Positions 1-64,000 of a stretch of 64,000 nt of DNA are shown here, piece by piece; positions within the stretch are counted from its first letter, which is position 1; every line of letters begins with the position of its first letter. Location of the stretch: positions 2,469,501 through 2,533,500 of the forward strand of contig NZ_CP030139.2 in the NCBI RefSeq assembly GCF_003846445.2, read 5' to 3'. The translations under genes were made by a program, and so were the position numbers. The notes below the pieces were generated by a model, which made no database searches, was not told the origin of the DNA, and saw nothing but the letters and a program-made list of their open reading frames with translations. This DNA is from Synechococcus elongatus PCC 11801 (GTDB lineage: Bacteria > Cyanobacteriota > Cyanobacteriia > Synechococcales > Synechococcaceae).

Positions 1-1865
1 GTAATCTTTTGATTACTGCGATCGCAGCAGATCACATGCTGCCTGCTCCGCAATATCCGGCTGTTTCAGTCTGTCAACCGCTGGAACAAGCCTTGCATTG
101 GCAAGAAGAACAGGATCGCCTGATCAGCCAAGTTTCAGCGCAAATTCGTCTCAGTCTCGATCTTTCAGAGATTCTAACGACAACAATTCGTGAAATTCGG
201 CAATTGCTCAATGCCGATCGCACGATTATTTATCAATTTAAGCCAGAGTGCCTCGATGATGGCTTAGACCAGACGTGGCCTCTCTATATTCCCTGCCAGT
301 CTTACATTACCTATGAGGATCGCCGTAATGATGCCTTGCTCTCAGTACTTGATCCGGCTGTTCAACCAGGATTGCTCATTACAACGGAAGAGTGGCAACG
401 GTTCCAACGGGGCGAGACAGTTCTAATCGATACGGTTAGTTTCTATCAGGAAAGACTGCCTGAACAGTATGCCTTCTACGAACGGGTTCAGGTGCGATCG
501 GTCTGTAAGATTCCGATTCTCGTTCAGGGACGAATTTGGGGACTGTTAGTCGCCCACCAATGCCACCAGGATCACCGCTGGCAACCCCGAGAACGGGACA
601 TTCTTCAGCATCTTGCTGAACATCTTTCGATCGCGATTTATCAGGCACAACTTTATAGCCAGTTGCAAGATCAAACTCAAACGCTAGAAAACCGCGTCCT
701 TGAAAGAACGCAAGAATTGATTGACGCGTTGGCCCTAGCCCAAGCAGCAAATGCAGCAAAAGGTGAATTCTTGGCAACCATGAGCCATGAATTACGAACA
801 CCGTTGACTTGCGTGATCGGGATGTCGAGTACTCTCCTGCGGTGGGCTTTTGGTCCCCTAACGGAACGGCAACGAGAATATATCAAAGCGATTCATGATA
901 GTGGTGAACATCTACTGGAGTTAATCAATGACATCCTCGATCTCTCTCAGATTGAGGCTGGCAAAGCTGCTTTGCAAGTTCGTCCTTTTTCCCTCTCTCG
1001 TCTTGCCACGCAGACGCTCAATACACTCCAAGAAAAAGCGAGACTTGGAGATATTCACCTCCTACTCGATCTACAGCTGAATAATCGCATTGATGTCTTT
1101 CGTGCCGATCCCAAACGTCTGCGGCAAATTCTGATCAATCTCCTCAGTAATGCCGTCAAATTTACCGAGCCCCAAGGGATGGTGTCTCTTCGGGTGTGGC
1201 GTGAAGGCGATCGCGCAGTTTTCCAAGTCAGCGACACAGGCATTGGTATCCCCGAAAGTGAGCAATCCCATCTCTTTCAAAAGTTTCAGCAGCTGGACAC
1301 CTCTATTCGTCGCCAATACGGGGGGACGGGACTGGGCCTCGCTCTAACCAAGCAGCTTGTGGAACTGCACGGCGGCCACATTCAAGTGGAGTCGAGTGTG
1401 GGGCAAGGCAGTACTTTCACAGTTTGGATCCCTGAACAAAGTGTGCCTGCACTGATAGAAGCAGAGCCCTCACTGAGCCATTTGCCCCCTGGTCATGTGC
1501 TGCTCCTCGAGAATGATGAAGAGGCCGCAACGGTTGTCTGCGAAATGTTGACAGCAGCTGGCCTCAAAGTCATCTGGCTGGTGGATGGCAGCACGGCGCT
1601 CGATCAACTTGACCTGCTGCAGCCCATCGTCATTCTGATGGCTTGGCCTGCGCCTGACGAAACTTGCGTGCTGCTCCTCCAGTATTTGCGCGAACATCAA
1701 GCCGATCCTCATCCGCCACTTGTGTTGTTCTTGGGAGAGACACCGGTTGAGCCAGCGCTCACGGAACAGGTTGCAGCGGTCTTGCCCAAGCCACTAGATC
1801 CGCAACTGCTCTTGACAACGCTGCAAAGCCTTTGTGCAACTAGCCTCAAAGAGGGCGATCGCTAG
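1..1865 (+). CDS. cikA: Circadian input histidine kinase CikA, 5' end cut by window edge
   Basis: CikA resets the Kai clock and takes part in its output, sensing the quinone/redox state and dephosphorylating RpaA. Visible order: GAF domain (about residues 25-220 of the visible part), dimerisation/phosphoacceptor segment with SHELRTPL, HATPase with the N box (LINLLSNAVKF) and G boxes (DTGIGIP, GGTGLGLAL), then a C-terminal receiver-like domain. That last domain has ILMAW where a true receiver carries its phosphoacceptor Asp, so it is a pseudo-receiver, as known for CikA. The TTG at position 9 is not the true start: the frame is open to position 3 (Asn-Leu-Leu-Ile), matching internal CikA sequence, so roughly 130 N-terminal residues lie outside the window. 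Identity is firm; scattered residue differences from the PCC 7942 protein as I recall it suggest a sister strain. Confidence 0.95.
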   Translation, partial: NLLITAIAADHMLPAPQYPAVSVCQPLEQALHWQEEQDRLISQVSAQIRLSLDLSEILTTTIREIRQLLNADRTIIYQFKPECLDDGLDQTWPLYIPCQSYITYEDRRNDALLSVLDPAVQPGLLITTEEWQRFQRGETVLIDTVSFYQERLPEQYAFYERVQVRSVCKIPILVQGRIWGLLVAHQCHQDHRWQPRERDILQHLAEHLSIAIYQAQLYSQLQDQTQTLENRVLERTQELIDALALAQAANAAKGEFLATMSHELRTPLTCVIGMSSTLLRWAFGPLTERQREYIKAIHDSGEHLLELINDILDLSQIEAGKAALQVRPFSLSRLATQTLNTLQEKARLGDIHLLLDLQLNNRIDVFRADPKRLRQILINLLSNAVKFTEPQGMVSLRVWREGDRAVFQVSDTGIGIPESEQSHLFQKFQQLDTSIRRQYGGTGLGLALTKQLVELHGGHIQVESSVGQGSTFTVWIPEQSVPALIEAEPSLSHLPPGHVLLLENDEEAATVVCEMLTAAGLKVIWLVDGSTALDQLDLLQPIVILMAWPAPDETCVLLLQYLREHQADPHPPLVLFLGETPVEPALTEQVAAVLPKPLDPQLLLTTLQSLCATSLKEGDR

Positions 1866-1990
1866 ATCACTGCTGAGAGGTTGCAACAGTCCCTAACAGA
1901 TCACTCGGGGGATGGGGCCAATGCGAGATAATACGAGAGCTGTCAGCATCGCTCGCTGGCGACGCGCGGCTTGTTTGCGAGGAGATTGCT

Positions 1991-3292
1991 TTGGTCACGT
2001 CCTCTCCCTTTAAAACCATCAAATCAGACGAAATTTTTGCAGCGGCTCAAAAACTGATGCCGGGTGGCGTCAGTTCGCCGGTGCGTGCTTTTAAGTCCGT
2101 TGGCGGTCAGCCCATCGTCTTCGATCGCGTTAAAGATGCCTACGCCTGGGATGTGGACGGTAATCGCTACATCGACTACGTCGGCACCTGGGGCCCTGCC
2201 ATTTGTGGGCACGCACATCCAGAAGTCATCGAAGCTCTGAAGGCAGCGATGGACAAGGGCACGAGCTTTGGTGCGCCCTGCGTTCTGGAGAATGTCCTCG
2301 CTGAGATGGTGATCGATGCGGTTCCTAGCATCGAGATGGTGCGCTTCGTCAACTCCGGCACCGAAGCCTGTATGGCGGTGCTGCGCTTGATGCGGGCCTA
2401 TACGGGGCGCGACAAGATCATCAAGTTTGAGGGCTGCTACCACGGCCACGCCGATATGTTCTTGGTCAAGGCCGGATCTGGGGTTGCTACCCTTGGCCTG
2501 CCGGACTCGCCGGGTGTGCCCAAGAGCACGACAGCAAATACACTGACCGCGCCCTACAACGATTTGGAAGCCGTCAAAGCGCTGTTCGCCGAGAATCCAG
2601 GTGAAATTGCTGGGGTCATCCTCGAGCCGATCGTCGGTAACTCGGGCTTCATCGTGCCGGATGCTGGCTTCTTGGAAGGACTGCGGGAAATCACGCTGGA
2701 GCATGATGCCCTGCTGGTCTTTGACGAAGTGATGACCGGCTTCCGGATTGCCTACGGTGGTGTGCAGGAAAAATTTGGGGTCACGCCCGACCTGACGACC
2801 TTGGGCAAAATTATCGGCGGCGGCTTGCCGGTAGGAGCCTACGGTGGCAAGCGCGAGATTATGCAGCTGGTTGCACCGGCTGGCCCGATGTACCAAGCGG
2901 GCACCTTGTCGGGGAATCCCTTGGCGATGACTGCAGGGATTAAAACCTTGGAACTGCTGCGTCAGCCCGGCACCTACGAATATCTTGACCAGATCACTAA
3001 GCGCCTGAGTGATGGCTTACTGGCGATCGCCCAAGAAACGGGTCATGCCGCTTGCGGTGGTCATGTGAGTGGCATGTTTGGCTTCTTCTTCACCGAAGGG
3101 CCTGTCCACAACTACGAAGATGCCAAAAAGTCGGACTTGCAAAAGTTCAGTCGCTTCCATCGCGGCATGCTGGAGCAAGGCATTTACCTTGCGCCCTCGC
3201 AGTTTGAGGCGGGCTTCACCTCCTTGGCACACACCGAAGAGGACATTGATGCAACGCTGGCAGCCGCTCGTTCGGTTATGAGTGCGCTGTAA
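1991..3292 (+). CDS. hemL: Glutamate-1-semialdehyde 2,1-aminomutase
   Basis: This PLP enzyme turns glutamate-1-semialdehyde into 5-aminolevulinate, the committed precursor of chlorophyll, haem and bilins. It is 433 residues, the usual length. The PLP lysine is Lys273 in [10 protein letters not shown], and Met248 (FDEVMTGFR) is the residue whose change to Ile is known to confer gabaculine resistance in Synechococcus. NSGTEACMA and GCYHGHAD are family motifs. The start is TTG with a strong GAGGAG ribosome site about 7 nt upstream. It follows cikA after about 125 nt on the same strand, and a small membrane-protein frame begins 6 nt after its stop codon. Confidence 0.97.
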
Positions 3293-3298
3293 CCCGCA

Positions 3299-3526
3299 AT
3301 GACAGCATCAATACTGTTGCTGTCAGAAGGATTGCTCTTGGCTCAAGCTGCTGGGAGCAATCCTTTGGTTTCTCAGCGCGGCGAAGCGTCAATTTACATC
3401 GGATTGATTCTGCTCGGGATCCTTTTGAGCCTGCTGATCGGTCTTGTCTCGCGGCAGTTTATGAGAGCACTCTACTTTTCAGGTGCGCTGGCTTTGATTC
3501 TGATTGCGATCGTGATTTTGTTGTGA
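3299..3526 (+). CDS. Small two-helix membrane protein, unknown
   Basis: A 75-residue frame starts with ATG a few bases after the hemL stop and could be cotranscribed with it. It has a weakly hydrophobic N-terminus (LLLSEGLLLAQ) and two clear membrane helices (IYIGLILLGILLSLLIGL and ALYFSGALALILIAIVIL) separated by SRQFMRA, suggesting a helical hairpin with a basic loop. I do not recognise a family. Support comes from the hydrophobic pattern, the tight spacing to hemL and codon use like its neighbours. Confidence 0.55.
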   Translation: MTASILLLSEGLLLAQAAGSNPLVSQRGEASIYIGLILLGILLSLLIGLVSRQFMRALYFSGALALILIAIVILL

Positions 3527-3744
3527 GTTAGCCTGTCGGTTCGCTGACTTTCCCAAACTGGACTCATGACTGGCTGAGGGCAATCTAAGCGATCGCCTGT
3601 CGCATAATCTTGAAGAAATTGAATAGAACGTTCTCTAGTCTGAGCCCTGTTCTACAGGGCTATTGATACGGATGACAGGCCTCGACGCTCGCCGGATCAG
3701 CTGACTACAGTAAAAACAGATTCTCCGAATTCTGTCTTGCTGCT
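3527..3744. other. Intergenic region with 8-bp hairpin and 10-bp palindrome
   Basis: Between the small membrane protein and the L,D-transpeptidase lie a perfect palindrome AGAACGTTCT (3625-3634) and a perfect 8-bp hairpin with 3-nt loop, AGCCCTGT-tct-ACAGGGCT (3643-3661). Neither strand shows a U-tract after the hairpin, so it is not a standard terminator. No promoter can be fixed. Confidence 0.4.
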
Positions 3745-4287
3745 ATGGCGCTGCGCTTTCTCTGGAACTCCAGCTTGCTGATTGCCTGTTGTGCGATCGC
3801 CGGCCCCGTTGCGGCGATTCCGATTCCGCCACCAGCCACGATGGCGGTGCCAGCCCTTCCAGTCGAAGCAACGATCGCGCCACCCCCTGCCCCGGCACCT
3901 ACCACCAAGTTGGTCTTGAGCTTGCGGCAGCGGCGAGTGACGGTCTACCGCGACAACCAAGCGATCGCCAGCTATCCCGTTGGGATTGGTAAACCCGGTT
4001 GGGAAACACCCCGCGGTACCTTTCGAATCACCAGTAAAATCGTCAATCCCACTTGGCAGCACCCTTGGAATGGCAAACTGGTGCCGCCTGGTCCCAATAA
4101 TCCTCTGGGCGATCGCTGGATTGGTTTTTGGAGCGATGGTAAAAACTCGATTGGCTTCCATGGGACGACTGCTGAATCCTTAATTGGACAAGCGGTTTCC
4201 CATGGCTGCGTGCGGATGAAGAACCGTGATATTCGCGCTCTATTTGAGTTAGTTGAAGAAGGAACGCTGGTCAGCGTTCAACCTTGA
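3745..4287 (+). CDS. L,D-transpeptidase (YkuD domain), exported
   Basis: Likely forms meso-DAP to meso-DAP or lipoprotein cross-links in the cell wall. A hydrophobic N-terminus (SLLIACCAIAGPVAA) acts as signal peptide or anchor, followed by a Pro/Ala-rich linker to about residue 50. The catalytic domain ends in the motif SHGCVRMKN with His153 and nucleophile Cys155. Earlier family signatures are YPVGIGKPGWETPRG and GFHGT. At 180 residues it is a minimal single-domain member with no LysM domain. It converges on rpoD, with a shared terminator between them. Confidence 0.88.
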   Translation: MALRFLWNSSLLIACCAIAGPVAAIPIPPPATMAVPALPVEATIAPPPAPAPTTKLVLSLRQRRVTVYRDNQAIASYPVGIGKPGWETPRGTFRITSKIVNPTWQHPWNGKLVPPGPNNPLGDRWIGFWSDGKNSIGFHGTTAESLIGQAVSHGCVRMKNRDIRALFELVEEGTLVSVQP

Positions 4288-4335
4288 TTAGCCATAAGCT
4301 ACGACCATCGGTCCAAGAAGTATCTTCAGCCTCAA

Positions 4336-4367
4336 CTAAAAAGCTGCCCAAGAATCTCTTAGGCAGC
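4336..4367 (-). terminator. Rho-independent terminator for rpoD, possibly bidirectional
   Basis: An 11-bp stem (one mismatch) with a 3-nt loop spans 4343-4367. On the minus strand it is followed by TTTTT (4338-4342), downstream of the rpoD stop. On the plus strand only a weak TTT follows, so it may also serve the convergent L,D-transpeptidase gene. Confidence 0.75.
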
Positions 4368-4400
4368 GTTTAAAGTCATTTAGAAAATGAAGCGTAAATC

Positions 4401-5555
4401 CTAGCGGATGTACTCTTTCAAGATGCTGTTGCGGTTGGGATGACGCAGTTTCCGTAGCGCTTTGGCTTCGATTTGGCGGATGCGTTCGCGGGTGACATTA
4501 AACAACTGGCCAATTTCTTCCAGCGTTTTCATGCGGCCGTCATCCAAGCCGTAGCGCAGACGCAGCACATCACGCTCGCGGGGGCTGAGGGTGCTGAGCA
4601 CGCCTTCCAGATCTTCGCGCAGCAGATTTTTGGCGACTTCATCTTCTGGCGTTTCACCATCGGCTTCGATGAAGTCACCCAAGCGGGAATCTTCTTCTTT
4701 ACCGATCGGAGTTTCCAGTGAAATCGGCAGTTGGGCTGACTTAGCGATAAACCGCAGTTTCTCGATCGTCATCTCCATGCGAGTCGCGATCTCTTCCTCA
4801 GTCGGCTTGCGACCCATTTCCTGAGAAAGCAGCTTGGTGGTTTTCTTGATGCGAGAAATGGTTTCGTAAAGGTGAACCGGTAGGCGGATCGTGCGGCTTT
4901 GATCGGCGATCGCCCGCGTGATGGCTTGGCGGATCCACCAGGTGGCGTAAGTCGAGAACTTGTAGCCTTTTTCGTGGTCAAACTTTTCAGCGGCCCGAAT
5001 CAGACCCAAGCTGCCTTCTTGAATCAGGTCTTGGAAGGACAAACCCCGGTTCATGTATTTTTTGGCGATCGAAACCACCAACCGCAGGTTCGACTGCACC
5101 ATCTTGTCTTTGGCGCGGCGACCCCGGAACAATCGGCGGCGGAATTCATCGAGCGGAGAATCCACAGCCGCCGCCCATTCAGCATCGCTGGGCAGGCGAT
5201 CGAGCTGCTCGAGCAACTCATCCCGAACGCGTTCCAGTGCTAGTAGGTCAGCAATTTGACGCGCGAGTTCAATCTCTTCGTCAGCCCGCAGAAGACGGAT
5301 GCGACCAATCTCTTGCAGATATAGCCGAATTGAATCTTCTGTGTAAGTTTTACGGACTTTGGCTTTGGCTTTGGCCGCCGCATCCTCGTCTTCGCCAACC
5401 GATTCCTCATCATCGATCGCATCGACATCCGCCGTTGGTGCGATCGCAGCCTCAGGCTCAACGACGGCAGTCGCTGCTTTTTTGCGACTACTCCGTTTCG
5501 GCTTGGCTTCCGCCGGTTTGAGCGCGGGATCGAGTAATTCGGTGGCCTGAGTCAT
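4401..5555 (-). CDS. rpoD: Principal sigma-70 factor RpoD1 (group 1)
   Basis: Primary vegetative sigma factor, 384 residues from the chosen start. It has an N-terminal acidic/Lys-Ala-rich stretch ([15 protein letters not shown]), region 1.2 ([13 protein letters not shown]), region 2 ([25 protein letters not shown]), region 3 and region 4 with helix-turn-helix ([20 protein letters not shown]). A longer frame begins at 5600, but its ATG lacks a ribosome site, whereas the ATG at 5555 has GAGGAAG about 6 nt upstream and gives the N-terminus MTQATELL that I recall for S. elongatus RpoD1. The gene stands alone with a long upstream leader of more than 200 nt. Confidence 0.95.
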
Positions 5556-5761
5556 GCCGGCTTCCTCTTGCTCCTTATCGATTGAAATCAGCAGCGTCAT
5601 CGCGCCTAGAAAACTGGGGTCTTTGCTTCCTCACACCAAAAATCGCCTTCGGATGCATAGAGCAAAATTCCAAAGGCAGAGTAGACTGTGGGAGCTTTCA
5701 AAGATTCCTCGGGCGAGGACCAAACAACGACGAGCTGCCGGTCTTGCCTCGAAGCCCTTCG

Positions 5762-5789
5762 ATTGTAGCTTGCCCTGTTGAAATTGCAC
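5762..5789 (-). promoter_or_regulatory. Possible rpoD promoter
   Basis: On the minus strand a TACAAT hexamer (5767-5762) has GTGCAA placed 16 nt upstream. This would give a leader of about 200 nt before the rpoD ATG. The -35 match is weak, so the assignment is tentative. Confidence 0.3.
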
Positions 5790-5798
5790 GTTTGCTAT

Positions 5799-6293
5799 CT
5801 AAGCGGTCAGAATGCCGGCAAAATTACCGATTGCCGATCCCTCCAAACGACAAATTCGCCAGTCTGGCAAGACCTTGGCACCCAAGCCTTCGTAGAAAGC
5901 GATCGCCCGCTGATTCCAGTCGAGAACTGCCCATTCAACGCGTCCACACTGTTGCTCTACGGCGATCGTCGCTAATTGTCGGAGCAGCGCTGTGGCAATG
6001 CCTTGGCGACGGTAGGCTGGCCGTACAAAGAGGTCTTCTAAATAGAGGCTGGGTTGCTTCCGGAAGCTGGAGTAGGTCAGGAAGTAGAGAACATAACCGG
6101 CGATCGCGCCCTCCCATTCAGCGATTTGTACGTAGGCATAAGGTTGACGACCAAAGAGATGCTCTGCCAGCAGATCGGGATCTTCAACAACTTGGTGCTC
6201 CAGTTCTTCAAAAATGGCTAACTCTCGAATCAGCTTCAGAATCTCGGGGAGATCGGTCGGCTGGGCTGCACGGATTTGGAGCAAGGACACCAT
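5799..6293 (-). CDS. GNAT-family N-acetyltransferase
   Basis: A 164-residue single-domain GNAT protein. The acetyl-CoA pyrophosphate-binding motif A is RRQGIATALLRQLA, preceded by the strand LYLEDLFVRPAYR. The N-terminus (IRAAQPTDLPEILKLIREL, then a Glu-rich segment) and the C-terminal NQRAIAFYEGLGA resemble the spermidine/diamine acetyltransferase (SSAT) branch, but the substrate cannot be read from sequence. It is transcribed toward rpoD and diverges from priA; the two starts are about 50 nt apart. Confidence 0.85.
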   Translation of the reverse strand: MVSLLQIRAAQPTDLPEILKLIRELAIFEELEHQVVEDPDLLAEHLFGRQPYAYVQIAEWEGAIAGYVLYFLTYSSFRKQPSLYLEDLFVRPAYRRQGIATALLRQLATIAVEQQCGRVEWAVLDWNQRAIAFYEGLGAKVLPDWRICRLEGSAIGNFAGILTA

Positions 6294-6340
6294 AATTCAG
6301 AAACGCTCAGTGACTGTTGTTTGAATCTCGGATCTTAGCC

Positions 6341-8797
6341 ATGTCCAGCCTGGAGGGATGGCGCGCCGGCGACATGATGCATCCTGCACTACCTCAGGTT
6401 TGGGCTGAAGTCTTGGTCGACTGTCCTGGAGTTGAAGCGCCCTACACCTATGCCGTTAATTCTCAGATGGCGATCGCCCTGGGAGACGTGGTGCTCGTGC
6501 CCTTTGGAGATCGCTTGGTTGGTGGGCTAGTGGTCCGTGTCTTGGCAGAATGTCCCGACGACCTCGACCCAGCCCGAATTCGGTCGATCCATGAAGTTGT
6601 TGCCCAGAGTTTTTTTCAAGCGCACTACTGGGATCTACTGGAACGCACGGCCAACTACTACCATGTGCCTCTAACACAGGTACTACGAGCTGCTCTTCCT
6701 CCAGGGCTTCTACGCCGATCGCAGCGGCGAATTCGTGCCCTGCGCGGTGCTCAACCCATCCTGCGATCGCAGGCCGCTCAAAGGATTTGGCCTCTGCTTC
6801 AGAAAAATCTTGAGACGGGGTATAGCTGGCGCTATCTCTGTCAGCAGCATCCTCAGGCTCCTCAAGGATTGCGCGAACTCCTGCAGGCTGGCTGTGTCGA
6901 GAGCTACATCTGCCTAGGGAAAAGCGCTCAAGCAAAACAACAACTCGCGATCACCTTAGTACAGCGATTGCCAGGACTGACTCAACGCCAAGCGGCGATC
7001 GTCGCTCAGCTGCAACAGTCAGGTGGTGAAGCGTGGCTTCAGACGTTTCAGCAGCAAACTGGGGCCAGTCGTGGACTCCTCGATCGCTTGACGGAACTTG
7101 GTTGTGTGGCGATCGCCCCCAAAGAACGACTACGGAGTGGCATCCAGACCACGGATGTGGAAGCTGATCAGCCGCGTGTGTTGACACCGGCTCAAGCGGC
7201 AGCCCTTGCCCAAATCCAGAAAGCAGATGCTGGTGAGACTCTGCTCCTCCATGGCGTCACCGGCTCTGGCAAAACTGAGGTCTACCTACAGGCGATCGCA
7301 CCTTTTTTAGATCAGCAGCGATCGGTGCTGGTTCTTGTGCCCGAAATTGGCCTGACGCCGCAATTGACTGAACGCTTCCAACAGCGATTTGGCCGCGATC
7401 GCCTCTGTCTTTATCACAGTGGCCTTTCGGATGGTGAACGCTACGATGCTTGGCGACAGATGTTGCTCGGTGGAGCGCGGGTCGTGATTGGTACGCGGTC
7501 GGCGGTGTTTGCGCCGTTGCCCAATCTGGGGCTGATCATTCTGGATGAAGAACACGACAGCAGCTTTAAACAAGAGCAAACCGCCCCTTGCTACCACGCC
7601 CGGCAGGTGGCGCAATGGCGATCGCAACTGGAAGGCTGTCCACTCCTGCTCGGTTCTGCAACTCCCGCTTTGGAAACCTGGGCGACGACTCAGGGAACAG
7701 AATCGCAGACGCACTATTTGCAATTGCCCGATCGGGTTGAGGCGCGATCGCTGCCACCAATTGAGATTGTCGATCTGCGGCAAGAACTGGCGAACGGCAA
7801 TCGCTCAATTTTCAGCACAAAGCTGCAGCAAGCGCTGATCGATCTGCAGCAACGAGGTGAACAAGGCATCCTCTTTATCCATCGGCGTGGCCACAGCACC
7901 TTTGTTTCCTGTCGAGCTTGTGGCACCGCGATCGGCTGCCCCCACTGCGATGTCTCACTTTCCTATCACCTGGATCAAATTCTCGATCAATCCTTGCTGC
8001 GCTGCCATTACTGCAACTACACCCAAGCCCAACCGCAGCGTTGTCCGGTTTGCGATTCGCCCTATCTCAAAAACTTTGGTAGTGGTAGCCAGCGTGTTGA
8101 GGCTGAAGTGAAGCGTCTCTTCCCTGAACTGACAGTATTCCGATACGACAGCGATACAACGCGCCAAAAGGGTGGCCACCAAAAGGTGCTAGATCAATTT
8201 CGATCGCAGCCCGCCAGTTTATTAGTGGGCACGCAAATGTTGACGAAAGGCATTGATCTGCCCCAGGTGACGGTTGTCGGTGTGGTGGCAGCGGATGGGT
8301 TGCTGCATATGCCTGACTTTCGTGCCAGCGAGCGATCGCTGCAAACCCTGATCCAAGTGGCGGGTCGAGCGGGTCGTGGCGATCGCCCCGGACGGGTGAT
8401 TGTCCAAACCTACAGCCCCGATCATCCGGTCTTACAGCATTTGGCTGACCATAATTACAGCCAGTTCTTGAGTGAGGAACTGCAAGAGCGGCAAGCCCAC
8501 GGCTATCCGCCTGCCCAGCGACTACTACTACTTAGTTGCAGCGGATTAGACGAGGATGCTGTCATCCAAGCAGCGGAAGCGATCGCGGATCATCTGCGTG
8601 AGCAGGCACTGGAATCAGTCGAAATTCTGGGTCCTGCGCCCGCCAATATTGCCCGCATTGCCCGTCGCCATCGCTGGCAAATTCTGCTGAAATCACCGCC
8701 CGATCGCGACTGGAATTGGCTGAAACCTGACCAACTGCGATCGTTCTGTCGCAAGGGCGTCAGCCTGCTGATCGATGTCGATCCAATTAGCTTTTAG
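6341..8797 (+). CDS. priA: Primosomal protein N' / replication restart helicase PriA
   Basis: PriA recognises stalled forks and reloads the replisome. The protein is about 818 residues. It has the N-terminal 3' DNA-end-binding domain (PGVEAPYTYAV), Walker A GVTGSGKTEVY, DEEH box (ILDEEHDSSFKQEQ), eight zinc-binding cysteines in four pairs (CRAC, CPHC, CHYC, CPVC) inserted in the helicase core, and motifs GTQMLTKGIDLP and QVAGRAGRGDRPG. The frame is open from a TTG at 6317; the ATG at 6341 is the likelier start. It converges on cruP, with the 3' ends overlapping by 4 nt. Confidence 0.95.
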   Translation: MSSLEGWRAGDMMHPALPQVWAEVLVDCPGVEAPYTYAVNSQMAIALGDVVLVPFGDRLVGGLVVRVLAECPDDLDPARIRSIHEVVAQSFFQAHYWDLLERTANYYHVPLTQVLRAALPPGLLRRSQRRIRALRGAQPILRSQAAQRIWPLLQKNLETGYSWRYLCQQHPQAPQGLRELLQAGCVESYICLGKSAQAKQQLAITLVQRLPGLTQRQAAIVAQLQQSGGEAWLQTFQQQTGASRGLLDRLTELGCVAIAPKERLRSGIQTTDVEADQPRVLTPAQAAALAQIQKADAGETLLLHGVTGSGKTEVYLQAIAPFLDQQRSVLVLVPEIGLTPQLTERFQQRFGRDRLCLYHSGLSDGERYDAWRQMLLGGARVVIGTRSAVFAPLPNLGLIILDEEHDSSFKQEQTAPCYHARQVAQWRSQLEGCPLLLGSATPALETWATTQGTESQTHYLQLPDRVEARSLPPIEIVDLRQELANGNRSIFSTKLQQALIDLQQRGEQGILFIHRRGHSTFVSCRACGTAIGCPHCDVSLSYHLDQILDQSLLRCHYCNYTQAQPQRCPVCDSPYLKNFGSGSQRVEAEVKRLFPELTVFRYDSDTTRQKGGHQKVLDQFRSQPASLLVGTQMLTKGIDLPQVTVVGVVAADGLLHMPDFRASERSLQTLIQVAGRAGRGDRPGRVIVQTYSPDHPVLQHLADHNYSQFLSEELQERQAHGYPPAQRLLLLSCSGLDEDAVIQAAEAIADHLREQALESVEILGPAPANIARIARRHRWQILLKSPPDRDWNWLKPDQLRSFCRKGVSLLIDVDPISF

Positions 8798-10341
8798 TGA
8801 TAGTCGCAGCCCGAGCCGTAAACCCACGCTTCGCGGCGGCGACGCTGCTGAAATTCCGCAGGAGTGATGTCAGTGAGCCAGTCTGTTGGTTCACCCGCGA
8901 TTGCCAGCGATCGATAGAGCCCTAACTGCAAAAATTCTGGCAGCCACTGCAGCAAGGGCTTGAGTCCCAACTGTGGCAACAGCTTCGCCACTAAAACCGG
9001 ATGGAGTAGTGTCGTCATCAGCAAGGTTTTGGCCAAGGGCTGAAACTGCACCACATCCTGCAGAAACGGCTTGAGCGTCTTCGGCCCTAACCCATCCATC
9101 ACCGCAAAAATGCGCCCCAGTAGCTCATTGATACTGTCGGGTGGCAGTTTGCGATCGAGCGGAACTGTCATGCTCTGCTGAAACAACCAAGTCACCGTCA
9201 GGCTCGGCTGATGCGGCTGCAACAAGGCAAGATCACTAGCCTGCAAACAGTCGGCCAGCAAGGCTTCGTGGATGCCCCGACACAAGCGCGGCAAATGCCG
9301 GAGCAGTGCCCCAAAGCCGCCAAAACTCAGCGGCGACTGAGCACCGCTACTATCGCCGATCGCTAAAATTCGATTCCACTGGCTCTGCAAAGGACTTTGG
9401 CGATAGCTGGGCAAAATGCCCCAAAGCAGGCGCTGCCATTGCAGTTGAGCTAAATCGATGCCCTGATAGTCGGGTAACGCTTCGAAGTAATCACAGAACA
9501 GCTTTTGCAGACTAGGGCGTGCTGCCTGCGCATCTATATATGTGAAGAGGTAAGCAGTGCGACCATCTACTGCTGGAAACGCTTCCCAAAAAGCTTGTCG
9601 CTGCTGCTGAATCGGCGATCGCGACACAAACAAGTCCCCGTGGTCGCTGGATGGGAAGCCTTGCGCGCAGCCCCCGACAACAAGGCAAATGGCATCCGGC
9701 TTTGCGCCTTGCCGAGCTTGACGGGCGATCGGCGAAAAATGACCGAGGGCATCGAGCAATAGTCGTCCTGACCAGCGCTGCCGCCCGGAATAGACAGCCA
9801 CGCCATCGGGGTGAACCGTAACGCGATCGATCGCTGTCTGCTCCAGCACCTGCCCACCGATCGCCCGAAAGTGTTGCAGCAGCGTGGCAATCAATTGGCG
9901 CGGCGAAATGCCGACATTCAAAATGCCTTCGACCCATAGCTCTGGGCCATTAGGAAAAGCAATCCGTGCCGCTGGAAATTCTGTCGCGATCGCGGCTTCT
10001 AATTCTTCTGCGCTGATCAAGCCCAGCTCAACCAGAACTGCTAGCTCTCGTCGCGAGATATTCCATTCCTGATCGCGGCCTTGAATCGCGCCTCGCTCAA
10101 CCAGGCCAACCTGCCAACCCTGCTTCTGGAGCCAAAGTGCGGGTAGGAGTCCCAGCGTACCGCCGGCAATCAACACATCGACATCGCGATCGCCCAGCAT
10201 TTCCGCCGATTCCGACACCCATTGCGGTTTCTCTAGTCGGCCCCAACGCAGCGACCGCCAGAACGCATCAGTTTGACGCAAATTCTGGCGAACTTGAGGC
10301 GGAAGTTGATTCAGGGCTGAACGAAGCGCAGCTGCACTCAC
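8794..10341 (-). CDS. cruP: CruP-type FAD-dependent lycopene cyclase paralogue
   Basis: A 515-residue flavoprotein-like enzyme with a dinucleotide fold near residue 55 ([13 protein letters not shown]) and the signature EWNISRREL, which I recall as strongly conserved between cyanobacterial and plant CruP. In plants CruP limits beta-carotene epoxide accumulation under photo-oxidative stress; lycopene cyclase activity itself is doubtful. [12 protein letters not shown] is a second family block. The start is GTG and overlaps the stop of the upstream cyclophilin gene (GTGA), so the two are translationally coupled. It is the last gene of a ycf4 - cyclophilin - cruP operon. The alternative is a generic FAD oxidoreductase. 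Confidence 0.75.
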
Positions 10342-11069
10342 GGCCGCTTCAGATTATCGAGACCGGCCGTCACCTTCGCAGATTGAATACGATCGCCCTG
10401 TTTGATGCGATCGACCACGCTCATATCGCTGCGAACATAGCCAAAGACGGCGTAGTTGCCATCCAAAAAGCCCAAGTCCGACAGTGCAATGTAGAACTGG
10501 CTAGAAGCAGAGTCAGGGAACGAAGAACGTGCCATTGCGACTGCCCCGCGTTGGTGCCGCAATTTTGGCGGCTGACTCACACCAGCTTGCTCTAAGGGGC
10601 GGCTGTAGACCGGCTGACTGGCTCCCTCTGGCGTAATTTCCAAGGGCAGATAGCGTAGCTGCTTCGTGTTGGGATCTTGGTAGGAGCCAGTGCCGAGTTG
10701 TTGAGCAGGCACTTTAGGATCCTTGCTCTGCGGATCCCCACCCTGCACCACAAAGGGCTGGGGTTCCTTCACAACCCGGTGGAAGCTGGTACCGTCGTAA
10801 ACCCCTTTTGAGACCAAATCAACGAAATTGCCGGCGGTCAATGGCGCATCTGCACCCAGCACATCAATCTCAATCGGCTGATTATTGACGGTTAGGACAA
10901 CGGTGGCGCTGCCCTCAAGCCGAGGAATATCAGGGTACAGTCGGGCGACATCGCTGGGGTTGGCATTTGCTGCTGATAGAGACGTGCTGGTGCTGCTACA
11001 GGCTGTCAGTCCCCAAGCGACAAGGGCAATAAGGAACCCTTGTGTTGCAATGCGGAACAGCGATCGCAT
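10338..11069 (-). CDS. Cyclophilin-type peptidyl-prolyl isomerase lipoprotein
   Basis: A 243-residue exported prolyl isomerase. The signal peptide ends in a lipobox (GLTAC, then Ser/Thr-rich spacer), predicting a lipid anchor at the thylakoid-lumen or periplasmic face. The cyclophilin core shows [37 protein letters not shown] and SSQFYIAL, covering the usual catalytic region. It starts 1 nt after the ycf4 stop, with GGAGG inside the ycf4 end, and its own stop overlaps the cruP start. A role in folding luminal or periplasmic proteins of the photosynthetic apparatus is inferred from this operon. Confidence 0.9.
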
Positions 11070-11070
11070 C

Positions 11071-11637
11071 CTAGAGACCCTCCAAGGGCACGGCCAAGAA
11101 ACGGGCGAGCTCAGCGCCCTGAGATTCCAGCTCTGCCAAAGGCAACGGCTGACCCACCCGAGTCAGCGGCACGTCACCTCGGCCCTTGACCTTGAGGTAA
11201 AGCGCTCGCTTGGGATTAAGGCCTTCTTTGATGTCGACTCGGACCGCTTGGATGTCGCTGAGGGGATAGGTGATCTCCACGCGGCGATTCTTGCCGGGAA
11301 AGCCCCAGCGAAAAATCGTAGCTTTTTGGCTGGCGCGATCGAAGGCGTTGTAGCCCCCGCCAACATCGAGGCTAATCACAAACCAGAGGTAGCTGGCCAA
11401 CAGAATTGCTGCGATGCCGTAAAGACCCATCACCAAGCCTTGGGGCAAGAAAGCCAAACGAGTGGGCTCGGAGAAGGGCAGCAGATTGACCTGTAAGTAG
11501 CTGGACAGCCCTGCCAGCAAAAAACCGACGCCCCCGATCGATACTGCGATCGCCCAAAAGTAGTTGCTGGGGCGGCGAGAACCCAAAATGGGCTGCCGCA
11601 AGGAATCAGTCTCGACAGTCGCTGCGGGGCTCGGCAT
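11071..11637 (-). CDS. ycf4: Photosystem I assembly protein Ycf4
   Basis: Ycf4 is a thylakoid membrane scaffold for PSI assembly. The protein is 188 residues, normal for the family, with two transmembrane helices ([20 protein letters not shown] and [19 protein letters not shown]) and a hydrophilic C-terminal domain including [18 protein letters not shown]. It is the first gene of the minus-strand operon with the cyclophilin lipoprotein and cruP, and diverges from psbD, sharing a 224-bp intergenic region. Confidence 0.93.
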
Positions 11638-11775
11638 AGGGCGGTGATGTTGGGTCTACAAGTGCTGGTGACGATCTTAGGCCGAGCTGGGCTGAGAGAG
11701 GCAGTTTGTTCGGTATCGATAAGTAAATTTGCTCAAAGGCTTGCTGTCAAAGCTCTCTGAGCAATTCGTGTCGGA

Positions 11776-11803
11776 TTGTAAAAATCCTTGGAGCCGATAT
11801 CAT
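11776..11803 (+). promoter_or_regulatory. Possible psbD promoter
   Basis: TTGTAA and TATCAT hexamers separated by 16 nt lie about 58 nt upstream of the psbD ATG. The hexamers fit a sigma-70 promoter, and a leader of about 50 nt would be reasonable for a light-regulated psb gene. No mapping data were available. Confidence 0.4.
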
Positions 11804-11861
11804 GGTGTGGACAACTTGCTGAAACGTTCTGATTTCAGTACGGCAAGAGGTTTTAGATCCA

Positions 11862-12920
11862 ATGACGATTGCAGTAGGGCGAGCGCCAGCGGAGCGGGGA
11901 TGGTTTGACGTCCTCGACGACTGGCTGAAGCGCGACCGATTTGTATTTGTGGGTTGGTCTGGTTTGCTGCTGTTTCCCTGTGCGTACATGGCACTGGGCG
12001 GCTGGCTGACTGGGACGACCTTTGTGACGTCGTGGTACACCCACGGCATTGCGTCTTCGTACTTGGAAGGCGGCAACTTTTTGACCGTGGCGGTCAGCAC
12101 GCCAGCGGATGCATTTGGTCATTCGTTGATGCTGCTGTGGGGCCCCGAGGCACAAGGGAACTTCGTGCGTTGGTGCCAACTGGGCGGTTTGTGGAACTTC
12201 GTAGCACTGCACGGCGCCTTCGGTTTGATTGGCTTCATGCTGCGTCAATTTGAGATTGCGCGCTTGGTGGGCGTCCGTCCGTACAACGCGATCGCCTTCT
12301 CGGGTCCGATCGCGGTGTTCGTGTCCGTGTTTTTGATGTACCCATTGGGGCAATCGAGCTGGTTCTTCGCACCGAGCTTCGGCGTGGCAGCGATTTTCCG
12401 GTTCTTGTTGTTCCTGCAAGGGTTCCACAACTGGACCTTGAACCCATTCCACATGATGGGCGTGGCGGGCATTTTGGGTGGAGCACTGCTGTGTGCCATT
12501 CACGGTGCGACGGTGGAAAACACTTTGTTCGAAGACTCCGAGCAATCGAACACCTTCCGAGCGTTTGAGCCGACGCAGGCTGAAGAGACGTACTCGATGG
12601 TGACGGCGAACCGTTTTTGGAGCCAGATTTTCGGGATTGCGTTTTCGAACAAGCGCTGGCTGCACTTCTTCATGTTGTTCGTGCCAGTGACGGGCTTGTG
12701 GATGAGCTCGATTGGGATTGTTGGTTTGGCATTGAACCTGCGGGCATATGATTTTGTGTCGCAGGAGCTGCGTGCAGCCGAGGATCCGGAGTTTGAGACG
12801 TTCTACACGAAGAACATCTTGTTGAACGAAGGGATTCGGGCCTGGATGGCACCGCAAGACCAACCGCACGAAAAATTCGTCTTCCCCGAAGAGGTTCTGC
12901 CCCGTGGTAACGCTCTCTAG
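11862..12920 (+). CDS. psbD: Photosystem II reaction centre protein D2
   Basis: D2 forms the PSII reaction-centre heterodimer with D1 and carries QA, chlorophylls and the non-haem iron. It is 352 residues with five transmembrane helices, starting MTIAVGRAP and containing conserved blocks such as [33 protein letters not shown] and [16 protein letters not shown]. This copy overlaps psbC, so it corresponds to the psbDI copy of S. elongatus rather than the monocistronic psbDII. An AGAGG element lies about 12 nt before the ATG. Confidence 0.98.
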
Positions 12921-14289
12921 TCCTTCCGCGATCGCTGGCGGCCGGGATATTGACTCCACCGGTTACGCCTGGTGGTCCGGCAACGCTCGTTTGATCAACC
13001 TGTCCGGTAAGCTACTGGGTGCTCACGTCGCCCATGCTGGCTTGATCGTGTTCTGGGCCGGTGCGATGACGCTGTTTGAAGTCGCGCACTTCGTCCCTGA
13101 AAAACCGATGTATGAGCAAGGCATCATCCTGCTCTCGCACTTGGCAACTCTCGGCTGGGGCGTTGGCCCGGGCGGTGAAGTTGTCGATACCTTCCCCTAC
13201 TTTGTGGTTGGGGTGCTCCACCTGATTTCTTCGGCGGTTCTGGGCTTGGGTGGTGTCTACCACGCCCTGCGCGGCCCTGAGTCGCTGGAAGAGTACAGCA
13301 CCTTCTTCAGCCAAGACTGGAAAGACAAGAATCAGATGACCAACATCATTGGTTATCACCTGATTCTGTTGGGTCTGGGTGCCTTCCTCTTGGTCTTCAA
13401 GGCCATGTTCTTTGGTGGCATCTACGACACCTGGGCACCGGGCGGTGGTGATGTCCGCGTCATCTCCAACCCCACGCTCAACCCTGCCGTCATCTTTGGC
13501 TATCTGCTGAAATCGCCCTTTGGTGGCGACGGCTGGATCGTCAGCGTTGACAACTTGGAAGACGTGATCGGCGGCCACATCTGGATCGGCCTGATCTGCA
13601 TCTCCGGCGGCATCTGGCACATCCTGACCAAACCCTTTGGCTGGGTGCGTCGTGCCTTCATCTGGAACGGTGAAGCTTACCTGTCCTACAGCTTGGGTGC
13701 TCTGTCGTTGATGGGCTTCATTGCCTCGACGATGGTTTGGTACAACAACACCGTTTACCCTTCGGAATTCTTCGGCCCGACCGCTGCTGAAGCGTCTCAG
13801 TCGCAAGCGTTTACCTTCTTGGTGCGTGACCAACGTCTGGGTGCCAACATCGGTTCGGCTCAAGGCCCGACCGGTCTGGGTAAATACCTGATGCGCTCGC
13901 CGACCGGTGAGATCATCTTTGGTGGTGAGACCATGCGTTTCTGGGACTTCCGTGGTCCTTGGCTGGAGCCCCTGCGTGGCCCCAACGGTCTTGACCTCGA
14001 CAAGTTGACCAACGACATCCAACCTTGGCAAGCTCGCCGTGCAGCTGAGTACATGACTCACGCACCGCTGGGCTCGCTGAACTCGGTGGGTGGTGTGGCA
14101 ACGGAAATCAACTCGGTGAACTTCGTGTCTCCCCGTGCTTGGTTGGCTACCAGCCACTTCGTTCTGGCCTTCTTCTTCCTAGTTGGTCACCTTTGGCATG
14201 CAGGCCGTGCGCGTGCTGCTGCGGCTGGCTTCGAGAAAGGTATCGATCGCGCCACCGAGCCTGTTTTGGCGATGAAAGATCTCGACTAA
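12904..14289 (+). CDS. psbC: Photosystem II CP43 antenna protein
   Basis: CP43 binds antenna chlorophylls and a ligand to the oxygen-evolving cluster. It is 461 residues with six transmembrane helices and the large luminal loop; the loop motif [14 protein letters not shown] includes the Glu/Arg region that contacts the manganese cluster. The start is GTG at 12904, inside the psbD 3' end with a 17-nt overlap in another frame, as is typical of psbD-psbC. The reading frame has ATG codons only well inside the conserved protein. Confidence 0.98.
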
Positions 14290-14326
14290 TTCCTAACTTG
14301 GGAATTCAGGTCTGATCTGTAAAAAG

Positions 14327-14350
14327 CCCTTGCTTCGGCAGGGGTTTTTT
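14327..14350 (+). terminator. Terminator of psbD-psbC
   Basis: A hairpin with a 7-bp arm and TTCG loop (GCCCTTGC-ttcg-GCAGGGG, one G-U pair) is followed directly by TTTTTT at 14345-14350. It lies about 40 nt after the psbC stop. Confidence 0.88.
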
Positions 14351-14564
14351 CATGTTTTGAATGGTGGAGATGGGATGAGTCTTTCGTCCTGACCGATGCC
14401 AAGCTGCAGCCTGGAATTGGCTGAGGAAGAGGTTGACGTCGAGCCAAACTGCTGGCTTAAGCTTTTGGGGACAGTATTTGAGCCCTCGCTAAATCCGCAG
14501 TCGATCGCAGTCTGTGGCCGCGATCGGGCTTGAATCAAAGTTTTACTGTGCAAGATCGACCCAT

Positions 14565-14590
14565 CAAAAAAGCGGCTACGAGAGCCGCTG
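14565..14590 (-). terminator. Terminator of the DUF1815 gene
   Basis: On the minus strand AGCGGCT-ctcgt-AGCCGCT (7-bp perfect stem) is followed by TTTTTT (14571-14566). It lies about 55 nt downstream of the DUF1815 stop codon. Confidence 0.85.
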
Positions 14591-14644
14591 CTGGGAAGGA
14601 GAGAAGAAGAAAGAAGTCAGTTGGCCATCAATCGCAGGGACGCT

Positions 14645-14986
14645 TTAAACTTTGAGGGTGCGAATCTGGCAGTTTTGAGGCGAAACTTGCTGCTTGATTA
14701 GGTTGGCTAATTCTTGGAGTTGACTGATCGCCTCAGCACCTTCTAGCTTCATTAGCTCGCGATCGTCGCGCATTTCTGTCCAAGTGATGCCGTAGTCGGA
14801 GACCAGAAAACGAATCAAGTGGTCATTTCCCAAGCTGACCATGAAAGAGGCGCTATTCATCTGCCCACCACAGGTGTAGCAGGAGGCAAGATAGCCCTGA
14901 TTCTCGAGTGCCGTTGCCAGAGCTTGTAGGCTCATGACAAGGTCTTTGACAAAGTATCGATGTTGTTCTGCAAGCCGTATGAACAC
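14645..14986 (-). CDS. DUF1815 family protein
   Basis: A 113-residue soluble protein of a family that I know as restricted to cyanobacteria and of unknown function. Features are a helical N-terminus (MFIRLAEQHRYFVKDLVMSL), two cysteines close together (SCYTCGGQ, suggesting a metal or redox pair) and FLVSDYGITWTEMRDDREL. The start is GTG with AGGAG about 8 nt upstream. It is monocistronic with its own terminator. Confidence 0.85.
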   Translation of the reverse strand: MFIRLAEQHRYFVKDLVMSLQALATALENQGYLASCYTCGGQMNSASFMVSLGNDHLIRFLVSDYGITWTEMRDDRELMKLEGAEAISQLQELANLIKQQVSPQNCQIRTLKV

Positions 14987-15153
14987 GATCGTTCTCCTGG
15001 GCTATTCATAATTTTACACTTTCTTAAGATTGATAGTGACCCTCTCAAGTTGGACTTGGTTTAGCGCGATCCCCATGTCTTGTCAACACTGCTAGCGGTC
15101 GCTGGCAGTTTGCTCAGTATTCCCGCGATCGCGGCTGAGCATTCAGGCTCCTG

Positions 15154-15366
15154 CTAATCTGCCAGTTGCCACCAGCCCAAAGCTGGCCCAATCAAACGCA
15201 CGGTGAGCCAGATCACAACAAGGGCGCCAATGCCGATCCAAGCTCCTTTTGTGGTGAGCGCAATAAACTGCTCGGACTGCTGTTTGGTAATGGGCAAGCC
15301 AGGAATCAGCGGTTGGTTGGCCTTGGTGTTGGCATCGCTATTTTGACGGCGCTTAGCTTCTCCCAC
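15154..15366 (-). CDS. DUF2839 small membrane protein
   Basis: A 70-residue protein with the family N-terminus MGEAKRR, a polar segment ending in GLPITKQQSEQF, and one transmembrane helix (AWIGIGALVVIWLTVRLIG) followed by GWWQ. The family is cyanobacterial and has no known function. The start is GTG. It stands about 140 nt beyond the 3' end of the DinG-like gene on the same strand. Confidence 0.85.
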   Translation of the reverse strand: MGEAKRRQNSDANTKANQPLIPGLPITKQQSEQFIALTTKGAWIGIGALVVIWLTVRLIGPALGWWQLAD

Positions 15367-15508
15367 GATTGTTCTCTAGCTGCAAAACGTCTTGCTGCCG
15401 ATCATCGCATGCTCAGGTTTTCCCTTCATTCCGCAATCAGGGCAAGCGAACCTTCATGGTTTGAATGGGTAAGCAACCGCCAATCAGAACTCTCGGTTGG
15501 CCGACAAG

Positions 15509-17014
15509 CTAATTGTTGGACTCTTCCTGAGCGGCCCAAGCATTAGCTGGATCCTCGAGGCTGAGTTGTGGCAGTCGTTCACTGGGCGCGATCGCCTCTA
15601 GAAATGCTTGGCCATAGCTGCGGCGTTGGAGGCGACCGTCGTAGACAGCAAGTAGCCCACCGGTTTTGCGCAGCGGTGCGATCGCTTGTTGCAGTCTGGC
15701 AAGGGCGTCGGGGAGCAGAAAGTCTCGAAACCAATCCCAGCGTTGCTGTTGATAAAACTCGATCCGAGCGGCGGTCAGAGGCTGTTCGGCGCTGGCAAAG
15801 GGGAGCGAGGCGATCGCGATCGCGGCAGGCGTGGGGTGATGGGGCTGCTGTTCCAGCCATGTCGCCATGCTGCAGAGCCGGATGGCGTTGTCTGGGTGCT
15901 GGGCGCTTGCACCCACTTGGACCCGACTGCCCCATTCTGCTGCTAAAGCACTAGCCACCTGCTGGAGCAGAGGCTGATCGTCAACGATGAGCACAATTGA
16001 ACGATTGCTCAGCCAGAGCAGCAGCGATCGCAGCTCATGGAGGAGGGCTCTCTGAAAATGAGGGGTGTTGGGCAGGACAGCTTGGCGGGGTAGGAACAGT
16101 CGCAGCCCTGGGGCATGGCGATCGCCTGCAAATTGAGCAGTGGTTGGGGTCGGTAGACCCAGCCGATTACTCCAAACGGGAGCAGCACTGTTGGAATCGA
16201 GGGCTTCGCCTGCCAAGAGAAGTGGGCGATCGCGCCAGAGTGGGGCGGCCAGCTCTGCCACCGCTAGCGGCTGTCGACGAAGCTGAAACTGCCCTGTTTC
16301 GCGAACGAGGTGTGCAACTTCGACGGCTGGCGTTGGGACCTGCAGCCAGCGCTGCCAAGCTATGGGTAGATTGGTCTGTGATCGCAACCATGTCACCAGC
16401 GGCAATAAATCTTCAGCCTCCAGCCGATAGTGCTGCGTGGGATTGACGGGGCGTTGAAATAACTGAAAGGTCAACCGCGCTTGCCAGTCCTGCAGCTGGG
16501 CCTGAGCAGCGGGGTAGCAGCAGCGCAAAACATTCCAGTCATGAGGGGTAATTACTGCACTTGCAGCGTTGATGAGTTGTGCTTCCAAGTCCTCGGCAGC
16601 AACGATGGCGAGCGGCCAGTGGGGATAGTGGGTCTGGACGGTTTGCCAATGCTCAACGTCGGTCAGCCAAATTCCTTGAAAGTCTTGGCTGGGTAACTGA
16701 TCGGCAGTCAGCAACGGTTTTTGGAGGTCGAAGTGATGCTGCAGCAGTGGCAACTCGCGATGGAGCAAGCGATCGCCCAGGAGGGAATCGGCGAGGATCA
16801 CTACGGGGCCTTGCCAGAGCAGGAGCGGCAAGAGTAGACCGCGCAGATAGAGGCGATCGCCCCCGCTGGCTGGGAGTTGTAGCAAGGTGGGTTGCTGCAG
16901 GCGCAGCGAACGAGCAGCGAGGCGTGCCACGCTGAGATGATGCGGCCAGGCATTCTCGGGGGTTTGCTCCCGCAGCCAGCGGCGCAGCAGTTGGTGAACT
17001 TCGACCTCAAACAT
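15509..17014 (-). CDS. DinG/XPD-like protein with degenerate helicase motifs
   Basis: A 501-residue protein whose last third resembles the C-terminal helicase domain of DinG: ASLPFASAEQPLTAARIEF, WDWFRDFLLPDALARLQQA and VYDGRLQRRSYG. The usual ATPase signatures are missing. The place of Walker A reads LPASGGDRLYLRG with no GKT, no DEAH box is visible, and motif VI reads APLRKTGG rather than GRxIR. It is likely an inactive helicase-fold protein with a DNA-related role that I cannot define. It diverges from tyrA, with about 57 nt between starts. Confidence 0.65.
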   Translation of the reverse strand: MFEVEVHQLLRRWLREQTPENAWPHHLSVARLAARSLRLQQPTLLQLPASGGDRLYLRGLLLPLLLWQGPVVILADSLLGDRLLHRELPLLQHHFDLQKPLLTADQLPSQDFQGIWLTDVEHWQTVQTHYPHWPLAIVAAEDLEAQLINAASAVITPHDWNVLRCCYPAAQAQLQDWQARLTFQLFQRPVNPTQHYRLEAEDLLPLVTWLRSQTNLPIAWQRWLQVPTPAVEVAHLVRETGQFQLRRQPLAVAELAAPLWRDRPLLLAGEALDSNSAAPVWSNRLGLPTPTTAQFAGDRHAPGLRLFLPRQAVLPNTPHFQRALLHELRSLLLWLSNRSIVLIVDDQPLLQQVASALAAEWGSRVQVGASAQHPDNAIRLCSMATWLEQQPHHPTPAAIAIASLPFASAEQPLTAARIEFYQQQRWDWFRDFLLPDALARLQQAIAPLRKTGGLLAVYDGRLQRRSYGQAFLEAIAPSERLPQLSLEDPANAWAAQEESNN

Positions 17015-17071
17015 TGGCTCATCCTAGCGGCCTTACGGTCGGTAGGATCAACAGCAGTGGCAAGAGACGTT

Positions 17072-17908
17072 ATGCGCATCGGCATTGTTGGACTGGGCTT
17101 GATTGGCGGCTCACTGGGCTTTGATTGGCGCGATCGCGGCCACACTGTGTTGGGCTATAGTCGCCGTCCTGAAACCTGTGAGCGGGCGATCGCCCGAGGC
17201 GTGGTGGATACCGCCAGTTCTGATCCGACCGTCTTGCAGGATGCGGAGGTCATTGTCCTGGCCACGCCGCTAGGCGCGCTGGAAACGACTGTGCAGGAAT
17301 TGCGCAGCTACTGGCAGCCTGATGCGATCGTCACCGATGTTGGCTCGGTCAAGCAGCCGATTGTCAGTGCCCTGGAGCCACTGTGGCCCCGCTTTGTTGG
17401 GGGACATCCGATGGCGGGCACCTCTGAAAACGGAATTGAAGCAGCCCTGCGAGGACTCTTCCACGATCGCCCCTACGTGTTGACGCCCACAGATCAAACC
17501 GATCCTGAAGCGATCGCAGTGGTTGAGCTGTTGGCGCAGGAGCTTGGGTCTGTGGTGCTGCGCTGCGATCCGGTCAGCCACGATCGCGCAGTCGCTGCCA
17601 TTTCCCATTTGCCAGTCTTTGTCAGTGCCAGTCTGATTCAGACCTGTCTGCAGGAGCCAGATCCAGATGTACAAACCTTGGCAGCGACCTTGGCCAGCTC
17701 TGGCTTCCGCGATACCAGTCGCGTTGGTGGTGGCAATCCCGAGCTAGGCGCAATGATGGCGCGCTTTAATCGAGTGGCATTGCTGGAGCAGATCGATCGC
17801 TATCAGACTCAGCTAGAACGGTTGAAAACGGCGATCGCTGCTGCCGATGACGCTGCGATCGCGGCTATCCTGCAGCAAAATCAGGAAGTGCGGCCGCGCT
17901 ATCTTTAG
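17072..17908 (+). CDS. tyrA: Arogenate/prephenate dehydrogenase TyrA
   Basis: Catalyses the NAD(P)-dependent oxidative decarboxylation leading to tyrosine; characterised cyanobacterial enzymes are NADP-specific arogenate dehydrogenases. It is 278 residues. The Rossmann motif GIVGLGLIGGSLG begins at residue 4, and the catalytic-region motifs GGHPMAGTSENG and AISHLPVFVSASLI are present. The frame extends upstream to 16892 but MRIGIVGL at 17072 is the natural start. It is followed at about 30 nt by a membrane protein gene on the same strand. Confidence 0.93.
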   Translation: MRIGIVGLGLIGGSLGFDWRDRGHTVLGYSRRPETCERAIARGVVDTASSDPTVLQDAEVIVLATPLGALETTVQELRSYWQPDAIVTDVGSVKQPIVSALEPLWPRFVGGHPMAGTSENGIEAALRGLFHDRPYVLTPTDQTDPEAIAVVELLAQELGSVVLRCDPVSHDRAVAAISHLPVFVSASLIQTCLQEPDPDVQTLAATLASSGFRDTSRVGGGNPELGAMMARFNRVALLEQIDRYQTQLERLKTAIAAADDAAIAAILQQNQEVRPRYL

Positions 17909-17936
17909 GCCGATTGAGGCTGAATTCAAGCTTTCC

Positions 17937-19529
17937 ATGTCGAGTCAACCGACTGCCTCTCTCGAATCTTTGCAACAGGCTGAACGGCGCTGGCAGCGAC
18001 GGCTCAGTTTGGGGTTACTGGCGTTGGCTGCCGGTTCCCTCGCTCTCCTGTTGGTGCAACCGCGCAATGAACCCTGCGGCCGTTTCTGGGTCTGGTGGCT
18101 GGCACCCGTGGCGGAACGGCTCTACTGTGCGGGTCAACAGGCCCAACAAGGGCAACTGGCCAGTTTACAGCAAGCACTGTTTCTTGCTCAGACTATTCCG
18201 GCTTCGGACCCCCTCTACGACACGGCTCAGCGTTATATCGAGCAGTGGACTTGGCAGGCGATCGATCTGGCCAAAGTGCGTTTGGATGATGGCGATCTGG
18301 CCGGCGCGATCGCCATCCTGCAACAACTGCCAAAAGTGCCCTGTCGCGAACGTGATTGCGCCCAAACAGCTGTTAAGGAGCGGCTCGAACAGTGGCCTCG
18401 CCTCTGGGAAGAGGCTGAGCAGTTGGTGGCGGAAGCAGAAGCTGAACTGATGCAACTGCAGTGGGATCGGGCGGCAGCCCTTGCTTCTGGCTTATTAGCC
18501 AATGAAAGCTCCTACTGGAATACGCGACGCTATGAAGCGCTGAATCAACGCATTGTTGCTGTGCGATCGCCCCAAGGGCCTTTTCCCAAGGTGGCGCAGC
18601 AACTGGCCAAAGACGATTTGGACAGCCTGATTGTGGCAGTGCAACTGCTCCAATCCGTACCCCGCTCCAGCCCCGTGCGGGATGTGGCGGATGCCAACCT
18701 CAAACGAACGGGCGATCGCCTTTTAGATCTGGCGAAGACGGCGCTGGAACGACGGAACTTAGCGCCGGTTGAGCAGGTGGTAGCAGCGCTCCAAACTATC
18801 CCAGCCCTGCAGGCAACGGCGCAGGACTTGCAACAACTACAAGCTTGGCAAGTGCGAACTTGGAGTGGCGAGATTCCGGAACTGGCCAAGGTTGTCGCCG
18901 CTGCCGAGACCTATCCCCGCGATCGTCCGCTGGCTCGTTTGATTCAGCAGTACAGCAGTCGCTGGCAAACTGAAATTGAGGATTTGCGCCGTCTGGCTCA
19001 GGCAGAACGACTCGCTGCCAGTGGACGTATTGAAGACTTGCGCCAAGCTCTAGGGGTGGTTCGCCTTATTGCCGAGACCAATCCTCGATCGGCTCAGGTC
19101 AAACGCCTTCAACAGAGCTGGCAGGCTCGGATTGAGCAAAGCGAAGATCAGCCCACCCTACAAGCTGCCGATCGTCTTGCGGCTGAAGGAAAACTACTGG
19201 AAGCGATCGCAACTGCCCAGCGGATTTTTCCCGGTCGTGCTCTCTACACAGCCGCGCAGGCGCGAGTGCAGGATTGGCAACTTCAGATCGATGCCCAGGG
19301 CGATCGCGAATTGCTCGCACAAGCTCAAGCCTTTGCTGCAGCTCAGGATTGGGACAGCGCCATTCGCTTGGCGCAGCAAATTCCGCCAGGGCGTCCGCTC
19401 TACGGTGTGGCTCAAGCACAAATTCGGACATGGGAGCAGGCCAGACCGCCGCTGATTCTGCCAGACGAGCCAACGGCCCCTTCACGCTGGGAAACCCCGA
19501 CTGACCCAGCGATTCCTACCGGACGTTAA
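17937..19529 (+). CDS. Membrane-anchored helical-repeat protein, unknown
   Basis: A 530-residue protein with one transmembrane helix near residues 26-42 (LGLLALAAGSLALLLVQP) followed by a long, almost wholly alpha-helical soluble part rich in Ala, Gln, Leu and Arg. A repeating unit of about 35-40 residues recurs, for example AIATAQRIFPGRALYTAAQ and AIRLAQQIPPGRPLYGVAQ, a TPR-like pattern. The polypeptide is probably periplasmic or luminal beyond the helix. I do not recognise a function. The start chosen is the ATG giving MSSQPTAS; the frame is open further upstream into tyrA. A FecR-domain gene follows after about 70 nt. Confidence 0.8.
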   Translation: MSSQPTASLESLQQAERRWQRRLSLGLLALAAGSLALLLVQPRNEPCGRFWVWWLAPVAERLYCAGQQAQQGQLASLQQALFLAQTIPASDPLYDTAQRYIEQWTWQAIDLAKVRLDDGDLAGAIAILQQLPKVPCRERDCAQTAVKERLEQWPRLWEEAEQLVAEAEAELMQLQWDRAAALASGLLANESSYWNTRRYEALNQRIVAVRSPQGPFPKVAQQLAKDDLDSLIVAVQLLQSVPRSSPVRDVADANLKRTGDRLLDLAKTALERRNLAPVEQVVAALQTIPALQATAQDLQQLQAWQVRTWSGEIPELAKVVAAAETYPRDRPLARLIQQYSSRWQTEIEDLRRLAQAERLAASGRIEDLRQALGVVRLIAETNPRSAQVKRLQQSWQARIEQSEDQPTLQAADRLAAEGKLLEAIATAQRIFPGRALYTAAQARVQDWQLQIDAQGDRELLAQAQAFAAAQDWDSAIRLAQQIPPGRPLYGVAQAQIRTWEQARPPLILPDEPTAPSRWETPTDPAIPTGR

Positions 19530-19597
19530 GGGTTTGGGTCAGACGTTGCTAAAGCTGATGTAATAGGGGCAACGGCGACTGCAACTGAGAGGCAAAT

Positions 19598-20518
19598 ATG
19601 GCGATCGCATGGGCTCGCATGCTTTTGAGCGCAGCACTTGTGGGAAGTGGTGCTTGGCTTACGAGTGCTCCTGCGATCGCTGCAGAACAGGCCACAATTG
19701 TGGAAATTTTGGATGGCAACCAAGTTTTCATCAATAATCGCCAGGTCCCTGTCAACAGCCGAGCCAGCCGCAACCAACTGGTGCGTACGGGGGATTCGCG
19801 GACACAATTGCGCTTCAGCGATCAGGCGATCGGGCGCTTGGGGCAACAATCGGTGATCAAAATTGGCTCCCGTTGTTTTCAGATCAGTCGGGGCCAAATT
19901 CTGATTTCAGGTCCCCAAGATGGCTGCACCAAGTCAGCCCGCCTGAGTGTTCGCGGCACGAACTATGTAGTTGAAGTCACGGCGGACGGTGCTACCAACA
20001 TCTCAGTCTTAGAGGGACAGGTTGCAGTGACCACCTTTCAGGGGCAGGCAGGAACGGCAGGCGCGGATACCAATCCCGATCCGGCTCTGATCACAGACCC
20101 GAACCTCAAAGAACCGAGCGACCCGACCATTCAAATCCCTGGCAGTGACAGTCCATCTGGACAAATCCCAGCGCCCAACATGCCAGCCGGCGATGCCTCA
20201 CTCACGACAGACCCCAGCCTGACTGAAGCTGGTGACCCCATCGAAACCTTCCCCGAAAATGAAGGTAAAACGGTGGTTCTGCAGGCAGGGCAACAGTTGC
20301 AGCTCAGTCCTGAGGGAGTTTTGCTGACAATTTTGCAGTTGACAGCAGGCGATTTTGCAGGCTTCCTGCAAGGGCAACTCTTTAGCGGTTATCAGGAACC
20401 CTTGCCGGGGTTATCGAACATCCTCAATCAGTACCAAATTCTCTTCCCAGGCGTGGGCTTGCCAGGAATTCCAGGTATCCCAGTTCCATCGGTGCCCAGT
20501 ATTCCATTCTTCTTCTAA
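19598..20518 (+). CDS. FecR-domain exported protein
   Basis: A 306-residue secreted protein. It has a signal peptide ending at AIAAEQ, then a FecR-type beta domain (residues about 27-150: LVRTGDSRTQLRFSDQ, IGRLGQQS, SVRGTNYVVEV, TNISVLEGQVAV). The second half is a Pro/Asp-rich linker and a C-terminal Gly/Pro/Ile-rich stretch (GLPGIPGIPVPSVPSIPFFF). In other bacteria FecR-domain proteins are often encoded beside CHASE2 proteins, and here a CHASE2 cyclase is the next gene. That makes an envelope signalling role plausible, but this is inference. Confidence 0.82.
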   Translation: MAIAWARMLLSAALVGSGAWLTSAPAIAAEQATIVEILDGNQVFINNRQVPVNSRASRNQLVRTGDSRTQLRFSDQAIGRLGQQSVIKIGSRCFQISRGQILISGPQDGCTKSARLSVRGTNYVVEVTADGATNISVLEGQVAVTTFQGQAGTAGADTNPDPALITDPNLKEPSDPTIQIPGSDSPSGQIPAPNMPAGDASLTTDPSLTEAGDPIETFPENEGKTVVLQAGQQLQLSPEGVLLTILQLTAGDFAGFLQGQLFSGYQEPLPGLSNILNQYQILFPGVGLPGIPGIPVPSVPSIPFFF

Positions 20519-20903
20519 ATCTTGGGTTTTTCCAATACTCAATTTTGCCTAGAGATACGCAAAGTGGATCTCGAATCCAGCTGCGCCAGATTGCATTGAT
20601 CTGACAAACAAAAGTTCAATGTATATGGTGTTTAAGAGTAATTTCGGTAGTTGGCTTGCACTGTGATCTCAGTCAATAACTGAGAAATAGTCAGTGTTCA
20701 GGCCGATACGGGTGTTGAAGATCAGCCAGCGACCGCGCTTTACGAAAAACTAGGCCAAGGCACAGCAATCTGGCATTTCAATATCGCAGTTGGTAATTGA
20801 AGAACTAGGTCAGGGGGAAATATTCTGGAACCTCTAGAGTCTCTGAGATGGACATCAATAAGGACTGCTAACCCTTACTGAATGCAACCACGAGCGGAGA
20901 TGA
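20519..20903. other. Gene-free region upstream of the adenylate cyclase
   Basis: A 385-bp gap that is AT-richer than its surroundings and contains no HIP1 octamer. It holds a CRP-like half-palindrome and TCAGT/ACTGA repeats (20662-20695), and two imperfect 17-nt direct repeats (20744-20760 and 20799-20815). It is probably the regulatory region of the cyclase/channel operon. No gene is supported. Confidence 0.5.
20662..20695 (+). promoter_or_regulatory. CRP-like site and TCAGT inverted repeats
   Basis: TGTGA-N6-TCAAT at 20662-20677 matches 8 of 10 positions of the CRP-type consensus TGTGA-N6-TCACA. It overlaps TCAGT-caata-ACTGA (20669-20683), and a further TCAGT follows at 20691-20695. It lies about 230 nt upstream of a gene predicted to make cAMP, so feedback by a CRP-family regulator is conceivable. 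A single near-match is weak evidence. Confidence 0.3.
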
Positions 20904-22805
20904 TTGCTGGCAAGGCTTAAGATTGAGCGATCGCCGTTTGCGGAAACCATAGTGCAGCCCAATTCGATCGATCGTTGGTGCTGGCGCCTTCTGATTGTGG
21001 TCAGTGTGGCTCTCGGTGGGTTGGCAGCTTGGATGCCGCGCACGCTGCAGCGTACTGACCGAGCGCTGCAACAACAGCTATTGCTTTTGCAAGGTACTCG
21101 CCCTGCCCCAACTAACCTGCTGATCGTCAAAATTGACGATGCCAGTTTTGATCAGGCCGCCTTTTTCAGTGAGGATCCCCAGGCCCCTGCTTGGGCAAAA
21201 GATCTGGAGGGATTTCCTTGGCCACGGGCAATTTATGCCCAACTTATCGATCGCTTGTTTGCAGCTGGAGCCCGCGCGATCGCGATTGACCTCCTGTTTG
21301 TCACCCCCAGTGCTTTTGGGCCAGAGGACGATGCCGCGCTAGCACAGCGATTGCAACGCTATGGCGATCGCATCAGCCTGGCAACCGAGTATCGCGAGCC
21401 TGATGGCAGTGGTGGTCTTAGTCTGGGTGAACTGACGGAGACCTTGGGCTCCAACCTGCGGGTTGGCTACATCAACACCCTGCCGGCAGATGATGGCCAG
21501 ATTCTCGACCATCCAGCCCGCTACCGTGAAACCGTGGTTGCACCGCTTGGGCTCCCTGTCTTGCCCAGCCTGCCCGAAACGTTGCAAAAAGAGCGATCGC
21601 CAGCTCGGGCGCTGCGCTACTACGGGCCGCAGGGACATCTCGCTCAGATCTCTGCTTGGCAAGTGTTGGATGACGCAGAGTGGCGACGAGTGCAAGGCCA
21701 AGTGCGCGATCGCCTGATTTTGATTGGTCCGACGGCTGCATCATTGCAGGATCAGCATGCAACTCCCTGGGGTATTCAGTCCGGTGTAGAAATTCTGGCC
21801 ACTGCCTTAGCGAACGATCGCGATCGCTCGGGGTTACGCTTCTGGCCCCAGTCTGCCCCCATGCGGGCTTTGCTCACCAGTCTGTTTTCAGTGGCAATCG
21901 TGCTGGTTTCGCGATCGGGGCGATCGCTGCGTTGGCAGATTGCTCCGGCGATCGCTGCAGCGGGACTCTGGATGGTCGTTGCTTGGCTGAGCTTGCTAGC
22001 AGGCTGGGTCCTGCCACTACTGCTACCCCTCGTTGGCAGTCTGGCGATTGGCGTCAGTACTGGCGCAGCAGCCTACTTACGAGAGGGACTGGAACGCCGT
22101 CGGCTGCGGCAGACCTTTGAACGCTACGTGGCACCCGCTGTCGTCGCTGAAATTCTGCAAAGTCCCTTAGAAGCGCAGCAGCTGTTGCGGGGTCAGCGCC
22201 GAACCGTCACGATTCTGTTCTGTGATCTACGGGGGTTTACGGCTCTGACGCGTGATCGTGCCAGTTTGGGTGATGAGGAAACCCTGATCAGTCAGCTCAA
22301 TGAATACCTGACGGCGATGGTGACCGAGATCACCCAAGTCGGTGGCACTATCGATAAATTTATTGGCGATGCAGTGATGGCGGTGTTTGGATCACCGCTC
22401 TCCCAAGGAGAAGAAGCTGATGCGGCGGCCGCGATCGCAGCGGCTCTTGGTATGCGTCAGGCACTCGAAACCCTCAATCAGCGCTGGCAAGCCGAAGGTC
22501 GCCCCGTCCTCGATAACGGCATCGGTCTCCACTGCGGGCCAGTACTCGCAGGGAACATTGGTTCGCCCCAACGGCTGGAATTCACCGTGATGGGCGATAC
22601 GGTCAACTTGGCGAGTCGATTGGAGAGCATGACCAAGGAACTCAAAGCCCCGATCGTGATCAGTGAAGCACTGCAACAGGTTTTGGGCGATCGCCTGCAA
22701 ACCCGATCGCTGGGGCGATCAGCAATTCGCGGCTACGGCGAGGTGGCTCTCTATGCCGTTGAAGGCTGGGCGATCGCTGTTCCAGAAAACCCAAGAGTGT
22801 CTTGA
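20904..22805 (+). CDS. CHASE2-domain class III adenylate cyclase
   Basis: A 633-residue membrane receptor cyclase. It has an N-terminal transmembrane helix (about 28-45), a CHASE2 extracytoplasmic sensor (about 60-300, with ARAIAIDLLFVTPS and GPTAASLQD), three closely spaced helices (about 310-385), and a cyclase catalytic domain. Catalytic residues are complete: metal-binding Asp441 (CDLRGFT) and Asp489 (KFIGDAVMAVFG), substrate-specifying Lys485 and Thr561 (EFTVMGD), and transition-state Asn568/Arg572 (NLASR). The Lys/Thr pair is that of class IIIb cyclases, several of which respond to bicarbonate/CO2. The start TTG has GGAG about 4 nt upstream; GTG at 20952 is an alternative. The next gene begins 2 nt after the stop. 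Confidence 0.9.
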   Translation: MLARLKIERSPFAETIVQPNSIDRWCWRLLIVVSVALGGLAAWMPRTLQRTDRALQQQLLLLQGTRPAPTNLLIVKIDDASFDQAAFFSEDPQAPAWAKDLEGFPWPRAIYAQLIDRLFAAGARAIAIDLLFVTPSAFGPEDDAALAQRLQRYGDRISLATEYREPDGSGGLSLGELTETLGSNLRVGYINTLPADDGQILDHPARYRETVVAPLGLPVLPSLPETLQKERSPARALRYYGPQGHLAQISAWQVLDDAEWRRVQGQVRDRLILIGPTAASLQDQHATPWGIQSGVEILATALANDRDRSGLRFWPQSAPMRALLTSLFSVAIVLVSRSGRSLRWQIAPAIAAAGLWMVVAWLSLLAGWVLPLLLPLVGSLAIGVSTGAAAYLREGLERRRLRQTFERYVAPAVVAEILQSPLEAQQLLRGQRRTVTILFCDLRGFTALTRDRASLGDEETLISQLNEYLTAMVTEITQVGGTIDKFIGDAVMAVFGSPLSQGEEADAAAAIAAALGMRQALETLNQRWQAEGRPVLDNGIGLHCGPVLAGNIGSPQRLEFTVMGDTVNLASRLESMTKELKAPIVISEALQQVLGDRLQTRSLGRSAIRGYGEVALYAVEGWAIAVPENPRVS

Positions 22806-22807
22806 CG

Positions 22808-24157
22808 ATGGATTTGATCGATCGCTTGGAACGGTGGGCCAGCACGCCTCTCTTTCGGCTGGGCAACAGTCAACTCTCTTTAGGGTCGCTGATACTGCTG
22901 GTCTTACTGGCTGGCTTGCTGCTCTTCCTGATGCGTCAGATCAACCGCTGGCTGCGTGAGATTGTGCTGGTGCGTTTGGGGGTCGAGCGAGGCAGTCGCG
23001 AGGCGATCGCCACCATTAGTAGCTACCTATTGACAGCATTTATCCTCCTGATTGCCCTGCAAGCGATCGGTTTGGATCTCAGCTCGTTCACGGTCTTGGC
23101 TGGTGTTCTTGGCCTAGGACTGAGCTTAGGTTTGCAAAAGCTATCTGCTAGCTTTTTTAGCGGCATCACCTTGCTCCTAGAGCAACCGATTAAAGTTGGC
23201 GATCTGGTCAGCTTGGATGGAGTTCTTGGAACCGTTGAAAAAATTTCCTTCCGCTCGACTTCTGTATGCACCCTCGATCAAGTACATGTCATTGTTCCTA
23301 ACGATCGCCTAGTTGATTCCAATATTATTAACTGGAGCTATCAAGGCACTGCCAGCCGTGTTCATCTGCCGATTAGTGTCGCCTATGGCACCGATCCCCT
23401 CTGGCTGATGGATGCCTTGCTCACCGTTGCCCGACAGGATAGTCGCGTTCTTTCTCAACCTGCACCCACAGTTTGGTTCCGCAGCTTTGGTGATTCTGCA
23501 CTGAATTTTGAGCTGCTATTTTGGACCGATCGCCCCGAACTTATTGAGCCGATCAAAAGTGATCTCAATTTTCGAATTGCTAGTGAGTTTCAGCAGCGTA
23601 ATATTCAAATTCCATTTCCGCAGATGGTTATTCACCGACCTCAAAATGCCACTGTAGCGGAGCTGCCAAGCGACTATTTACCCAGTCTGTTACGGCGCGT
23701 TGATCTCTTTCGAGACTATGACGATAGTCAAATTCGCTTACTGATTGAAAAAGGCTATCGCCGCGCCTGTCATGCAGGTGAAATTCTCTGTCGTGAGGGT
23801 GAAGCTGGAGAAGAATTTTATCTGATTCTGCATGGTCGCTTCAGTGTGCAGGTGCAGAGGCAAGAAGAAGCGATCGCAATTCTTGAGTCTGGTAACTTTT
23901 TTGGTGAATTGGCAGTGATGCTGGATATCCCGCGCACAGCGACGGTCGTGGCGATCGAGCCGAGTGTTCTGTTTGTTGTCGATCGCAATAACCTGCGCCA
24001 CCTCTTAGAACGCTGCCCCAATTTAGCTGAAGCAATGGCTGAACAATTAGCCCAGCGCAAACAAGTATTAACAAGGGCTGGCCTTTTGGCGCCAACCTCC
24101 AATCAATCGCGACCCGATCAACTGCGGAGTGTGTTGCGTCGAGTCCTCCGCTTATAG
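22808..24157 (+). CDS. MscS-family channel with cyclic-nucleotide-binding domain
   Basis: A 449-residue ion channel of the bacterial cyclic-nucleotide-gated (bCNG) branch of the MscS superfamily. Three helices lie in the first 135 residues, the third being the Gly/Ala-rich pore helix (VLAGVLGLGLSLGLQKLSAS). An MscS beta domain follows (LLEQPIKVGDLVSLDGVLG, VPNDRLVDSNIINWS). The C-terminal cNMP-binding domain contains the phosphate-binding cassette FFGELAVMLDIPRTATVVA with the expected Glu and Arg. The gene begins 2 nt after the cyclase stop, so production and sensing of the nucleotide look coupled. A TTG at 22802 in the same frame is a less likely start. Confidence 0.92.
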   Translation: MDLIDRLERWASTPLFRLGNSQLSLGSLILLVLLAGLLLFLMRQINRWLREIVLVRLGVERGSREAIATISSYLLTAFILLIALQAIGLDLSSFTVLAGVLGLGLSLGLQKLSASFFSGITLLLEQPIKVGDLVSLDGVLGTVEKISFRSTSVCTLDQVHVIVPNDRLVDSNIINWSYQGTASRVHLPISVAYGTDPLWLMDALLTVARQDSRVLSQPAPTVWFRSFGDSALNFELLFWTDRPELIEPIKSDLNFRIASEFQQRNIQIPFPQMVIHRPQNATVAELPSDYLPSLLRRVDLFRDYDDSQIRLLIEKGYRRACHAGEILCREGEAGEEFYLILHGRFSVQVQRQEEAIAILESGNFFGELAVMLDIPRTATVVAIEPSVLFVVDRNNLRHLLERCPNLAEAMAEQLAQRKQVLTRAGLLAPTSNQSRPDQLRSVLRRVLRL

Positions 24158-24276
24158 GGATCATCTATTCGTGGACTGGAACTGATTTAATGTGCTGTCT
24201 ACGCACTCATTGCTAGAACGATTGCCTCATGCTGTGAGCTTGCTCAGTTGCCATCCGTCACAATAAGCCAATGGGT

Positions 24277-25419
24277 TTAAAGAAACCAAGCAATCAGAGC
24301 GACCAAAATCAAACTTATCCAAGCTGAGATTTGCCCAATTGTGCCAATGTGGTTCAGTCGGATGCGTAGAGTGTCTTTCTCTTCTTTCTTGACTGCTTCT
24401 AGCTGATTAGAGCTCCAAAGGAACAGGATAAAAAGTCCTAGCGAAATTAGATAGCAATAAGCGTAAATCTTGTCCAGGAAAGTGAGATAGGGAATTGCAG
24501 GCAGTTCGCTCTTATAGCTCTGCTGCATCAGGACTAGTGTCAGTAATGCTGTTGAGGGAATAGCGAGACGAACTTCCTCTAAGAGGCTATCCAAACTAGG
24601 AGCGAGCAGCACGATGATCATGACAATCAGTAGCGGCAGAATCCAAGTCATAAAGGCCGACCAAGGCTCAGTAGAATAGAGGACGTTGACGCTCAACTGA
24701 CTAAACGTCTCCTCTGTATTTTTGGCGGAAATTGGGTAGGTATTTGTAGACTGTTCAATCCAGCCCTTTTCGAGCTTATAGCCTGACAGCTCACTGTAAT
24801 TACCAACAATTGTTGTCATGTTCGGGTCTGGCTCTAGCACTACGGCATGATTGCTAAAGGCAAAGGACTCTGGGCGCGTCTCCAGAACGGTCTGTAACTG
24901 CACGCTGCTAAAAGGCGATCGCCGCTCACCAATCTGGGCAATGTAGAAATTCCCTGAGAAACGAAAAGTTTGGTAATAGCTACCATCGGGTAGCCGCCTT
25001 GGTTCACTCGTCTCTGGCTCAATTCGAGAGTTCCAAGGCTCCACCTGATTGAAGAAATCAATCATTTTACCCGGACGGAGATTTTCCTGTTGCAGAATCT
25101 CGTTTAATTCTTCTGTCCAAGCTACCCAATACCAACCATCGGCAGAATAGGTTTGGAGTGCTAACTGCAAGTTGTAGACATTCTTAAGTTGAATTCCAAC
25201 TTTTAAGGGAATGGTTTTGCTAGGAAGAATTTCTTGGCCATCCTGATTGGGTCTGGCAATTGAGAGTTCCTGGCGTAGCGTCTTCGCACCCGTGCTGATT
25301 GCCTCTGAGGGTGCTGACTGGAGCAGCGTGTGTCCCATCAGGATCAGCGAGATAACAACAAGACTCAGGACTAGCCAACGACTTGGGCGAATGCGAATAA
25401 TCATCATGTCCCTAGTCAT
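24277..25419 (-). CDS. Pentameric ligand-gated ion channel-like protein
   Basis: About 380 residues with the architecture of a prokaryotic pLGIC subunit. It has an N-terminal membrane/signal segment (about 10-30), an extracytoplasmic beta-rich domain of about 200 residues (LQLALQTYSADGWYWVAWTEEL), and four helices. The M1 helix is WILPLLIVMIIVLL, then M2 (RLAIPSTALLTLVLMQQS), the M2-M3 loop and start of M3 (ELPAIPYLTFLDKIYAY) and a C-terminal M4 (ISAWISLILVALIAWFL). The loop followed by the (I/V)D after the LP.. segment resembles ELIC and GLIC. The paired Cys-loop cysteines are absent, as in other bacterial members. The ligand is unknown. Three closely spaced starts exist (GTG 25428, ATG 25419, ATG 25407). 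It converges on the cNMP-gated channel gene. Confidence 0.7.
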   Translation of the reverse strand: MTRDMMIIRIRPSRWLVLSLVVISLILMGHTLLQSAPSEAISTGAKTLRQELSIARPNQDGQEILPSKTIPLKVGIQLKNVYNLQLALQTYSADGWYWVAWTEELNEILQQENLRPGKMIDFFNQVEPWNSRIEPETSEPRRLPDGSYYQTFRFSGNFYIAQIGERRSPFSSVQLQTVLETRPESFAFSNHAVVLEPDPNMTTIVGNYSELSGYKLEKGWIEQSTNTYPISAKNTEETFSQLSVNVLYSTEPWSAFMTWILPLLIVMIIVLLAPSLDSLLEEVRLAIPSTALLTLVLMQQSYKSELPAIPYLTFLDKIYAYCYLISLGLFILFLWSSNQLEAVKKEEKDTLRIRLNHIGTIGQISAWISLILVALIAWFL

Positions 25420-25589
25420 ACCCCGCACCTGATAAAAACTCTCGCTTGTTTTTAATTTGAAACTGAGTCAGTATCTGGATCCTACTCAAATGTTTAGGCA
25501 GATATTTTATGAAACTTTATTCGTATCTCCTCGCTGGCGATCGCTCATGTCTAGCAGCGAAGCCAAATTTTTAATAAAACGATGTGAAA

Positions 25590-25616
25590 CTGTCTTGGTC
25601 TTGATCGGCAAGACAG
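25590..25616 (-). terminator. Weak hairpin downstream of the creatininase gene
   Basis: A perfect 8-bp stem CTGTCTTG/CAAGACAG with an 11-nt loop lies about 100 nt past the creatininase stop on the minus strand and is followed only by TTT. It may terminate that transcript weakly. The rest of the AT-rich 25429-25710 gap shows no supported gene. Confidence 0.3.
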
Positions 25617-25710
25617 ACTGGCTCTTGAGATTATTTGAATAAGTCAATCGCCGCTCAGATGACAGAGCGTTTCTAGTGTCTTGAGTCAACTAAAAAGCAA
25701 TGACTCGCAC

Positions 25711-26457
25711 TCACTCTGATACCAGAAAAGATTCATAGGATTGGCTGAGTGCTGCCACAGCCGCTTCATAGAAACGTTGACCCTGTTCAGGTGTTGCGAG
25801 AGCAGGATTAGACCCCATCCGACCATCGGGATAGCGGCGTCGGAAATCAGCTGCGGCATAGATAGCATGACTGGTGTTCACCTCAGCGGTCAGCGGCGCT
25901 TTTTTAATGGACTTGGGATGGACGAACTGCGTGAGCGCGACTTCACTGGGGGTGGCATGGGACCCTTCTTCGTCGCCATACAGCTCGCGGGCCAGATGGG
26001 TCACTGCAGGCACCATGAACCAGTTCGCGAGATGACAGCGCAGGCGATCGGGTTCTGGGCAGCGGCGATCGCTTGCCACAGCGTAAAACTCCGCAAACGC
26101 AGCACGCACCGTTGCAATATTGCCCCCATGCCCATTGATGAAATAGAAGTGGCGAAAGCCGTGCTGAGCCAGGCTACTGAGGTAGTCCACCAACACCTGA
26201 AGCAGGGTGCTGGGTCGCAAGCTAATACTGCCGGGGAAGGCGAGATGGTGCAGCGCCATACCGACATTGATTGTTGGCCCAACGATCGCTTGGCATCGAT
26301 CAGCAACCCCCTGGGCGATCGCTTCCGCACAAATTGCATCAGTCCCAATGAGTCCAATGGGGCCATGTTGCTCAGTGGAGCCGATAGGGATGATGATGCC
26401 GTCACTCTGTTGCAGATAAGCTTCGACTTCAGGCCAGGTAGAACGCTGCAACAGCAT
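25711..26457 (-). CDS. Creatininase-family amidohydrolase
   Basis: A 248-residue member of the creatininase/MftE fold, a binuclear metal hydrolase. Visible metal-site motifs are PIGSTEQHGP (Glu, His), GTDAI (Asp), FINGHGGN (His) and DEEGSHATPSE. True creatinine amidohydrolase activity is not implied: most cyanobacterial members have unknown amide or formamide substrates. It is isolated between AT-rich spacers and diverges from the J-domain gene. Confidence 0.88.
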   Translation of the reverse strand: MLLQRSTWPEVEAYLQQSDGIIIPIGSTEQHGPIGLIGTDAICAEAIAQGVADRCQAIVGPTINVGMALHHLAFPGSISLRPSTLLQVLVDYLSSLAQHGFRHFYFINGHGGNIATVRAAFAEFYAVASDRRCPEPDRLRCHLANWFMVPAVTHLARELYGDEEGSHATPSEVALTQFVHPKSIKKAPLTAEVNTSHAIYAAADFRRRYPDGRMGSNPALATPEQGQRFYEAAVAALSQSYESFLVSE

Positions 26458-26626
26458 GGGAACCGCTCAATCGTGGGGCTGACCTGATGATACTGAAGTC
26501 TCTTGAATAGACTGCTCAGTGCTGCTGATGATAGGGCTACGACAACATTTCAGATGAATGCCAAGCAGAGTGGTCACTTTGGAGCTGCGATCGCTAGCGT
26601 AAAGACGTTTATCCTTGACCGAACTG

Positions 26627-27247
26627 ATGGATGAGGTCACTCAAGCTCGCTTGTTGCTGCAACTTCCTCTTGACTTTGATGAAGCGCAACTCAAGCAGCA
26701 GTATCGACAGCAGGCCAAAGCGCTCCATCCCGATCGCAACGATCATCCGGAAGCCCACACTCAGTTTCAGGAGTTGACGATCGCCTATGAAACGCTGCAG
26801 CAAGTCTTGCGCGATCGTGCTCAGGCCGCCTCTATTAAGCACTCAGACGCCGCTGATAATCCAGCAGGAACTCGCGTTACTGTCACCCGACGATCGTCCC
26901 CAACGCAATCTGCCCCCCCGCCAGAGCCCCCGCCGTTAACCCCCGAACAGCAGCTTCTCCGTCGCAATGCTGAGGTGCAACTTGAGGACTTACGGCAAAA
27001 GGGGCAATGGGTGCAGGCTTTGCTGGTCGTTGATGAACTGTTGCGGGCATTGCCTCACGATGCTCGAGCGCGACGGCTCAAGGGCTGGGTTTACTTCAAC
27101 TATGCGCAGCAACTCATCGCTCAGAACAAGATCGATCGCGCTCGTCAGTACCTCAAAGGAGCCCTGAAATGGGCCAATAGTGACGCTGAATTGTGGCGAC
27201 GGATCGAAACCATCTATACCCAACTCGAACGGCGGGGTCGCTGGTGA
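26627..27247 (+). CDS. J-domain (DnaJ-like) co-chaperone with helical C-terminus
   Basis: About 206 residues. The N-terminal J domain (about 4-70) carries the HPD tripeptide in ALHPDRNDHPE, preceded by QLKQQYRQQAKAL, so it should stimulate a DnaK ATPase. There is no Gly/Phe region or zinc finger. A Ser/Pro-rich linker (SAPPPEPPPLTPEQQ) leads to a TPR-like pair of helices (AQQLIAQNKIDRARQYLKGA). A TTG at 26615 is in frame, but ATG at 26627 is preferred. Confidence 0.88.
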   Translation: MDEVTQARLLLQLPLDFDEAQLKQQYRQQAKALHPDRNDHPEAHTQFQELTIAYETLQQVLRDRAQAASIKHSDAADNPAGTRVTVTRRSSPTQSAPPPEPPPLTPEQQLLRRNAEVQLEDLRQKGQWVQALLVVDELLRALPHDARARRLKGWVYFNYAQQLIAQNKIDRARQYLKGALKWANSDAELWRRIETIYTQLERRGRW

Positions 27248-27473
27248 GATCATCGATCGGATCGCTCAAAAAATGAGTCTCTTTGAAGCCTTGATGTCAC
27301 CTAAAGCTGGCAGCAGTCTGGCTCCAATGGGTGCTGCACTGTCCCCACCAGAAATCGGGCATCATGGGAGTAGCTGGACGCGTGTACTATGATCAGCCCA
27401 ATCCCGTCAGGGAATGGTGCCCCAACAGTCCGATGGTCACGGGTCGTTCATAAGTCTGCCCTGGAGAACCACG

Positions 27474-27785
27474 ATGCTACACCGCAAGATCTACCAACTT
27501 TGTAGCGACGGTCGGGAGGTCTGGGTGTTCCTTCGAGATCAGCAACGGTGGATTGAACGTGCTCGCATTCTCGATATCGAGGGCGACCTGGTGACACTCC
27601 GTTACGAAACAGAAGAAGAAGACGAAATTTGTTCTTGGGAAGAAATGGTTCGCCTCGAAAGTATTGGCGCGGTTACGCAGCGACTGGCTACATTCCCGCG
27701 TACAAACGTCGAGATCACTGTCTCTGAAGAATGTCCTGAAGCCGAACAACTGCCTAAAAGCAGTGGTGACTTGCCTGAAAACTAG
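27474..27785 (+). CDS. Conserved cyanobacterial protein (DUF6679-type)
   Basis: A 103-residue acidic protein with a well-ordered N-terminal half (MLHRKIYQLCSDGREVWVFL, ARILDIEGDLVTLRYETEEE) that resembles a small SH3-like or Tudor-like barrel, and a disordered Pro/Glu tail. I recall it as a widely conserved cyanobacterial protein of unknown function. The frame extends upstream to 27414, but ATG 27474 is supported by GGAGA about 9 nt upstream. Confidence 0.75.
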   Translation: MLHRKIYQLCSDGREVWVFLRDQQRWIERARILDIEGDLVTLRYETEEEDEICSWEEMVRLESIGAVTQRLATFPRTNVEITVSEECPEAEQLPKSSGDLPEN

Positions 27786-27794
27786 TCGCTCTGG

Positions 27795-27917
27795 CTAGTG
27801 AGCGGTGCCATTGCCGTGGTAATCATCAGAATCGTAGAAGCCGTTGCGCGTCCCAAAGTAGAGCGTTGCAAGGGTGAAGAGAATGGTGAGCAGGAGTAAG
27901 ACAAGCTTGAAGTCCAT
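27795..27917 (-). CDS. 40-residue single-helix membrane protein, possibly Psb35-like
   Basis: A short minus-strand gene: one N-terminal membrane helix (MDFKLVLLLLTILFTLATLY) followed by a 20-residue acidic/aromatic tail FGTRNGFYDSDDYHGNGTAH. The charged N-terminus, the helix and the ordered tail are what one expects of a small photosystem or thylakoid subunit. From memory the tail resembles the cyanobacterial PSII-associated protein Psb35, but I cannot confirm this. It converges on the DUF6679-type gene, with 9 nt between the stops. Confidence 0.65.
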   Translation of the reverse strand: MDFKLVLLLLTILFTLATLYFGTRNGFYDSDDYHGNGTAH

Positions 27918-28028
27918 AGTGCACGGCGCTCGCAACCCGATACCCCTCAGCTTGCCGTGCCGACTGGGTCTTGGCGAGGCTCCTGTCGGCTTTCTTAATG
28001 ATTGGCGGCGGCTGTGACTGTTGGTGGC

Positions 28029-28607
28029 ATGTTGGAGCAGCCTTGGCAGCCCTTGTTGACCCAGCCTGCCACCGATGCCGCGATCGCACTCTTAGGCTGC
28101 TGGCTAGTTCGGCGCTTTGCCGATGGTCGCGTCATTCGCGGTCGCATTGTTGAGACTGAAGCGTATGCGCCTGGCGATCCGGCCTGTCATGGCTATCGTC
28201 GTCAGACCGATCGCAATCGATCAATGTTTGGCCCGCCGGGACAGGTCTATGTCTACCAAATCTATGGGCGCTATCACTGCATCAATCTCGCGACAGAAGC
28301 GGGAGGTCTGGCTAGTGCAGTGCTGATTCGGGCGCTGGAATTTCCTGACATTGAGGCGATCGCGGCATCTGGACCCGGACGACTCTGCCGTTTTTTGGAA
28401 ATCGATCGCCAACTAGATGGGGCTTACTTGGGTCCGACCAGTCCCTTAGATGTGGAAGTCGTGGATCAGCCCTTGGGACGAATCATTCAAACCACGCGGA
28501 TTGGCCTGACCCAAGGGACTGATTTACCGTGGCGCTGGTATTTGGCTGAGAGTCCTGCTGTTTCACGCCGCGATCGTCGTGCCGAAGCATTGCAACGAGG
28601 AGTTTGA
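28029..28607 (+). CDS. 3-methyladenine DNA glycosylase (AAG/MPG family)
   Basis: About 192 residues, a base-excision repair enzyme that removes alkylated and deaminated purines. Motifs: LLGCWLVRR, the catalytic Glu in [42 protein letters not shown] and [12 protein letters not shown]. The start is uncertain: TTG 28002, GTG 28014 and ATG 28029 are in frame and none has a clear ribosome site. Its stop lies 2 nt before the pyrB start. Confidence 0.9.
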
Positions 28608-28609
28608 GA

Positions 28610-29626
28610 GTGAGCGAGTGGCAACGCCGACATATTCTGTCGCTGGCAGACTTTAGCCCTGCTGAATACGAAACTGTCTTGCGCACTGCTTCAGGTTTTG
28701 CTGAGGTGCTGCAACGTCGCAACAAAAAGGTGCCGACCCTACAGGGCCAAGTCGTGACGACCCTCTTTTTTGAGCCGTCAACGCGGACGCGTAGTAGCTT
28801 TGAGCTGGCTGCGAAACGCCTTTCGGCTGACACGATTAACTTTGCCGCCAGCAGTTCTTCACTGAGCAAAGGCGAGACGATTCTCGATACGGCGCGCACC
28901 TATCTGGCGATGGGTAGCGACATCATGGTCGTGCGCCATGCCCAAGCAGGTGTCCCGCAGGCGATCGCCCGTGAAATGGAACGGTTGGGAACGCAAGTGC
29001 GAGTCCTTAATGCGGGCGATGGTCAGCACGAGCATCCCTCACAGGCACTGCTGGATCTGTTCACGATCTGCAGCGTGATTCAGCCGGAACAACCAAGTCT
29101 CAGCGCGATCGCTGGTAAAAAAGTTGCGATCGTCGGCGATATTCTCCACTCGCGGGTGGCGCGATCGAACATCTGGAGCTTGACAGCCGCTGGAGCCGAA
29201 GTTCATTTAGCAGCACCACCAACCTTACTGCCGCCGGAATTTGCCCAGTTCGCTGACACCCCAATTCCTGGGAGCAATGCTCAGCGGCAGCTGCATGTCC
29301 ATTGGGAACTAGAACCGGCACTGGAAAACGCTGATTTTGTGATGACTTTGCGCTTGCAACAGGAGCGGATGAGTCAGTCGTTGTTGCCTAGTTTGCGGGA
29401 ATACCACCGCGAATTTGGCTTAACCCGCGATCGCTTGCGGGCTTGCCAGCCAACCGTGAAGCTTCTTCATCCGGGGCCAGTCAATCGAGGTGTGGAACTC
29501 AGCTCTGACTTGATGGAAGATGAGTCGATTAGCTTGATTCAGCCGCAAGTGACCAACGGTGTCGCGGTGCGCATGGCGCTCCTGTATCTGATTGGGGCGG
29601 CTGTGCCGGCAGCAGTTCCGGCCTAA
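28610..29626 (+). CDS. pyrB: Aspartate carbamoyltransferase catalytic subunit
   Basis: Catalyses the first committed step of pyrimidine synthesis, carbamoyl phosphate plus aspartate. It is 338 residues. The carbamoyl-phosphate loop [30 protein letters not shown] and [12 protein letters not shown] are complete. The GTG at 28610 is preferred because GAGGAG lies 7 nt upstream; the TTG at 28604 would sit almost on the ribosome site. No pyrI-type regulatory gene is adjacent. Confidence 0.95.
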
Positions 29627-29866
29627 GTCAGGAAACTCGACAGTGCTCCGGTCTTGGCTGTATCCCGATCGCTAGAGAACGGCTCTCGACATAGGAGCGT
29701 CCTTGGAGAGTTCCAGAAGGCAGCGATCGCGAAAAATCAGCAATTTATGAGGAGCGATCGCTAGGTTTCCCCTCAGTTATGACGTAAGCTGAAAGAAAGT
29801 TAACAAAAATTAAGACAACTTCACCAGCCAGAACCGCTTCTGACTGGCCAAGGCTCGTCGTCCACC

Positions 29867-30847
29867 GTGTTGCCGAGGTTTCCCGTGGCCAAACCTGAGA
29901 CTCCTACCTCCGATTTAGTCCGCACCTACCTGCGCGAAATTGGTCGGGTGCCCCTGCTGACCCATGAAGAAGAGGTTGTCCTTGGAAAGCGGGTCCAGCA
30001 GTGGATGAAGCTCCAAGAACTGCGACAGACGTTGCAGTCGGAAGAGGGCGATCGCGACCCTAGTGAAACTGAGTGGGCTGCCGCTGCTGGTATCTCCGTC
30101 GAAGAGTTGCGTCAGCAGCAAAACTTGGGCGAGCAGGCCAAGCGCAAGATGATTGAGGCTAATCTGCGCCTGGTCGTTTCGGTTGCCAAAAAATATCTCA
30201 AGCGCAACATGGACCTCTTGGATCTGATCCAAGAAGGCACGATCGGCATGCAGCGCGGCGTCGAGAAGTTTGATCCGACCAAAGGCTATCGTTTTAGCAC
30301 CTATGCCTATTGGTGGATTCGCCAAGCCATTACGCGGGCGATCGCGGAAAAAGCGCGCACAATTCGCCTGCCAATTCACATCACCGAGAAGCTCAACAAA
30401 ATCAAGAAAATGCAGCGCCAGCTGTCGCAACAACTGGGCCGGACTGCAACCTTGCCGGAGCTAGCCGCAGCGCTGGATTTAACCCCAGCACAAGTTCGGG
30501 ACTACCTCGAAAAAGCACGGCATCCGCTGTCCTTGGATCTGCGTGTTGGCGATAACCAAGATACAGAGCTGGGTGATTTGCTGGAAACGGATTGCACGAC
30601 GCCGGAAGAATTTACGCTACAGGCGTCAATGCGTCGGGATATCGATCGCCTCTTGGATCAACTCACCGATCAGCAACGGCAAGTCATCGCACTGCGCTAT
30701 GGCCTCGAAGATGGTCAGGTGATGACGCTGGCTTCGATTGGCGATCGCCTGCAAATCAGCCGCGAACGCGTGCGTCAGTTGGAGCGCGAGGCGCTACACA
30801 CCTTGCGTCAAGCGCGATCGCAAGTGCAGGAATATCTGGCTAGCTAA
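29867..30847 (+). CDS. rpoD3: Group 2 sigma-70 factor (RpoD3-type)
   Basis: An alternative, non-essential sigma-70 of the cyanobacterial group 2 class, 326 residues. It has region 1.2 ([16 protein letters not shown]), region 2 ([29 protein letters not shown]), region 3 and region 4 helix-turn-helix ([19 protein letters not shown]). It lacks the long acidic N-terminus of RpoD1. By gene order it matches rpoD3 of S. elongatus, reported to respond to high light. The start is GTG. Its TAA stop overlaps the mutY ATG by one base (TAATG). Confidence 0.88.
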
Positions 30848-31920
30848 TGTTTCCGACGGCAGCGATTCCGGATTTGCGGCGATCGCTGCTGGCTTGGTAT
30901 GAGCAGCAGGGGCGCGATCTGCCGTGGCGTCGGACTCGCGACCCCTACGCCATCTGGATTTCGGAGGTGATGCTGCAGCAGACCCAAGTCCAGACGGTGA
31001 TTCCCTACTACCAGCGCTGGCTAGAACGCTTCCCGACTGTGGAAGCACTGGCGATCGCCGATCTCAATGCTGTTCTCAAAGCTTGGGAAGGGCTGGGTTA
31101 CTACAGTCGCGCCCGCAATTTGCACCGTGCTGCCCAGCAAATTGTGACGGAGCATCAGGGATATTTCCCCGAGGATGCAACTGCCGTCGAAGCTTTACCT
31201 GGCATTGGTCGCACGACTGCGGGCGGCATTCTCAGTGCGGCTTTCAATCAGCCCCAAGCGATTTTGGATGGCAACGTGAAACGGGTGCTGGCTCGTTTAG
31301 GGGCGTTGCCGCTGCCACCGGCTCGGGCGATCGCGCAGCTCTGGCAATGGTCGGAAGCCCTAATCGATCCCAAGCATCCCCGCGACTTTAATCAGGCGAT
31401 TATGGACTTGGGCGCGACGGTCTGTACCCCGCGCAAACCTAGCTGCGATCGCTGTCCGTGGTCGTTTGCCTGCGCCGCCTACAATACCGAAATGACTGAA
31501 CAACTCCCCCTACGCGAAGCTAGCTCGCCGATTCCCCACAAACAAATTGGTGTCGCTGTCATTTGGAACGATCGCGGCCAAATTCTGATTGATCAACGTA
31601 AACCGGAAGGCTTGCTGGGCGGGCTATGGGAATTCCCGGGCGGCAAAATTGAAGCGGGCGAAAGTATCGAAGACTGTATTCGCCGCGAAATTCAAGAGGA
31701 ACTGGGCATCGCGATCGCAGTCGGAGAACATTTAATTTCGGTTGACCATACCTACACGCATTTTCGTGTGACGCTGCACGTTCACCACTGTCAGCATTTA
31801 GAGGGTGAGCCGCAGGCGATCGAGTGCGCTGAAGTTCGCTGGGTAGAGCCCTCAGAATTAGACGATTTTGCCTTCCCCAAAGCAAATCAGCAAATTATTG
31901 CAGCGATCCAAAACAAATGA
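30847..31920 (+). CDS. mutY: A/G-specific adenine glycosylase MutY
   Basis: Removes adenine mispaired with 8-oxoguanine. It is 357 residues: helix-hairpin-helix with catalytic Asp (LPGIGRTTAGGI, LDGNVKRVLARLG), a 4Fe-4S loop with cysteine spacing C-X6-C-X2-C-X5-C (CTPRKPSCDRCPWSFAC), and a C-terminal Nudix-like domain that recognises 8-oxoG. That last domain retains a full Nudix box (GGKIEAGE, REIQEELGI), where many MutY proteins have lost it. It is translationally coupled to the sigma factor upstream. Confidence 0.95.
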   Translation: MFPTAAIPDLRRSLLAWYEQQGRDLPWRRTRDPYAIWISEVMLQQTQVQTVIPYYQRWLERFPTVEALAIADLNAVLKAWEGLGYYSRARNLHRAAQQIVTEHQGYFPEDATAVEALPGIGRTTAGGILSAAFNQPQAILDGNVKRVLARLGALPLPPARAIAQLWQWSEALIDPKHPRDFNQAIMDLGATVCTPRKPSCDRCPWSFACAAYNTEMTEQLPLREASSPIPHKQIGVAVIWNDRGQILIDQRKPEGLLGGLWEFPGGKIEAGESIEDCIRREIQEELGIAIAVGEHLISVDHTYTHFRVTLHVHHCQHLEGEPQAIECAEVRWVEPSELDDFAFPKANQQIIAAIQNK

Positions 31921-32533
31921 AATTGCTATTTAGGTCTTGACTAAGAGGCAACTCAGATATGAATAAATCCATCAGATCGTTCTAATAACGACAATAGGGA
32001 TTTCTTGCAGCAACGCAGTACTGGTAAACACTTTGTCGCATCTGCTCTACGCTTTGGGCGCTGATTGGGTTTCCAAAACAATTGCCTTTTGCAATCAAGC
32101 TATTAGTTTTTGGCATGGGATAAGCAGCATCCATAGTGCCGTTATTACCATGCAACAGGCCAACACCTCGGAATACCATTATAAAAAGCGGGTCACCATC
32201 TATACAGCGGATCTCAACACCCCTGTCTAAGTCATAGACAATTGATGCCTTCACTGCTGTGGACAATACTGCTTCCAACCCAGCTAAAAACAATATTGAT
32301 GCAACAATTAGTTTCATGTAGGTAAAATTAATTCAACTATAGTTTTTATGACTTGTTTTTTTAGGACTTTTGGTGTTTCTTTCAAAAGTTTTCCATTCCG
32401 GCGAGCTTCTGCAACAGTTTGTTAATGCTGCCCTGCCTGCCTTCGGCTCAAGCTGGGATGATGAGAGGCGGAGCCTGCCCCGTGCTAGCCACAACCAGCG
32501 AGCTCATTACTGATCGAAATTCGTGTCACGTCT
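31921..32533. other. AT-rich, HIP1-free interval between mutY and hemF
   Basis: This 613-bp interval is clearly AT-richer than its flanks and lacks the GCGATCGC octamer that is otherwise frequent. It holds a possible small secreted-protein gene on the minus strand (31982-32317) and, at 32366-32389, a 7-bp stem (ACTTTTG/CAAAAGT). It could be recently acquired or fast-evolving DNA. Confidence 0.45.
31982..32317 (-). CDS. Small secreted cysteine-containing protein, unknown
   Basis: A 111-residue frame with a convincing signal peptide (LIVASILFLAGLEAVLS, cleavage near VKA/S). The mature part has four cysteines (RCIDG, NCFGN, QYCVAARNPYC), which could form two disulfides. No family is recognised. 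There is no clear ribosome site before the ATG and the base composition is AT-rich, so it may be a recent acquisition or not expressed. Confidence 0.5.
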   Translation of the reverse strand: MKLIVASILFLAGLEAVLSTAVKASIVYDLDRGVEIRCIDGDPLFIMVFRGVGLLHGNNGTMDAAYPMPKTNSLIAKGNCFGNPISAQSVEQMRQSVYQYCVAARNPYCRY

Positions 32534-33562
32534 ATGACCGTTGCAACTCCGAACCTTACGACCGTTCCGGTGCCCCCTAGCGATTCCCGCGAGCGGGTCA
32601 AGCAGTTCATGCAGACGCTGCAGGATGAAATCTGCGTGGGTCTGGAAGCACTGGATGGTGGCAGTCAGTTTCGTGAAGATAGCTGGGAGCGTCCTGAAGG
32701 TGGCGGTGGGCGATCGCGCGTGATCCGCGAAGGCAATGTCTTCGAACAAGGCGGCGTCAACTTTTCAGAGGTTTGGGGCGAAAAACTGCCGCCTTCAATC
32801 TTGGCGCAGTATCCCGAAGCCGCCGGTCATGGCTACTTTGCGACGGGCACCTCAATGGTGCTGCACCCGCGTAATCCCTACATCCCGACGGTGCACCTCA
32901 ACTATCGCTACTTTGAGGCAGGTCCCGTTTGGTGGTTTGGCGGCGGCGCTGACCTAACGCCCTACTACCCCTTTGCCGAAGACGCTAAGCACTTCCACAG
33001 CAGCTTCAAGGCCACCTGCGATCGCCACAACCCGCATTTCTACGACGTCTTCAAGCTCTGGTGTGACGAATACTTCTTCCTCAAACACCGGGGTGAAACG
33101 CGCGGCATTGGCGGCATCTTCTTCGACTACCAAGACGGACGTGGCGATCTTTATAACAAAGGGCCTGCCCCTTCTGGCCCCGCTGGGCAAAAAGCAGCGG
33201 AAGTTGGCATCGTTCCCGATCTCGACTGGGAAAAACTGTTTGCCTTTGCCCAAGATTGCGGCCGTACTTTCCTACCGGCTTACGGCCCGATCGTGGAACG
33301 CCGCAAAGACACCCCCTGGGGCGATCGCGAGCGTCAATTCCAGCTCTACCGTCGGGGGCGCTACGTCGAATTCAACTTGGTCTACGATCGCGGCACTATT
33401 TTTGGGCTGCAAACCAATGGCCGCACCGAGTCGATTTTGATGTCCTTGCCACCGCTGGTGCGCTGGGAGTACATGTATCAACCCGAGGCGGGCAGCCGTG
33501 AGCAAGAGCTCTATGATGTCTTCCTCAAGCCCCAAGATTGGGTTAACTGGCCGACGACCTAA
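32534..33562 (+). CDS. hemF: Oxygen-dependent coproporphyrinogen III oxidase
   Basis: Converts coproporphyrinogen III to protoporphyrinogen IX in haem/chlorophyll synthesis using O2. It is 342 residues. Conserved blocks: [57 protein letters not shown]-like [15 protein letters not shown], and [19 protein letters not shown]. No ribosome site is evident before the ATG. Its stop overlaps the convergent CCB1-like gene by 4 nt. Confidence 0.96.
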
Positions 33563-34080
33563 GGCTCGATCGATCGCAAGGGCAGTGATTGCGTCAGGGT
33601 AATCAACTCATCGCGGTGGGCCGTCACGGTAAAGTCCGAACGGTCTGCCGCGGTGAATTGTAATGTCACCTGTTCCGAGCGCTGCGCTTTCTGCCAGTAG
33701 AGCCGGCCTGCAAAAGGGGCCAGAACGGCAGGAATCAAACCCAGTTGAGGACTGCTCTCCGTGGCGATCGCAATCACCAGCCCCAAACAACCCAAGCCTG
33801 TTGCTGCCAAAGTCACAACAAAGATGGCAAGAAACAGACTCGGCGCAACGATGCCTTCAAAAACAACCCGCTGCTGAGTCGGATCATTCTCAATCACGCG
33901 ATAGGCTCGATTGCGGAAGTAATCTTGCAGCTGCGTAATGAGCGTCGGACGATCGAGATCGCTCTCAAATTCTTGGGTGGTCGTGCGGTCTTTGAACGAC
34001 CCTCGGATGAAGAAAACAAGCCCAATCACGAGCAACAGCGTGATGAAAAAGACCGAGGCTAGCGTGACGCGATCGGACAT
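33559..34080 (-). CDS. CCB1-like cytochrome b6 haem-attachment factor (DUF3529 type)
   Basis: A 173-residue membrane protein. There is one N-terminal helix ([19 protein letters not shown]), then [13 protein letters not shown] and a hydrophilic region, two further helices ([27 protein letters not shown], in two parts, and a short Pro-rich one), and a C-terminal soluble domain. The pattern of N-terminal helix, (R/K)DRT motif and overall length fits the family I know as CCB1/DUF3529, required for covalent haem c(i) attachment to cytochrome b6. I cannot verify the match without a profile search. Confidence 0.55.
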
Positions 34081-34175
34081 GGCAGTTCAAAGACACAACA
34101 GCAGCACTGCTCTCTACTCTACTGAGCTGGGCGATCGGGCTGGCTTGCCTCCAGTTGAGAATGGGGCGCCGATCG

Positions 34176-35366
34176 ATGCGTGATCTGCTGTTTCTCAGTA
34201 ATGGTCATGGCGAAGACCTCAATGCCAGCTTGATCGTCAAGGCACTGCAGGCAGCCAATCCTCAGTTGGCGATCGCGGCGCAACCGATCGTGGGCGCAGG
34301 CAACGCCTATCGCAGGCTCGGGATTTCGATCATTGGCCCTACAGATCAGATGCCTTCGGGCGGCCTGCTCTACATGAATCCGTGGGTATTGGTGCGCGAT
34401 CTGTCTAAAGGACTCGTGCTGCTGAGTTTGCGGCAGATTGCAGCCATTTGGCGACAGCGGCGGCAGTTCAAGCTCGTAGTTGCCGTTGGCGATATTGTCC
34501 CGATCGCCCTCGCAGGACTGACCGGACGGCCCTTTGTTGCTTTTCTGGTTTCGACATCAAGCTACTACGAAGGCCGACTTCGGTTGCCGTGGCTGACCCA
34601 GCTACTCTTGCGATCGCGCCGCTGTCAGCAAATTTTCTGTCGTGATGCCTTTACGGCAACCGATCTCCAGAGCCGAGGCTTTTCCAAGGCCATTTTCTGC
34701 GGCTACCCGATCATGGATACGCTGCAGCCCTGTGGTGTTGACCTTAAACTCCCGACTGACCGTCCTCTGATTGCATTACTGGCTGGCAGCCGTTTACCGG
34801 AAGCGATCGCCAATCTCAAGCTGCAACTCCAGCTCTGTCAGCGACTGGCACGGCTGGGCAACTTTACTTTTGCGGCAGCGATCGTGCCTGCGATGGCTGC
34901 AACCCAACTGCAGGCGATCGCCACAGATTTAGGTTGGCAATTTGATGGCCGCGATCGCCTCTCACTCTCAGTAGGCGATCACGGCGTCGAAGTCCTCTGC
35001 CGCAGCGATGCCTTTGCCGAAATTTTGCAGGCGAGTCAGCTCGTTGTCGGGATGGCTGGCACAGCGGTCGAGCAAGCAGTTGGCTTGGGGAAACCGGTCG
35101 TCCAAATCATTGGTGAGGGGCCACAGTTCACCTACCGCTTTGCTGAGGCGCAAATGCGGCTACTCGGCACCGAGTCGGTGCAAACAGTAGGCACCACAAC
35201 CGCTCAACCTGCTGATCTGGAGCAAGCAGCTCAGGTCATTGTGCAGACGCTGCAAGATCCAACCCATCGCGATCGCTGTCAACGCAACGGCCAAGAGCGT
35301 GTGGGGTCGGCAGGTGGCTCAGCCGCGATCGCTCATCAAATTCTCAGCGTGCTTCAGCAGGAATAA
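34176..35366 (+). CDS. Lipid-A-disaccharide synthase-related glycosyltransferase
   Basis: About 396 residues, GT-B fold, related to LpxB but in a branch whose substrate is not established. Motifs: FLSNGHGEDL at the N-terminus (Gly-rich donor loop), VAVGDIVPIALAGLTGRPFV, LLAGSRLPEAIANL, and the C-terminal nucleotide-sugar site VVGMAGTAVEQAVGLGKPVVQI with EGPQFTYRFAEAQ. Starts at 34161 and 34176 are both possible; the family typically begins MRDLLFLSNG. The 3' end overlaps pex by 23 nt on the opposite strand. Confidence 0.82.
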   Translation: MRDLLFLSNGHGEDLNASLIVKALQAANPQLAIAAQPIVGAGNAYRRLGISIIGPTDQMPSGGLLYMNPWVLVRDLSKGLVLLSLRQIAAIWRQRRQFKLVVAVGDIVPIALAGLTGRPFVAFLVSTSSYYEGRLRLPWLTQLLLRSRRCQQIFCRDAFTATDLQSRGFSKAIFCGYPIMDTLQPCGVDLKLPTDRPLIALLAGSRLPEAIANLKLQLQLCQRLARLGNFTFAAAIVPAMAATQLQAIATDLGWQFDGRDRLSLSVGDHGVEVLCRSDAFAEILQASQLVVGMAGTAVEQAVGLGKPVVQIIGEGPQFTYRFAEAQMRLLGTESVQTVGTTTAQPADLEQAAQVIVQTLQDPTHRDRCQRNGQERVGSAGGSAAIAHQILSVLQQE

Positions 35367-35724
35367 GGCGGCGATCGTTGGCTGCTGCGGAAGTGAGATA
35401 CCTCTCCCAAAGCTGCGCGAGTTCTCGGGGGCGATCGTCACCAACCTGGGCCAGTTGATACATACGGCGGGGTCGTCCGCGTCCCTCTACTTTCTGCCAG
35501 TAGCCCGAAATGATCTGCTCATCTTCGAGAAATTTGAGAGCGGTGTACAGCACGGTATCGGACAGCCGATAGTTGGGCCACTGAGTTTCGAGATGCTGAA
35601 TCAGCTCCGTCCCGTAGGAATCTTCGTGCCGTAGCACCGCCAAGACATAACAAACCGCCAGTTCTTTGCTGAGATAGTGCGGCGGCGGATCTTGGAAGAA
35701 GCGATAGATATCTTCGAAGTTCAT
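35344..35724 (-). CDS. pex: Clock period extender Pex, PadR-family regulator
   Basis: Pex is a PadR-type winged-helix protein that lengthens the circadian period in S. elongatus by repressing kaiA. The PadR fold is clear: SKELAVCYVLAVL, EDSYGTELIQHLE (recognition region), LSDTVLYTALKFLEDEQII and GRGRPRRMYQL (the wing). Identity as Pex rests on the sequence and on gene order relative to cikA and hemF. ATG 35724 (MNFEDIYRFF) is given as start; the frame is open to TTG 35778 (144 residues) with GTG 35739 between, and the reported Pex length is nearer the longer form. The gene converges on the LpxB-related gene with a 23-nt overlap. Confidence 0.85.
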   Translation of the reverse strand: MNFEDIYRFFQDPPPHYLSKELAVCYVLAVLRHEDSYGTELIQHLETQWPNYRLSDTVLYTALKFLEDEQIISGYWQKVEGRGRPRRMYQLAQVGDDRPRELAQLWERYLTSAAANDRRLIPAEAR

Positions 35725-35890
35725 GCTGAAATCACTCACGCGCGAAGGGACGCAAAAACTGCGGCGACAATTGCTCAAACCCCACGCGACTAGACGGTAT
35801 CGCTGAAGCTTGTCGCAATCGAGCCTTGAGTTGATCCCTCACACCGTTGGCAGTTGGTCCGGACATTGCCATAGCCATCTCTGCAGAGGT

Positions 35891-35934
35891 CAGAGAATCT
35901 TCCGACGAACGGGGCTGCCTTTATTTATTCTCTG
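35891..35934. promoter_or_regulatory. Inverted repeat between pex and the exonuclease gene
   Basis: CAGAGAAT (35891-35898) and ATTCTCTG (35927-35934) form a perfect 8-bp inverted repeat with a 28-nt spacer in the divergent promoter region of pex. It could be an operator or a leader hairpin. No further support. Confidence 0.3.
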
Positions 35935-36031
35935 CGGGGATTGAGAAAAGATCCACTCTTCCCGTTAGATGGAAACAGCCTGCTCATTGTCTGGCCTACC
36001 CGACTCGCCTGCTCCAGGAAAAGTTATCTCT

Positions 36032-36667
36032 ATGTCTAGTCCTTCTCAAGACTTCTACCTTTGTGAAGAAGACTTAACAGATGAGTTGTTGGCGCAATAT
36101 CGGCAGTCCAGTGCGATTGCCATTGATACCGAGGCAATGGGGCTAAATTTCCACCGCGATCGCCTCTGCCTTGTCCAACTCTGTGATGCTACTGGAATTA
36201 CTGCCTGTGTTCGCATCGCCCAAGGGCAGACTGCAGCCCCGAACCTGAAAGCTCTCTGTGAAGAGTCGCAGATCACTAAGGTCTTCCACTTTGCCCGTTT
36301 TGATATCACTGCGCTCAAACACGGCCTCGGGATTGCGGTGCAACCAATCTTTTGCACCAAGATCGCCAGCAAACTGGCGCGGACGTACAGTTCGCAGCAT
36401 GGACTGAAGAGCTTGCTGCAGGAGCTGCTTGGGGTTGAACTGGATAAAACAGCGCAGAGCTCTGATTGGGGCAATGCCGCAGCGCTCTCTGCTGAGCAAC
36501 TCCGCTATGCCTGCAATGACGTGCGCTATCTCTTAGCAGCTCAGAAGATTCTGACGACGATGCTGCAGCGTGAGGGCCGCTGGCAGTTAGCCCAAGATTG
36601 CTTTGCCTGTCTTCCCACCTTTGCAGCCTTAGATCTGGCTCAGTTTGGCAGCGTGTTTGAGCACTAG
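36032..36667 (+). CDS. RNase D-like 3'-5' exonuclease (DEDD superfamily)
   Basis: A 211-residue single-domain exonuclease. The acidic motifs are Exo I IAIDTEAMGL, Exo II VFHFARFDI and Exo III YACNDVRYLL with the Tyr five residues before Asp, a DEDDy arrangement. It has no HRDC domains, so it is shorter than E. coli RNase D (about 375 residues), as is usual in cyanobacteria. ATG 36032 is favoured by an AGGAAAAG about 9 nt upstream. It lies just upstream of tRNA-Val. Confidence 0.9.
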   Translation: MSSPSQDFYLCEEDLTDELLAQYRQSSAIAIDTEAMGLNFHRDRLCLVQLCDATGITACVRIAQGQTAAPNLKALCEESQITKVFHFARFDITALKHGLGIAVQPIFCTKIASKLARTYSSQHGLKSLLQELLGVELDKTAQSSDWGNAAALSAEQLRYACNDVRYLLAAQKILTTMLQREGRWQLAQDCFACLPTFAALDLAQFGSVFEH

Positions 36668-36698
36668 ACGGGGCTGTGGTATCTTCAAATACGGTCTC

Positions 36699-36770
36699 GG
36701 GCGCTTAACTCAGCGGTAGAGTGGCTGCCTTACAAGCAGTAAGTCACTGGTTCGAATCCAGTAGTGCCCA
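36699..36770 (+). tRNA. trnV: tRNA-Val (anticodon UAC)
   Basis: A 72-nt cloverleaf. The 7-bp acceptor stem GGGCGCT/AGTGCCC has one G-U pair and the discriminator base is A. There is a D arm, an anticodon loop CTTACAA giving anticodon TAC after T33, and a T arm with GGTTCGAATCC. CCA is not encoded. It lies 31 nt after the exonuclease stop. Confidence 0.97.
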
Positions 36771-37011
36771 TCTAAATTTCAATTCATGCAAAAACTAGTT
36801 GCTGAAGCAGGCGCCAAAGGTGGTTGCTCTCAACTCTGCTGTGTTGCTACGCCTTTGCCAACGGTTGAACCATTGCAACTTTCAATCCTTGCCGTACTGC
36901 AAGTGCACACGAGAGGCGCTAGGGGTGCTAGTCTGATGCCTAGAGGATAAATATCGGCTGTAGTGTTTCTAATCCTGACGAGTCTTTCAAGTCTTTCGTG
37001 GGCATAGTTCT

Positions 37012-37048
37012 CTCCGAAATTTCACTCTCAATCTCTCTTGTTCGGAGA
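37012..37048 (+). promoter_or_regulatory. Ribosome-site-sequestering hairpin in the rbp1 leader
   Basis: TCTCCGAA (37011-37018) is perfectly complementary to TTCGGAGA (37041-37048), which contains the GGAG ribosome site 8 nt before the rbp1 ATG. The 8-bp stem has a 22-nt loop made mostly of CT-rich sequence. If formed in the mRNA it would hide the ribosome site, a possible temperature- or autoregulation switch. Confidence 0.5.
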
Positions 37049-37055
37049 CAACTCC

Positions 37056-37373
37056 ATGTCTATTTACGTTGGTAACCTTTCCTATGAGGTTACGGAAGCT
37101 GATCTGACAGCTGTGTTTACAGAGTACGGATCAGTGAAACGGGTTCAACTGCCCATCGATCGTGAAACCGGCCGCATGCGTGGTTTCGGCTTTGTCGAAA
37201 TGAGCGCTGATGCAGAAGAAGATGCTGCAATCGAAGCACTTGATGGTGCTGAGTGGATGGGCCGTGGCCTCCGCGTTAACAAAGCGAAGCCCCGTGAAGA
37301 GCGCAGTGGTGGCGGCTCCTTTGGCGGCGGTGGTGGTCGTCGGGGTGGCGGCGGTGGCTACCGTAGCTACTAA
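37056..37373 (+). CDS. rbp1: RRM-type RNA-binding protein Rbp1, glycine-rich
   Basis: A 105-residue protein made of one RRM (residues 1-80) with RNP2 IYVGNL and RNP1 RGFGFVEM, followed by a short Gly/Arg tail (GGSFGGGGGRRGGGGG). Cyanobacterial Rbp proteins are cold-inducible RNA chaperones, some also light-regulated and involved in mRNA localisation at thylakoids. The ATG with GGAG 8 nt upstream is chosen over an in-frame TTG at 37038. The 285-nt upstream region and a structured leader suggest post-transcriptional control. It is monocistronic. Confidence 0.95.
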   Translation: MSIYVGNLSYEVTEADLTAVFTEYGSVKRVQLPIDRETGRMRGFGFVEMSADAEEDAAIEALDGAEWMGRGLRVNKAKPREERSGGGSFGGGGGRRGGGGGYRSY

Positions 37374-37457
37374 GCAACGAGCTTCATCATTCAGTCATTG
37401 ACTGATATTTCAATCTAGTATCTCAACCGAATCGTTGAAGATACTTGTATAGAGAAA

Positions 37458-37487
37458 GGCTTGGGCGAATGAGTCTAAGCCTTTTTT
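37458..37487 (+). terminator. Terminator of rbp1
   Basis: A hairpin of 7 bp (GGCTTGG/CTAAGCC with one G-U pair) and 10-nt loop is followed by TTTTTT at 37482-37487, about 85 nt after the rbp1 stop. Confidence 0.85.
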
Positions 37488-37598
37488 ATTGGGCCAAGTA
37501 CTCCTGTATCGTGTCTACAATTATTGACTTGTCTTTATACTTTTTTGCTCTTGCAATCGTTATACCAAGAGCATGACTCTCATCTTGTTTGAGGCTTT

Positions 37599-38426
37599 GT
37601 GGATCTGCTGCATCACTCTTTCATTGCTACTGGCCTCACGCTCTTTGGCATTATTTTAAGTCGCTACTTCCTGGTGGCAGGGGGGCTTTATTGGCTTTTC
37701 TATCACCGCTTAGCTAAGCAGTTGACACGGTTGCGCATCCAGCGATGGCCAAGTTGGCAGCAGTCAATTCAATCAGATATTCAATTATCAATGTTGTCTG
37801 CTTTCATCTTTGCAATCGTGGCCACCTTGATGGTGGCTTCACCAGTCTTTGAATGGACCCTCCTCTATAGCGATGTGAGCCAGTATGGAATTCCTTATCT
37901 CATCTTCAGCTTTTTCCTGATGCTGATTTTGCAAGATACGGGCTTTTATTTCTGTCATCGACTTTTTCATCACCCTCGATTCTTTCGCAGATTCCATCAA
38001 GGTCATCATCGCTCTCAAAGCCCAACACCTTGGACGTCTTTTGCATTTGATCTCCCAGAGGCGATCGTACAAGCGTTGCTCATTGTGGCAATTCTATTGA
38101 TTCTGCCTGTGCATGTTGGTACGTTGTTGGCGGTACTCGTGACGATGACGATTTGGTCAGTTTTTAATCACTTAGGGTTTGCACTCTTTCCGGATTCCAA
38201 AGTTTGTCGCTGGCTAGGTCAGTGGCTGATTGGGCCGCAGCATCATGTCGTGCATCATCAGCGCTATCGTCTGCACTATGGTCTGTACTTTACGCTTTGG
38301 GATCGGCTACTAGGGACGCAAGAAAAACTGAATTTTTCCAGTAATCATCAAATCGTTCAAGACTCTGTATCTGATGCTTTAGAACTGTCTAAAGAGCCTA
38401 TACAAGAAGTTCTTTCTGTTCACTAA
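37599..38426 (+). CDS. Sterol desaturase / fatty acid hydroxylase family membrane protein
   Basis: A 275-residue integral membrane di-iron oxygenase. At least four hydrophobic segments are present, and the His clusters are HRLFHH, HQGHH and HHVVHH with a further His in YRLHYG, the eight-His pattern of this superfamily. The substrate is unknown; it is not CrtR, whose His motifs differ. The start is GTG with GAGG about 5 nt upstream. It is flanked by the rbp1 terminator and converges on ispD, with 3 nt between the stops. Confidence 0.87.
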   Translation: MDLLHHSFIATGLTLFGIILSRYFLVAGGLYWLFYHRLAKQLTRLRIQRWPSWQQSIQSDIQLSMLSAFIFAIVATLMVASPVFEWTLLYSDVSQYGIPYLIFSFFLMLILQDTGFYFCHRLFHHPRFFRRFHQGHHRSQSPTPWTSFAFDLPEAIVQALLIVAILLILPVHVGTLLAVLVTMTIWSVFNHLGFALFPDSKVCRWLGQWLIGPQHHVVHHQRYRLHYGLYFTLWDRLLGTQEKLNFSSNHQIVQDSVSDALELSKEPIQEVLSVH

Positions 38427-38429
38427 TCC

Positions 38430-39128
38430 TTAAGCGATCTCAGTGGTTAACTGTCGTTGTTTCAGGATCAATTCTGCGATCGCAAGATCCGCTGGTGTGG
38501 TGACTTTGAGATTGATTTCTTCGCCTTCAACAATGTGAACGGGCAGGCCAAAAGCTTCGAACAGAGCCGCATCATCAGTCACCGTGATCTGTTGCTCTAA
38601 CCCTTGTCGATGGCAACGTACTAAAGGCTCGACAGCAAAGCCTTGGGGTGTTTGAGCTGCCCACAACGTCGAGCGATCGGGAGTTGCGGCGATCGTGCCA
38701 TCAGCAGCGACCTGTTTGATCGTGTCTTTGACGGGGACAGCGGCGACAAACGCATCACAAGTCTGCAATGCAGTGCTGCAGCGATCGAAGAGATCAGGCG
38801 TTGCCAAACAACGGGCACCGTCGTGGATCAGGACTTGCTTAGCGTCGGTTGGTAAAGCCTGCAGGCCATTGAAGACTGATTCTTGTCGTTCGCGACCGCC
38901 TTCAATCCAAACAACTGGTGTTGAAAGGTGCAGATCATTCACCAAGGCTTCAATGTCTTCGCGATCGCGGGGCTGGCCAATCAGACCAATCCAAGCGATT
39001 GACTGAGCGCGATCGGCAGCCTGCAGCGTCCAAGCCAAAACTGGCTGCCCTAGTAGCGGCAGGAGTAATTTATTGCGATCGGCGCCAAAGCGACGACCCG
39101 AACCAGCGGCAGGAATCAGCAGATGCAA
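38430..39128 (-). CDS. ispD: 2-C-methyl-D-erythritol 4-phosphate cytidylyltransferase
   Basis: Third step of the MEP pathway to isoprenoids (carotenoids, phytol, quinones). It is 232 residues: nucleotide-binding N-terminus LIPAAGSGRRFG with a Lys/Leu block NKLLLPLLGQPVL, VLIHDGARCLATPDL and VKDTIKQV, TPQGF and VTDDAALFE. The start is a TTG with GGAAC upstream; no ATG lies in frame upstream of the conserved LIPAAGSG. Confidence 0.95.
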   Translation of the reverse strand: MHLLIPAAGSGRRFGADRNKLLLPLLGQPVLAWTLQAADRAQSIAWIGLIGQPRDREDIEALVNDLHLSTPVVWIEGGRERQESVFNGLQALPTDAKQVLIHDGARCLATPDLFDRCSTALQTCDAFVAAVPVKDTIKQVAADGTIAATPDRSTLWAAQTPQGFAVEPLVRCHRQGLEQQITVTDDAALFEAFGLPVHIVEGEEINLKVTTPADLAIAELILKQRQLTTEIA

Positions 39129-39211
39129 GGTTATTGTTCCGTTGCAAGCCCTAGCAAGGCGGGTGCAAGCGTCCCATAGAATAGATCGGACTTCAGCTTA
39201 CCCCGATTCCC

Positions 39212-40171
39212 ATGCGCATTTTGGCCCTGGTTCCGGGCGGTATCGGTGACCAGATTCTCTTTTTCCCGACGGTCGCCGATCTTAAAAAGTACTATCCGCA
39301 GGCTCAGATCGATGTTGTTGTTGAGCCTCGCGCCGTGGGTGCTTATCGGGTCTGCGCCGAGGTAGACCAGGTCTTTCCATTTGATTTCAAAGACCGTAAC
39401 AGCTTGGCCGACTGGGGCAACTTGCTCGGCTCGATTCGTGAGCGGGAGTATGAGGCAGTGCTCTCACTGGGACAGCGATCGCTGGTGGGCCTGTTCCTCT
39501 GGCTGACCGGCATCCCCAAACGGGTCGGTTACGCTGGCGGTGGCAAAATTTTCCTGACTGATGCGATTCCGCTCAACGCCAATCAGTACGCAGGGGCGCT
39601 TTACCACGATCTTCTGAAAGGTTTTGGCATCAACACCCCCTGCCCGAATCCCAAGCTGACGCTGGCGCGGCAGGATCTGGACTGGGCGATCGCAGAACAG
39701 CAACGGCTGGGTCTAGCGGGTCAAGGCTATCTCGTCCTGCACGGTGGCTCGAGCACGCTGGCCAAGCTCAAGGGCTTACAGAAGGTCTATCCCGTTGAAA
39801 AGTGGGCGATCGTGTTGCGGGCGATTCGCGAGCAGCGGCCGAATCTCCCGTTTGTGGTGGTGCAAGGGCCTGATGATGCAGAGTTTGTGGCGGAGCTGAG
39901 CAAATCCAACCTCGACTTCCTAGTGGTTCAGCCGCCAGATATCGGTAAGCTCGCCGCGATCATTGCAGGGGCTGATCTGATGCTCTGTACGGACAGCGCT
40001 CCCATGCACTTGGCCGTGGCCAGTGGGACACGGACGATCGCGCTCTTTGGCCCGTTTGAACCGGCGAAGCTGCTACCAGCGGACAATCGGTTCATCGGTA
40101 TCAAGGCACAGGGTGCTGACGTGGCGACGATTCCACCTCAGGAAATTATCGATCGCCTCTTTGGTCGCTAG
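39212..40171 (+). CDS. Glycosyltransferase family 9 (heptosyltransferase-like)
   Basis: A 319-residue GT-B enzyme of the ADP-heptose:LPS heptosyltransferase family: N-terminal LALVPGGIGDQILFFPTV, central VLSLGQRSLVGLFLWLTGIP and KRVGYAGGG, and the C-terminal donor site CTDSAPMHLAVASGTRTIALFGP. It probably adds a sugar to a surface polysaccharide; cyanobacterial LPS usually lacks heptose, so the true donor is open. A potassium channel gene follows after about 36 nt. Confidence 0.88.
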   Translation: MRILALVPGGIGDQILFFPTVADLKKYYPQAQIDVVVEPRAVGAYRVCAEVDQVFPFDFKDRNSLADWGNLLGSIREREYEAVLSLGQRSLVGLFLWLTGIPKRVGYAGGGKIFLTDAIPLNANQYAGALYHDLLKGFGINTPCPNPKLTLARQDLDWAIAEQQRLGLAGQGYLVLHGGSSTLAKLKGLQKVYPVEKWAIVLRAIREQRPNLPFVVVQGPDDAEFVAELSKSNLDFLVVQPPDIGKLAAIIAGADLMLCTDSAPMHLAVASGTRTIALFGPFEPAKLLPADNRFIGIKAQGADVATIPPQEIIDRLFGR

Positions 40172-40207
40172 TGATCTTCCTCCACCGCTCGGATTGAGCG
40201 AGGCAGC

Positions 40208-41233
40208 ATGGAGCCACAGCGATCGCGGCGCAGCCTCAACCATCGTCGTAATCTGGTCTACAGCTTCTGGGCGTTGCTCCTGCTGATTGTTGTCGGCACC
40301 TTGGGCTACCAGCTGATTGAGGGCTGGACAGGGCTAGATGCTCTGTACATGACGATCACAACGCTGGCTACGGTGGGATTTGGGGAAGTGAATCCCCTCA
40401 GTCCCAAGGGCCGGCTATTTACGATCCTGCTGATCTTGGCAGGGTTGATTTTGATTGGCTATGTGATCAAGACTGCAACCGAAGCCTTGGCCGAGGGATA
40501 CTTCCAAGAAACGCTGCGCGATCGCCGACTACGACACTTACTCAATCGCTTGCACAATCACTACATCATTTGCGGCTTTGGTCGGACTGGCCAAGAAATT
40601 GCCCGTGAGTTCAACGCAGAAGCGCTGCCGTTTGTCGTTTTAGACAATGATGAGGCTGCGATTGACACAGCGATCGCGGCTGGATTTCAGGCATTTGTGG
40701 GTGATGCCACGCTCGATGAAGTGTTGATCAAAGCGGGAATTGAGCGGGCGCGCTGCTTGGTGGCGGCCATGCCGTCTGATGCGGACAACCTATACGCGAT
40801 CCTGTCGGCTAAGACCCTGAATTCAGAGCTGCGAACGATCGCTAGGGCAAGTTCCGCTGAAGCTGTGCAAAAGCTGCGGCGCGGTGGGGCAGATGCAGTA
40901 GTGTCGCCTTACATCACTGGAGGTCGGCGGATGGCCGCAGCGGCTCGCCGTCCACAAGCGATCGATTTCATTGATGATCTGACTTCTGCCAGTGAGCGCT
41001 CGGTCTACATTGATGAGTTTTTGCTTGAGCAACCGCGATCGCGTTTTTTGGGGCGTACGCTACGGGATGCCGACCTGCGGGGGCGATCGGGGGCACTGAT
41101 TCTGGCAATTCGGCGCACCGATGGCACCTTGATTGCGGGGCCCACTGGCGAAACCTATCTGGAGCTGGGCGATTTGTTGCTCTGCCTAGGAACTCGTCAG
41201 CAACTCCAAGCACTTGAGCAGTTATTGGCCTAG
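40208..41233 (+). CDS. Two-TM potassium channel with RCK/TrkA domain
   Basis: A 341-residue MthK-like channel. Helix 1 is SFWALLLLIVVGTLGYQLI; the pore loop carries the filter TVGFGE (Thr55 to Glu60), a close variant of TVGYGD; helix 2 is ILLILAGLILIGYVI. An RCK domain follows with a Rossmann motif YIICGFGRTGQEIA and the acidic ligand region VVLDND, and a C-terminal RCK_C domain (about 265-341). It is likely gated by Ca2+, ATP or another cytoplasmic ligand. Confidence 0.92.
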   Translation: MEPQRSRRSLNHRRNLVYSFWALLLLIVVGTLGYQLIEGWTGLDALYMTITTLATVGFGEVNPLSPKGRLFTILLILAGLILIGYVIKTATEALAEGYFQETLRDRRLRHLLNRLHNHYIICGFGRTGQEIAREFNAEALPFVVLDNDEAAIDTAIAAGFQAFVGDATLDEVLIKAGIERARCLVAAMPSDADNLYAILSAKTLNSELRTIARASSAEAVQKLRRGGADAVVSPYITGGRRMAAAARRPQAIDFIDDLTSASERSVYIDEFLLEQPRSRFLGRTLRDADLRGRSGALILAIRRTDGTLIAGPTGETYLELGDLLLCLGTRQQLQALEQLLA

Positions 41234-41254
41234 TGGGTTCCGCTGGGATCGTAA

Positions 41255-42040
<786 letters not shown>

Positions 42041-42093
42041 ATCGTGCTTCGGTAATCCCTACTTCAGCCTTGCCGGGCACCGTGCGACAGTGA

Positions 42094-43815
<1,722 letters not shown>

Positions 43816-43830
43816 CCTGCGATCGCAAGC

Positions 43831-43861
43831 ATGTTGAGGAGAAAATTCCTCTCCTCAACAT
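43831..43861 (+). terminator. Probable groEL terminator hairpin
   Basis: A perfect 10-bp stem TGTTGAGGAG/CTCCTCAACA (11 bp with a flanking A-T) and 9-nt loop lies 16 nt after the groEL stop. It is followed by TTGCTTT rather than a full T-run. Confidence 0.6.
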
Positions 43862-44043
43862 TGCTTTAACTCAGCCCTAGAATCTTGAAGCTTTTCTGCA
43901 CGGCCCCCCGTTTTAGCGAACAATCGCTACTCTGGGGGTGCCGATCCCAAATAAAGCTTGAAGGGCTGTGACCGTGATATTCGACACAGCTTTGCTGGGA
44001 AACGGCTGTCAGACTGAAGCTAGCGCGAAGGAGGTCAAAACCA

Positions 44044-44244
44044 GTGAACTTTGTGTTGCAAGTCCGCTGGAACGGCAAACCAGGCAGCAAGCTCTATGGA
44101 CCGTTCGATACCCCTCAGGCAGCAGCGGCTTTTTCGGAGTCGGTGAGTCCTAACCCCAGCGATATTGCCTGGACCATTTTTGAGTTGAATCCCCCGATGG
44201 CTCCTGTGATCGCGGGAAATCGCCGTCGTTCTGCGAACGCTTGA
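44044..44244 (+). CDS. 66-residue protein between groEL2 and cofH, unknown
   Basis: A small, apparently soluble protein: [33 protein letters not shown], then a Pro-rich and basic tail ending RRRSANA. The GTG start has an excellent ribosome site (AAGGAGGT about 8 nt upstream), which is strong support for translation. It ends 10 nt before the cofH start and is probably cotranscribed with it. I recognise no family. Confidence 0.65.
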
Positions 44245-44254
44245 GAGTTGCCCT

Positions 44255-45415
44255 GTGACTGATTCGGCAATGGTTGCCGCCATCTTGGCATCGGTCTTGG
44301 ATGGTGAGCCTTTACAACCAGAAGCCGCAACGGTTTTGCTCCAAGTCCGCGATCGCTCACTCCGTCACCAAATTCAAGCAACGGCAAACCAACTCCGTTC
44401 TCAACAGGTGGGCGATCGCGTTAGTTATGTCATCAATCGCAATCTCAATTTCACCAATATTTGCGAACAGCACTGTAATTTTTGTGCTTTTCGTCGCGAT
44501 CCTGATCAAGCAGGAGCTTTCTGGCTTGACACTTCAATTTTGATTGAGAAAGGTGCTGTTGCTGTTGCGGCGGGTGCCACGGAATTTTGTTTACAAGGCG
44601 GGCTCAATCCAGCTGCTAAACGCAATGGGCGATCGCTCGACTTTTATGTCGAGTTGATTACTAGTCTTAAACAAGCTTTTCCCTGCGTCCATCTCCATGC
44701 ATTCTCTCCGCAGGAAATCCAGTTTATTTCCCGCGAAGATGGGTTGAGTTTCCGAGAGGTATTGCAGGCTCTGAAGGCAGCCGGCGTGGGTTCCTTGCCA
44801 GGGACAGCCGCAGAAGTCTTGGATGACTCGGTGCGGCGCATTCTCTGTCCTGAGAAGTTAGACAGTGCTACTTGGAAAGCGATCGTACAGACTGCGCACC
44901 AGGTAGGTTTGCCAACCACCAGCACATTGCTCAGCGGTCACATCGAAACGCCCAGTCAGCAGGCCCAGCACCTTGAACAATTGCGTCAGCTGCAACAACA
45001 GGCGATCGCCCAAGAGACCCCAGCGCGAATCACAGAATTTATTCTTTTGCCCTTTGTAGGGGCGCTGGCACCGACGCCTCTGCGGAAGCGGGTACAGCGT
45101 GATCAGCCGGATTTATCGGATGCTTTGTTAGTGATGGCCATAGCACGGCTCTACCTGGGAGCTTGGATCCCCAATCATCAACCGAGTTGGGTCAAGCTAG
45201 GGCTGACCGGAGCGACTCAAGCCCTCGACTGGGGCTGTAATGATCTCGGCGGCACACTCATGGAGGAGCACATCACGAGCATGGCAGGCGCGCAGGGTGG
45301 GACAGCCCAAACAGTAGAGCAGTTGCAGGCAGCGATCGCCTCTGTGGGGCGGCCAGCCTACCAGCGCGATACGCTCTATCGGCCGGTCGCTGTGGAGGCA
45401 GCTTATGCCGGCTAA
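44255..45415 (+). CDS. cofH: FO synthase subunit 2 (CofH), radical SAM
   Basis: A 386-residue radical SAM enzyme that, with CofG, builds 7,8-didemethyl-8-hydroxy-5-deazariboflavin (FO). In S. elongatus FO is the antenna chromophore of DNA photolyase. The 4Fe-4S cysteines are Cys70, Cys74 and Cys77 (CEQHCNFC). Further motifs: [20 protein letters not shown] and the C-terminal [14 protein letters not shown]. No cofG is in the window. The 3' end overlaps the DUF3352 gene by 11 nt. Confidence 0.92.
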
Positions 45416-47027
45416 AACGTCGCCCTCTGCGTGGAGACAATTCCGTCGTCGGTGGCGGGTCTTGCGGCGGCGATCGCCCCGAGAACGGTGGGTGATTGGG
45501 ATTGCGGCAGGTCTTTTGTTGGCCGTTAGTGCCAGCTTGCTGTGGTGGCAGCGACCTTGGACCCTCAATGATGTCTCAAGCAGTTCCTTAGTTGATCTGC
45601 AGCCTCAAGATACAGCCGCTAGCTTGTTGTTTAGCGCTGATCAGAGCGATCGCCTCTTCCGATCGCTCAGCACGGAAGCGGACTGGTTAAAAGCACTGCC
45701 GCCGGATTTCCTGGAGCCGCTCATCGATCAGGCTCGCGATCGCCTTGCGATCTGGCTTCCGTCATCTCAGCCTCAAATTCTTGGCCTTGGAGCAGGGCAA
45801 CTGCAACCGGCGATCGCCTTGGAGCTGACCCAGCCTGAACCTTTGCTCGATCGCCTTAAAACGTTGGAACGGCAACAGCAGTGGCGAGTGGAACAGCGTT
45901 CTGGCCAATCCTTGGTGGGTCGATTGGGCGATCGCTATTCCCTCTTACTGCTTCGAAATCGTTACCTTGTTCTGAGCGAAAGTGATGCGACGTTGCGTCG
46001 GCTGCTGGCAGCCTACCTCGGGGAACGAACCCTAACCCAATCCGCTGACTATCGTCGGCTATGTAACAGTGCGCCTGCCGCTGAACTTCGACTGTATTTT
46101 GACTGGCCAGTCTTGCAAACAGCCAGTAGCCAAGCGGGTGATGCTTGGGGACTCCCGGCAGTTGCCCAGGCAGTTTGTGCCGATTTTGCGACCCAGCCGG
46201 AAGGGATTCAAGTGCTGGGCAAAGCCCTGACCAATCCAGATGGTGAGGCACCTCCTCCTGCGCGAACCCGCCGCCCCCGACAAGAGTTGCGATCGCTGGT
46301 TCCAGCAGAAACGGTGCTTTGGTTTGAGTCCGTTGACCTAGAGCAACTCTGGCAGACCATTAGCGGTGGGCCGATCGCGGCGCAACTCCCCAGTGGTCAG
46401 CAATTCGATCGAGATTTTGAGTCCTTGACCGGCACCCAACTACAGCGTGATTGGTTGAGCTGGAGTCAGGGAAGTTATGCGATCGGCGTGGTGCAAAACC
46501 CGGATACGGCGACCCAGACACAGTTTCGGGCGGGGCTGATTCTACTGGCCCATGCGAGCAATCGTCGGCAGGCTGAGCAAAGTTGGCAACGTCTCGATCA
46601 GCACCTGCAAAAAACAGGGCAGCTCAAGGTGGTTACACAAGCGGGAGCAACGCTCTGGCAGTTGCCGGATGGTCGCCCCATTGCTCGTCATGGCTGGCTC
46701 CCGAACAATGTCAGTTTTCTAGCGGTTGCGGCTGGTACAAGTCTGAACTTGCCGCCCCAAGGCGATCGCGCCTCCTTGGCGAATACTCCCACGGCTACTC
46801 TGACCGGCGACGGCCCCAGCGATCGTCTGATCCTCAAGCTCACGCAACTCCGGCAACTGGGTCTGCTGCCGTTGCCCAAACTCTTGCAAGATCGCCTGCA
46901 GTCCTTTGACCAACTGCACTTGCAGTGGCAAGCGGTGCAAGCGGGAGTGACGCCGTTTGAACTGTGGCTGACCCTGCCGCCTGCCGAACCTGCTGAGCCT
47001 AATGATTCTGCGACCCGTGACAACTGA
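45405..47027 (+). CDS. DUF3352 membrane-anchored protein
   Basis: A 540-residue protein with a very basic N-terminus (Arg-rich to about residue 25), one transmembrane helix ([16 protein letters not shown]) and a large extracytoplasmic domain of DUF3352 type, for example [27 protein letters not shown] and [11 protein letters not shown]. The function is not known. It is tightly packed, overlapping cofH upstream by 11 nt and the ArsR gene downstream by 26 nt. Confidence 0.8.
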
Positions 47028-47340
47028 CGTCCAGACTGAATCCCTGCTCGATCCGGCGATCGCCCTGCAAGCCATGGCTGACCCGCTGCGCTTGCAGGTG
47101 ATTGAGCTGTTACTTACACAAGAACTGTGTGTCTGTGACCTCTGCGATCGCCTCCAGGTCAAACAGCCCAAGCTCTCCTTTCACCTCCGTCAGTTGCGGG
47201 AAGCCGGTCTGATCCAGGCGCGACCCCAAGGCCGCTGGACTTACTACTCGCTCTGCCCCAGCCGTTTTGCGTCGTTACAGGTCTGGCTGCAGCGCTTCAG
47301 TCAGGCTCAACCGGCGATCGCATCTACTTGTCAGGAGTGA
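47002..47340 (+). CDS. ArsR/SmtB-family metalloregulator
   Basis: A 112-residue winged-helix repressor: AMADPLRLQVIELL, the recognition region QPKLSFHLRQLREAGLI and wing GRWTYYSL. The metal/arsenite motif ELCVCDLC has Cys residues at the ArsR (alpha-3) site; a C-terminal Cys is also present. No arsenic or metal transport gene is adjacent, so its target is elsewhere or itself. GTG 47017 is an alternative start. It overlaps the DUF3352 gene by 26 nt and the CPBP gene by 10 nt. Confidence 0.88.
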   Translation: MILRPVTTDVQTESLLDPAIALQAMADPLRLQVIELLLTQELCVCDLCDRLQVKQPKLSFHLRQLREAGLIQARPQGRWTYYSLCPSRFASLQVWLQRFSQAQPAIASTCQE

Positions 47341-48164
47341 AGAGAGGGGCGATCGCGCCGCTGCCAAGCGACTAGCCCCAGCCAGAGCAGCATCAGGAGA
47401 AAAACGCCCAGGATGCTTTGCAACGGATTACCTTCCCAACCTGTCCAGCCCGCCCAAAGCCCCGCTCGCGGTTGCATCAGCTGACCGACATTAATCCAGT
47501 AGTAGGCAGCCACAAGGCCGGAGTGTAGTCCCATCGGTAGTCCTAAGCGCTGGCGATCGCACTGACGGGCGGCGACTAGTGCCAGTCCCAAGAGGCTTAA
47601 ACCGAGAATTTGCAGACCAAAACGATGGACTGCTGCAAAAATGAGTGCGCTCATCCAGCTGCTCTGCTGCGGAAAATCGCGCCGTAATTCTTGAAGCAGC
47701 CAACCGCGAAACAACAGCTCTTCGGCAAACCCGATCGCTGTTGCCATCAAGAGCCCTTCTAGGAAGAACTGCCCAAACTGGGGCGACCAGCCCTGCCACT
47801 GTTGCCAGCCAAGGCTCCACTGCAGACCGTAGAGCAGCAGAACGAGGCTGATTCCCAGCCCTAAACCCAGTAGCCACGATCGCCGCCAGCGGTCACTCCA
47901 TTCCAGTCCATAGTGGCGGAATGGTTGTTGCCAATCCTGCTGGCTTTGACCCCAGCGCGGCAACAGCAGCAGAAAAATCACGTACAGCCCAATCAGGGTG
48001 ACGATCGACCGGCTATTACTATCAGCGATCGCGATCGAACCGAGGAATAACCATGGCAACCATAGCAGACCGAGGATGACCAAAAATGCGGGCACTCGTA
48101 GCCAAACGGGGCGATCGCGTAGGGCTGTAAATACGCGCGTGAGCAGTTTAGTCGTCCGGTTCAA
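47331..48164 (-). CDS. CPBP/CAAX-type intramembrane metalloprotease
   Basis: A 277-residue polytopic membrane protein with about seven hydrophobic segments. The active-site motifs are AEELLFRGWL (EExxxR) and FAAVHRF (second His), with an N at the third motif. Substrates are unknown; in cyanobacteria such proteases are usually uncharacterised. Its start overlaps the clpS 3' end by 17 nt, so the two are probably cotranscribed, clpS first. Confidence 0.85.
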   Translation of the reverse strand: MNRTTKLLTRVFTALRDRPVWLRVPAFLVILGLLWLPWLFLGSIAIADSNSRSIVTLIGLYVIFLLLLPRWGQSQQDWQQPFRHYGLEWSDRWRRSWLLGLGLGISLVLLLYGLQWSLGWQQWQGWSPQFGQFFLEGLLMATAIGFAEELLFRGWLLQELRRDFPQQSSWMSALIFAAVHRFGLQILGLSLLGLALVAARQCDRQRLGLPMGLHSGLVAAYYWINVGQLMQPRAGLWAGWTGWEGNPLQSILGVFLLMLLWLGLVAWQRRDRPSLHS

Positions 48165-48435
48165 TGCTGCTGCTCAAGCCATGACTTTTCAGTTGCTCAC
48201 AGTAGAACTCTGCCGGCTCGATATCACAGGTAATCACCAAGCCCGTGCCGTTGGTGTGGGCTTCCATCATGATGTCCACAGCTTGCGGCTGAGTTAGGCT
48301 GGGCACCGTTTGCATCAGCACCATGACCACATACTCCATTGGGTTGAAGTCATCGTTGTGGAGCAAAACCCGATAGCGCGGGGCAATTTTCCGTTTGGTC
48401 GTGGTTTCTGGCTTCTGAATGGTTTCCACGGCCAT
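48148..48435 (-). CDS. clpS: ClpS adaptor for the Clp protease
   Basis: A 95-residue adaptor that presents N-degron substrates to ClpC-ClpP. Motifs: RVLLHNDDFNPMEYVVMVL (substrate pocket, with the Asn-Asp pair), MMEAHTNGTG and DIEPAEFYCEQLKSHGL. S. elongatus has two ClpS proteins; this one matches the standard type by length and motifs. It is the first gene of a unit with the CPBP protease, with a divergent small gene to the right. Confidence 0.93.
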   Translation of the reverse strand: MAVETIQKPETTTKRKIAPRYRVLLHNDDFNPMEYVVMVLMQTVPSLTQPQAVDIMMEAHTNGTGLVITCDIEPAEFYCEQLKSHGLSSSIEPDD

Positions 48436-48565
48436 TGCAGCTCTCCTCTGTTTTCAAAACAAACAACGACTGACTTAACTCGTCCTGCAGTCCTTCCTTC
48501 TTCTCAACGCGGCAGCGCAGATTTCGAGTTAGTTTCGATTGTGAAAAGCAGTCTTAGTTTAACAA

Positions 48566-48910
48566 ATGTCCTTTGGACAACCCTCGCGATCGCCATTCTG
48601 TGCTGGACAAATCGTTCAGTGCCAGCGATCGCTGCTCTGGCTTTTGGCTGAGGTGATTGATGTGGTCAGCGATCGCGATCGCCTTTGGCTGCGTCCGTTG
48701 GCGGTAGCCGTTAGCCAAGCTGAGTCTTGGCAAGTGTTTGACTGCCGCGAGGATTCACAACTACTAGTTCCTCTCAGTGCCTTCGAAGCGGCAGAAGATG
48801 TAGCCGCAATTACGCTGCTCAGCCAGCTCTCGGAAATACCTCAAGCAAGTCAGGCAGGACGGCAGTATTTGCGAACGCTGCTGCGTCAGTTGTTGGTCAC
48901 TGCTGTCTAA
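48566..48910 (+). CDS. Conserved hypothetical protein, 114 residues
   Basis: Begins MSFGQPSRSPFCAGQIV, then LLWLLAEVIDVVSDRDRLWL, LAVAVSQAESWQVFDCREDS and a C-terminal helix YLRTLLRQLLV. It is a soluble, acidic and well-ordered protein with normal codon use. I recall similar cyanobacterial proteins of unknown function but no domain name. Its 3' end overlaps the DUF1400 gene by 4 nt on the opposite strand. Confidence 0.7.
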   Translation: MSFGQPSRSPFCAGQIVQCQRSLLWLLAEVIDVVSDRDRLWLRPLAVAVSQAESWQVFDCREDSQLLVPLSAFEAAEDVAAITLLSQLSEIPQASQAGRQYLRTLLRQLLVTAV

Positions 48911-49461
48911 CGGCTAGTACAACTGCGATCGCTCAGGCAGGGTACCACGTCAGCGAGTTCTAAACCGAGACTGCGAAACTGCGTTTGCAACGGCAACAAA
49001 ACTTTGAGCAGACGCGGAATTTCAATCGTGAGGCTTTGCGCTGGCAAGACTTCCAGCAATTGCACAACCGAAATACTCGGCTGATTAGCAAGCTGCGCCA
49101 AGCGATTACTGATGCGATTTGGACTCTGAAGTTGCTCTGCTGTTGCGCCCAAGGTGCGGCTTAACTCCTGCACGAGGCGATCGCCAAAACCGAGGTCGAG
49201 CAGTGCAGATAATTGACTGCCGGATAAAGGCAAGGGGGTATTTAAAAAGCGTCGCACGGCTTGACTATTCAGTCCGGCTTGTTGGAGCAGCTGAGATAAA
49301 GCCCTGGGAGCTTGCCCTTGCTGTGCCAGAACCGCAAGATCGGCGATCGTGAGTTGCTGCACTTGTCCATCTGCCGAGAAGGTGACCGTTTCTAATGCCT
49401 GAGCGGGCACCCATCCAAAACTCATCCAGAGGCCCAAAGCCCAGTTCAGAGGTCGATTCAT
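48907..49461 (-). CDS. DUF1400-type exported protein
   Basis: A 184-residue protein with a signal peptide (LNWALGLWMSFGWVPAQA, cleavage near AQA/LE), then the helical DUF1400 pattern seen in the N-terminal parts of some cyanobacterial alpha/beta hydrolases: VTFSADGQVQQLTIADL, SQLLQQAGLNSQAVRRFL and SISVVQLLEVLPAQSLTIE. No hydrolase domain is attached. It converges with the preceding small gene. Confidence 0.75.
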   Translation of the reverse strand: MNRPLNWALGLWMSFGWVPAQALETVTFSADGQVQQLTIADLAVLAQQGQAPRALSQLLQQAGLNSQAVRRFLNTPLPLSGSQLSALLDLGFGDRLVQELSRTLGATAEQLQSPNRISNRLAQLANQPSISVVQLLEVLPAQSLTIEIPRLLKVLLPLQTQFRSLGLELADVVPCLSDRSCTSR

Positions 49462-49558
49462 GTGGTCTGAACCTTGGTGTCTTTCCTATTCCCTCTAGTC
49501 TGACAACGACGCGCGTTCTCCGCCACCGCCTAGCAATGCGATCGCAGGTTTCTTCAAG

Positions 49559-50266
49559 TCAATCCGGTATTAAAACTAAGTCCTCGACTTGAGTGGCGAT
49601 TGGGGCGATCAGCTCAAATTTGGGTGCTTGCGACCAACCCCAAGCCGCTGCGATCGCTGCAACTCCAGCGCCTGCAGCCATTTGCAGATCGCTATCGGCA
49701 TCCCCGATGACAACAGCAGACTGGGGATCGATGTTGAGTTGCTGACACACGGTTAAAACAGTAGCTGGATCAGGTTTACTCGGTTGGCGATCGCACCCCC
49801 AAATCAAATCAACCCAGTCATTGAGCTGATAGCAATCTAAAAAGGCTTGGATCTGCGCCTCGCTGTCAGCAGAGATCACTGCAATCTTGAGGCCCAGCGA
49901 TCGCGCTAGCTGTAGCAACTCACGAATGCTGGATAGAAGCGGCGTTTGGACAGCTTTGGGTTCACAGGCTGCATCACCTTCGCTGAAGGCTTCAGTGACA
50001 AGTTTAAGGGCTTGAGTCCAGCTAAATCCTTGGATAGCGATCGCGGCAGCAGCAGCAATTAAATTCTCTTGACGGCTACCAATCGCCATTAAGCCAGCGG
50101 GATCAACCTGTTCCTGCCGATAACCCCAACTCAGTAAGAGGTCAGGACTGAGAGTCGGCACCCGTTTCGCGATCGCGCCATAGCGTGCCAAAACGAGTCG
50201 CTTCAGAAAAGCCTCACTGTTGGCCAGCGTTCCGTCTTTATCAAACAGTAAGGCTTGGACTGACAT
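49559..50266 (-). CDS. HAD-superfamily hydrolase (phosphoglycolate phosphatase-like)
   Basis: A 235-residue phosphatase. Motif I FDKDGTLANS (nucleophile Asp), motif II IAVISAD, motif III Lys in SKPDPA and motif IV VIGDADSDLQMAAGAG, with a helical cap. The substrate cannot be inferred; phosphoglycolate or a nucleotide is possible. ATG 50266 giving MSVQALLFDKDG is preferred over an in-frame ATG at 50314. Confidence 0.87.
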   Translation of the reverse strand: MSVQALLFDKDGTLANSEAFLKRLVLARYGAIAKRVPTLSPDLLLSWGYRQEQVDPAGLMAIGSRQENLIAAAAAIAIQGFSWTQALKLVTEAFSEGDAACEPKAVQTPLLSSIRELLQLARSLGLKIAVISADSEAQIQAFLDCYQLNDWVDLIWGCDRQPSKPDPATVLTVCQQLNIDPQSAVVIGDADSDLQMAAGAGVAAIAAAWGWSQAPKFELIAPIATQVEDLVLIPD

Positions 50267-50348
50267 TTGCCAGCGATCGCTGCTGCGGTCATCGAGTAAT
50301 CGAAGGAGAGGCATGGATCGATCAGAGATGCAGACTCGGGGAGCTCCA

Positions 50349-50376
50349 CAAAAAAACCGGACCTTTTGGCCCGGTT
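50349..50376 (-). terminator. Terminator of rpsA
   Basis: On the minus strand AACCGG...CCGGTT (6-bp stem, further inner pairing) is followed by a run of T (50356-50349), about 25 nt after the rpsA stop. Confidence 0.85.
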
Positions 50377-50402
50377 CTCTTGAGCAGCGGTTTTGCTGTT
50401 AT

Positions 50403-51326
50403 CTATTCGGTAACAACCAGCCCTTCAGCTTGCTGTTTCAGTTTTTCGCGGTACTGAGCAGCCATTTCTTCAGCTTTCTCGTAAACCACTTCTGGGTTGC
50501 GAACCATGTCACCCGGTTCGGGCTCCAGTTGCTTAGTCGACAGCGAAATCCGGCCACGCTCGGCATCCAAGTCAATGATCATGACTTTGACTTCGTCATT
50601 GACATTGAAAACGCTGTGGGGCGTTTCGATGTGGTCGTGTGAAATTTCGGAGATGTGCAGCAGACCGCTGACGCCACCAATGTCGATGAAGGCACCGTAG
50701 GGTTTGATGCCACGCACGGCACCGACCACCACTTCGCCCACTTCGAGGCGATTCATCTTCCGTTCAACCAGCGCCCGACGGTGGCTGAGCACCAAGCGGT
50801 TGCGATCTTCGTCCACTTCCAAGAATTTCAGGGGCAGTTCTTCGCCTACCAAATCTTCTTTGGCTTTGCGGGTGCTGATGTGCGAACCCGGAATGAAGCC
50901 GCGCAGACCTTCAATCCGAACTAGGGCACCACCGCGGTTGGTGGCAAATACTTCCGAACGCACCGTGGCGTCTTCAGTCTGTAATTGGCGCACCCGTTCC
51001 CAAGCCCGCATGTACTCAATGCGGCGGATCGACAGCGTCAGCTGACCATCTTCGTTCTCATCACTCAGGATGAAGAACTCCCGCATTTCGCTGGGCTGGA
51101 GCACCTCTTCCGGGCTTTCTACCCGGTTGATCGACATTTCTTGAACGGGCAAAAACGCGGCCGTTTTTGCACCGATGTCAATCAGGGCACCCCGCGGTTC
51201 TAGGTTGAAGACCGTGCCGACGACAGTGTCACCCGGATTGAAGTGATAGTCGTACTGATCGAGTAGAGCGGCAAAATCTTCGAGAGTAAAGCCAATATCG
51301 ACCGCTGGGATGTCCTGTGTGACCAT
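50403..51326 (-). CDS. rpsA: 30S ribosomal protein S1 (three-repeat cyanobacterial type)
   Basis: A 307-residue S1 protein with three S1 (OB-fold) domains at about residues 35-100, 120-185 and 195-265; repeat motifs are GTVFNLEPRGALIDIG, TNRGGALVRIEGLRGFIP and GAVRGIKPYGAFIDIGGVSG. Enterobacterial S1 has six repeats, but three is normal in cyanobacteria and chloroplasts. The tail is Glu/Gln-rich. An AGGAAG site precedes the ATG. It lies downstream of nrdR and has its own leader of about 250 nt. Confidence 0.95.
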   Translation of the reverse strand: MVTQDIPAVDIGFTLEDFAALLDQYDYHFNPGDTVVGTVFNLEPRGALIDIGAKTAAFLPVQEMSINRVESPEEVLQPSEMREFFILSDENEDGQLTLSIRRIEYMRAWERVRQLQTEDATVRSEVFATNRGGALVRIEGLRGFIPGSHISTRKAKEDLVGEELPLKFLEVDEDRNRLVLSHRRALVERKMNRLEVGEVVVGAVRGIKPYGAFIDIGGVSGLLHISEISHDHIETPHSVFNVNDEVKVMIIDLDAERGRISLSTKQLEPEPGDMVRNPEVVYEKAEEMAAQYREKLKQQAEGLVVTE

Positions 51327-51383
51327 GCTAAACGCTTCCTAGAAGGGATCTCCGCTGCGAATTTGAGTGACATTAAAGGCTGA

Positions 51384-51451
51384 CAAGACAGGCGATCGCG
51401 CTGTCAGGACGCCCTAAGTCGCTCTTGGGCCGGCGGGCAACTGCCCAAATC
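51384..51451 (-). promoter_or_regulatory. Structured leader of rpsA
   Basis: Upstream of rpsA, two inverted repeats occur: CTGACA/TGTCAG around a HIP1 octamer, and TTGGGC/GCCCAA with a 12-nt loop. They could form hairpins in the rpsA 5' leader; autoregulation is usual for S1 genes. This is a tentative assignment. Confidence 0.3.
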
Positions 51452-51577
51452 AAAATCTTACCGTATCTCTTGAACTTTGCCAGTGCAAGAATTCGCCAAT
51501 CACCATTTGACTCGATTATTCGCTGCTGGGTTGACGGTCAATGGATTTCGGCTGAGGAGAATAACATCGTTGGCAAT

Positions 51578-52084
51578 TTAGGCCGAGGTCAAGCTCGTGA
51601 CCGCTGCAGGAATATCGCCCACTTCGCTCCGATTGAGATCTTGAAGGCGATCGAGGGTTTCGACAAAATCCCGCACCCCTCGAAACTGACGATAAACCGA
51701 TGCAAACCGGATGTAGGCGACTTCGCTCAACTTGCCAATTTGCTGCAGCACCATCTCGCCAATTTCTGAACTTTGGACATCGCGGGAGCTACGTTGCTGC
51801 AGGGTTCCCTCAATTTCATCAACGAGCAAGTCCATTTGCTGAGCTGAGACGCCAGTTTTTTCACAAGCCCGGACAATCCCACGCAGCAATTTTGAGCGAT
51901 CGAAGGATTCGCGATCGCCATTGCGCTTGATGACGCTAATCGGCACAAACTCCACCCGTTCATAGGTGGTAAATCGATGGCCACAACTGAGGCATTCCCG
52001 TCTCCGCCGCACACTGCGACCACTTTCAGACGATCGCGATTCGAGGACCCGGCTATCAGTATGGCGACAGGCTGGACATTGCAT
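51578..52084 (-). CDS. nrdR: Transcriptional repressor NrdR
   Basis: Zinc-ribbon/ATP-cone repressor of ribonucleotide reductase genes. It is 168 residues; zinc cysteines are Cys3 and Cys6 (CPAC) and ECLSCGHRF; the ATP-cone region is [20 protein letters not shown] and [19 protein letters not shown]. It lies downstream of psbB-psbT, separated by about 210 nt with strong inverted repeats. Confidence 0.95.
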
Positions 52085-52158
52085 TCTCGTTTCCTCGCAA
52101 GCTTTCGGAAAGGTGTTTCCGATTTATTGATTCGGAAACAGAGACGACCCTAAAAGCA

Positions 52159-52287
52159 AAGACTCGTTGCCCCATAGTGTAATCGAAGCAGTTCCAAAAG
52201 GAACAACTGCGATCGTAAGGAACAACGAGTCTTGGTGGATGAACTTGTCTACAAACTCAGAGTCGCATCAGGTCTGTAGACAAGTTC
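52159..52287. repeat. Nested inverted repeats between psbT and nrdR
   Basis: Two perfect inverted repeats lie side by side: AAGACTCGTTG (52159-52169) with CAACGAGTCTT (52223-52233), enclosing a small hairpin GTTCC-aaaa-GGAAC (52191-52204); and GAACTTGTCTACA (52241-52253) with TGTAGACAAGTTC (52275-52287), 13 bp with a 21-nt spacer. No T-run follows on the minus strand, so a standard terminator is unlikely. They may form mRNA structures or be operators. Confidence 0.6.
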
Positions 52288-52294
52288 CTGAGGG

Positions 52295-52390
52295 TTATTT
52301 GCCGATCCGAGGCGGTTCGCGGAAGGCGATCGCGAAGAACAGCACACCCAGTGCCACAACGAAAACGAAGATGTAGACGAGACTTTCCAT
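52295..52390 (-). CDS. psbT: Photosystem II protein PsbT
   Basis: A 31-residue single-helix PSII subunit: [20 protein letters not shown] then [11 protein letters not shown]. It sits at the D1-D2 interface and supports dimer stability. It is encoded just downstream of psbB on the minus strand, as in other cyanobacteria, and its stop precedes the inverted-repeat region. Confidence 0.97.
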
Positions 52391-52466
52391 GACCGTGAGC
52401 CAATAGTCAGAGCAAGAAAGCGGAGCGATCTGAGCGCAACTCAAACCGCTCTAACCAATCACAACC

Positions 52467-53993
52467 TTAGGCGGCTGTTTTCCGAGTGGTCGGGTCACCC
52501 AGTTTTTGGAAGGCCCCGAATTCGATTTGCTCGCCAAGGTCGGCTTCAATCCCAGCAAAGACATCCCGGAACAGTGTCCGAGAACCGTGCCAGATGTGGC
52601 CAAAGAAGAAGAGCAAGGCAAAGCTGGCGTGACCAAAGGTGAACCAGCCACGCGGCGAGGTGCGGAAGACACCGTCCGAATTGAGGGTTTCGGTGTCAAA
52701 TTCGAAGGCTTCACCCAACTGTGCTTTCCGGGCGTATTTCTTCACTTGCGCCGGATCCGTGATGGTTTGGCCATTCAAAGAACCGCCGTAGAAGCTAGCC
52801 GTAATACCGGTTTCTTCAAAGCTGAATTTTGCTTCTGCTTTCCGGAAGGGAATATCAGCCCGAACGGCACCCGTGCTGTCGGTCAAGACAATCGGGAAGT
52901 TTTCAAAGAAGTTCGGCAGACGACGAACATCCAAGACATTGCCTTCTTTGTCTTTGAAGACGGCATGGCCAAGCCAGCTCTGAGCGATCCCATCACCTTT
53001 GTTCATCTGACCGGTCCGGAACAAGCCACCTTTAGCGGGGCTGTTGCCGACGTAGTCATAGAAGGCCAGTTTTTCAGGAATTTCGCTCCAAGCTTCTTCA
53101 AGAGAAGCGCCGCTGGCAACAGCCGTATCAACACGGCGGGCAATTTCCTGACGGAAGTAGCCTTGGTCCCATTGGTAGCGAGTTGGGCCAAACAGTTCCA
53201 CCGGAGTGGCGGCGTTGCCGTACCACATGGTGCCAGCCACCACGAAAGCAGCAAAGAAGACTGCTGCCAGCGAGCTAGACAGAACGGTTTCGATGTTGCC
53301 CATGCGCAGCGCTTTGTAGAGGCGCTCGGGCGGACGAACCGTTAGGTGGAACAGACCCGCAACGATGCCAACGACACCAGCTGCGATGTGGTGAGCCACA
53401 ATCCCGCCAGGGTTGAAGGGGTTGAAGCCTTCAGGACCCCAAGCCGGAGCCACCGGTTGTACGTGGCCGGTTAAGCCGTAAGGATCGGAGACCCACATCC
53501 CTGGGCCCCAGAGGCCAGACAGGTGGAAGGCACCGAAGCCAAAGCAAAGCAGACCGGAGAGGAACAGGTGGATGCCAAACATTTTTGGCAAGTCCAAAGC
53601 CGGTTCGCCGGTGCGGGGATCGGTAAAGAGTTCGAGGTCCCAATAGACCCAGTGCCAGACAGCTGCGAGGAACAGCAGACCGGACAGAACGATGTGGGCG
53701 ATCGCGACGCCCTCAAAGCTCCAATAGCCAGGATCCACGGCGGTTTCGCCGGTGATGCTCCAGCCACCCCAAGATTGGGTGACGCCCAAACGCGCCATGA
53801 ACGGCAACACGAACATGCCTTGCCGCCACATCGGGTTCAGCACGGCATCAGAAGGATCAAAAATGGCAAGTTCGTATAAAGCCATCGAACCTGCCCAACC
53901 TGCCACGAGGGCAGTGTGCATCAAGTGCACAGCAATCAGTCGTCCCGGATCATTGAGGACGACCGTGTGGACACGGTACCAGGGTAGTCCCAT
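52467..53993 (-). CDS. psbB: Photosystem II CP47 antenna protein
   Basis: CP47 is the inner antenna subunit of PSII. It is 508 residues, starting [20 protein letters not shown], with six transmembrane helices and the large luminal loop between helices V and VI ([13 protein letters not shown]). Chlorophyll-binding His residues occur in [30 protein letters not shown] and the last helix ([18 protein letters not shown]). A strong GAGGAGGAG site lies about 9 nt before the ATG. psbT follows after about 76 nt. Confidence 0.98.
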
Positions 53994-54329
53994 CGACTAC
54001 GCTCCTCCTCTAAGGTTTTTAGCCAGAGTGCTCTCAGCTGCGACTCTAGGATTCCAAAATCCAGCTTACCGGAAGGCTGCGATCGCCTTTGAACAAGCTA
54101 GACAGCACCTTGCTAAGGGCCGACGGTCTCCAGCGACGTGACTAAGACTTGAAGAAGTGTATCTAGTGTGAGAGAGCCCAGCAAGCGAGTAGAAATACTT
54201 GTTACAACAGCGATCGCCGCGATCGGAGCCGTCAGAGAGGCCCAAAGACAGCTCAAAAGATCCCATCATTGTCGAAACAGATTTTAATATTTATTTACCT
54301 CTGCTCTTTTCGCAGGAGACCAAAACCCC
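53994..54329. other. Divergent promoter region of psbB and the ferredoxin gene
   Basis: A 336-bp intergenic region. It ends with the psbB ribosome site (GAGGAGGAG) on one side and the ferredoxin-gene site (AGGAGA) on the other. The right part is AT-rich (TTTTAATATTTATTT at about 54281), possibly including a -10. I cannot fix either promoter, and no gene is supported inside. Confidence 0.5.
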
Positions 54330-54764
54330 ATGCCGAGCATTCGCTTTATCCGTGAAGACAAAGAGGTCTTTGCCGCCGATGGGGCCAACCTCCGCTTCAA
54401 AGCTGTGGAGAACCAAGTCGACCTCTACACCTTCGGTGGCAAGATGATGAACTGCGGCGGCTACGGCCAATGCGGGACTTGCATTGTCGAGATTGTCCAA
54501 GGTGCTGAGAACCTCTCGCCCCGCACGTCGTTTGAAGAGCGTAAGCTCAAACGCAAGCCTGATTCGTACCGTCTTGCCTGCCAAGCATCTGTCAATGGGC
54601 CAGTGACAGTGTTGACCAAGCCCAACCCCAAAGAGGCCCAACGCGAGACGCTGATTGCTCAAGATTTAGCCAAGCCGATCCCTGTAACTGCGCCAGCAGC
54701 CCCGCCTCAAGAGGAGCTCAGCCCCGATAGTGATCAGCCTTCGATCGCGACGGCTGAATCGTAA
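54330..54764 (+). CDS. Plant-type 2Fe-2S ferredoxin-like protein with C-terminal tail
   Basis: A 144-residue protein: a ferredoxin fold (residues about 1-105) followed by a Pro/Ala/Glu-rich tail of about 40 residues that is unusual for electron-transfer ferredoxins. Cluster cysteines are Cys42, Cys48, Cys51 and Cys84 ([15 protein letters not shown]), the C-X5-C-X2-C...C spacing. Standard plant-type ferredoxins have C-X4-C-X2-C, so this is a variant. An AGGAGA site lies about 11 nt before the ATG. It diverges from psbB and precedes psbM, so a PSII-related role is suggested by location only. Confidence 0.85.
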
Positions 54765-54863
54765 AGAGCGTTGGGCTTTTGCAAAAAACTCAGGGGCATG
54801 ATAGCCCAGAGTGGTAGGCTGAAGAAAATTTTTCGGAACTGCTACTACTGAGGCTGAGTCGCT

Positions 54864-54971
54864 ATGCAAGTCAACGAGCTTGGGTTCCTTGCCAGTCTGC
54901 TATTTGTGCTCGTGCCGAGCGTCTTTTTGATCGTCTTGTACATCCAGACAGCAAGCCGCGAAGCGAAATAA
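54864..54971 (+). CDS. psbM: Photosystem II protein PsbM
   Basis: A 35-residue single-helix PSII subunit: [20 protein letters not shown], then [15 protein letters not shown]. PsbM lies at the dimer interface of PSII. It is encoded about 100 nt after the ferredoxin-like gene with its own terminator. Confidence 0.96.
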
Positions 54972-55012
54972 AGGCTGGACTCAAACCGAGTCTTTGCCAC
55001 GAGTCATTCAAA

Positions 55013-55042
55013 AGCCCGACGGATTTCCGCCGGGCTTTGTTT
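55013..55042. terminator. Bidirectional terminator between psbM and the USP gene
   Basis: A 10-bp stem (AGCCCGACGG/CCGCCGGGCT, one mismatch) with 4-nt loop. On the plus strand it is followed by TTGTTTT, serving psbM. On the minus strand it is followed by TTTT-GA, serving the universal stress protein gene. Confidence 0.85.
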
Positions 55043-55057
55043 TCGTAAAGTTGAGAG

Positions 55058-55891
55058 CTAAGCGGCTGTGCGGGTCAACAGCACAGGGCAATCGGCGTAG
55101 ACGCGGACGTAGTCGGAAATGGAGCCGCCCAAGAGGCGATCGAGATCCGGTAAGCCCTTGGCAATGGTTGGACGGCGATCGGGTGATCCGAGAATCAGCA
55201 GGTCGGCATTCGCTTCAGCCGCGATTGCACAAATCGCTTCACCGGCCTTATTGCTCGATGCTGTGAACAACTTCACCTCAATTCCCTGCTGACGGGCGGT
55301 TTTGGCTGCTGCTTGCAGGATGGGATCTTCCTCAGGGTTGCTGGCGGCTGGCCCACTGGTGACATGAGCGAGCAAGAGTTGACCGCCGCTGATATCACGA
55401 GCCAGAGCGATCGCCTGTTTCAGAGCCTCTTGAGCGGCTTCTGACTTATCCAGCGCCACCATGATTCGATTCAACCGTTTGACGTAGATGTCATCGCGCA
55501 CCAGCAGCATCGGCTTTGAAGACAACTGGAATACGTACTGGCTGACGGAGTTCTGCAGAATCGATTGCAGGCGCTTTAGACCACGCGAGCCCATGATGAT
55601 CAAGTCGGTGTTGATCTCTTCCGCTACCTGACAGACGACTGTTTTGGGGTCGCCTTGACGCAGGATGGTGCTGACCTTAGTGGGGTCTAGCTTGAGTGAC
55701 TGGACTGCAGTGGCCAGCAATTTACCGCCTTCTTCCCATTTCTGGGTCAGCTGTTCGGGGCTAATTTGGCCGGGAACCACGTGCAGGATCGAAATACTGG
55801 CCTGCTTGAGCGCAGGAATTTCTAGCAACTGCTTGAGCATTTCCTCAGAGTTGCCAGTGCCAGAATCAGCGAGCAAGATTTTTTGAATCAT
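55058..55891 (-). CDS. Universal stress protein with two tandem USP domains
   Basis: A 277-residue protein with two UspA domains at about residues 1-135 and 140-277. The ATP-binding motif appears in domain 1 as LIIMGSRGLKRLQSIL.NSVS and in domain 2 as LLILGSPDRR with a later GGSISDYV. Domain 1 fits the G-2X-G-9X-G-S/T nucleotide-binding pattern better. The frame extends to 55978, but ATG 55891 (MIQKILLADSG) has GAGGAG about 9 nt upstream. Monocistronic. Confidence 0.9.
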   Translation of the reverse strand: MIQKILLADSGTGNSEEMLKQLLEIPALKQASISILHVVPGQISPEQLTQKWEEGGKLLATAVQSLKLDPTKVSTILRQGDPKTVVCQVAEEINTDLIIMGSRGLKRLQSILQNSVSQYVFQLSSKPMLLVRDDIYVKRLNRIMVALDKSEAAQEALKQAIALARDISGGQLLLAHVTSGPAASNPEEDPILQAAAKTARQQGIEVKLFTASSNKAGEAICAIAAEANADLLILGSPDRRPTIAKGLPDLDRLLGGSISDYVRVYADCPVLLTRTAA

Positions 55892-56032
55892 GAACCACAG
55901 CTCCTCGGGTCGTTCAACAGAGCACAGAGCAGGGTTGCGTCGGGGACTGCCGGGGCAGGCTAACTGCGTCCCCTGCACCTCCTCATAATATTTCTTGAGA
56001 GAGAATTCCTCGCACCGCGTAAAGACGCCGTC

Positions 56033-56494
56033 ATGTCTGCTGACATAAATCTTGAAAAAGAAGCCCCGCCTTGGTTTGACTACCCGCTACGGGTGCAACC
56101 CCATCACACCGACTATGCCGGCATTGTTTGGCATGGCACCTATCTCGCCTGGTTGGAAGAAGCGCGGGTTGAATGCCTGCGATCGGTGGGGGTAGCCTTT
56201 GCTGACTTGGTGTCTTTAGGGGTCGATTTGCCAGTGGTCGACCTGGGGGTTCGCTACCGCCGAGCGATCGCCTTGGGTGAGTCGGTGTTAGTTCGCGTCC
56301 GCACTGGCCCCAGTCAAGGTGTGCGGCTGGTCTGGGACTGTCAGATTTGCCTGTCGCCTGATCAGGTTTGCGCCACCGCTCAAGTGATTTTGGCTCCGGT
56401 CGATCGCCAGCGGGGACGCATCCTGCGGCAGCTCCCTGAACCTCTCCAAGCGGCGATCGACCGGCTGCAGGCGGGTCAGTACAGTCCTGAATGA
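56033..56494 (+). CDS. Hotdog-fold acyl-CoA thioesterase (4HBT family)
   Basis: A 153-residue hotdog protein with the motif QPHHTDYAGIVWHGTYLAWLEEAR, given here in parts: the Asp in HTDYAGIVWHG is the catalytic residue. It resembles YbgC-type and the cyanobacterial DHNA-CoA thioesterase of phylloquinone synthesis (Slr0204), so that role is possible but unproven. It overlaps the next gene by 4 nt (ATGA). Confidence 0.82.
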   Translation: MSADINLEKEAPPWFDYPLRVQPHHTDYAGIVWHGTYLAWLEEARVECLRSVGVAFADLVSLGVDLPVVDLGVRYRRAIALGESVLVRVRTGPSQGVRLVWDCQICLSPDQVCATAQVILAPVDRQRGRILRQLPEPLQAAIDRLQAGQYSPE

Positions 56495-57279
56495 GTCACT
56501 TGCTGACCTTGCTGACAGATTTTGGCTTGCAGGACAGCTATGTCGCGGCCATGAAAGGGGTGATCTATTCGATCTGTCCAGAGGCGACTCTGGTTGATTT
56601 GTGCCATGCAATCCCGCCTCAGGATGTGGCGGCAGGCCGTTGGCAGCTATTGCAAGCAGTGCCTTACTTCCCAGCGGGAACCGTGCATTTGGCGGTGGTG
56701 GATCCAGGGGTGGGTAGCGATCGCCGCGCCGTAGTGATTGAAACAGCGATCGGGCTACTGGTCGGCCCTGATAACGGCCTCTGGAGTGGTCTCCTCAGCC
56801 GCTTTCCGGCGCAACGGGCAGTCAACCTGACTAACACGAACTACTGGCGATCGCCTCAGCCAGATCCGACCTTTCATGGTCGCGATATCTTTGCACCGGT
56901 TGCTGCTCATCTGCTCAATGGTGTGCCGTTGACTGAGCTAGGACCTTTAATTGAGCCAGCCTCCTTGCAGACCTTGGGGGAGTCGCAACCGCAACGATCG
57001 CCTCAGGGTTGGCAAGGACAAATTCAAGCGATCGATCGCTTTGGCAACCTGATCACCACCCTGCCGGCAGAGCTGGGTCAGGCAGCAGCGGGTCTGACTT
57101 TGGGCGATCGCTGGCTGCCGATCGCACGAACCTATAGTGAAGTCGCGGTTGGTGACTTGCTAGTGCTGGCAGGGAGTCATGGCTACCTAGAAATCGCCCA
57201 ACGCAACGGCTCCGCACAACAAGCCTTAGGTGCAGAAATGGGCGCAGTCGTTCAATTGGTCTGTAGACGGGCACCCTAA
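56491..57279 (+). CDS. S-adenosyl-L-methionine hydrolase (DUF62 family)
   Basis: A 262-residue member of the SAM-dependent chlorinase/fluorinase-like superfamily. The members lacking the halide loop use water (hydroxide) to split SAM into adenosine and methionine. Motifs: LTDFGLQDSYVAAMKG, HAIPPQDV, VVDPGVGSDRRAV, VGPDNGLWS and FHGRDIFAPVAAHL. Asp, Arg and His of the hydroxide site are in these blocks. It is translationally coupled to the thioesterase upstream, and dprA starts about 27 nt downstream. Confidence 0.9.
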   Translation: MSHLLTLLTDFGLQDSYVAAMKGVIYSICPEATLVDLCHAIPPQDVAAGRWQLLQAVPYFPAGTVHLAVVDPGVGSDRRAVVIETAIGLLVGPDNGLWSGLLSRFPAQRAVNLTNTNYWRSPQPDPTFHGRDIFAPVAAHLLNGVPLTELGPLIEPASLQTLGESQPQRSPQGWQGQIQAIDRFGNLITTLPAELGQAAAGLTLGDRWLPIARTYSEVAVGDLLVLAGSHGYLEIAQRNGSAQQALGAEMGAVVQLVCRRAP

Positions 57280-57305
57280 ACAGCAATCTGTCTGCGATCG
57301 CAGTC

Positions 57306-58526
57306 ATGGATTTGCTGGACTCTCTTGCACCGCCCCGATCGCAGCGATCGCGCCTTCAAGAATCCCCTGCAACGATGCGGGCTATGCCGGACGCTGAGGC
57401 GCTGTGCTGTCTTGCCTTGGTGCAAGTGCCACGGCTGGGGCCAGCCTTACTCCGGCGTCTTCTGGTGCACTTTGGCAGTTTTGAAGCTGCTTGGCAGGCC
57501 CCGACAACAGCGCTGTTGGAAGTCGATGGCATTGGTCTGTTACTGGCCGAAGCGATCGCGACCCTCAGGCAGCAGTTGCAGCCAGAAGCTTTTTGGGAGC
57601 AGCACCAGCGCCAAAATCCGCACTTTTTACTGTGGACTGATCCGGCTTATCCACGCCTCCTGCGCGAAATTCCCACGCCACCGCCTGTTCTCTACTACCG
57701 AGGCAACTTAGACCTGATTCAACCGCCGCTGGATGCAGTAGCGATCGGGATTGTGGGCACGCGCGACCCGTCGCCCTATGGTCGCCGCTGGACGGGCAAG
57801 TTGAGTGGTGCGATCGCCCAAGCAGGCTACACTGTCATTTCTGGTTTGGCCTATGGAGTTGATACGGAAGCCCACCAAGCCTGTCTGGAAGCGCGGGGAA
57901 AAACCGTTGCAGTGCTGGGCACCGGCGTCAATGTGATCTATCCGCCGCAGAATCGCACTCTGTACGAAGCGATTTTGGAGCAAGGTGGATTAATTCTGAG
58001 TGAGCAACCCAGCGCTACTCAGCCCGATCGCGGTGCTTTTCCAGCGCGAAATCGCATCATTGCTGGTCTCAGTCGGGCTCTGCTAGTGACAGAAGCACCG
58101 GGGCGCTCAGGTGCTTTGATTACGGCTCATTTAGCCAATGAATTTTGTCGAGACGTCTACATCCTGCCGAACAGCTTGGATAATCCCAAGGCGGCGGGTT
58201 GCCTGAGCTTGATTCAGCAAGGAGCACAACCGATTTTAGGAGCGGGGCACTTGCTTGATTGGCTCCGACAATTACCGCCTCTTGACCCACAGTCTCAGCC
58301 GCTAATTCCCTTGGCTGTGCCGAGTCAAGAAGCGGAAGCAGCAATCGCGGACTTGACACCGGAGCAAGCAAAGGTTTATGCCATTCTGAGTGATCAACCG
58401 ATTAGTAAAGATGAGATTGTTGAGCGATCGGGCTTAGATTTTTACCAAGTTCAAATTCATATTACTCACTTGGAGATCTTAGGCCTTGTTGAGGTTCTCC
58501 CAAGTGACTTCTGTCAACGCTGCTAG
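57306..58526 (+). CDS. dprA: DNA processing protein DprA
   Basis: DprA protects incoming single-stranded DNA and loads RecA during natural transformation; S. elongatus is naturally competent. It is 406 residues. The N-terminal helix-hairpin region (LVQVPRLGPALLRRLL) precedes the Rossmann domain: GIVGTRDPSPYG, VISGLAYGVDTEAH, VLGTGVNVIYPPQN, PSATQPDRGAFPARNRIIAG, and a C-terminal winged-helix (DEIVERSGLDFYQVQIHI). The start ATG is at 57306, with a later internal ATG possible. Confidence 0.93.
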   Translation: MDLLDSLAPPRSQRSRLQESPATMRAMPDAEALCCLALVQVPRLGPALLRRLLVHFGSFEAAWQAPTTALLEVDGIGLLLAEAIATLRQQLQPEAFWEQHQRQNPHFLLWTDPAYPRLLREIPTPPPVLYYRGNLDLIQPPLDAVAIGIVGTRDPSPYGRRWTGKLSGAIAQAGYTVISGLAYGVDTEAHQACLEARGKTVAVLGTGVNVIYPPQNRTLYEAILEQGGLILSEQPSATQPDRGAFPARNRIIAGLSRALLVTEAPGRSGALITAHLANEFCRDVYILPNSLDNPKAAGCLSLIQQGAQPILGAGHLLDWLRQLPPLDPQSQPLIPLAVPSQEAEAAIADLTPEQAKVYAILSDQPISKDEIVERSGLDFYQVQIHITHLEILGLVEVLPSDFCQRC

Positions 58527-58558
58527 CGTAAAATTTGTCCTTCTTTGATCTGCAATCA

Positions 58559-59194
58559 ATGCCCTATCCGAGCGCCCAAAATAAGCATCCGTTACCTGGC
58601 TTTCCTCAAGTCTGCTTTATTCAAAATACGGTTCAGAACCCCAACATCATCATTGGGGACTACACCTATTACGATGATCCTGAAGATTCTGAGAACTTCG
58701 AGCGTAATGTTCTCTATCACTTTCCGTTTGTGGGTGACAAGCTGATCATTGGTAAGTTTTGCGCGATCGCCCGTGGCGTTCAATTCATCATGAATGGCGC
58801 TGCTCACAAAATGTCAGGCTTCTCGACCTACCCCTTTGAAATTTTTGGGCCGAGTTGGGATCGAGTCATGCCGCAGCCCGGTGACTATCCCTACAAGGGC
58901 GATACGGTGGTTGGTCATGATGTTTGGATTGGCTACGAAGCCCTGATTATGCCGGGTGTTCAGATTGGTCACGGTGCGATTATTGGGGCGCGATCAGTCG
59001 TGACTAAAGATGTTCCGCCCTATGCGGTTGTTGGGGGGAATCCTGCTCAAGTTTTAAAAATGCGCTTCCCAGATTCTGTGATTGAAACATTACTGGCGAT
59101 CGCTTGGTGGGATTGGCCAATTGAGAAAATTACAGAGAATTTAGAAGCAATCGTTGGCGCAGATTTAGAAGTCCTTAAAAATATCAGTAGTTGA
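58559..59194 (+). CDS. Hexapeptide-repeat acetyltransferase (Xat/CatB-like)
   Basis: About 211 residues with a left-handed beta-helix. Family blocks: IGDYTYYDDPE, VLYHFPFVGDKLIIGKFC, GFSTYPFEIFG and TVVGHDVWIGYEALIMPGV, the catalytic-His region being NGAAHKMSGF. Such xenobiotic acetyltransferases include chloramphenicol and streptogramin acetyltransferases, but chromosomal members usually have unknown acceptors. The frame is open from TTG 58535; ATG 58559 is preferred. Confidence 0.9.
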   Translation: MPYPSAQNKHPLPGFPQVCFIQNTVQNPNIIIGDYTYYDDPEDSENFERNVLYHFPFVGDKLIIGKFCAIARGVQFIMNGAAHKMSGFSTYPFEIFGPSWDRVMPQPGDYPYKGDTVVGHDVWIGYEALIMPGVQIGHGAIIGARSVVTKDVPPYAVVGGNPAQVLKMRFPDSVIETLLAIAWWDWPIEKITENLEAIVGADLEVLKNISS

Positions 59195-59204
59195 ATCGAA
59201 AGAT

Positions 59205-59522
59205 TTGTGTCTATCAGTCAGTCCTGTGATTGATTTTGATCATCCTTCAATTCAGGCTTTAGCTACAGAACTGCAAGCTGATCAATCTTCTATAACTGCG
59301 ATCGCTCAGGCCTGTTTTGAATGGGTGCGCGATCAGATTCGCCATAGCTCAGACTCTCAACTCAATCCTGTAACCTGTCGTGCTTCAGAGGTGCTGGAGT
59401 ACTGAACGGGCTACTGCTACGCCAAAAGTCACCTGTTAGTTGCGTTGTTGCGGGCTTGTTCAATTCCAGCAGGATTTTGCTACCAGCGTCTGAGCTTTGA
59501 TGTAGCGAACGATCGCCGTTAG
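59205..59522 (+). pseudogene. Broken transglutaminase-like protein gene
   Basis: The frame from 59205 (possibly GTG 59226, MIDFDHPSIQALATEL) reads IAQACFEWVRDQIRH and NPVTCRASEVLEY, then a TGA at 59403-59405. The same frame continues with TGYCYAKSHLLVALLRA, CSIPAGFCYQRLSFD and stops at TAG 59520-59522. Cys in TGYCYAKS is the catalytic nucleophile of the transglutaminase-like family. The rest, with the catalytic His and Asp, is missing because cbiT follows immediately. A nonsense change and loss of the 3' half make this a pseudogene. Confidence 0.75.
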
Positions 59523-59525
59523 TGG

Positions 59526-60140
59526 CTATTCGAGTTTTTCGCCGCTGAGGATGAAGATCGGATCGACCGCAGCGAGTACTTGGCTGCGTCCTCGGCGCTC
59601 GAGTCGATTAACAGCGGCTTGAACTACTTCAATGTTGCGAGCGGGAAGCTGGGCCAGCGTTTCGGAAACGGTATATAGCCCCTCCAAGCTGGCAGTCGTG
59701 ACTACGAGGCGACCTTGGGGCTGCAAACGCTGCCAGACGCTACTGATCACAGCAGCGATCGGTCGGCCACCTTCAATCACGGCGCGATCAGGAGAGTGGG
59801 CGATCGCCTCTAAACAATCGGGTGCGTTGCCCATCACCACATCGACATTAGTCACGGCGAACTGCTGGCAGTTGCGCTGAATCAGGGCGCAGACTTCCTC
59901 ATCCCGCTCGATCGCCACCACTTTGCCTTGCGGGCAGAGTAAACCGGCTTCAACCGGAATCGTCCCCGTCCCCGCCCCAACATCCCAGAGACAGGAGGTG
60001 GCTTCAAGCCGGAGTTGTGCCAAAATCAGCAGCCGCACTTCCCGTTTGGTGAGAGGAATGCCGGGCAGTTGGGCAAACCAGTCGTCGGGGATGCCAGCCG
60101 TGCTGTAGGGCCAGGAACGATCAGGAGGGGCAAGAGGCAT
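59526..60140 (-). CDS. cbiT: Precorrin-6Y/cobalt-precorrin-7 C15-methyltransferase (decarboxylating) CbiT
   Basis: Corrinoid biosynthesis enzyme that methylates C15 and decarboxylates. It is 204 residues: N-terminal block GIPDDWFAQLPGIPLTKREV typical of CbiT, SAM motif LWDVGAGTGTIPVEAG, and AVIEGGRP. In many bacteria CbiT is fused to CbiE; here it is a stand-alone protein. Its start overlaps the end of the Orn/Lys/Arg decarboxylase gene by 20 nt. No cobalamin riboswitch is visible nearby. Confidence 0.93.
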   Translation of the reverse strand: MPLAPPDRSWPYSTAGIPDDWFAQLPGIPLTKREVRLLILAQLRLEATSCLWDVGAGTGTIPVEAGLLCPQGKVVAIERDEEVCALIQRNCQQFAVTNVDVVMGNAPDCLEAIAHSPDRAVIEGGRPIAAVISSVWQRLQPQGRLVVTTASLEGLYTVSETLAQLPARNIEVVQAAVNRLERRGRSQVLAAVDPIFILSGEKLE

Positions 60141-61602
60141 GAAGCGTGTCGGAGTCCTGCACGATGCGCAGCGTGGTCAATTCAGGGTCAGCGCAGCCGC
60201 TGAGAATACCGCCGGTCGCCTGCACCTGTCGCAGATAGTCTACTGCGCTCTTGGAAATCCGCTCGCCGGGCAGCAGGACGGGAATGCCGGGTGGATAGGG
60301 GCAAATACACTCCGCCGCGATCGCTCCGATCGCTTGCTCAAGGCTGACGGTTTGATGGCGAGCAAACCATGCTTGCCGTGGACTGAGGACAATTTCTGGC
60401 TCCAGCCAAGCGGGCAGGCGCGGTGGTAATTCCTCGTGATGTTCCTGTGACAAGAGGCGATCGCAGGCTGTGACGAGGCGATCGATATCTGCCGCTTGGT
60501 TACCCAAGCTGAGATGGAAAACCAGATTGTGAAGGCTGGGCAGCTCCGCTGTGACTTGCCATTGTTCATGCAAATATTCATCGGCACTGAAGCCGCTCCA
60601 ACCACAGGCTTGGAAATTGATCACGAGCCGCGTTGGGTCCCACTCGAGGAATCCGGGGCGATCACTGATCGCGATCGCGGGCAATCGCAGGCCTGGCAGT
60701 GCAGCGAGTTGCTGGTGTGCTTGACGAGCAAGAATGATCGGCGTTTGCAGGAGCTCCGGCGCGGAAAGACGCATTTGCTCTGTAGCGGCTTCCAAAGAGG
60801 CCAGCAACAGATAACTGGGGCTACTGCTTTGCACCAACGCTAAGGATTGGCTGAGTCGTTCAGGATCAATCCGATCGCCCTTAAGGTGCAGCATCGCTGC
60901 TTGGGTCAGGGCTCCCAGCAGCTTGTGGGTTGATTGGACGACGAGATCGGCTCCCTCGCTCAGGGGCGAGGCTGGCAAGTCAGGATGAAAGCCTAAATGC
61001 GCGCCGTGGGCGGCATCCACAATCAACGGGACGCCATGGCGATGAGCGATCGCTGCGATCGTAGCCACATCGGCACAGACGCCTTCGTAGGTGGGCGAGA
61101 CAAGGACGATAGCTTTGATCTGGGCATCTTGGGCTAATGCTATGGCCACCTGCTCAGGAGTTGGCACCCCAATCAGGTCAAAGTCAGCTGCTTCTGGTGG
61201 CGTGATCCAAACCGGCATCGCGCCGCTCAAAATACAGCCGCTCAGCAGTGATCGATGGGCATTGCGAGGCAGTAGCAAGCGATCGCCGGGACTGCAGATG
61301 GTCAGAATCGCAGCTAACAGTCCGCCAGTAGAGCCATTGACCAAAAACCAACTGCGATCGGCACCGAAGACTTCAGCGGCTTGGGCTTGACTCTCCGCTA
61401 AAACCCCGCTGGCGGCGTAGAGGTTATCCAATTCCGGCAACTCAGGCAGATCGGCGCGAAAGACTGCTGATCCCCATGCCTGCCGAAGATGCGGCGCGAT
61501 CGCTCGTCCCAGCTTGTGTCCGGGGGTATGAAAGGGCGCACGGGCTTGCTCAGCACTGGCCAAAAGTTGATCAAAGAGCGGTGTCGGCATGCGGCGTGAC
61601 AA
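60121..61602 (-). CDS. Orn/Lys/Arg decarboxylase family PLP enzyme
   Basis: A 493-residue fold-type I PLP decarboxylase. The N-terminal HTPGHKLG motif is typical of the family; the PLP region includes DAAHGAHLGFHPDLP and the lysine in QSTHKLLGALTQAAML. C-terminal PYPPGIPVLLPGERI is the standard closing block. Arginine decarboxylase activity (agmatine for polyamines) is one possibility, but the length and sequence do not decide between Arg, Lys and Orn. cbiT overlaps its 3' end. It diverges from the UbiB-type kinase gene. Confidence 0.87.
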   Translation of the reverse strand: MSRRMPTPLFDQLLASAEQARAPFHTPGHKLGRAIAPHLRQAWGSAVFRADLPELPELDNLYAASGVLAESQAQAAEVFGADRSWFLVNGSTGGLLAAILTICSPGDRLLLPRNAHRSLLSGCILSGAMPVWITPPEAADFDLIGVPTPEQVAIALAQDAQIKAIVLVSPTYEGVCADVATIAAIAHRHGVPLIVDAAHGAHLGFHPDLPASPLSEGADLVVQSTHKLLGALTQAAMLHLKGDRIDPERLSQSLALVQSSSPSYLLLASLEAATEQMRLSAPELLQTPIILARQAHQQLAALPGLRLPAIAISDRPGFLEWDPTRLVINFQACGWSGFSADEYLHEQWQVTAELPSLHNLVFHLSLGNQAADIDRLVTACDRLLSQEHHEELPPRLPAWLEPEIVLSPRQAWFARHQTVSLEQAIGAIAAECICPYPPGIPVLLPGERISKSAVDYLRQVQATGGILSGCADPELTTLRIVQDSDTLHASCPS

Positions 61603-61693
61603 TGTGTCGTTTTCTATACTGTTGTTACGAACCTCTGACGATCCGCGCTACGGTCAGGGGCCAGTGCGCTCCTCCGGTTTTTGGTTGCCGCCT

Positions 61694-63409
61694 GTGAGTT
61701 TTCCCCTTGCTGACTCCGATCGCTACGATGCTGCGGCGATCGCCCGCTACTACCGTCTTCGTCCTTGGTTGGCAATCGCACGGCTGACGGTCATCTTCTG
61801 GAATTTTCTGGGATTTGCGTGGCGACTTTTTTGGGATCAACGACAACAGGCTGGGGATGCCCATCTGCCAGAACGAGCGGCAGAACTGCGACAAATTCTG
61901 ACGAAACTGGGGCCAACTTTCATCAAAGCGGGTCAAGCCCTTTCAACGCGACCCGATCTGGTGCGGGTTGATTTCCTCGATGAACTAACCAAGCTACAAG
62001 ACCAGCTGCCTCCGTTTCCCAATGATCAAGCCTTCAAAATCATGGCGGAGGAACTGGGGCGCCCAGTCAGTCAGTGTTTTGAGGAACTCTCGCCGGAGCC
62101 GATCGCAGCCGCCAGTTTAGGTCAGGTCTACAAAGGAAAACTCTTCAGCGGCGAAACGGTTGCCGTCAAAGTGCAGCGGCCGAATCTACTGCCGACGTTG
62201 ACCCTCGACCTCTATCTCATTCGCTGGGGAGCCACTTGGTTTGGCTCGTTGCTCCCGCTCAATCTTGGCCATGATTTGACCCTGATTGTCGACGAGTTTG
62301 GCTGCAAGCTCTTTGAAGAAATCGACTACGAAAATGAAGGGCGAAATGCGGAACGCTTTGCTGAGAACTTCCGCGATTGTCCCTATGTCAAAGCGCCAAA
62401 AATTTACTGGGCATTTAGCAGCCGTCATGTCCTGACTCTGGAATGGATCGATGGTGTCAAATTGACAGCAGCGACTGAACTCGATCAGTTGGGTATCGAT
62501 GCAGATGCAGTCGTTAAAACGGGTGTCATTTCCGGTCTGCAGCAGCTGTTAGAGTTTGGTTTCTTCCACGCTGATCCCCATCCGGGCAACCTGTTTGCCC
62601 TGCCGTCAGAACCACGCCCTGATGGTCTGGGCTGCATGGCTTATATCGACTTTGGGATGATGGATCAGCTGGATCAGCTGACTAAAGAAACCTTAGTCGA
62701 TGCGGTCGTTCACCTGATCAATCGTGATTATGTCGAGCTAGCGCAAGACTTTATTACCCTTGGCTTCCTGACACCCGATAGCGATCTCACACCGATTATT
62801 CCGGCGCTGGAATCGGTGCTGGGCGACATCATGGGCGAGAAAGTTCGCGACTTCAACTTCAAGACGATTACCGATCGTTTCTCGGAGTTGATGTATGACT
62901 ATCCCTTCCGTGTTCCTGCTAAGTTTGCGCTGATTATTCGATCGCTCGTCACCCAAGAAGGTTTAGCGCTGAGCGTGAATCCTGACTTCCGTATTGTTGA
63001 TGTCGCCTATCCCTACATTGCCAAGCGTCTGTTGCAGGGTGAATCCCCTCAACTGCGGCGGCGTCTGCTAGAAGTCCTGGTCAAGGATGGAAAATTCCGC
63101 TGGAGTCGTCTCGAAAATCTGATCGCGATCGCCCAGAATGATGGCGGTTTTGATTTGCTGCCCACGGCTCAAATGGGTCTGCAATATCTGTTCTCAGAAG
63201 AAGGGGCTTACCTGCGCAATCAATTGCTGTTGGCTCTGACTGAGAATGAGCGTCTACAAACGGAACCCCTGCAGCGGCTGTGGGAATTGCTGCGGCCGGA
63301 ACTGGAACCCGCCCGAGTGGCAGGCCATGCCTTCAATGCCTTTGTGGCTTTCTCCCGCGATCGCGCTGCAGCCTTCTTCCCTGCGCTGGCTCTCGAATCC
63401 AATCGCTGA
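61694..63409 (+). CDS. ABC1/AarF/UbiB-family atypical kinase
   Basis: About 571 residues, an atypical kinase of the ABC1K group, many of which act in quinone or lipid metabolism in thylakoids. Motifs: KxGQ (FIKAGQALSTRPDL), the Ala-rich nucleotide loop IAAASLGQVYKG, Lys in VAVKVQRP, ExD region EEIDYENEG, HADPHPGNLF and DFGMMDQL. A hydrophobic N-terminal segment (FWNFLGFAWRLFW) occurs, but no clear C-terminal transmembrane pair as in proteobacterial UbiB. The start is uncertain: GTG 61694 is given, with GTG 61664 and a longer frame to 61589 possible. Confidence 0.9.
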   Translation: MSFPLADSDRYDAAAIARYYRLRPWLAIARLTVIFWNFLGFAWRLFWDQRQQAGDAHLPERAAELRQILTKLGPTFIKAGQALSTRPDLVRVDFLDELTKLQDQLPPFPNDQAFKIMAEELGRPVSQCFEELSPEPIAAASLGQVYKGKLFSGETVAVKVQRPNLLPTLTLDLYLIRWGATWFGSLLPLNLGHDLTLIVDEFGCKLFEEIDYENEGRNAERFAENFRDCPYVKAPKIYWAFSSRHVLTLEWIDGVKLTAATELDQLGIDADAVVKTGVISGLQQLLEFGFFHADPHPGNLFALPSEPRPDGLGCMAYIDFGMMDQLDQLTKETLVDAVVHLINRDYVELAQDFITLGFLTPDSDLTPIIPALESVLGDIMGEKVRDFNFKTITDRFSELMYDYPFRVPAKFALIIRSLVTQEGLALSVNPDFRIVDVAYPYIAKRLLQGESPQLRRRLLEVLVKDGKFRWSRLENLIAIAQNDGGFDLLPTAQMGLQYLFSEEGAYLRNQLLLALTENERLQTEPLQRLWELLRPELEPARVAGHAFNAFVAFSRDRAAAFFPALALESNR

Positions 63410-63460
63410 GTGATTTAGTTGGGCGATCGCCGTCCCTAAGCGTGTTCGAGGAGCTGGCAG

Positions 63461-63790
63461 ATGACTGAGCCAAAACGCTTTCACCTCGCGATCGCTGTGG
63501 CTGATGTCGCTGCTTCAGTGGCGGATTATTCGCAGCGACTGGGGCAAGAACCCGAAGTTGTGATCGCCGGAGCCTATGCACTCTGGCGCACGCCGCAGCT
63601 CAACTTTTCGATTCGCCAGACGGAACCAAAGCAAGCGGGTCAACTCCGCCATCTAGGCTGGGAAGATCCGCAAGCAGAAGCATTTAAATGCGATCGCGAC
63701 TGCAACGGCATCCTCTGGGAGCGATTCACCGTTGCTCAGCAAGCGACTGCAATCCTTGAGCTTTGGCCGGATACACAGTACCAGCCGTAG
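63461..63790 (+). CDS. VOC-superfamily (glyoxalase-like) protein
   Basis: A 109-residue single betaalphabetabetabeta module pair: FHLAIAVADVAASVADYSQRL, PQLNFSIRQTEP, HLGWEDPQAEAF and ILWERFT. Metal-ligand candidates are the His near residue 8 and the Glu near the C-terminus. A lyase, dioxygenase or binding role cannot be told apart. It converges on the gene at the right edge, the two stops being 2 nt apart. Confidence 0.8.
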   Translation: MTEPKRFHLAIAVADVAASVADYSQRLGQEPEVVIAGAYALWRTPQLNFSIRQTEPKQAGQLRHLGWEDPQAEAFKCDRDCNGILWERFTVAQQATAILELWPDTQYQP

Positions 63791-63792
63791 CT

Positions 63793-64000
63793 CTAGCCTT
63801 GTTGGTAGACGTCTTCGAAGGTTTCGGGATTCGCTGCAACTTGCTGTTGAGCCTTCGCTTTGGCTTTGGCAGCACTACGGCGCAGAGCTTGCAAACGGTT
63901 TTCGTAGAAGCTGCGCTGTTTTTTCTTGGGTGTTTGCTCAATCAGCGTTTTGATAGCGCTTCCCAAGCTCTTGTAGGCGTTGGGCAAGCTGTAGCCAAAC
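63793..64000 (-). CDS. C-terminal part of an unidentified protein, cut by the window edge
   Basis: The minus-strand frame is open through the right edge (…Phe-Gly-Tyr-Ser-Leu-Pro-Asn), so the TTG at 63987 need not be a start. The visible 69 residues end in LQALRRSAAKAKAKAQQQV and PETFEDVYQQG, helical and Lys/Ala-rich, suggesting a coiled coil or nucleic-acid-binding tail. I do not recognise the family. Confidence 0.7.
   Translation of the reverse strand, partial: FGYSLPNAYKSLGSAIKTLIEQTPKKKQRSFYENRLQALRRSAAKAKAKAQQQVAANPETFEDVYQQG

Follow-up and report, generated by a model that had tools for sequence, protein, structure and literature searches.

A FecR, CHASE2 cyclase and MscS-type channel locus in Synechococcus elongatus as a candidate envelope-sensing cAMP circuit

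In marine picocyanobacteria, adenylate cyclases have been reported near either CRP or a cAMP-regulated MscS channel (Dore et al. 2020, PMC7522525). In the accessible text of this genome-diversity paper, the module takes up one sentence, which places a cyclase and a cNMP-binding MscS channel (or CRP) close together, with no FecR partner, no analysis of CHASE2 or of residues, no S. elongatus, no coupling of cyclase and channel genes, and no phosphodiesterase or guanylate-cyclase variants. The bCNG channels of the MscS superfamily, among them Ss-bCNGa (Malcolm et al. 2012, as cited in PMC6261518), are described there as joining an MscS core to a C-terminal cyclic-nucleotide-binding (CNB) domain; the channel studied here has the same plan, but its gene is coupled to that of a putative cyclase. 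An exported FecR-domain protein adjoining a CHASE2 sensor is known from proteobacterial histidine-kinase operons (the BiofilmReg operon, PMC5192318), where FecR usually comes with LysM and the output is a histidine kinase with a response regulator, whereas here it is a class III cyclase with a channel. Activation of CHASE2 cyclases from outside the cytoplasm, with the cue relayed by a partner protein, has been described for CyaD1/CyaD2/CyaK of Sinorhizobium meliloti, with the outer-membrane protein NsrA (PMC13001267); in the accessible part of that account the effector is a CRP-type regulator, Clr, and neither a channel nor a FecR partner appears. Synechocystis Cya2 (PDB 2w01), which likewise combines CHASE2 with a class III cyclase domain, is a guanylate cyclase in which E488 sets the use of GTP and E488K switches the enzyme to ATP (PMC5995499). 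This Glu is common to its DUF928-associated relatives, unlike the Lys/Thr of the S. elongatus enzyme. A literature search that covered few subscription papers found nothing about the S. elongatus locus, about an operon of cyclase, phosphodiesterase and channel, or about FecR together with CHASE2 cyclases. Hence, a cyclase near a cAMP-regulated MscS channel is already known, while the FecR partner, the S. elongatus locus and the phosphodiesterase operon were not found in that literature.

The locus lies within a window of 64,000 nucleotides from S. elongatus PCC 11801, whose genome comprises 2.80 Mb in 7 contigs, with a main contig of 2.72 Mb. For comparison we used G011, the one relative at family level, hereafter the sister strain, which is represented by a single 2,696,255-bp contig and whose channel is 85% identical. 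An earlier note, made from the letters of the window, had described four adjacent genes as a candidate envelope signalling system, and the domains that it named for the FecR, CHASE2 cyclase and MscS-cNMP genes were confirmed by Pfam. The first gene (19598-20518, + strand) encodes a 306-aa FecR-domain protein (PF04773, 6.3e-8; 33.4 bits against a cut-off of 24), with the domain at residues 62-142, an N terminus that by eye resembles a signal peptide, and a C-terminal half rich in Pro, Gly and Asp. The gene is flanked by those of a repeat protein and of the cyclase. No FecI-type sigma factor or TonB receptor is present among the open reading frames adjoining fecR, so the canonical FecIR-FecA iron-citrate system was rejected and the role of FecR in it cannot be transferred to this protein. 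Between FecR and the cyclase lies an intergenic stretch of 433 nt (20519-20951, + strand, GC 0.446), in which about 300 bp of AT-rich DNA (20534-20729 and 20808-20917) are missing from the aligned sister strain. A weak promoter-like match falls in this gap at 20601-20629; the scan for promoters and terminators gave counts no higher than in shuffled sequences and was discarded. Given the length of the gap and the insertion that it holds, FecR may be transcribed apart from the cyclase.

The second gene (20952-22805, + strand) encodes a predicted CHASE2 receptor adenylate cyclase of 617 aa. Its best start is the GTG at 20952, which aligns with the ATG of the sister strain, and a longer form from a TTG at 20904 is possible. 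The CHASE2 domain occupies residues 25-310 (PF05226, 1e-36) and the cyclase domain residues 417-604 (PF00211, 3e-23), and the topology read from the sequence, in which CHASE2 leads into membrane helices and an output domain in the cytoplasm, is that of a CHASE2 receptor. The catalytic motifs that had been claimed for this protein proved to be the full adenylate-cyclase set, as seen in alignments with the PDB entries of CyaB and Cya2: the metal-binding Asp residues D425 and D473, the substrate positions K469 and T545, and N552 and R556. The two metal Asp, the Asn and the Arg are identical in all 46 aligned cyclases. Lys and Thr at the substrate positions mark the enzyme as ATP-type, predicting cAMP as its product, as opposed to the Glu/Gly of GTP-type enzymes. 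The S. elongatus-like genomes contain just two class III cyclases each. The second one in the host genome (G000:C1, about 1584194-1586116) also carries CHASE2 and K/T, and its start is overlapped by a FecR-domain, lipoprotein-like gene of its own; both host cyclases are therefore of the CHASE2 type with a FecR gene directly upstream. The locus encodes no phosphodiesterase, and a search for Apyc1-like phosphodiesterases in S. elongatus found none.

The third gene (22808-24157, + strand) encodes a 449-aa MscS-type channel with a C-terminal CNB domain at about residues 290-425, of the bCNG type. Pfam assigns MS_channel at 2e-21 and cNMP_binding at 1e-20, with PF21088, PF00924, PF21082 and PF00027 all above their cut-offs; the PDB homologues are MscK, MscM and MscS, and the CNB part resembles the CNB domains of PKA and PKG. 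An AlphaFold model (m3635ddcbba7f) reached pLDDT 71 and pTM 0.48, and no mechanism was drawn from it. The Glu and Arg of the phosphate-binding cassette hold cyclic nucleotides, and both canonical residues are intact in the cassette FGELAVMLDIPRTATV (23900-23947, + strand). As noted earlier, the channel start follows the cyclase stop by 2 nt: at the junction TGACGATG (22803-22810, + strand) we read the TGA at 22803-22805 and the ATG at 22808. In the sister strain this junction is TGATG, with stop and start overlapping even though the end of the cyclase gene carries a 30-nt indel. The dN/dS of the FecR, cyclase and channel genes against this strain is about 0.04, with dS saturated. That the three genes and the stop/start junction were kept while synonymous sites became saturated, and that the associations recur in many genomes, indicates that the arrangement is more than chance. 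As the pairing recurs across cyanobacteria, the adjacent cyclase probably acts on the channel directly.

A neighbourhood comparison across cyanobacteria, named beforehand as the refuting test, found cyclase-channel adjacency to be conserved and recurrent. Domain presence was taken from Pfam for representative proteins and from tblastn for the others, so that distant family members may escape; contig ends fall near some loci, and orientations and overlaps were counted by script on the retrieved stretches. The clearest case is a family, f2, with 34 strong MscS-CNB genes in 30 genomes, identified as picocyanobacteria-like from its small genomes and its fit to the published module. Its loci resemble that module as far as the accessible text describes it. 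A CHASE2 gene lies within 5 kb of 23 of the 34 channels, against 0.26 expected, and within 8 kb of 27/34, and these clusters are flanked by FecR genes too. The channel and CHASE2 matches are separated by 117-123 nt in four genomes that share a genus. In the one read at the DNA level (G118), the stop codon of the channel gene overlaps the CHASE2-cyclase start codon, again as TGATG, in a gene order that is the reverse of that in S. elongatus. The f2 channels are only about 31% identical to the S. elongatus channel, which is why a first class-wide search with the latter missed them; they were revealed through the cyclase neighbourhoods.

Of the 128 MscS-CNB loci outside f2, 13 lie within 3 kb of a class III cyclase. 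This cyclase sits immediately upstream in the same direction in eight of them, and in none is it upstream on the opposite strand. MscS loci that lack a CNB domain served as a control and gave 0/27, a small set that is not significant alone. On a tree of 97 channels, the cyclase-adjacent state requires at least 8 changes, although the tree is a quick one and some changes are uncertain, and when lineages are counted instead of loci the enrichment outside f2 is modest, with P at about 0.004-0.06 according to the background density. The enrichment is thus strong by gene or within f2, and modest by lineage outside it. About 90% of the non-f2 loci have no cyclase within 3 kb, and the pairing is therefore not obligatory. 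The binding pocket follows the same division: E...PRT is present in all 13 cyclase-adjacent channels on the tree, against PRT in 40 of the 83 others (Fisher 4e-4, uncorrected for kinship), and the Arg is missing or the cassette unaligned in 21 of the 96 channels, all of them among those 83 and none among the 13 (Fisher 0.065, likewise uncorrected).

The association between FecR and CHASE2 cyclases is tighter still. FecR adjoins 24 of 28 further orthologous cyanobacterial cyclase loci, upstream on the same strand in 20, downstream on the same strand in 2, and in other orientations in 2. Other cyanobacterial stretches, 2.73 Mb in total, gave a single FecR match in the same search, and even this one has a CHASE2 cyclase for a neighbour. 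FecR and the CHASE2 cyclase are a conserved pair, more strongly so than the cyclase and the channel are adjacent, and this sensor pair appears to be older than its outputs or portable between them.

Six arrangements were observed among the loci. S. elongatus has FecR, CHASE2 cyclase and channel in this order (variant A), and in G277, G225 and several f2 genomes the same three genes lie close together in mixed orientation (variant B). DUF928 takes the first place in two further arrangements, DUF928 - CHASE2 cyclase - Apyc1-like metallo-phosphodiesterase - channel (variant C; L052, L143, L171) and DUF928 - CHASE2 cyclase - channel (variant D; L056, L161). Two loci pair a 431-aa class III cyclase that lacks CHASE2 with the channel (variant E; L069, L154), and in two others, from Moorena, the channel is convergent with the CHASE2 cyclase and DUF928 (variant F; L133, L139). 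The cyclases of variants C and D carry Glu/Gly at the substrate positions as does Cya2, a guanylate cyclase that E488K converts to making cAMP, and this likeness predicts cGMP as their product. The Apyc1-like phosphodiesterase family occurs in 13 of 291 genomes, with a CHASE2 cyclase alongside in 10 of the 13 loci.

We consider it likely, from these sequence features and their recurrence, that the three core genes encode a local circuit in which FecR and the CHASE2 cyclase sense the envelope and cAMP acts on the MscS-CNB channel. In the periplasm, the exported FecR protein would work with the extracytoplasmic CHASE2 domain, presumably by contact, and together they would read an envelope signal, perhaps the osmotic state or that of the cell wall. 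On the cytoplasmic side, the class III domain would then convert ATP to cAMP close to the membrane, and this cAMP would bind the CNB domain at the C terminus of the channel, whose gene adjoins that of the cyclase and is translationally coupled to it. Binding may open the channel or shift its tension threshold, so that the flux of ions or solutes changes.

The main rival is that the cyclase feeds a cell-wide cAMP pool serving SbtB and CRP-like proteins, with the channel simply co-expressed as part of a response to osmotic or envelope conditions and not gated, through its CNB domain, by this cyclase. The two are not exclusive, and we judge this reading to be the less probable one, though a serious candidate. 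The idea that S. elongatus lacks any other cAMP receptor was rejected, since the genome gives 12 CNB matches, several with intact pockets; at least four other CNB proteins keep both Glu and Arg in the pocket. S. elongatus SbtB has been reported to respond to cAMP (PMC10117731), and with these receptors at hand cAMP need not stay local. Ss-bCNGa is reported, as far as the citation in PMC6261518 conveys it, to be gated by tension (Malcolm et al. 2012), and some CHASE2-FecR pairs in f2 adjoin a CRP-like regulator and a CNB-only protein where a channel might stand. A general pool accounts less readily for direct stop/start coupling in two gene orders, for a pairing that arose independently and repeatedly, for the retention of the pocket in cyclase-adjacent channels, or for operons that join cyclase, phosphodiesterase and channel. 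Another view is that the neighbourhood reflects chance or general operon shuffling and has no functional meaning. Most non-f2 MscS-CNB genes do lie away from cyclases, as this view would have it, but the 23/34 of f2 against 0.26 expected, the coupled junctions and the FecR pairing at 24/28 refute it at the level of adjacency and leave it very unlikely overall.

The combination of a cyclase with a CNB-bearing membrane effector also recalls the general plan of Pycsar anti-phage systems, in which the effector would open on infection. The PADLOC profiles PycC and PycTIR match the cyclase and CNB domains, and the related operons of variant C carry an Apyc1-like phosphodiesterase, from a family named for anti-Pycsar proteins. 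The PADLOC matches, however, span only the generic cyclase and CNB domains, K469 and T545 are adenylate-cyclase substrate residues, and the effector is an MscS channel in place of the TIR or TM type. A CHASE2 domain outside the cytoplasm with an exported FecR partner is the layout of a sensor, and in the two S. elongatus genomes the locus keeps its synteny and is strongly constrained by purifying selection. Membership among Pycsar systems, defined by a pyrimidine cyclase with a TIR or TM effector, was rejected on the substrate residues and the layout, and an anti-phage role of this kind is highly improbable. A search of the plasmid collection gave no match.

Least probable of all is the reading of the earlier note, in which the fourth gene joins the other three in one envelope signalling system. 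This gene (24277-25419, - strand; 380 aa) had been said to look like a pentameric ligand-gated ion channel (pLGIC) subunit, and that identification was borne out. Pfam gave no match, but phmmer against the PDB aligned residues 68-336 with ELIC (5e-9), a profile of 15 homologues reached ELIC at 5e-27, and the AlphaFold model (pLDDT 76) matched GLIC in Foldseek (2e-20). By sequence and predicted fold, it is a genuine prokaryotic pLGIC of the ELIC/GLIC family, and thus resembles neurotransmitter receptors. The gene is adjacent and convergent, and encodes an extracytoplasmic ligand-gated channel, all of which would suit a fourth member. Yet it sits on the opposite strand in a 1546-bp AT-rich insertion (24162-25707; GC 0.454 against 0.55 for the window) that, of the two aligned genomes, only the host carries. 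In the aligned sister strain the order is repeat protein, FecR, cyclase and channel, followed directly by a creatininase, and the pLGIC is absent both from this syntenic locus and from the whole genome. Its occurrence is sporadic (27 of 291 genomes), and the surroundings of its three best homologues (G254, G267 and G064), out to about 9 kb, showed neither a cyclase nor an MscS-CNB match. The four genes are thus adjacent in one genome and not in its sister. The proposed envelope system is partly supported for its FecR/cyclase/channel core, the adjacency of which recurs, and the pLGIC, a bystander here with no link to a cyclase, is not part of the circuit.

More tentatively, the comparison points to a modular cyanobacterial unit composed of an exported partner, a CHASE2 cyclase and a CNB-gated MscS channel, the parts of which may be swapped between lineages. 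FecR would alternate with DUF928 and cAMP with cGMP, a dedicated Apyc1-type phosphodiesterase, here a housekeeping and not a phage gene, would be present or absent, and CRP-like or CNB-only effectors would replace the channel in some genomes. The Apyc1-like enzymes found here belong to a family whose name refers to phage counter-defence, and they suggest that it has an everyday function in the cell. The predicted swap of cAMP and cGMP between lineages provides a built-in test of specificity. In S. elongatus, the locus couples a bCNG-type channel genetically to a conserved exported partner and to a class III cyclase, of which the genome has only two.

The gene immediately upstream of FecR, a position that is kept in the sister genome, encodes a 560-aa protein (17847-19529) with a single membrane-anchor-like segment and repeat units of the pattern LAQQIPPGRPLYGVAQ..IRTW, for which a Pfam search returned no match. 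The gap between FecR and the CHASE2 cyclase holds ~300 bp of AT-rich DNA (20534-20729 and 20808-20917), missing in the sister genome. At the other end of the locus, the pLGIC gene is carried by a strain-specific insertion (24162-25707), which was probably acquired horizontally. The closest relatives of this pLGIC are found in G254 (43%) and G267 (38%), both genomes of the picocyanobacteria-like family f2, and in the cyanobacterial genome G064 (36%).

A second FecR and CHASE2 adenylate cyclase pair is present in the same genome (G000:C1:1583603-1586116, corresponding to L258:5604-8116). Its FecR-like gene begins with a lipoprotein-like sequence and, taking the longest reading, overlaps the cyclase start by ~100 nt. 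Elsewhere, in the cyanobacterial genome G118 (L263:2684-15513), three CHASE2 cyclases cluster within 13 kb with two FecR-like stretches, a single MscS-CNB channel and a SIMPL-domain protein. Convergent to a CHASE2 cyclase, two f2 genomes encode a fusion protein (L334:8007-8921 and L335:8984-9898) that combines a cNMP-binding domain with an MGS-like (methylglyoxal synthase-like) one.

Cya2-type CHASE2 cyclases are adjoined by Apyc1-like (PF23023) metallo-phosphodiesterases at cyanobacterial loci L275, L277-L282, L284, L285 and L052; these enzymes likely represent a housekeeping cGMP/cAMP phosphodiesterase family. In one branch of the MscS-CNB channels (L051, L054, L055, L057, L059, L067, L071, L076, L147, L155, L159 and others), none of whose members has an adjoining cyclase, the phosphate-binding-cassette Arg is replaced by Tyr-Pro-Thr-Thr or Cys-Pro-Thr-Thr. 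Such channels may have lost nucleotide control or may bind another ligand.

Follow-up and report, generated by a model that had tools for sequence, protein, structure and literature searches.

A divergent pentameric ligand-gated ion channel homolog of Synechococcus elongatus PCC 11801 and the possible binding-protein partners of its relatives

Background

Pentameric ligand-gated ion channels (pLGICs) have several bacterial representatives, and to our knowledge the natural ligands of most of these are unsettled. In a 64,000-nucleotide stretch of the Synechococcus elongatus PCC 11801 genome (hereafter the window; coordinates given without a locus name are positions in it) a first-pass annotation had recognized a divergent homolog of this family lying next to a gene for an MscS channel with a cNMP-binding domain. 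This raises the questions of whether the gene indeed encodes such a channel, whether it has anything to do with its neighbor, and what might open the pore.

A divergent member of the pLGIC superfamily

The open reading frame starts with a GTG at its 25428 end, and the in-frame ATG at codon 4 corresponds to the end at 25419 given earlier. It is the sole match for this gene in its own 2.80-Mb genome (E<=1e-3). Pfam recovered no family in its product at E<=1 and the NCBIfam LGIC_1 profile scored 24.6 bits where its cutoff is 500; thus, the search with neurotransmitter-gated channel profiles that had been suggested as a check falls below cutoff for the window sequence alone. Although missed by Pfam alone, homology across both the extracytoplasmic and the membrane domains emerges from comparison with solved structures: phmmer matched residues 71-339 to ELIC (5.1e-9) and weakly recovered GLIC (6i08; 0.0065), while a profile built from 26 relatives gave matches covering almost the full length, at 2.9e-33 to ELIC and about 2e-24 to 3e-23 to GLIC. 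Among those 26 aligned relatives Pfam detects Neur_chan_memb in eight and Neur_chan_LBD in three (E<=0.01).

An AlphaFold2 model computed from 57 aligned sequences (mean pLDDT 88.2, pTM 0.79) presents an N-terminal helix, a beta domain with strands from 73 to 253 and then four helices, in agreement with the helix order and beta-rich extracytoplasmic domain first proposed. The best Foldseek match of the model is GLIC (1.2e-19), and VIA-align superimposes the two over 282 residues spanning 69-383 with Z 22.8, rmsd 2.6 and 21% identity. Hence, the modeled single chain has the beta-sandwich and four-helix bundle that had been predicted for it. As phmmer, the profile, the model and the fold match agree, the window gene is a pLGIC homolog by sequence and fold, with a match beyond chance, and the original family assignment is borne out. 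The only cysteine of the protein is C325, which lies in M3; it therefore has no pair of cysteines bounding the beta6-beta7 loop and is not a Cys-loop receptor in the strict sense, just as had been noted. The gene and the parts of its product are as follows:

24277..25428, minus strand: pLGIC-family gene, 383 aa (ORF, phmmer, family profile, AlphaFold2, fold match)
25318..25386, minus strand: N-terminal hydrophobic helix, residues 15-37, signal-peptide-like (AlphaFold2 secondary structure; putative export)
24670..25224, minus strand: extracytoplasmic beta-sandwich domain, residues 69-253 (model, fold match)
24913..24915, minus strand: Pro-loop proline P172 (family alignment)
24907..24909, minus strand: S174, replacing the F/YPxD aspartate of the superfamily (family alignment)
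24670..24672, minus strand: T253, replacing the pre-M1 arginine of the superfamily (family alignment)
24607..24666, minus strand: M1 helix, residues 255-274, containing P265 (model, alignment)
24511..24588, minus strand: M2 pore helix, residues 281-306, with E-2', R0', P4', T6', L9' and T10' (model, alignment)
24394..24480, minus strand: M3 helix, residues 317-345 (model)
24283..24387, minus strand: M4 helix, residues 348-382 (model)

Phyletic distribution and phylogeny

The first-pass annotation had regarded a cyanobacterial channel of this family as unusual. This does not hold, given that GLIC itself is cyanobacterial, that 33 of the 386 genomes sampled from the phylum contain matches (E<=1e-3), and that Tasneem et al. 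2004 already list members in Gloeobacter, Crocosphaera, Nostoc and Synechococcus (PMC549065). A motif-based scan, with each species represented by a single genome, yielded 118 confirmed places, of which 80 were kept, with matches from Synechococcaceae and from MAGs whose titles name, among other groups, Myxococcota, Gammaproteobacteria, Verrucomicrobiales and Methylococcales; as these relatives were found via one M2 motif, the set leans towards the subfamily described below. From the 127 ORF hits, eight fragments or read-through frames were dropped before alignment and two duplicates were removed among the remaining 119, leaving 117 distinct rows. These ORF counts differ from genome counts, since one genome can enter twice via two collections (e.g. 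L036 and L119).

In a quick LG+G4 tree of the 117 rows, in which long branches were flagged, the window protein groups with four rows from Synechococcaceae MAGs (SH-aLRT 98) inside a subfamily of 103 rows (SH-aLRT 97). The window gene adds a stand-alone member to this branch, and is present in one of the two genomes of the genus that were compared.

A pore-helix signature and the loss of a salt bridge

Jaiteh et al. 2016 (PMC4795631) describe the Pro-loop proline as the one absolutely conserved residue of the superfamily, and give conservation of 77% for the M1 proline and 88% for the M2-M3 proline, which are hence common and not defining, 93% for the F/YPxD aspartate and 94% for the pre-M1 arginine. 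As that account places the aspartate and arginine below 100%, with only the proline absolute, we treated the Asp-Arg pair as common and not defining too. In our alignment P172 of the Pro-loop, P265 of M1 and P310 between M2 and M3 are each kept in 117/117 distinct rows, including the window protein. The last of these prolines belongs to the M2-M3 loop LPAIPYLTFLD, which had been singled out as characteristic of the family and is present as described, with its D319 kept in 103/103 subfamily rows. The beta9 aromatic of the window protein is a tyrosine.

At the two salt-bridge positions the window protein has S174 and T253, implying that binding is coupled to gating by other than the usual means, or not at all. 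The acid plus R is found in 14/14 outgroup rows; among the 103 subfamily rows the acid is present in 49, an R or K occupies the aligned column in nine, and both occur together in six. The subfamily may have undergone a one-residue shift before M1 relative to ELIC, so that in some rows a nearby base could replace the arginine; even so, 41 subfamily rows have neither the acid nor an R or K within one column, and in the alignment against ELIC the window protein has no base in the near pre-M1 columns.

The M2 helix, for which we assigned prime numbering via the alignment to ELIC, is by comparison almost uniform in the subfamily: R0', P4', L9' and T10' are found in all 103 rows and an acid at -2' in 102, with P4' also seen in 7/14 outgroup rows. 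The window protein has all five of these residues and lies inside the 103-row clade. It is accordingly a member of a subfamily (103/117 distinct sequences) that is typified by this M2 signature and most of whose members, the window protein included, have lost the Asp-Arg salt bridge of the superfamily. In the open-licence literature we found no description of this signature together with the loss of the bridge; earlier reports elsewhere are possible. A subfamily that keeps the fold without a conserved inter-domain Asp-Arg bridge could serve to test which contacts gating really needs. Separately, a frame of 692 aa at the locus L123 (5208-7286, minus strand) encodes in its C-terminal part a second channel, with a canonical FPFD Pro-loop; its long N-terminal part is probably read-through.

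A probable insertion between two convergent genes

The channel gene lies in a stretch with the following flanks:

24152..25708, no strand: 1557-bp stretch containing the channel gene, missing from the second genome of the genus compared (genome comparison, GC)
22802..24157, plus strand: MscS channel with cNMP-binding domain, one flank of the empty site, outside the system (Pfam, neighbor comparison)
25711..26457, minus strand: creatininase-family gene, the other flank of the empty site, outside the system (Pfam, neighbor comparison)

The creatininase-family gene is upstream of the channel gene on the same strand, and the MscS gene lies on the other side, convergent with the channel gene and 119 bp from it. 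In G387, the sole other genome of the genus compared, no match to the channel was obtained at E<=1e-3; its creatininase and MscS genes are convergent and only 7 bp apart, and the counterpart of 24152-25708 is missing. Likewise, the LGIC_1 profile, itself a weak matcher, found nothing in a Synechococcus elongatus control genome and did match the window genome. The GC content of the 1557-bp stretch is 0.453 versus 0.55 for the window, lower than in every stretch of that length sampled at 100-bp steps across it. The empty site and the low GC together make transfer into the site the simplest account, and the channel gene was probably gained horizontally between the convergent MscS and creatininase genes; the converse reading is that it was lost in the sister genome rather than gained here. 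A promoter and terminator scan of 24100-25720 gave counts within the shuffle range.

A recent arrival, to which the low GC and the empty site of the sister genome point, could also mean that the gene is decaying after transfer, and the absence of both salt-bridge partners might be taken to indicate a non-conducting receptor that has lost gating. We consider such a loss of function quite improbable: the 383-codon frame is unbroken, every residue that is invariant across the 103 subfamily rows is retained by the window protein, and the salt bridge has commonly been lost in its subfamily at large.

The neighboring MscS gene calls for a separate assessment, as the adjacency of the two channels had been remarked on in the first-pass annotation. 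Their convergent arrangement at short distance might suggest a single signaling unit; however, no relative has an MscS gene as immediate neighbor of its channel, and in G387 the MscS gene stands without one. Of the relatives' loci that were fetched, seven contain an MscS-like ORF (E<=1e-6, 26-35% identity), in each case no closer than about 1.7 kb to the channel, and four of the seven (L070, L100, L106, L125) have the hemB context discussed below, on the window's side of the tree. Since G387 has the creatininase and MscS genes 7 bp apart without the channel, the adjacency is incidental; a joint signaling unit is extremely improbable, and we rejected an MscS partnership on the basis of the relatives' loci and the empty site. 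The MscS gene itself overlaps at its start (22802-24157), by 4 bases, a CHASE2-adenylate/guanylate cyclase gene (20904-22805), both on the plus strand, as in an operon-like pair.

Periplasmic binding proteins beside the channels of relatives

Clustering of the genes near the relatives revealed two sets of class-I periplasmic binding proteins, matching Peripla_BP_5 (c5) and Peripla_BP_6 (c6) respectively. After removal of two fragments from the 127 ORFs, such a gene lies within 1 kb of 43/125 channel ORFs (22 c5 and 21 c6), or of 41 of the 117 distinct rows (20 c5 and 21 c6). The two sets occupy separate clades of the tree, accounting for 20/24 c5-clade rows and 21/33 c6-clade rows. The c5 gene is upstream of the channel on the same strand in 17/22 cases, and the gaps between the two genes (n=22) range from -93 to +52 bp, eight being exactly -3, that is, a 4-base overlap; exact distances for c6 are unsure, as its ORF starts are probably over-extended and yield large negative gaps. 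The c6 profile was contaminated by one ABC-type protein (L130), which at 3.4 kb from its channel is outside the counts for distances below 1 kb. As only one further ORF of the c5 or c6 type (a raw count) occurs in the 1.59 Mb of fetched sequence, chance proximity is not credible. No LIV-type permease was detected in the 22 c5 or 20 c6 loci. A simple lipobox pattern is present in 19/22 c5 binding proteins. Distance matrices of channel and binding protein correlate with r 0.86 for 21 c5 pairs and 0.87 for 19 c6 pairs (0/2000 permutations as high), a measure that does not separate co-adaptation from shared descent.

In a third context, which comprises 14 tree rows and lacks a binding protein, the channel gene sits between dnaJ and hemB; the window protein clusters with a subset of these rows. 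L031 (5833-9021) and similar loci exemplify this arrangement, a stable housekeeping setting. The neighbors of the remaining relatives (20 proteins from 18 loci, of which two matched no Pfam family) included no binding protein by Pfam. Similarly, no class-I binding protein ORF is found in the window, and its channel gene therefore does not show the c5/c6 type of pairing, with such a gene within 1 kb. Two further arrangements may be recorded here: L051 (3807-10800) and L054 (3798-10763) each carry a c6 binding-protein gene between two channel genes that lie about 4.6 kb from each other, a canonical one with acid plus R and one belonging to the subfamily, and in L067 (7116-9419) a distant channel relative adjoins a bestrophin-family gene.

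A potential urea receptor in the c5 clade

The nearest relatives of the two sets differ: the c6 protein of L048 is closest to a probable Leu/Ile/Val-binding protein (6e-59), and the c5 protein of L074 matches the urea-binding protein 7s6f at 9e-143 versus 4e-36 for AmiC. Using the urea-site residues given in the paper on the Prochlorococcus UrtA-urea structure (PMC10392092; PDB 8hic), we found Trp120, Ser122, Tyr141, Gln144, Glu146, Tyr190, Asn246 and Ser274 all kept in 22/22 c5 proteins, and Phe192 uniformly replaced by Tyr. In Synechococcus WH7803 (L111, 7953-10384) the UrtA-like gene shares 4 bases with the channel gene, and the record, titled complete genome sequence, has no other match at E<=1e-10. 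The same record has no matches to the BPD_transp_2 permease or to urease alpha (E<=0.001), searches that succeeded in 12/14 and 4/14 control genomes respectively; given these two blanks, the UrtA-like protein of WH7803 appears to have no transporter or urease of the usual kind to serve. In this connection, a 2021 review states that picocyanobacteria carry orphan urtA genes and calls their role and partners unresolved (PMC8786288).

These observations lead us to propose, tentatively and as something possible if short of probable, that in part of the subfamily the receptor is the product of two genes: a periplasmic lipoprotein binding urea (the UrtA-like c5 set) or another small molecule (the LIV-like c6 set) would dock on the pLGIC and open its pore. 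If true, this would constitute a bacterial urea-sensing receptor channel and assign a partner to the orphan picocyanobacterial urtA genes, with the rewired interface between periplasmic and membrane domains left by the lost Asp-Arg bridge serving protein-mediated gating and the window protein being a stand-alone member of the same subfamily. The linked binding proteins, with a fully conserved and structurally known urea site, offer a concrete, testable ligand for the c5 clade, and the c5/c6 pairing suggests a possible route from an outside nutrient signal to an ion current in bacteria. In the open-licence literature we found no report of a pairing of UrtA with a pLGIC, nor of a recurring separate class-I partner or its intact urea site, with the proviso that earlier reports may exist elsewhere.

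Predicted function of the window protein

For the window gene itself, we consider it probable that the product forms a homopentameric, stimulus-gated ion channel that faces the periplasm and belongs to the pLGIC (Pro-loop) superfamily, within the subfamily with acid -2', R0', P4', L9' and T10'. The N-terminal helix would export the protein, and five copies would assemble as a homopentamer with the beta domain in the periplasm, where a bound small molecule would open the pore via this domain. Selectivity rules for these channels link an acid at -2' without a proline there to cation preference; as the window protein has the acid and no anion-type proline at this position, a cation-preferring pore is predicted from its sequence. 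The open pore would then pass cations and shift the membrane potential or ion content, consistent with a sensory role. Presentation of the ligand by a class-I periplasmic binding protein would apply to the c5/c6 relatives only; for the window protein direct binding of the ligand is more likely, because its clade has no linked binding protein.

GLIC is gated by protons, DeCLIC by calcium and sTeLIC by alkaline pH. The window channel might similarly respond directly to pH or an inorganic ion, with no organic ligand, and its best fold matches are in fact GLIC and sTeLIC; however, similarity of fold says nothing on the agonist, and we regard this alternative as unlikely. A different possibility is that a binding protein from another part of the genome gates the channel, much as adjacent ones may gate its c5/c6 relatives, a notion to which the frequency of such neighbors among the relatives lends some appeal. 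The window genome has two class-I binding proteins, at about 0.78 and 1.5 Mb from the channel in contig coordinates, one of which (L155, 5948-7210) has no adjoining ABC genes. However, the L155 protein occurs in 8/33 channel-bearing genomes against 101/386 overall, which compared by eye indicates no association, and reaches only 70 bits against the c6 profile; the other sits in an ABC transporter operon, and none of the 14 rows of the hemB context, where the window protein is placed in the tree, has a binding protein beside it. This alternative is hence improbable, and L155 was rejected as a partner for want of co-occurrence. In its own right L155 is a class-I binding lipoprotein whose gene adjoins a response regulator, its distribution across the phylum having been scored at E<=1e-40.

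Comparison with known systems

Like GLIC of Gloeobacter violaceus, the window protein is cyanobacterial, has no Cys-loop cysteines and adopts the same fold over 69-383; it differs in having neither the PxD aspartate nor the pre-M1 arginine and in having P4' in M2, as does its entire subfamily. ELIC, the amine-gated channel of Erwinia, is its best sequence match and shares the pattern LP..PY.T..D after M2, whereas ELIC has FPFD, an R before M1 and S at 4' where the window protein has SPFS, T and P.

That a binding protein may serve a bacterial pLGIC has been suggested before. Tasneem et al. 2004 (PMC549065) reported bacterial ART-LGICs with PBP-I fusions (Magnetospirillum, Bradyrhizobium) or PBP-II gene neighbors, proposed that the binding proteins concentrate ligands for the channel, and described the cyanobacterial forms as simple in architecture. 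The c5/c6 systems resemble these ART-LGICs, as there described, in tying a pLGIC to a periplasmic binding protein that would help present the ligand, but use a separate class-I gene (UrtA-like or LIV-like) in place of a fused PBP-I or a separate PBP-II; the window gene itself has no such neighbor. Compared to the UrtA of ABC urea transporters (PMC10392092), the c5 partners align over nearly the full length and share the eight urea-site residues, and differ in the Tyr for Phe192 and in that a channel adjoins them instead of a LIV-type permease. The arrangement further recalls the histidine kinases switched by solute-binding proteins (PMC11113362), where the gene for the receptor likewise adjoins that for the binding protein, with the difference that the receptor in those systems is a kinase and not a channel.
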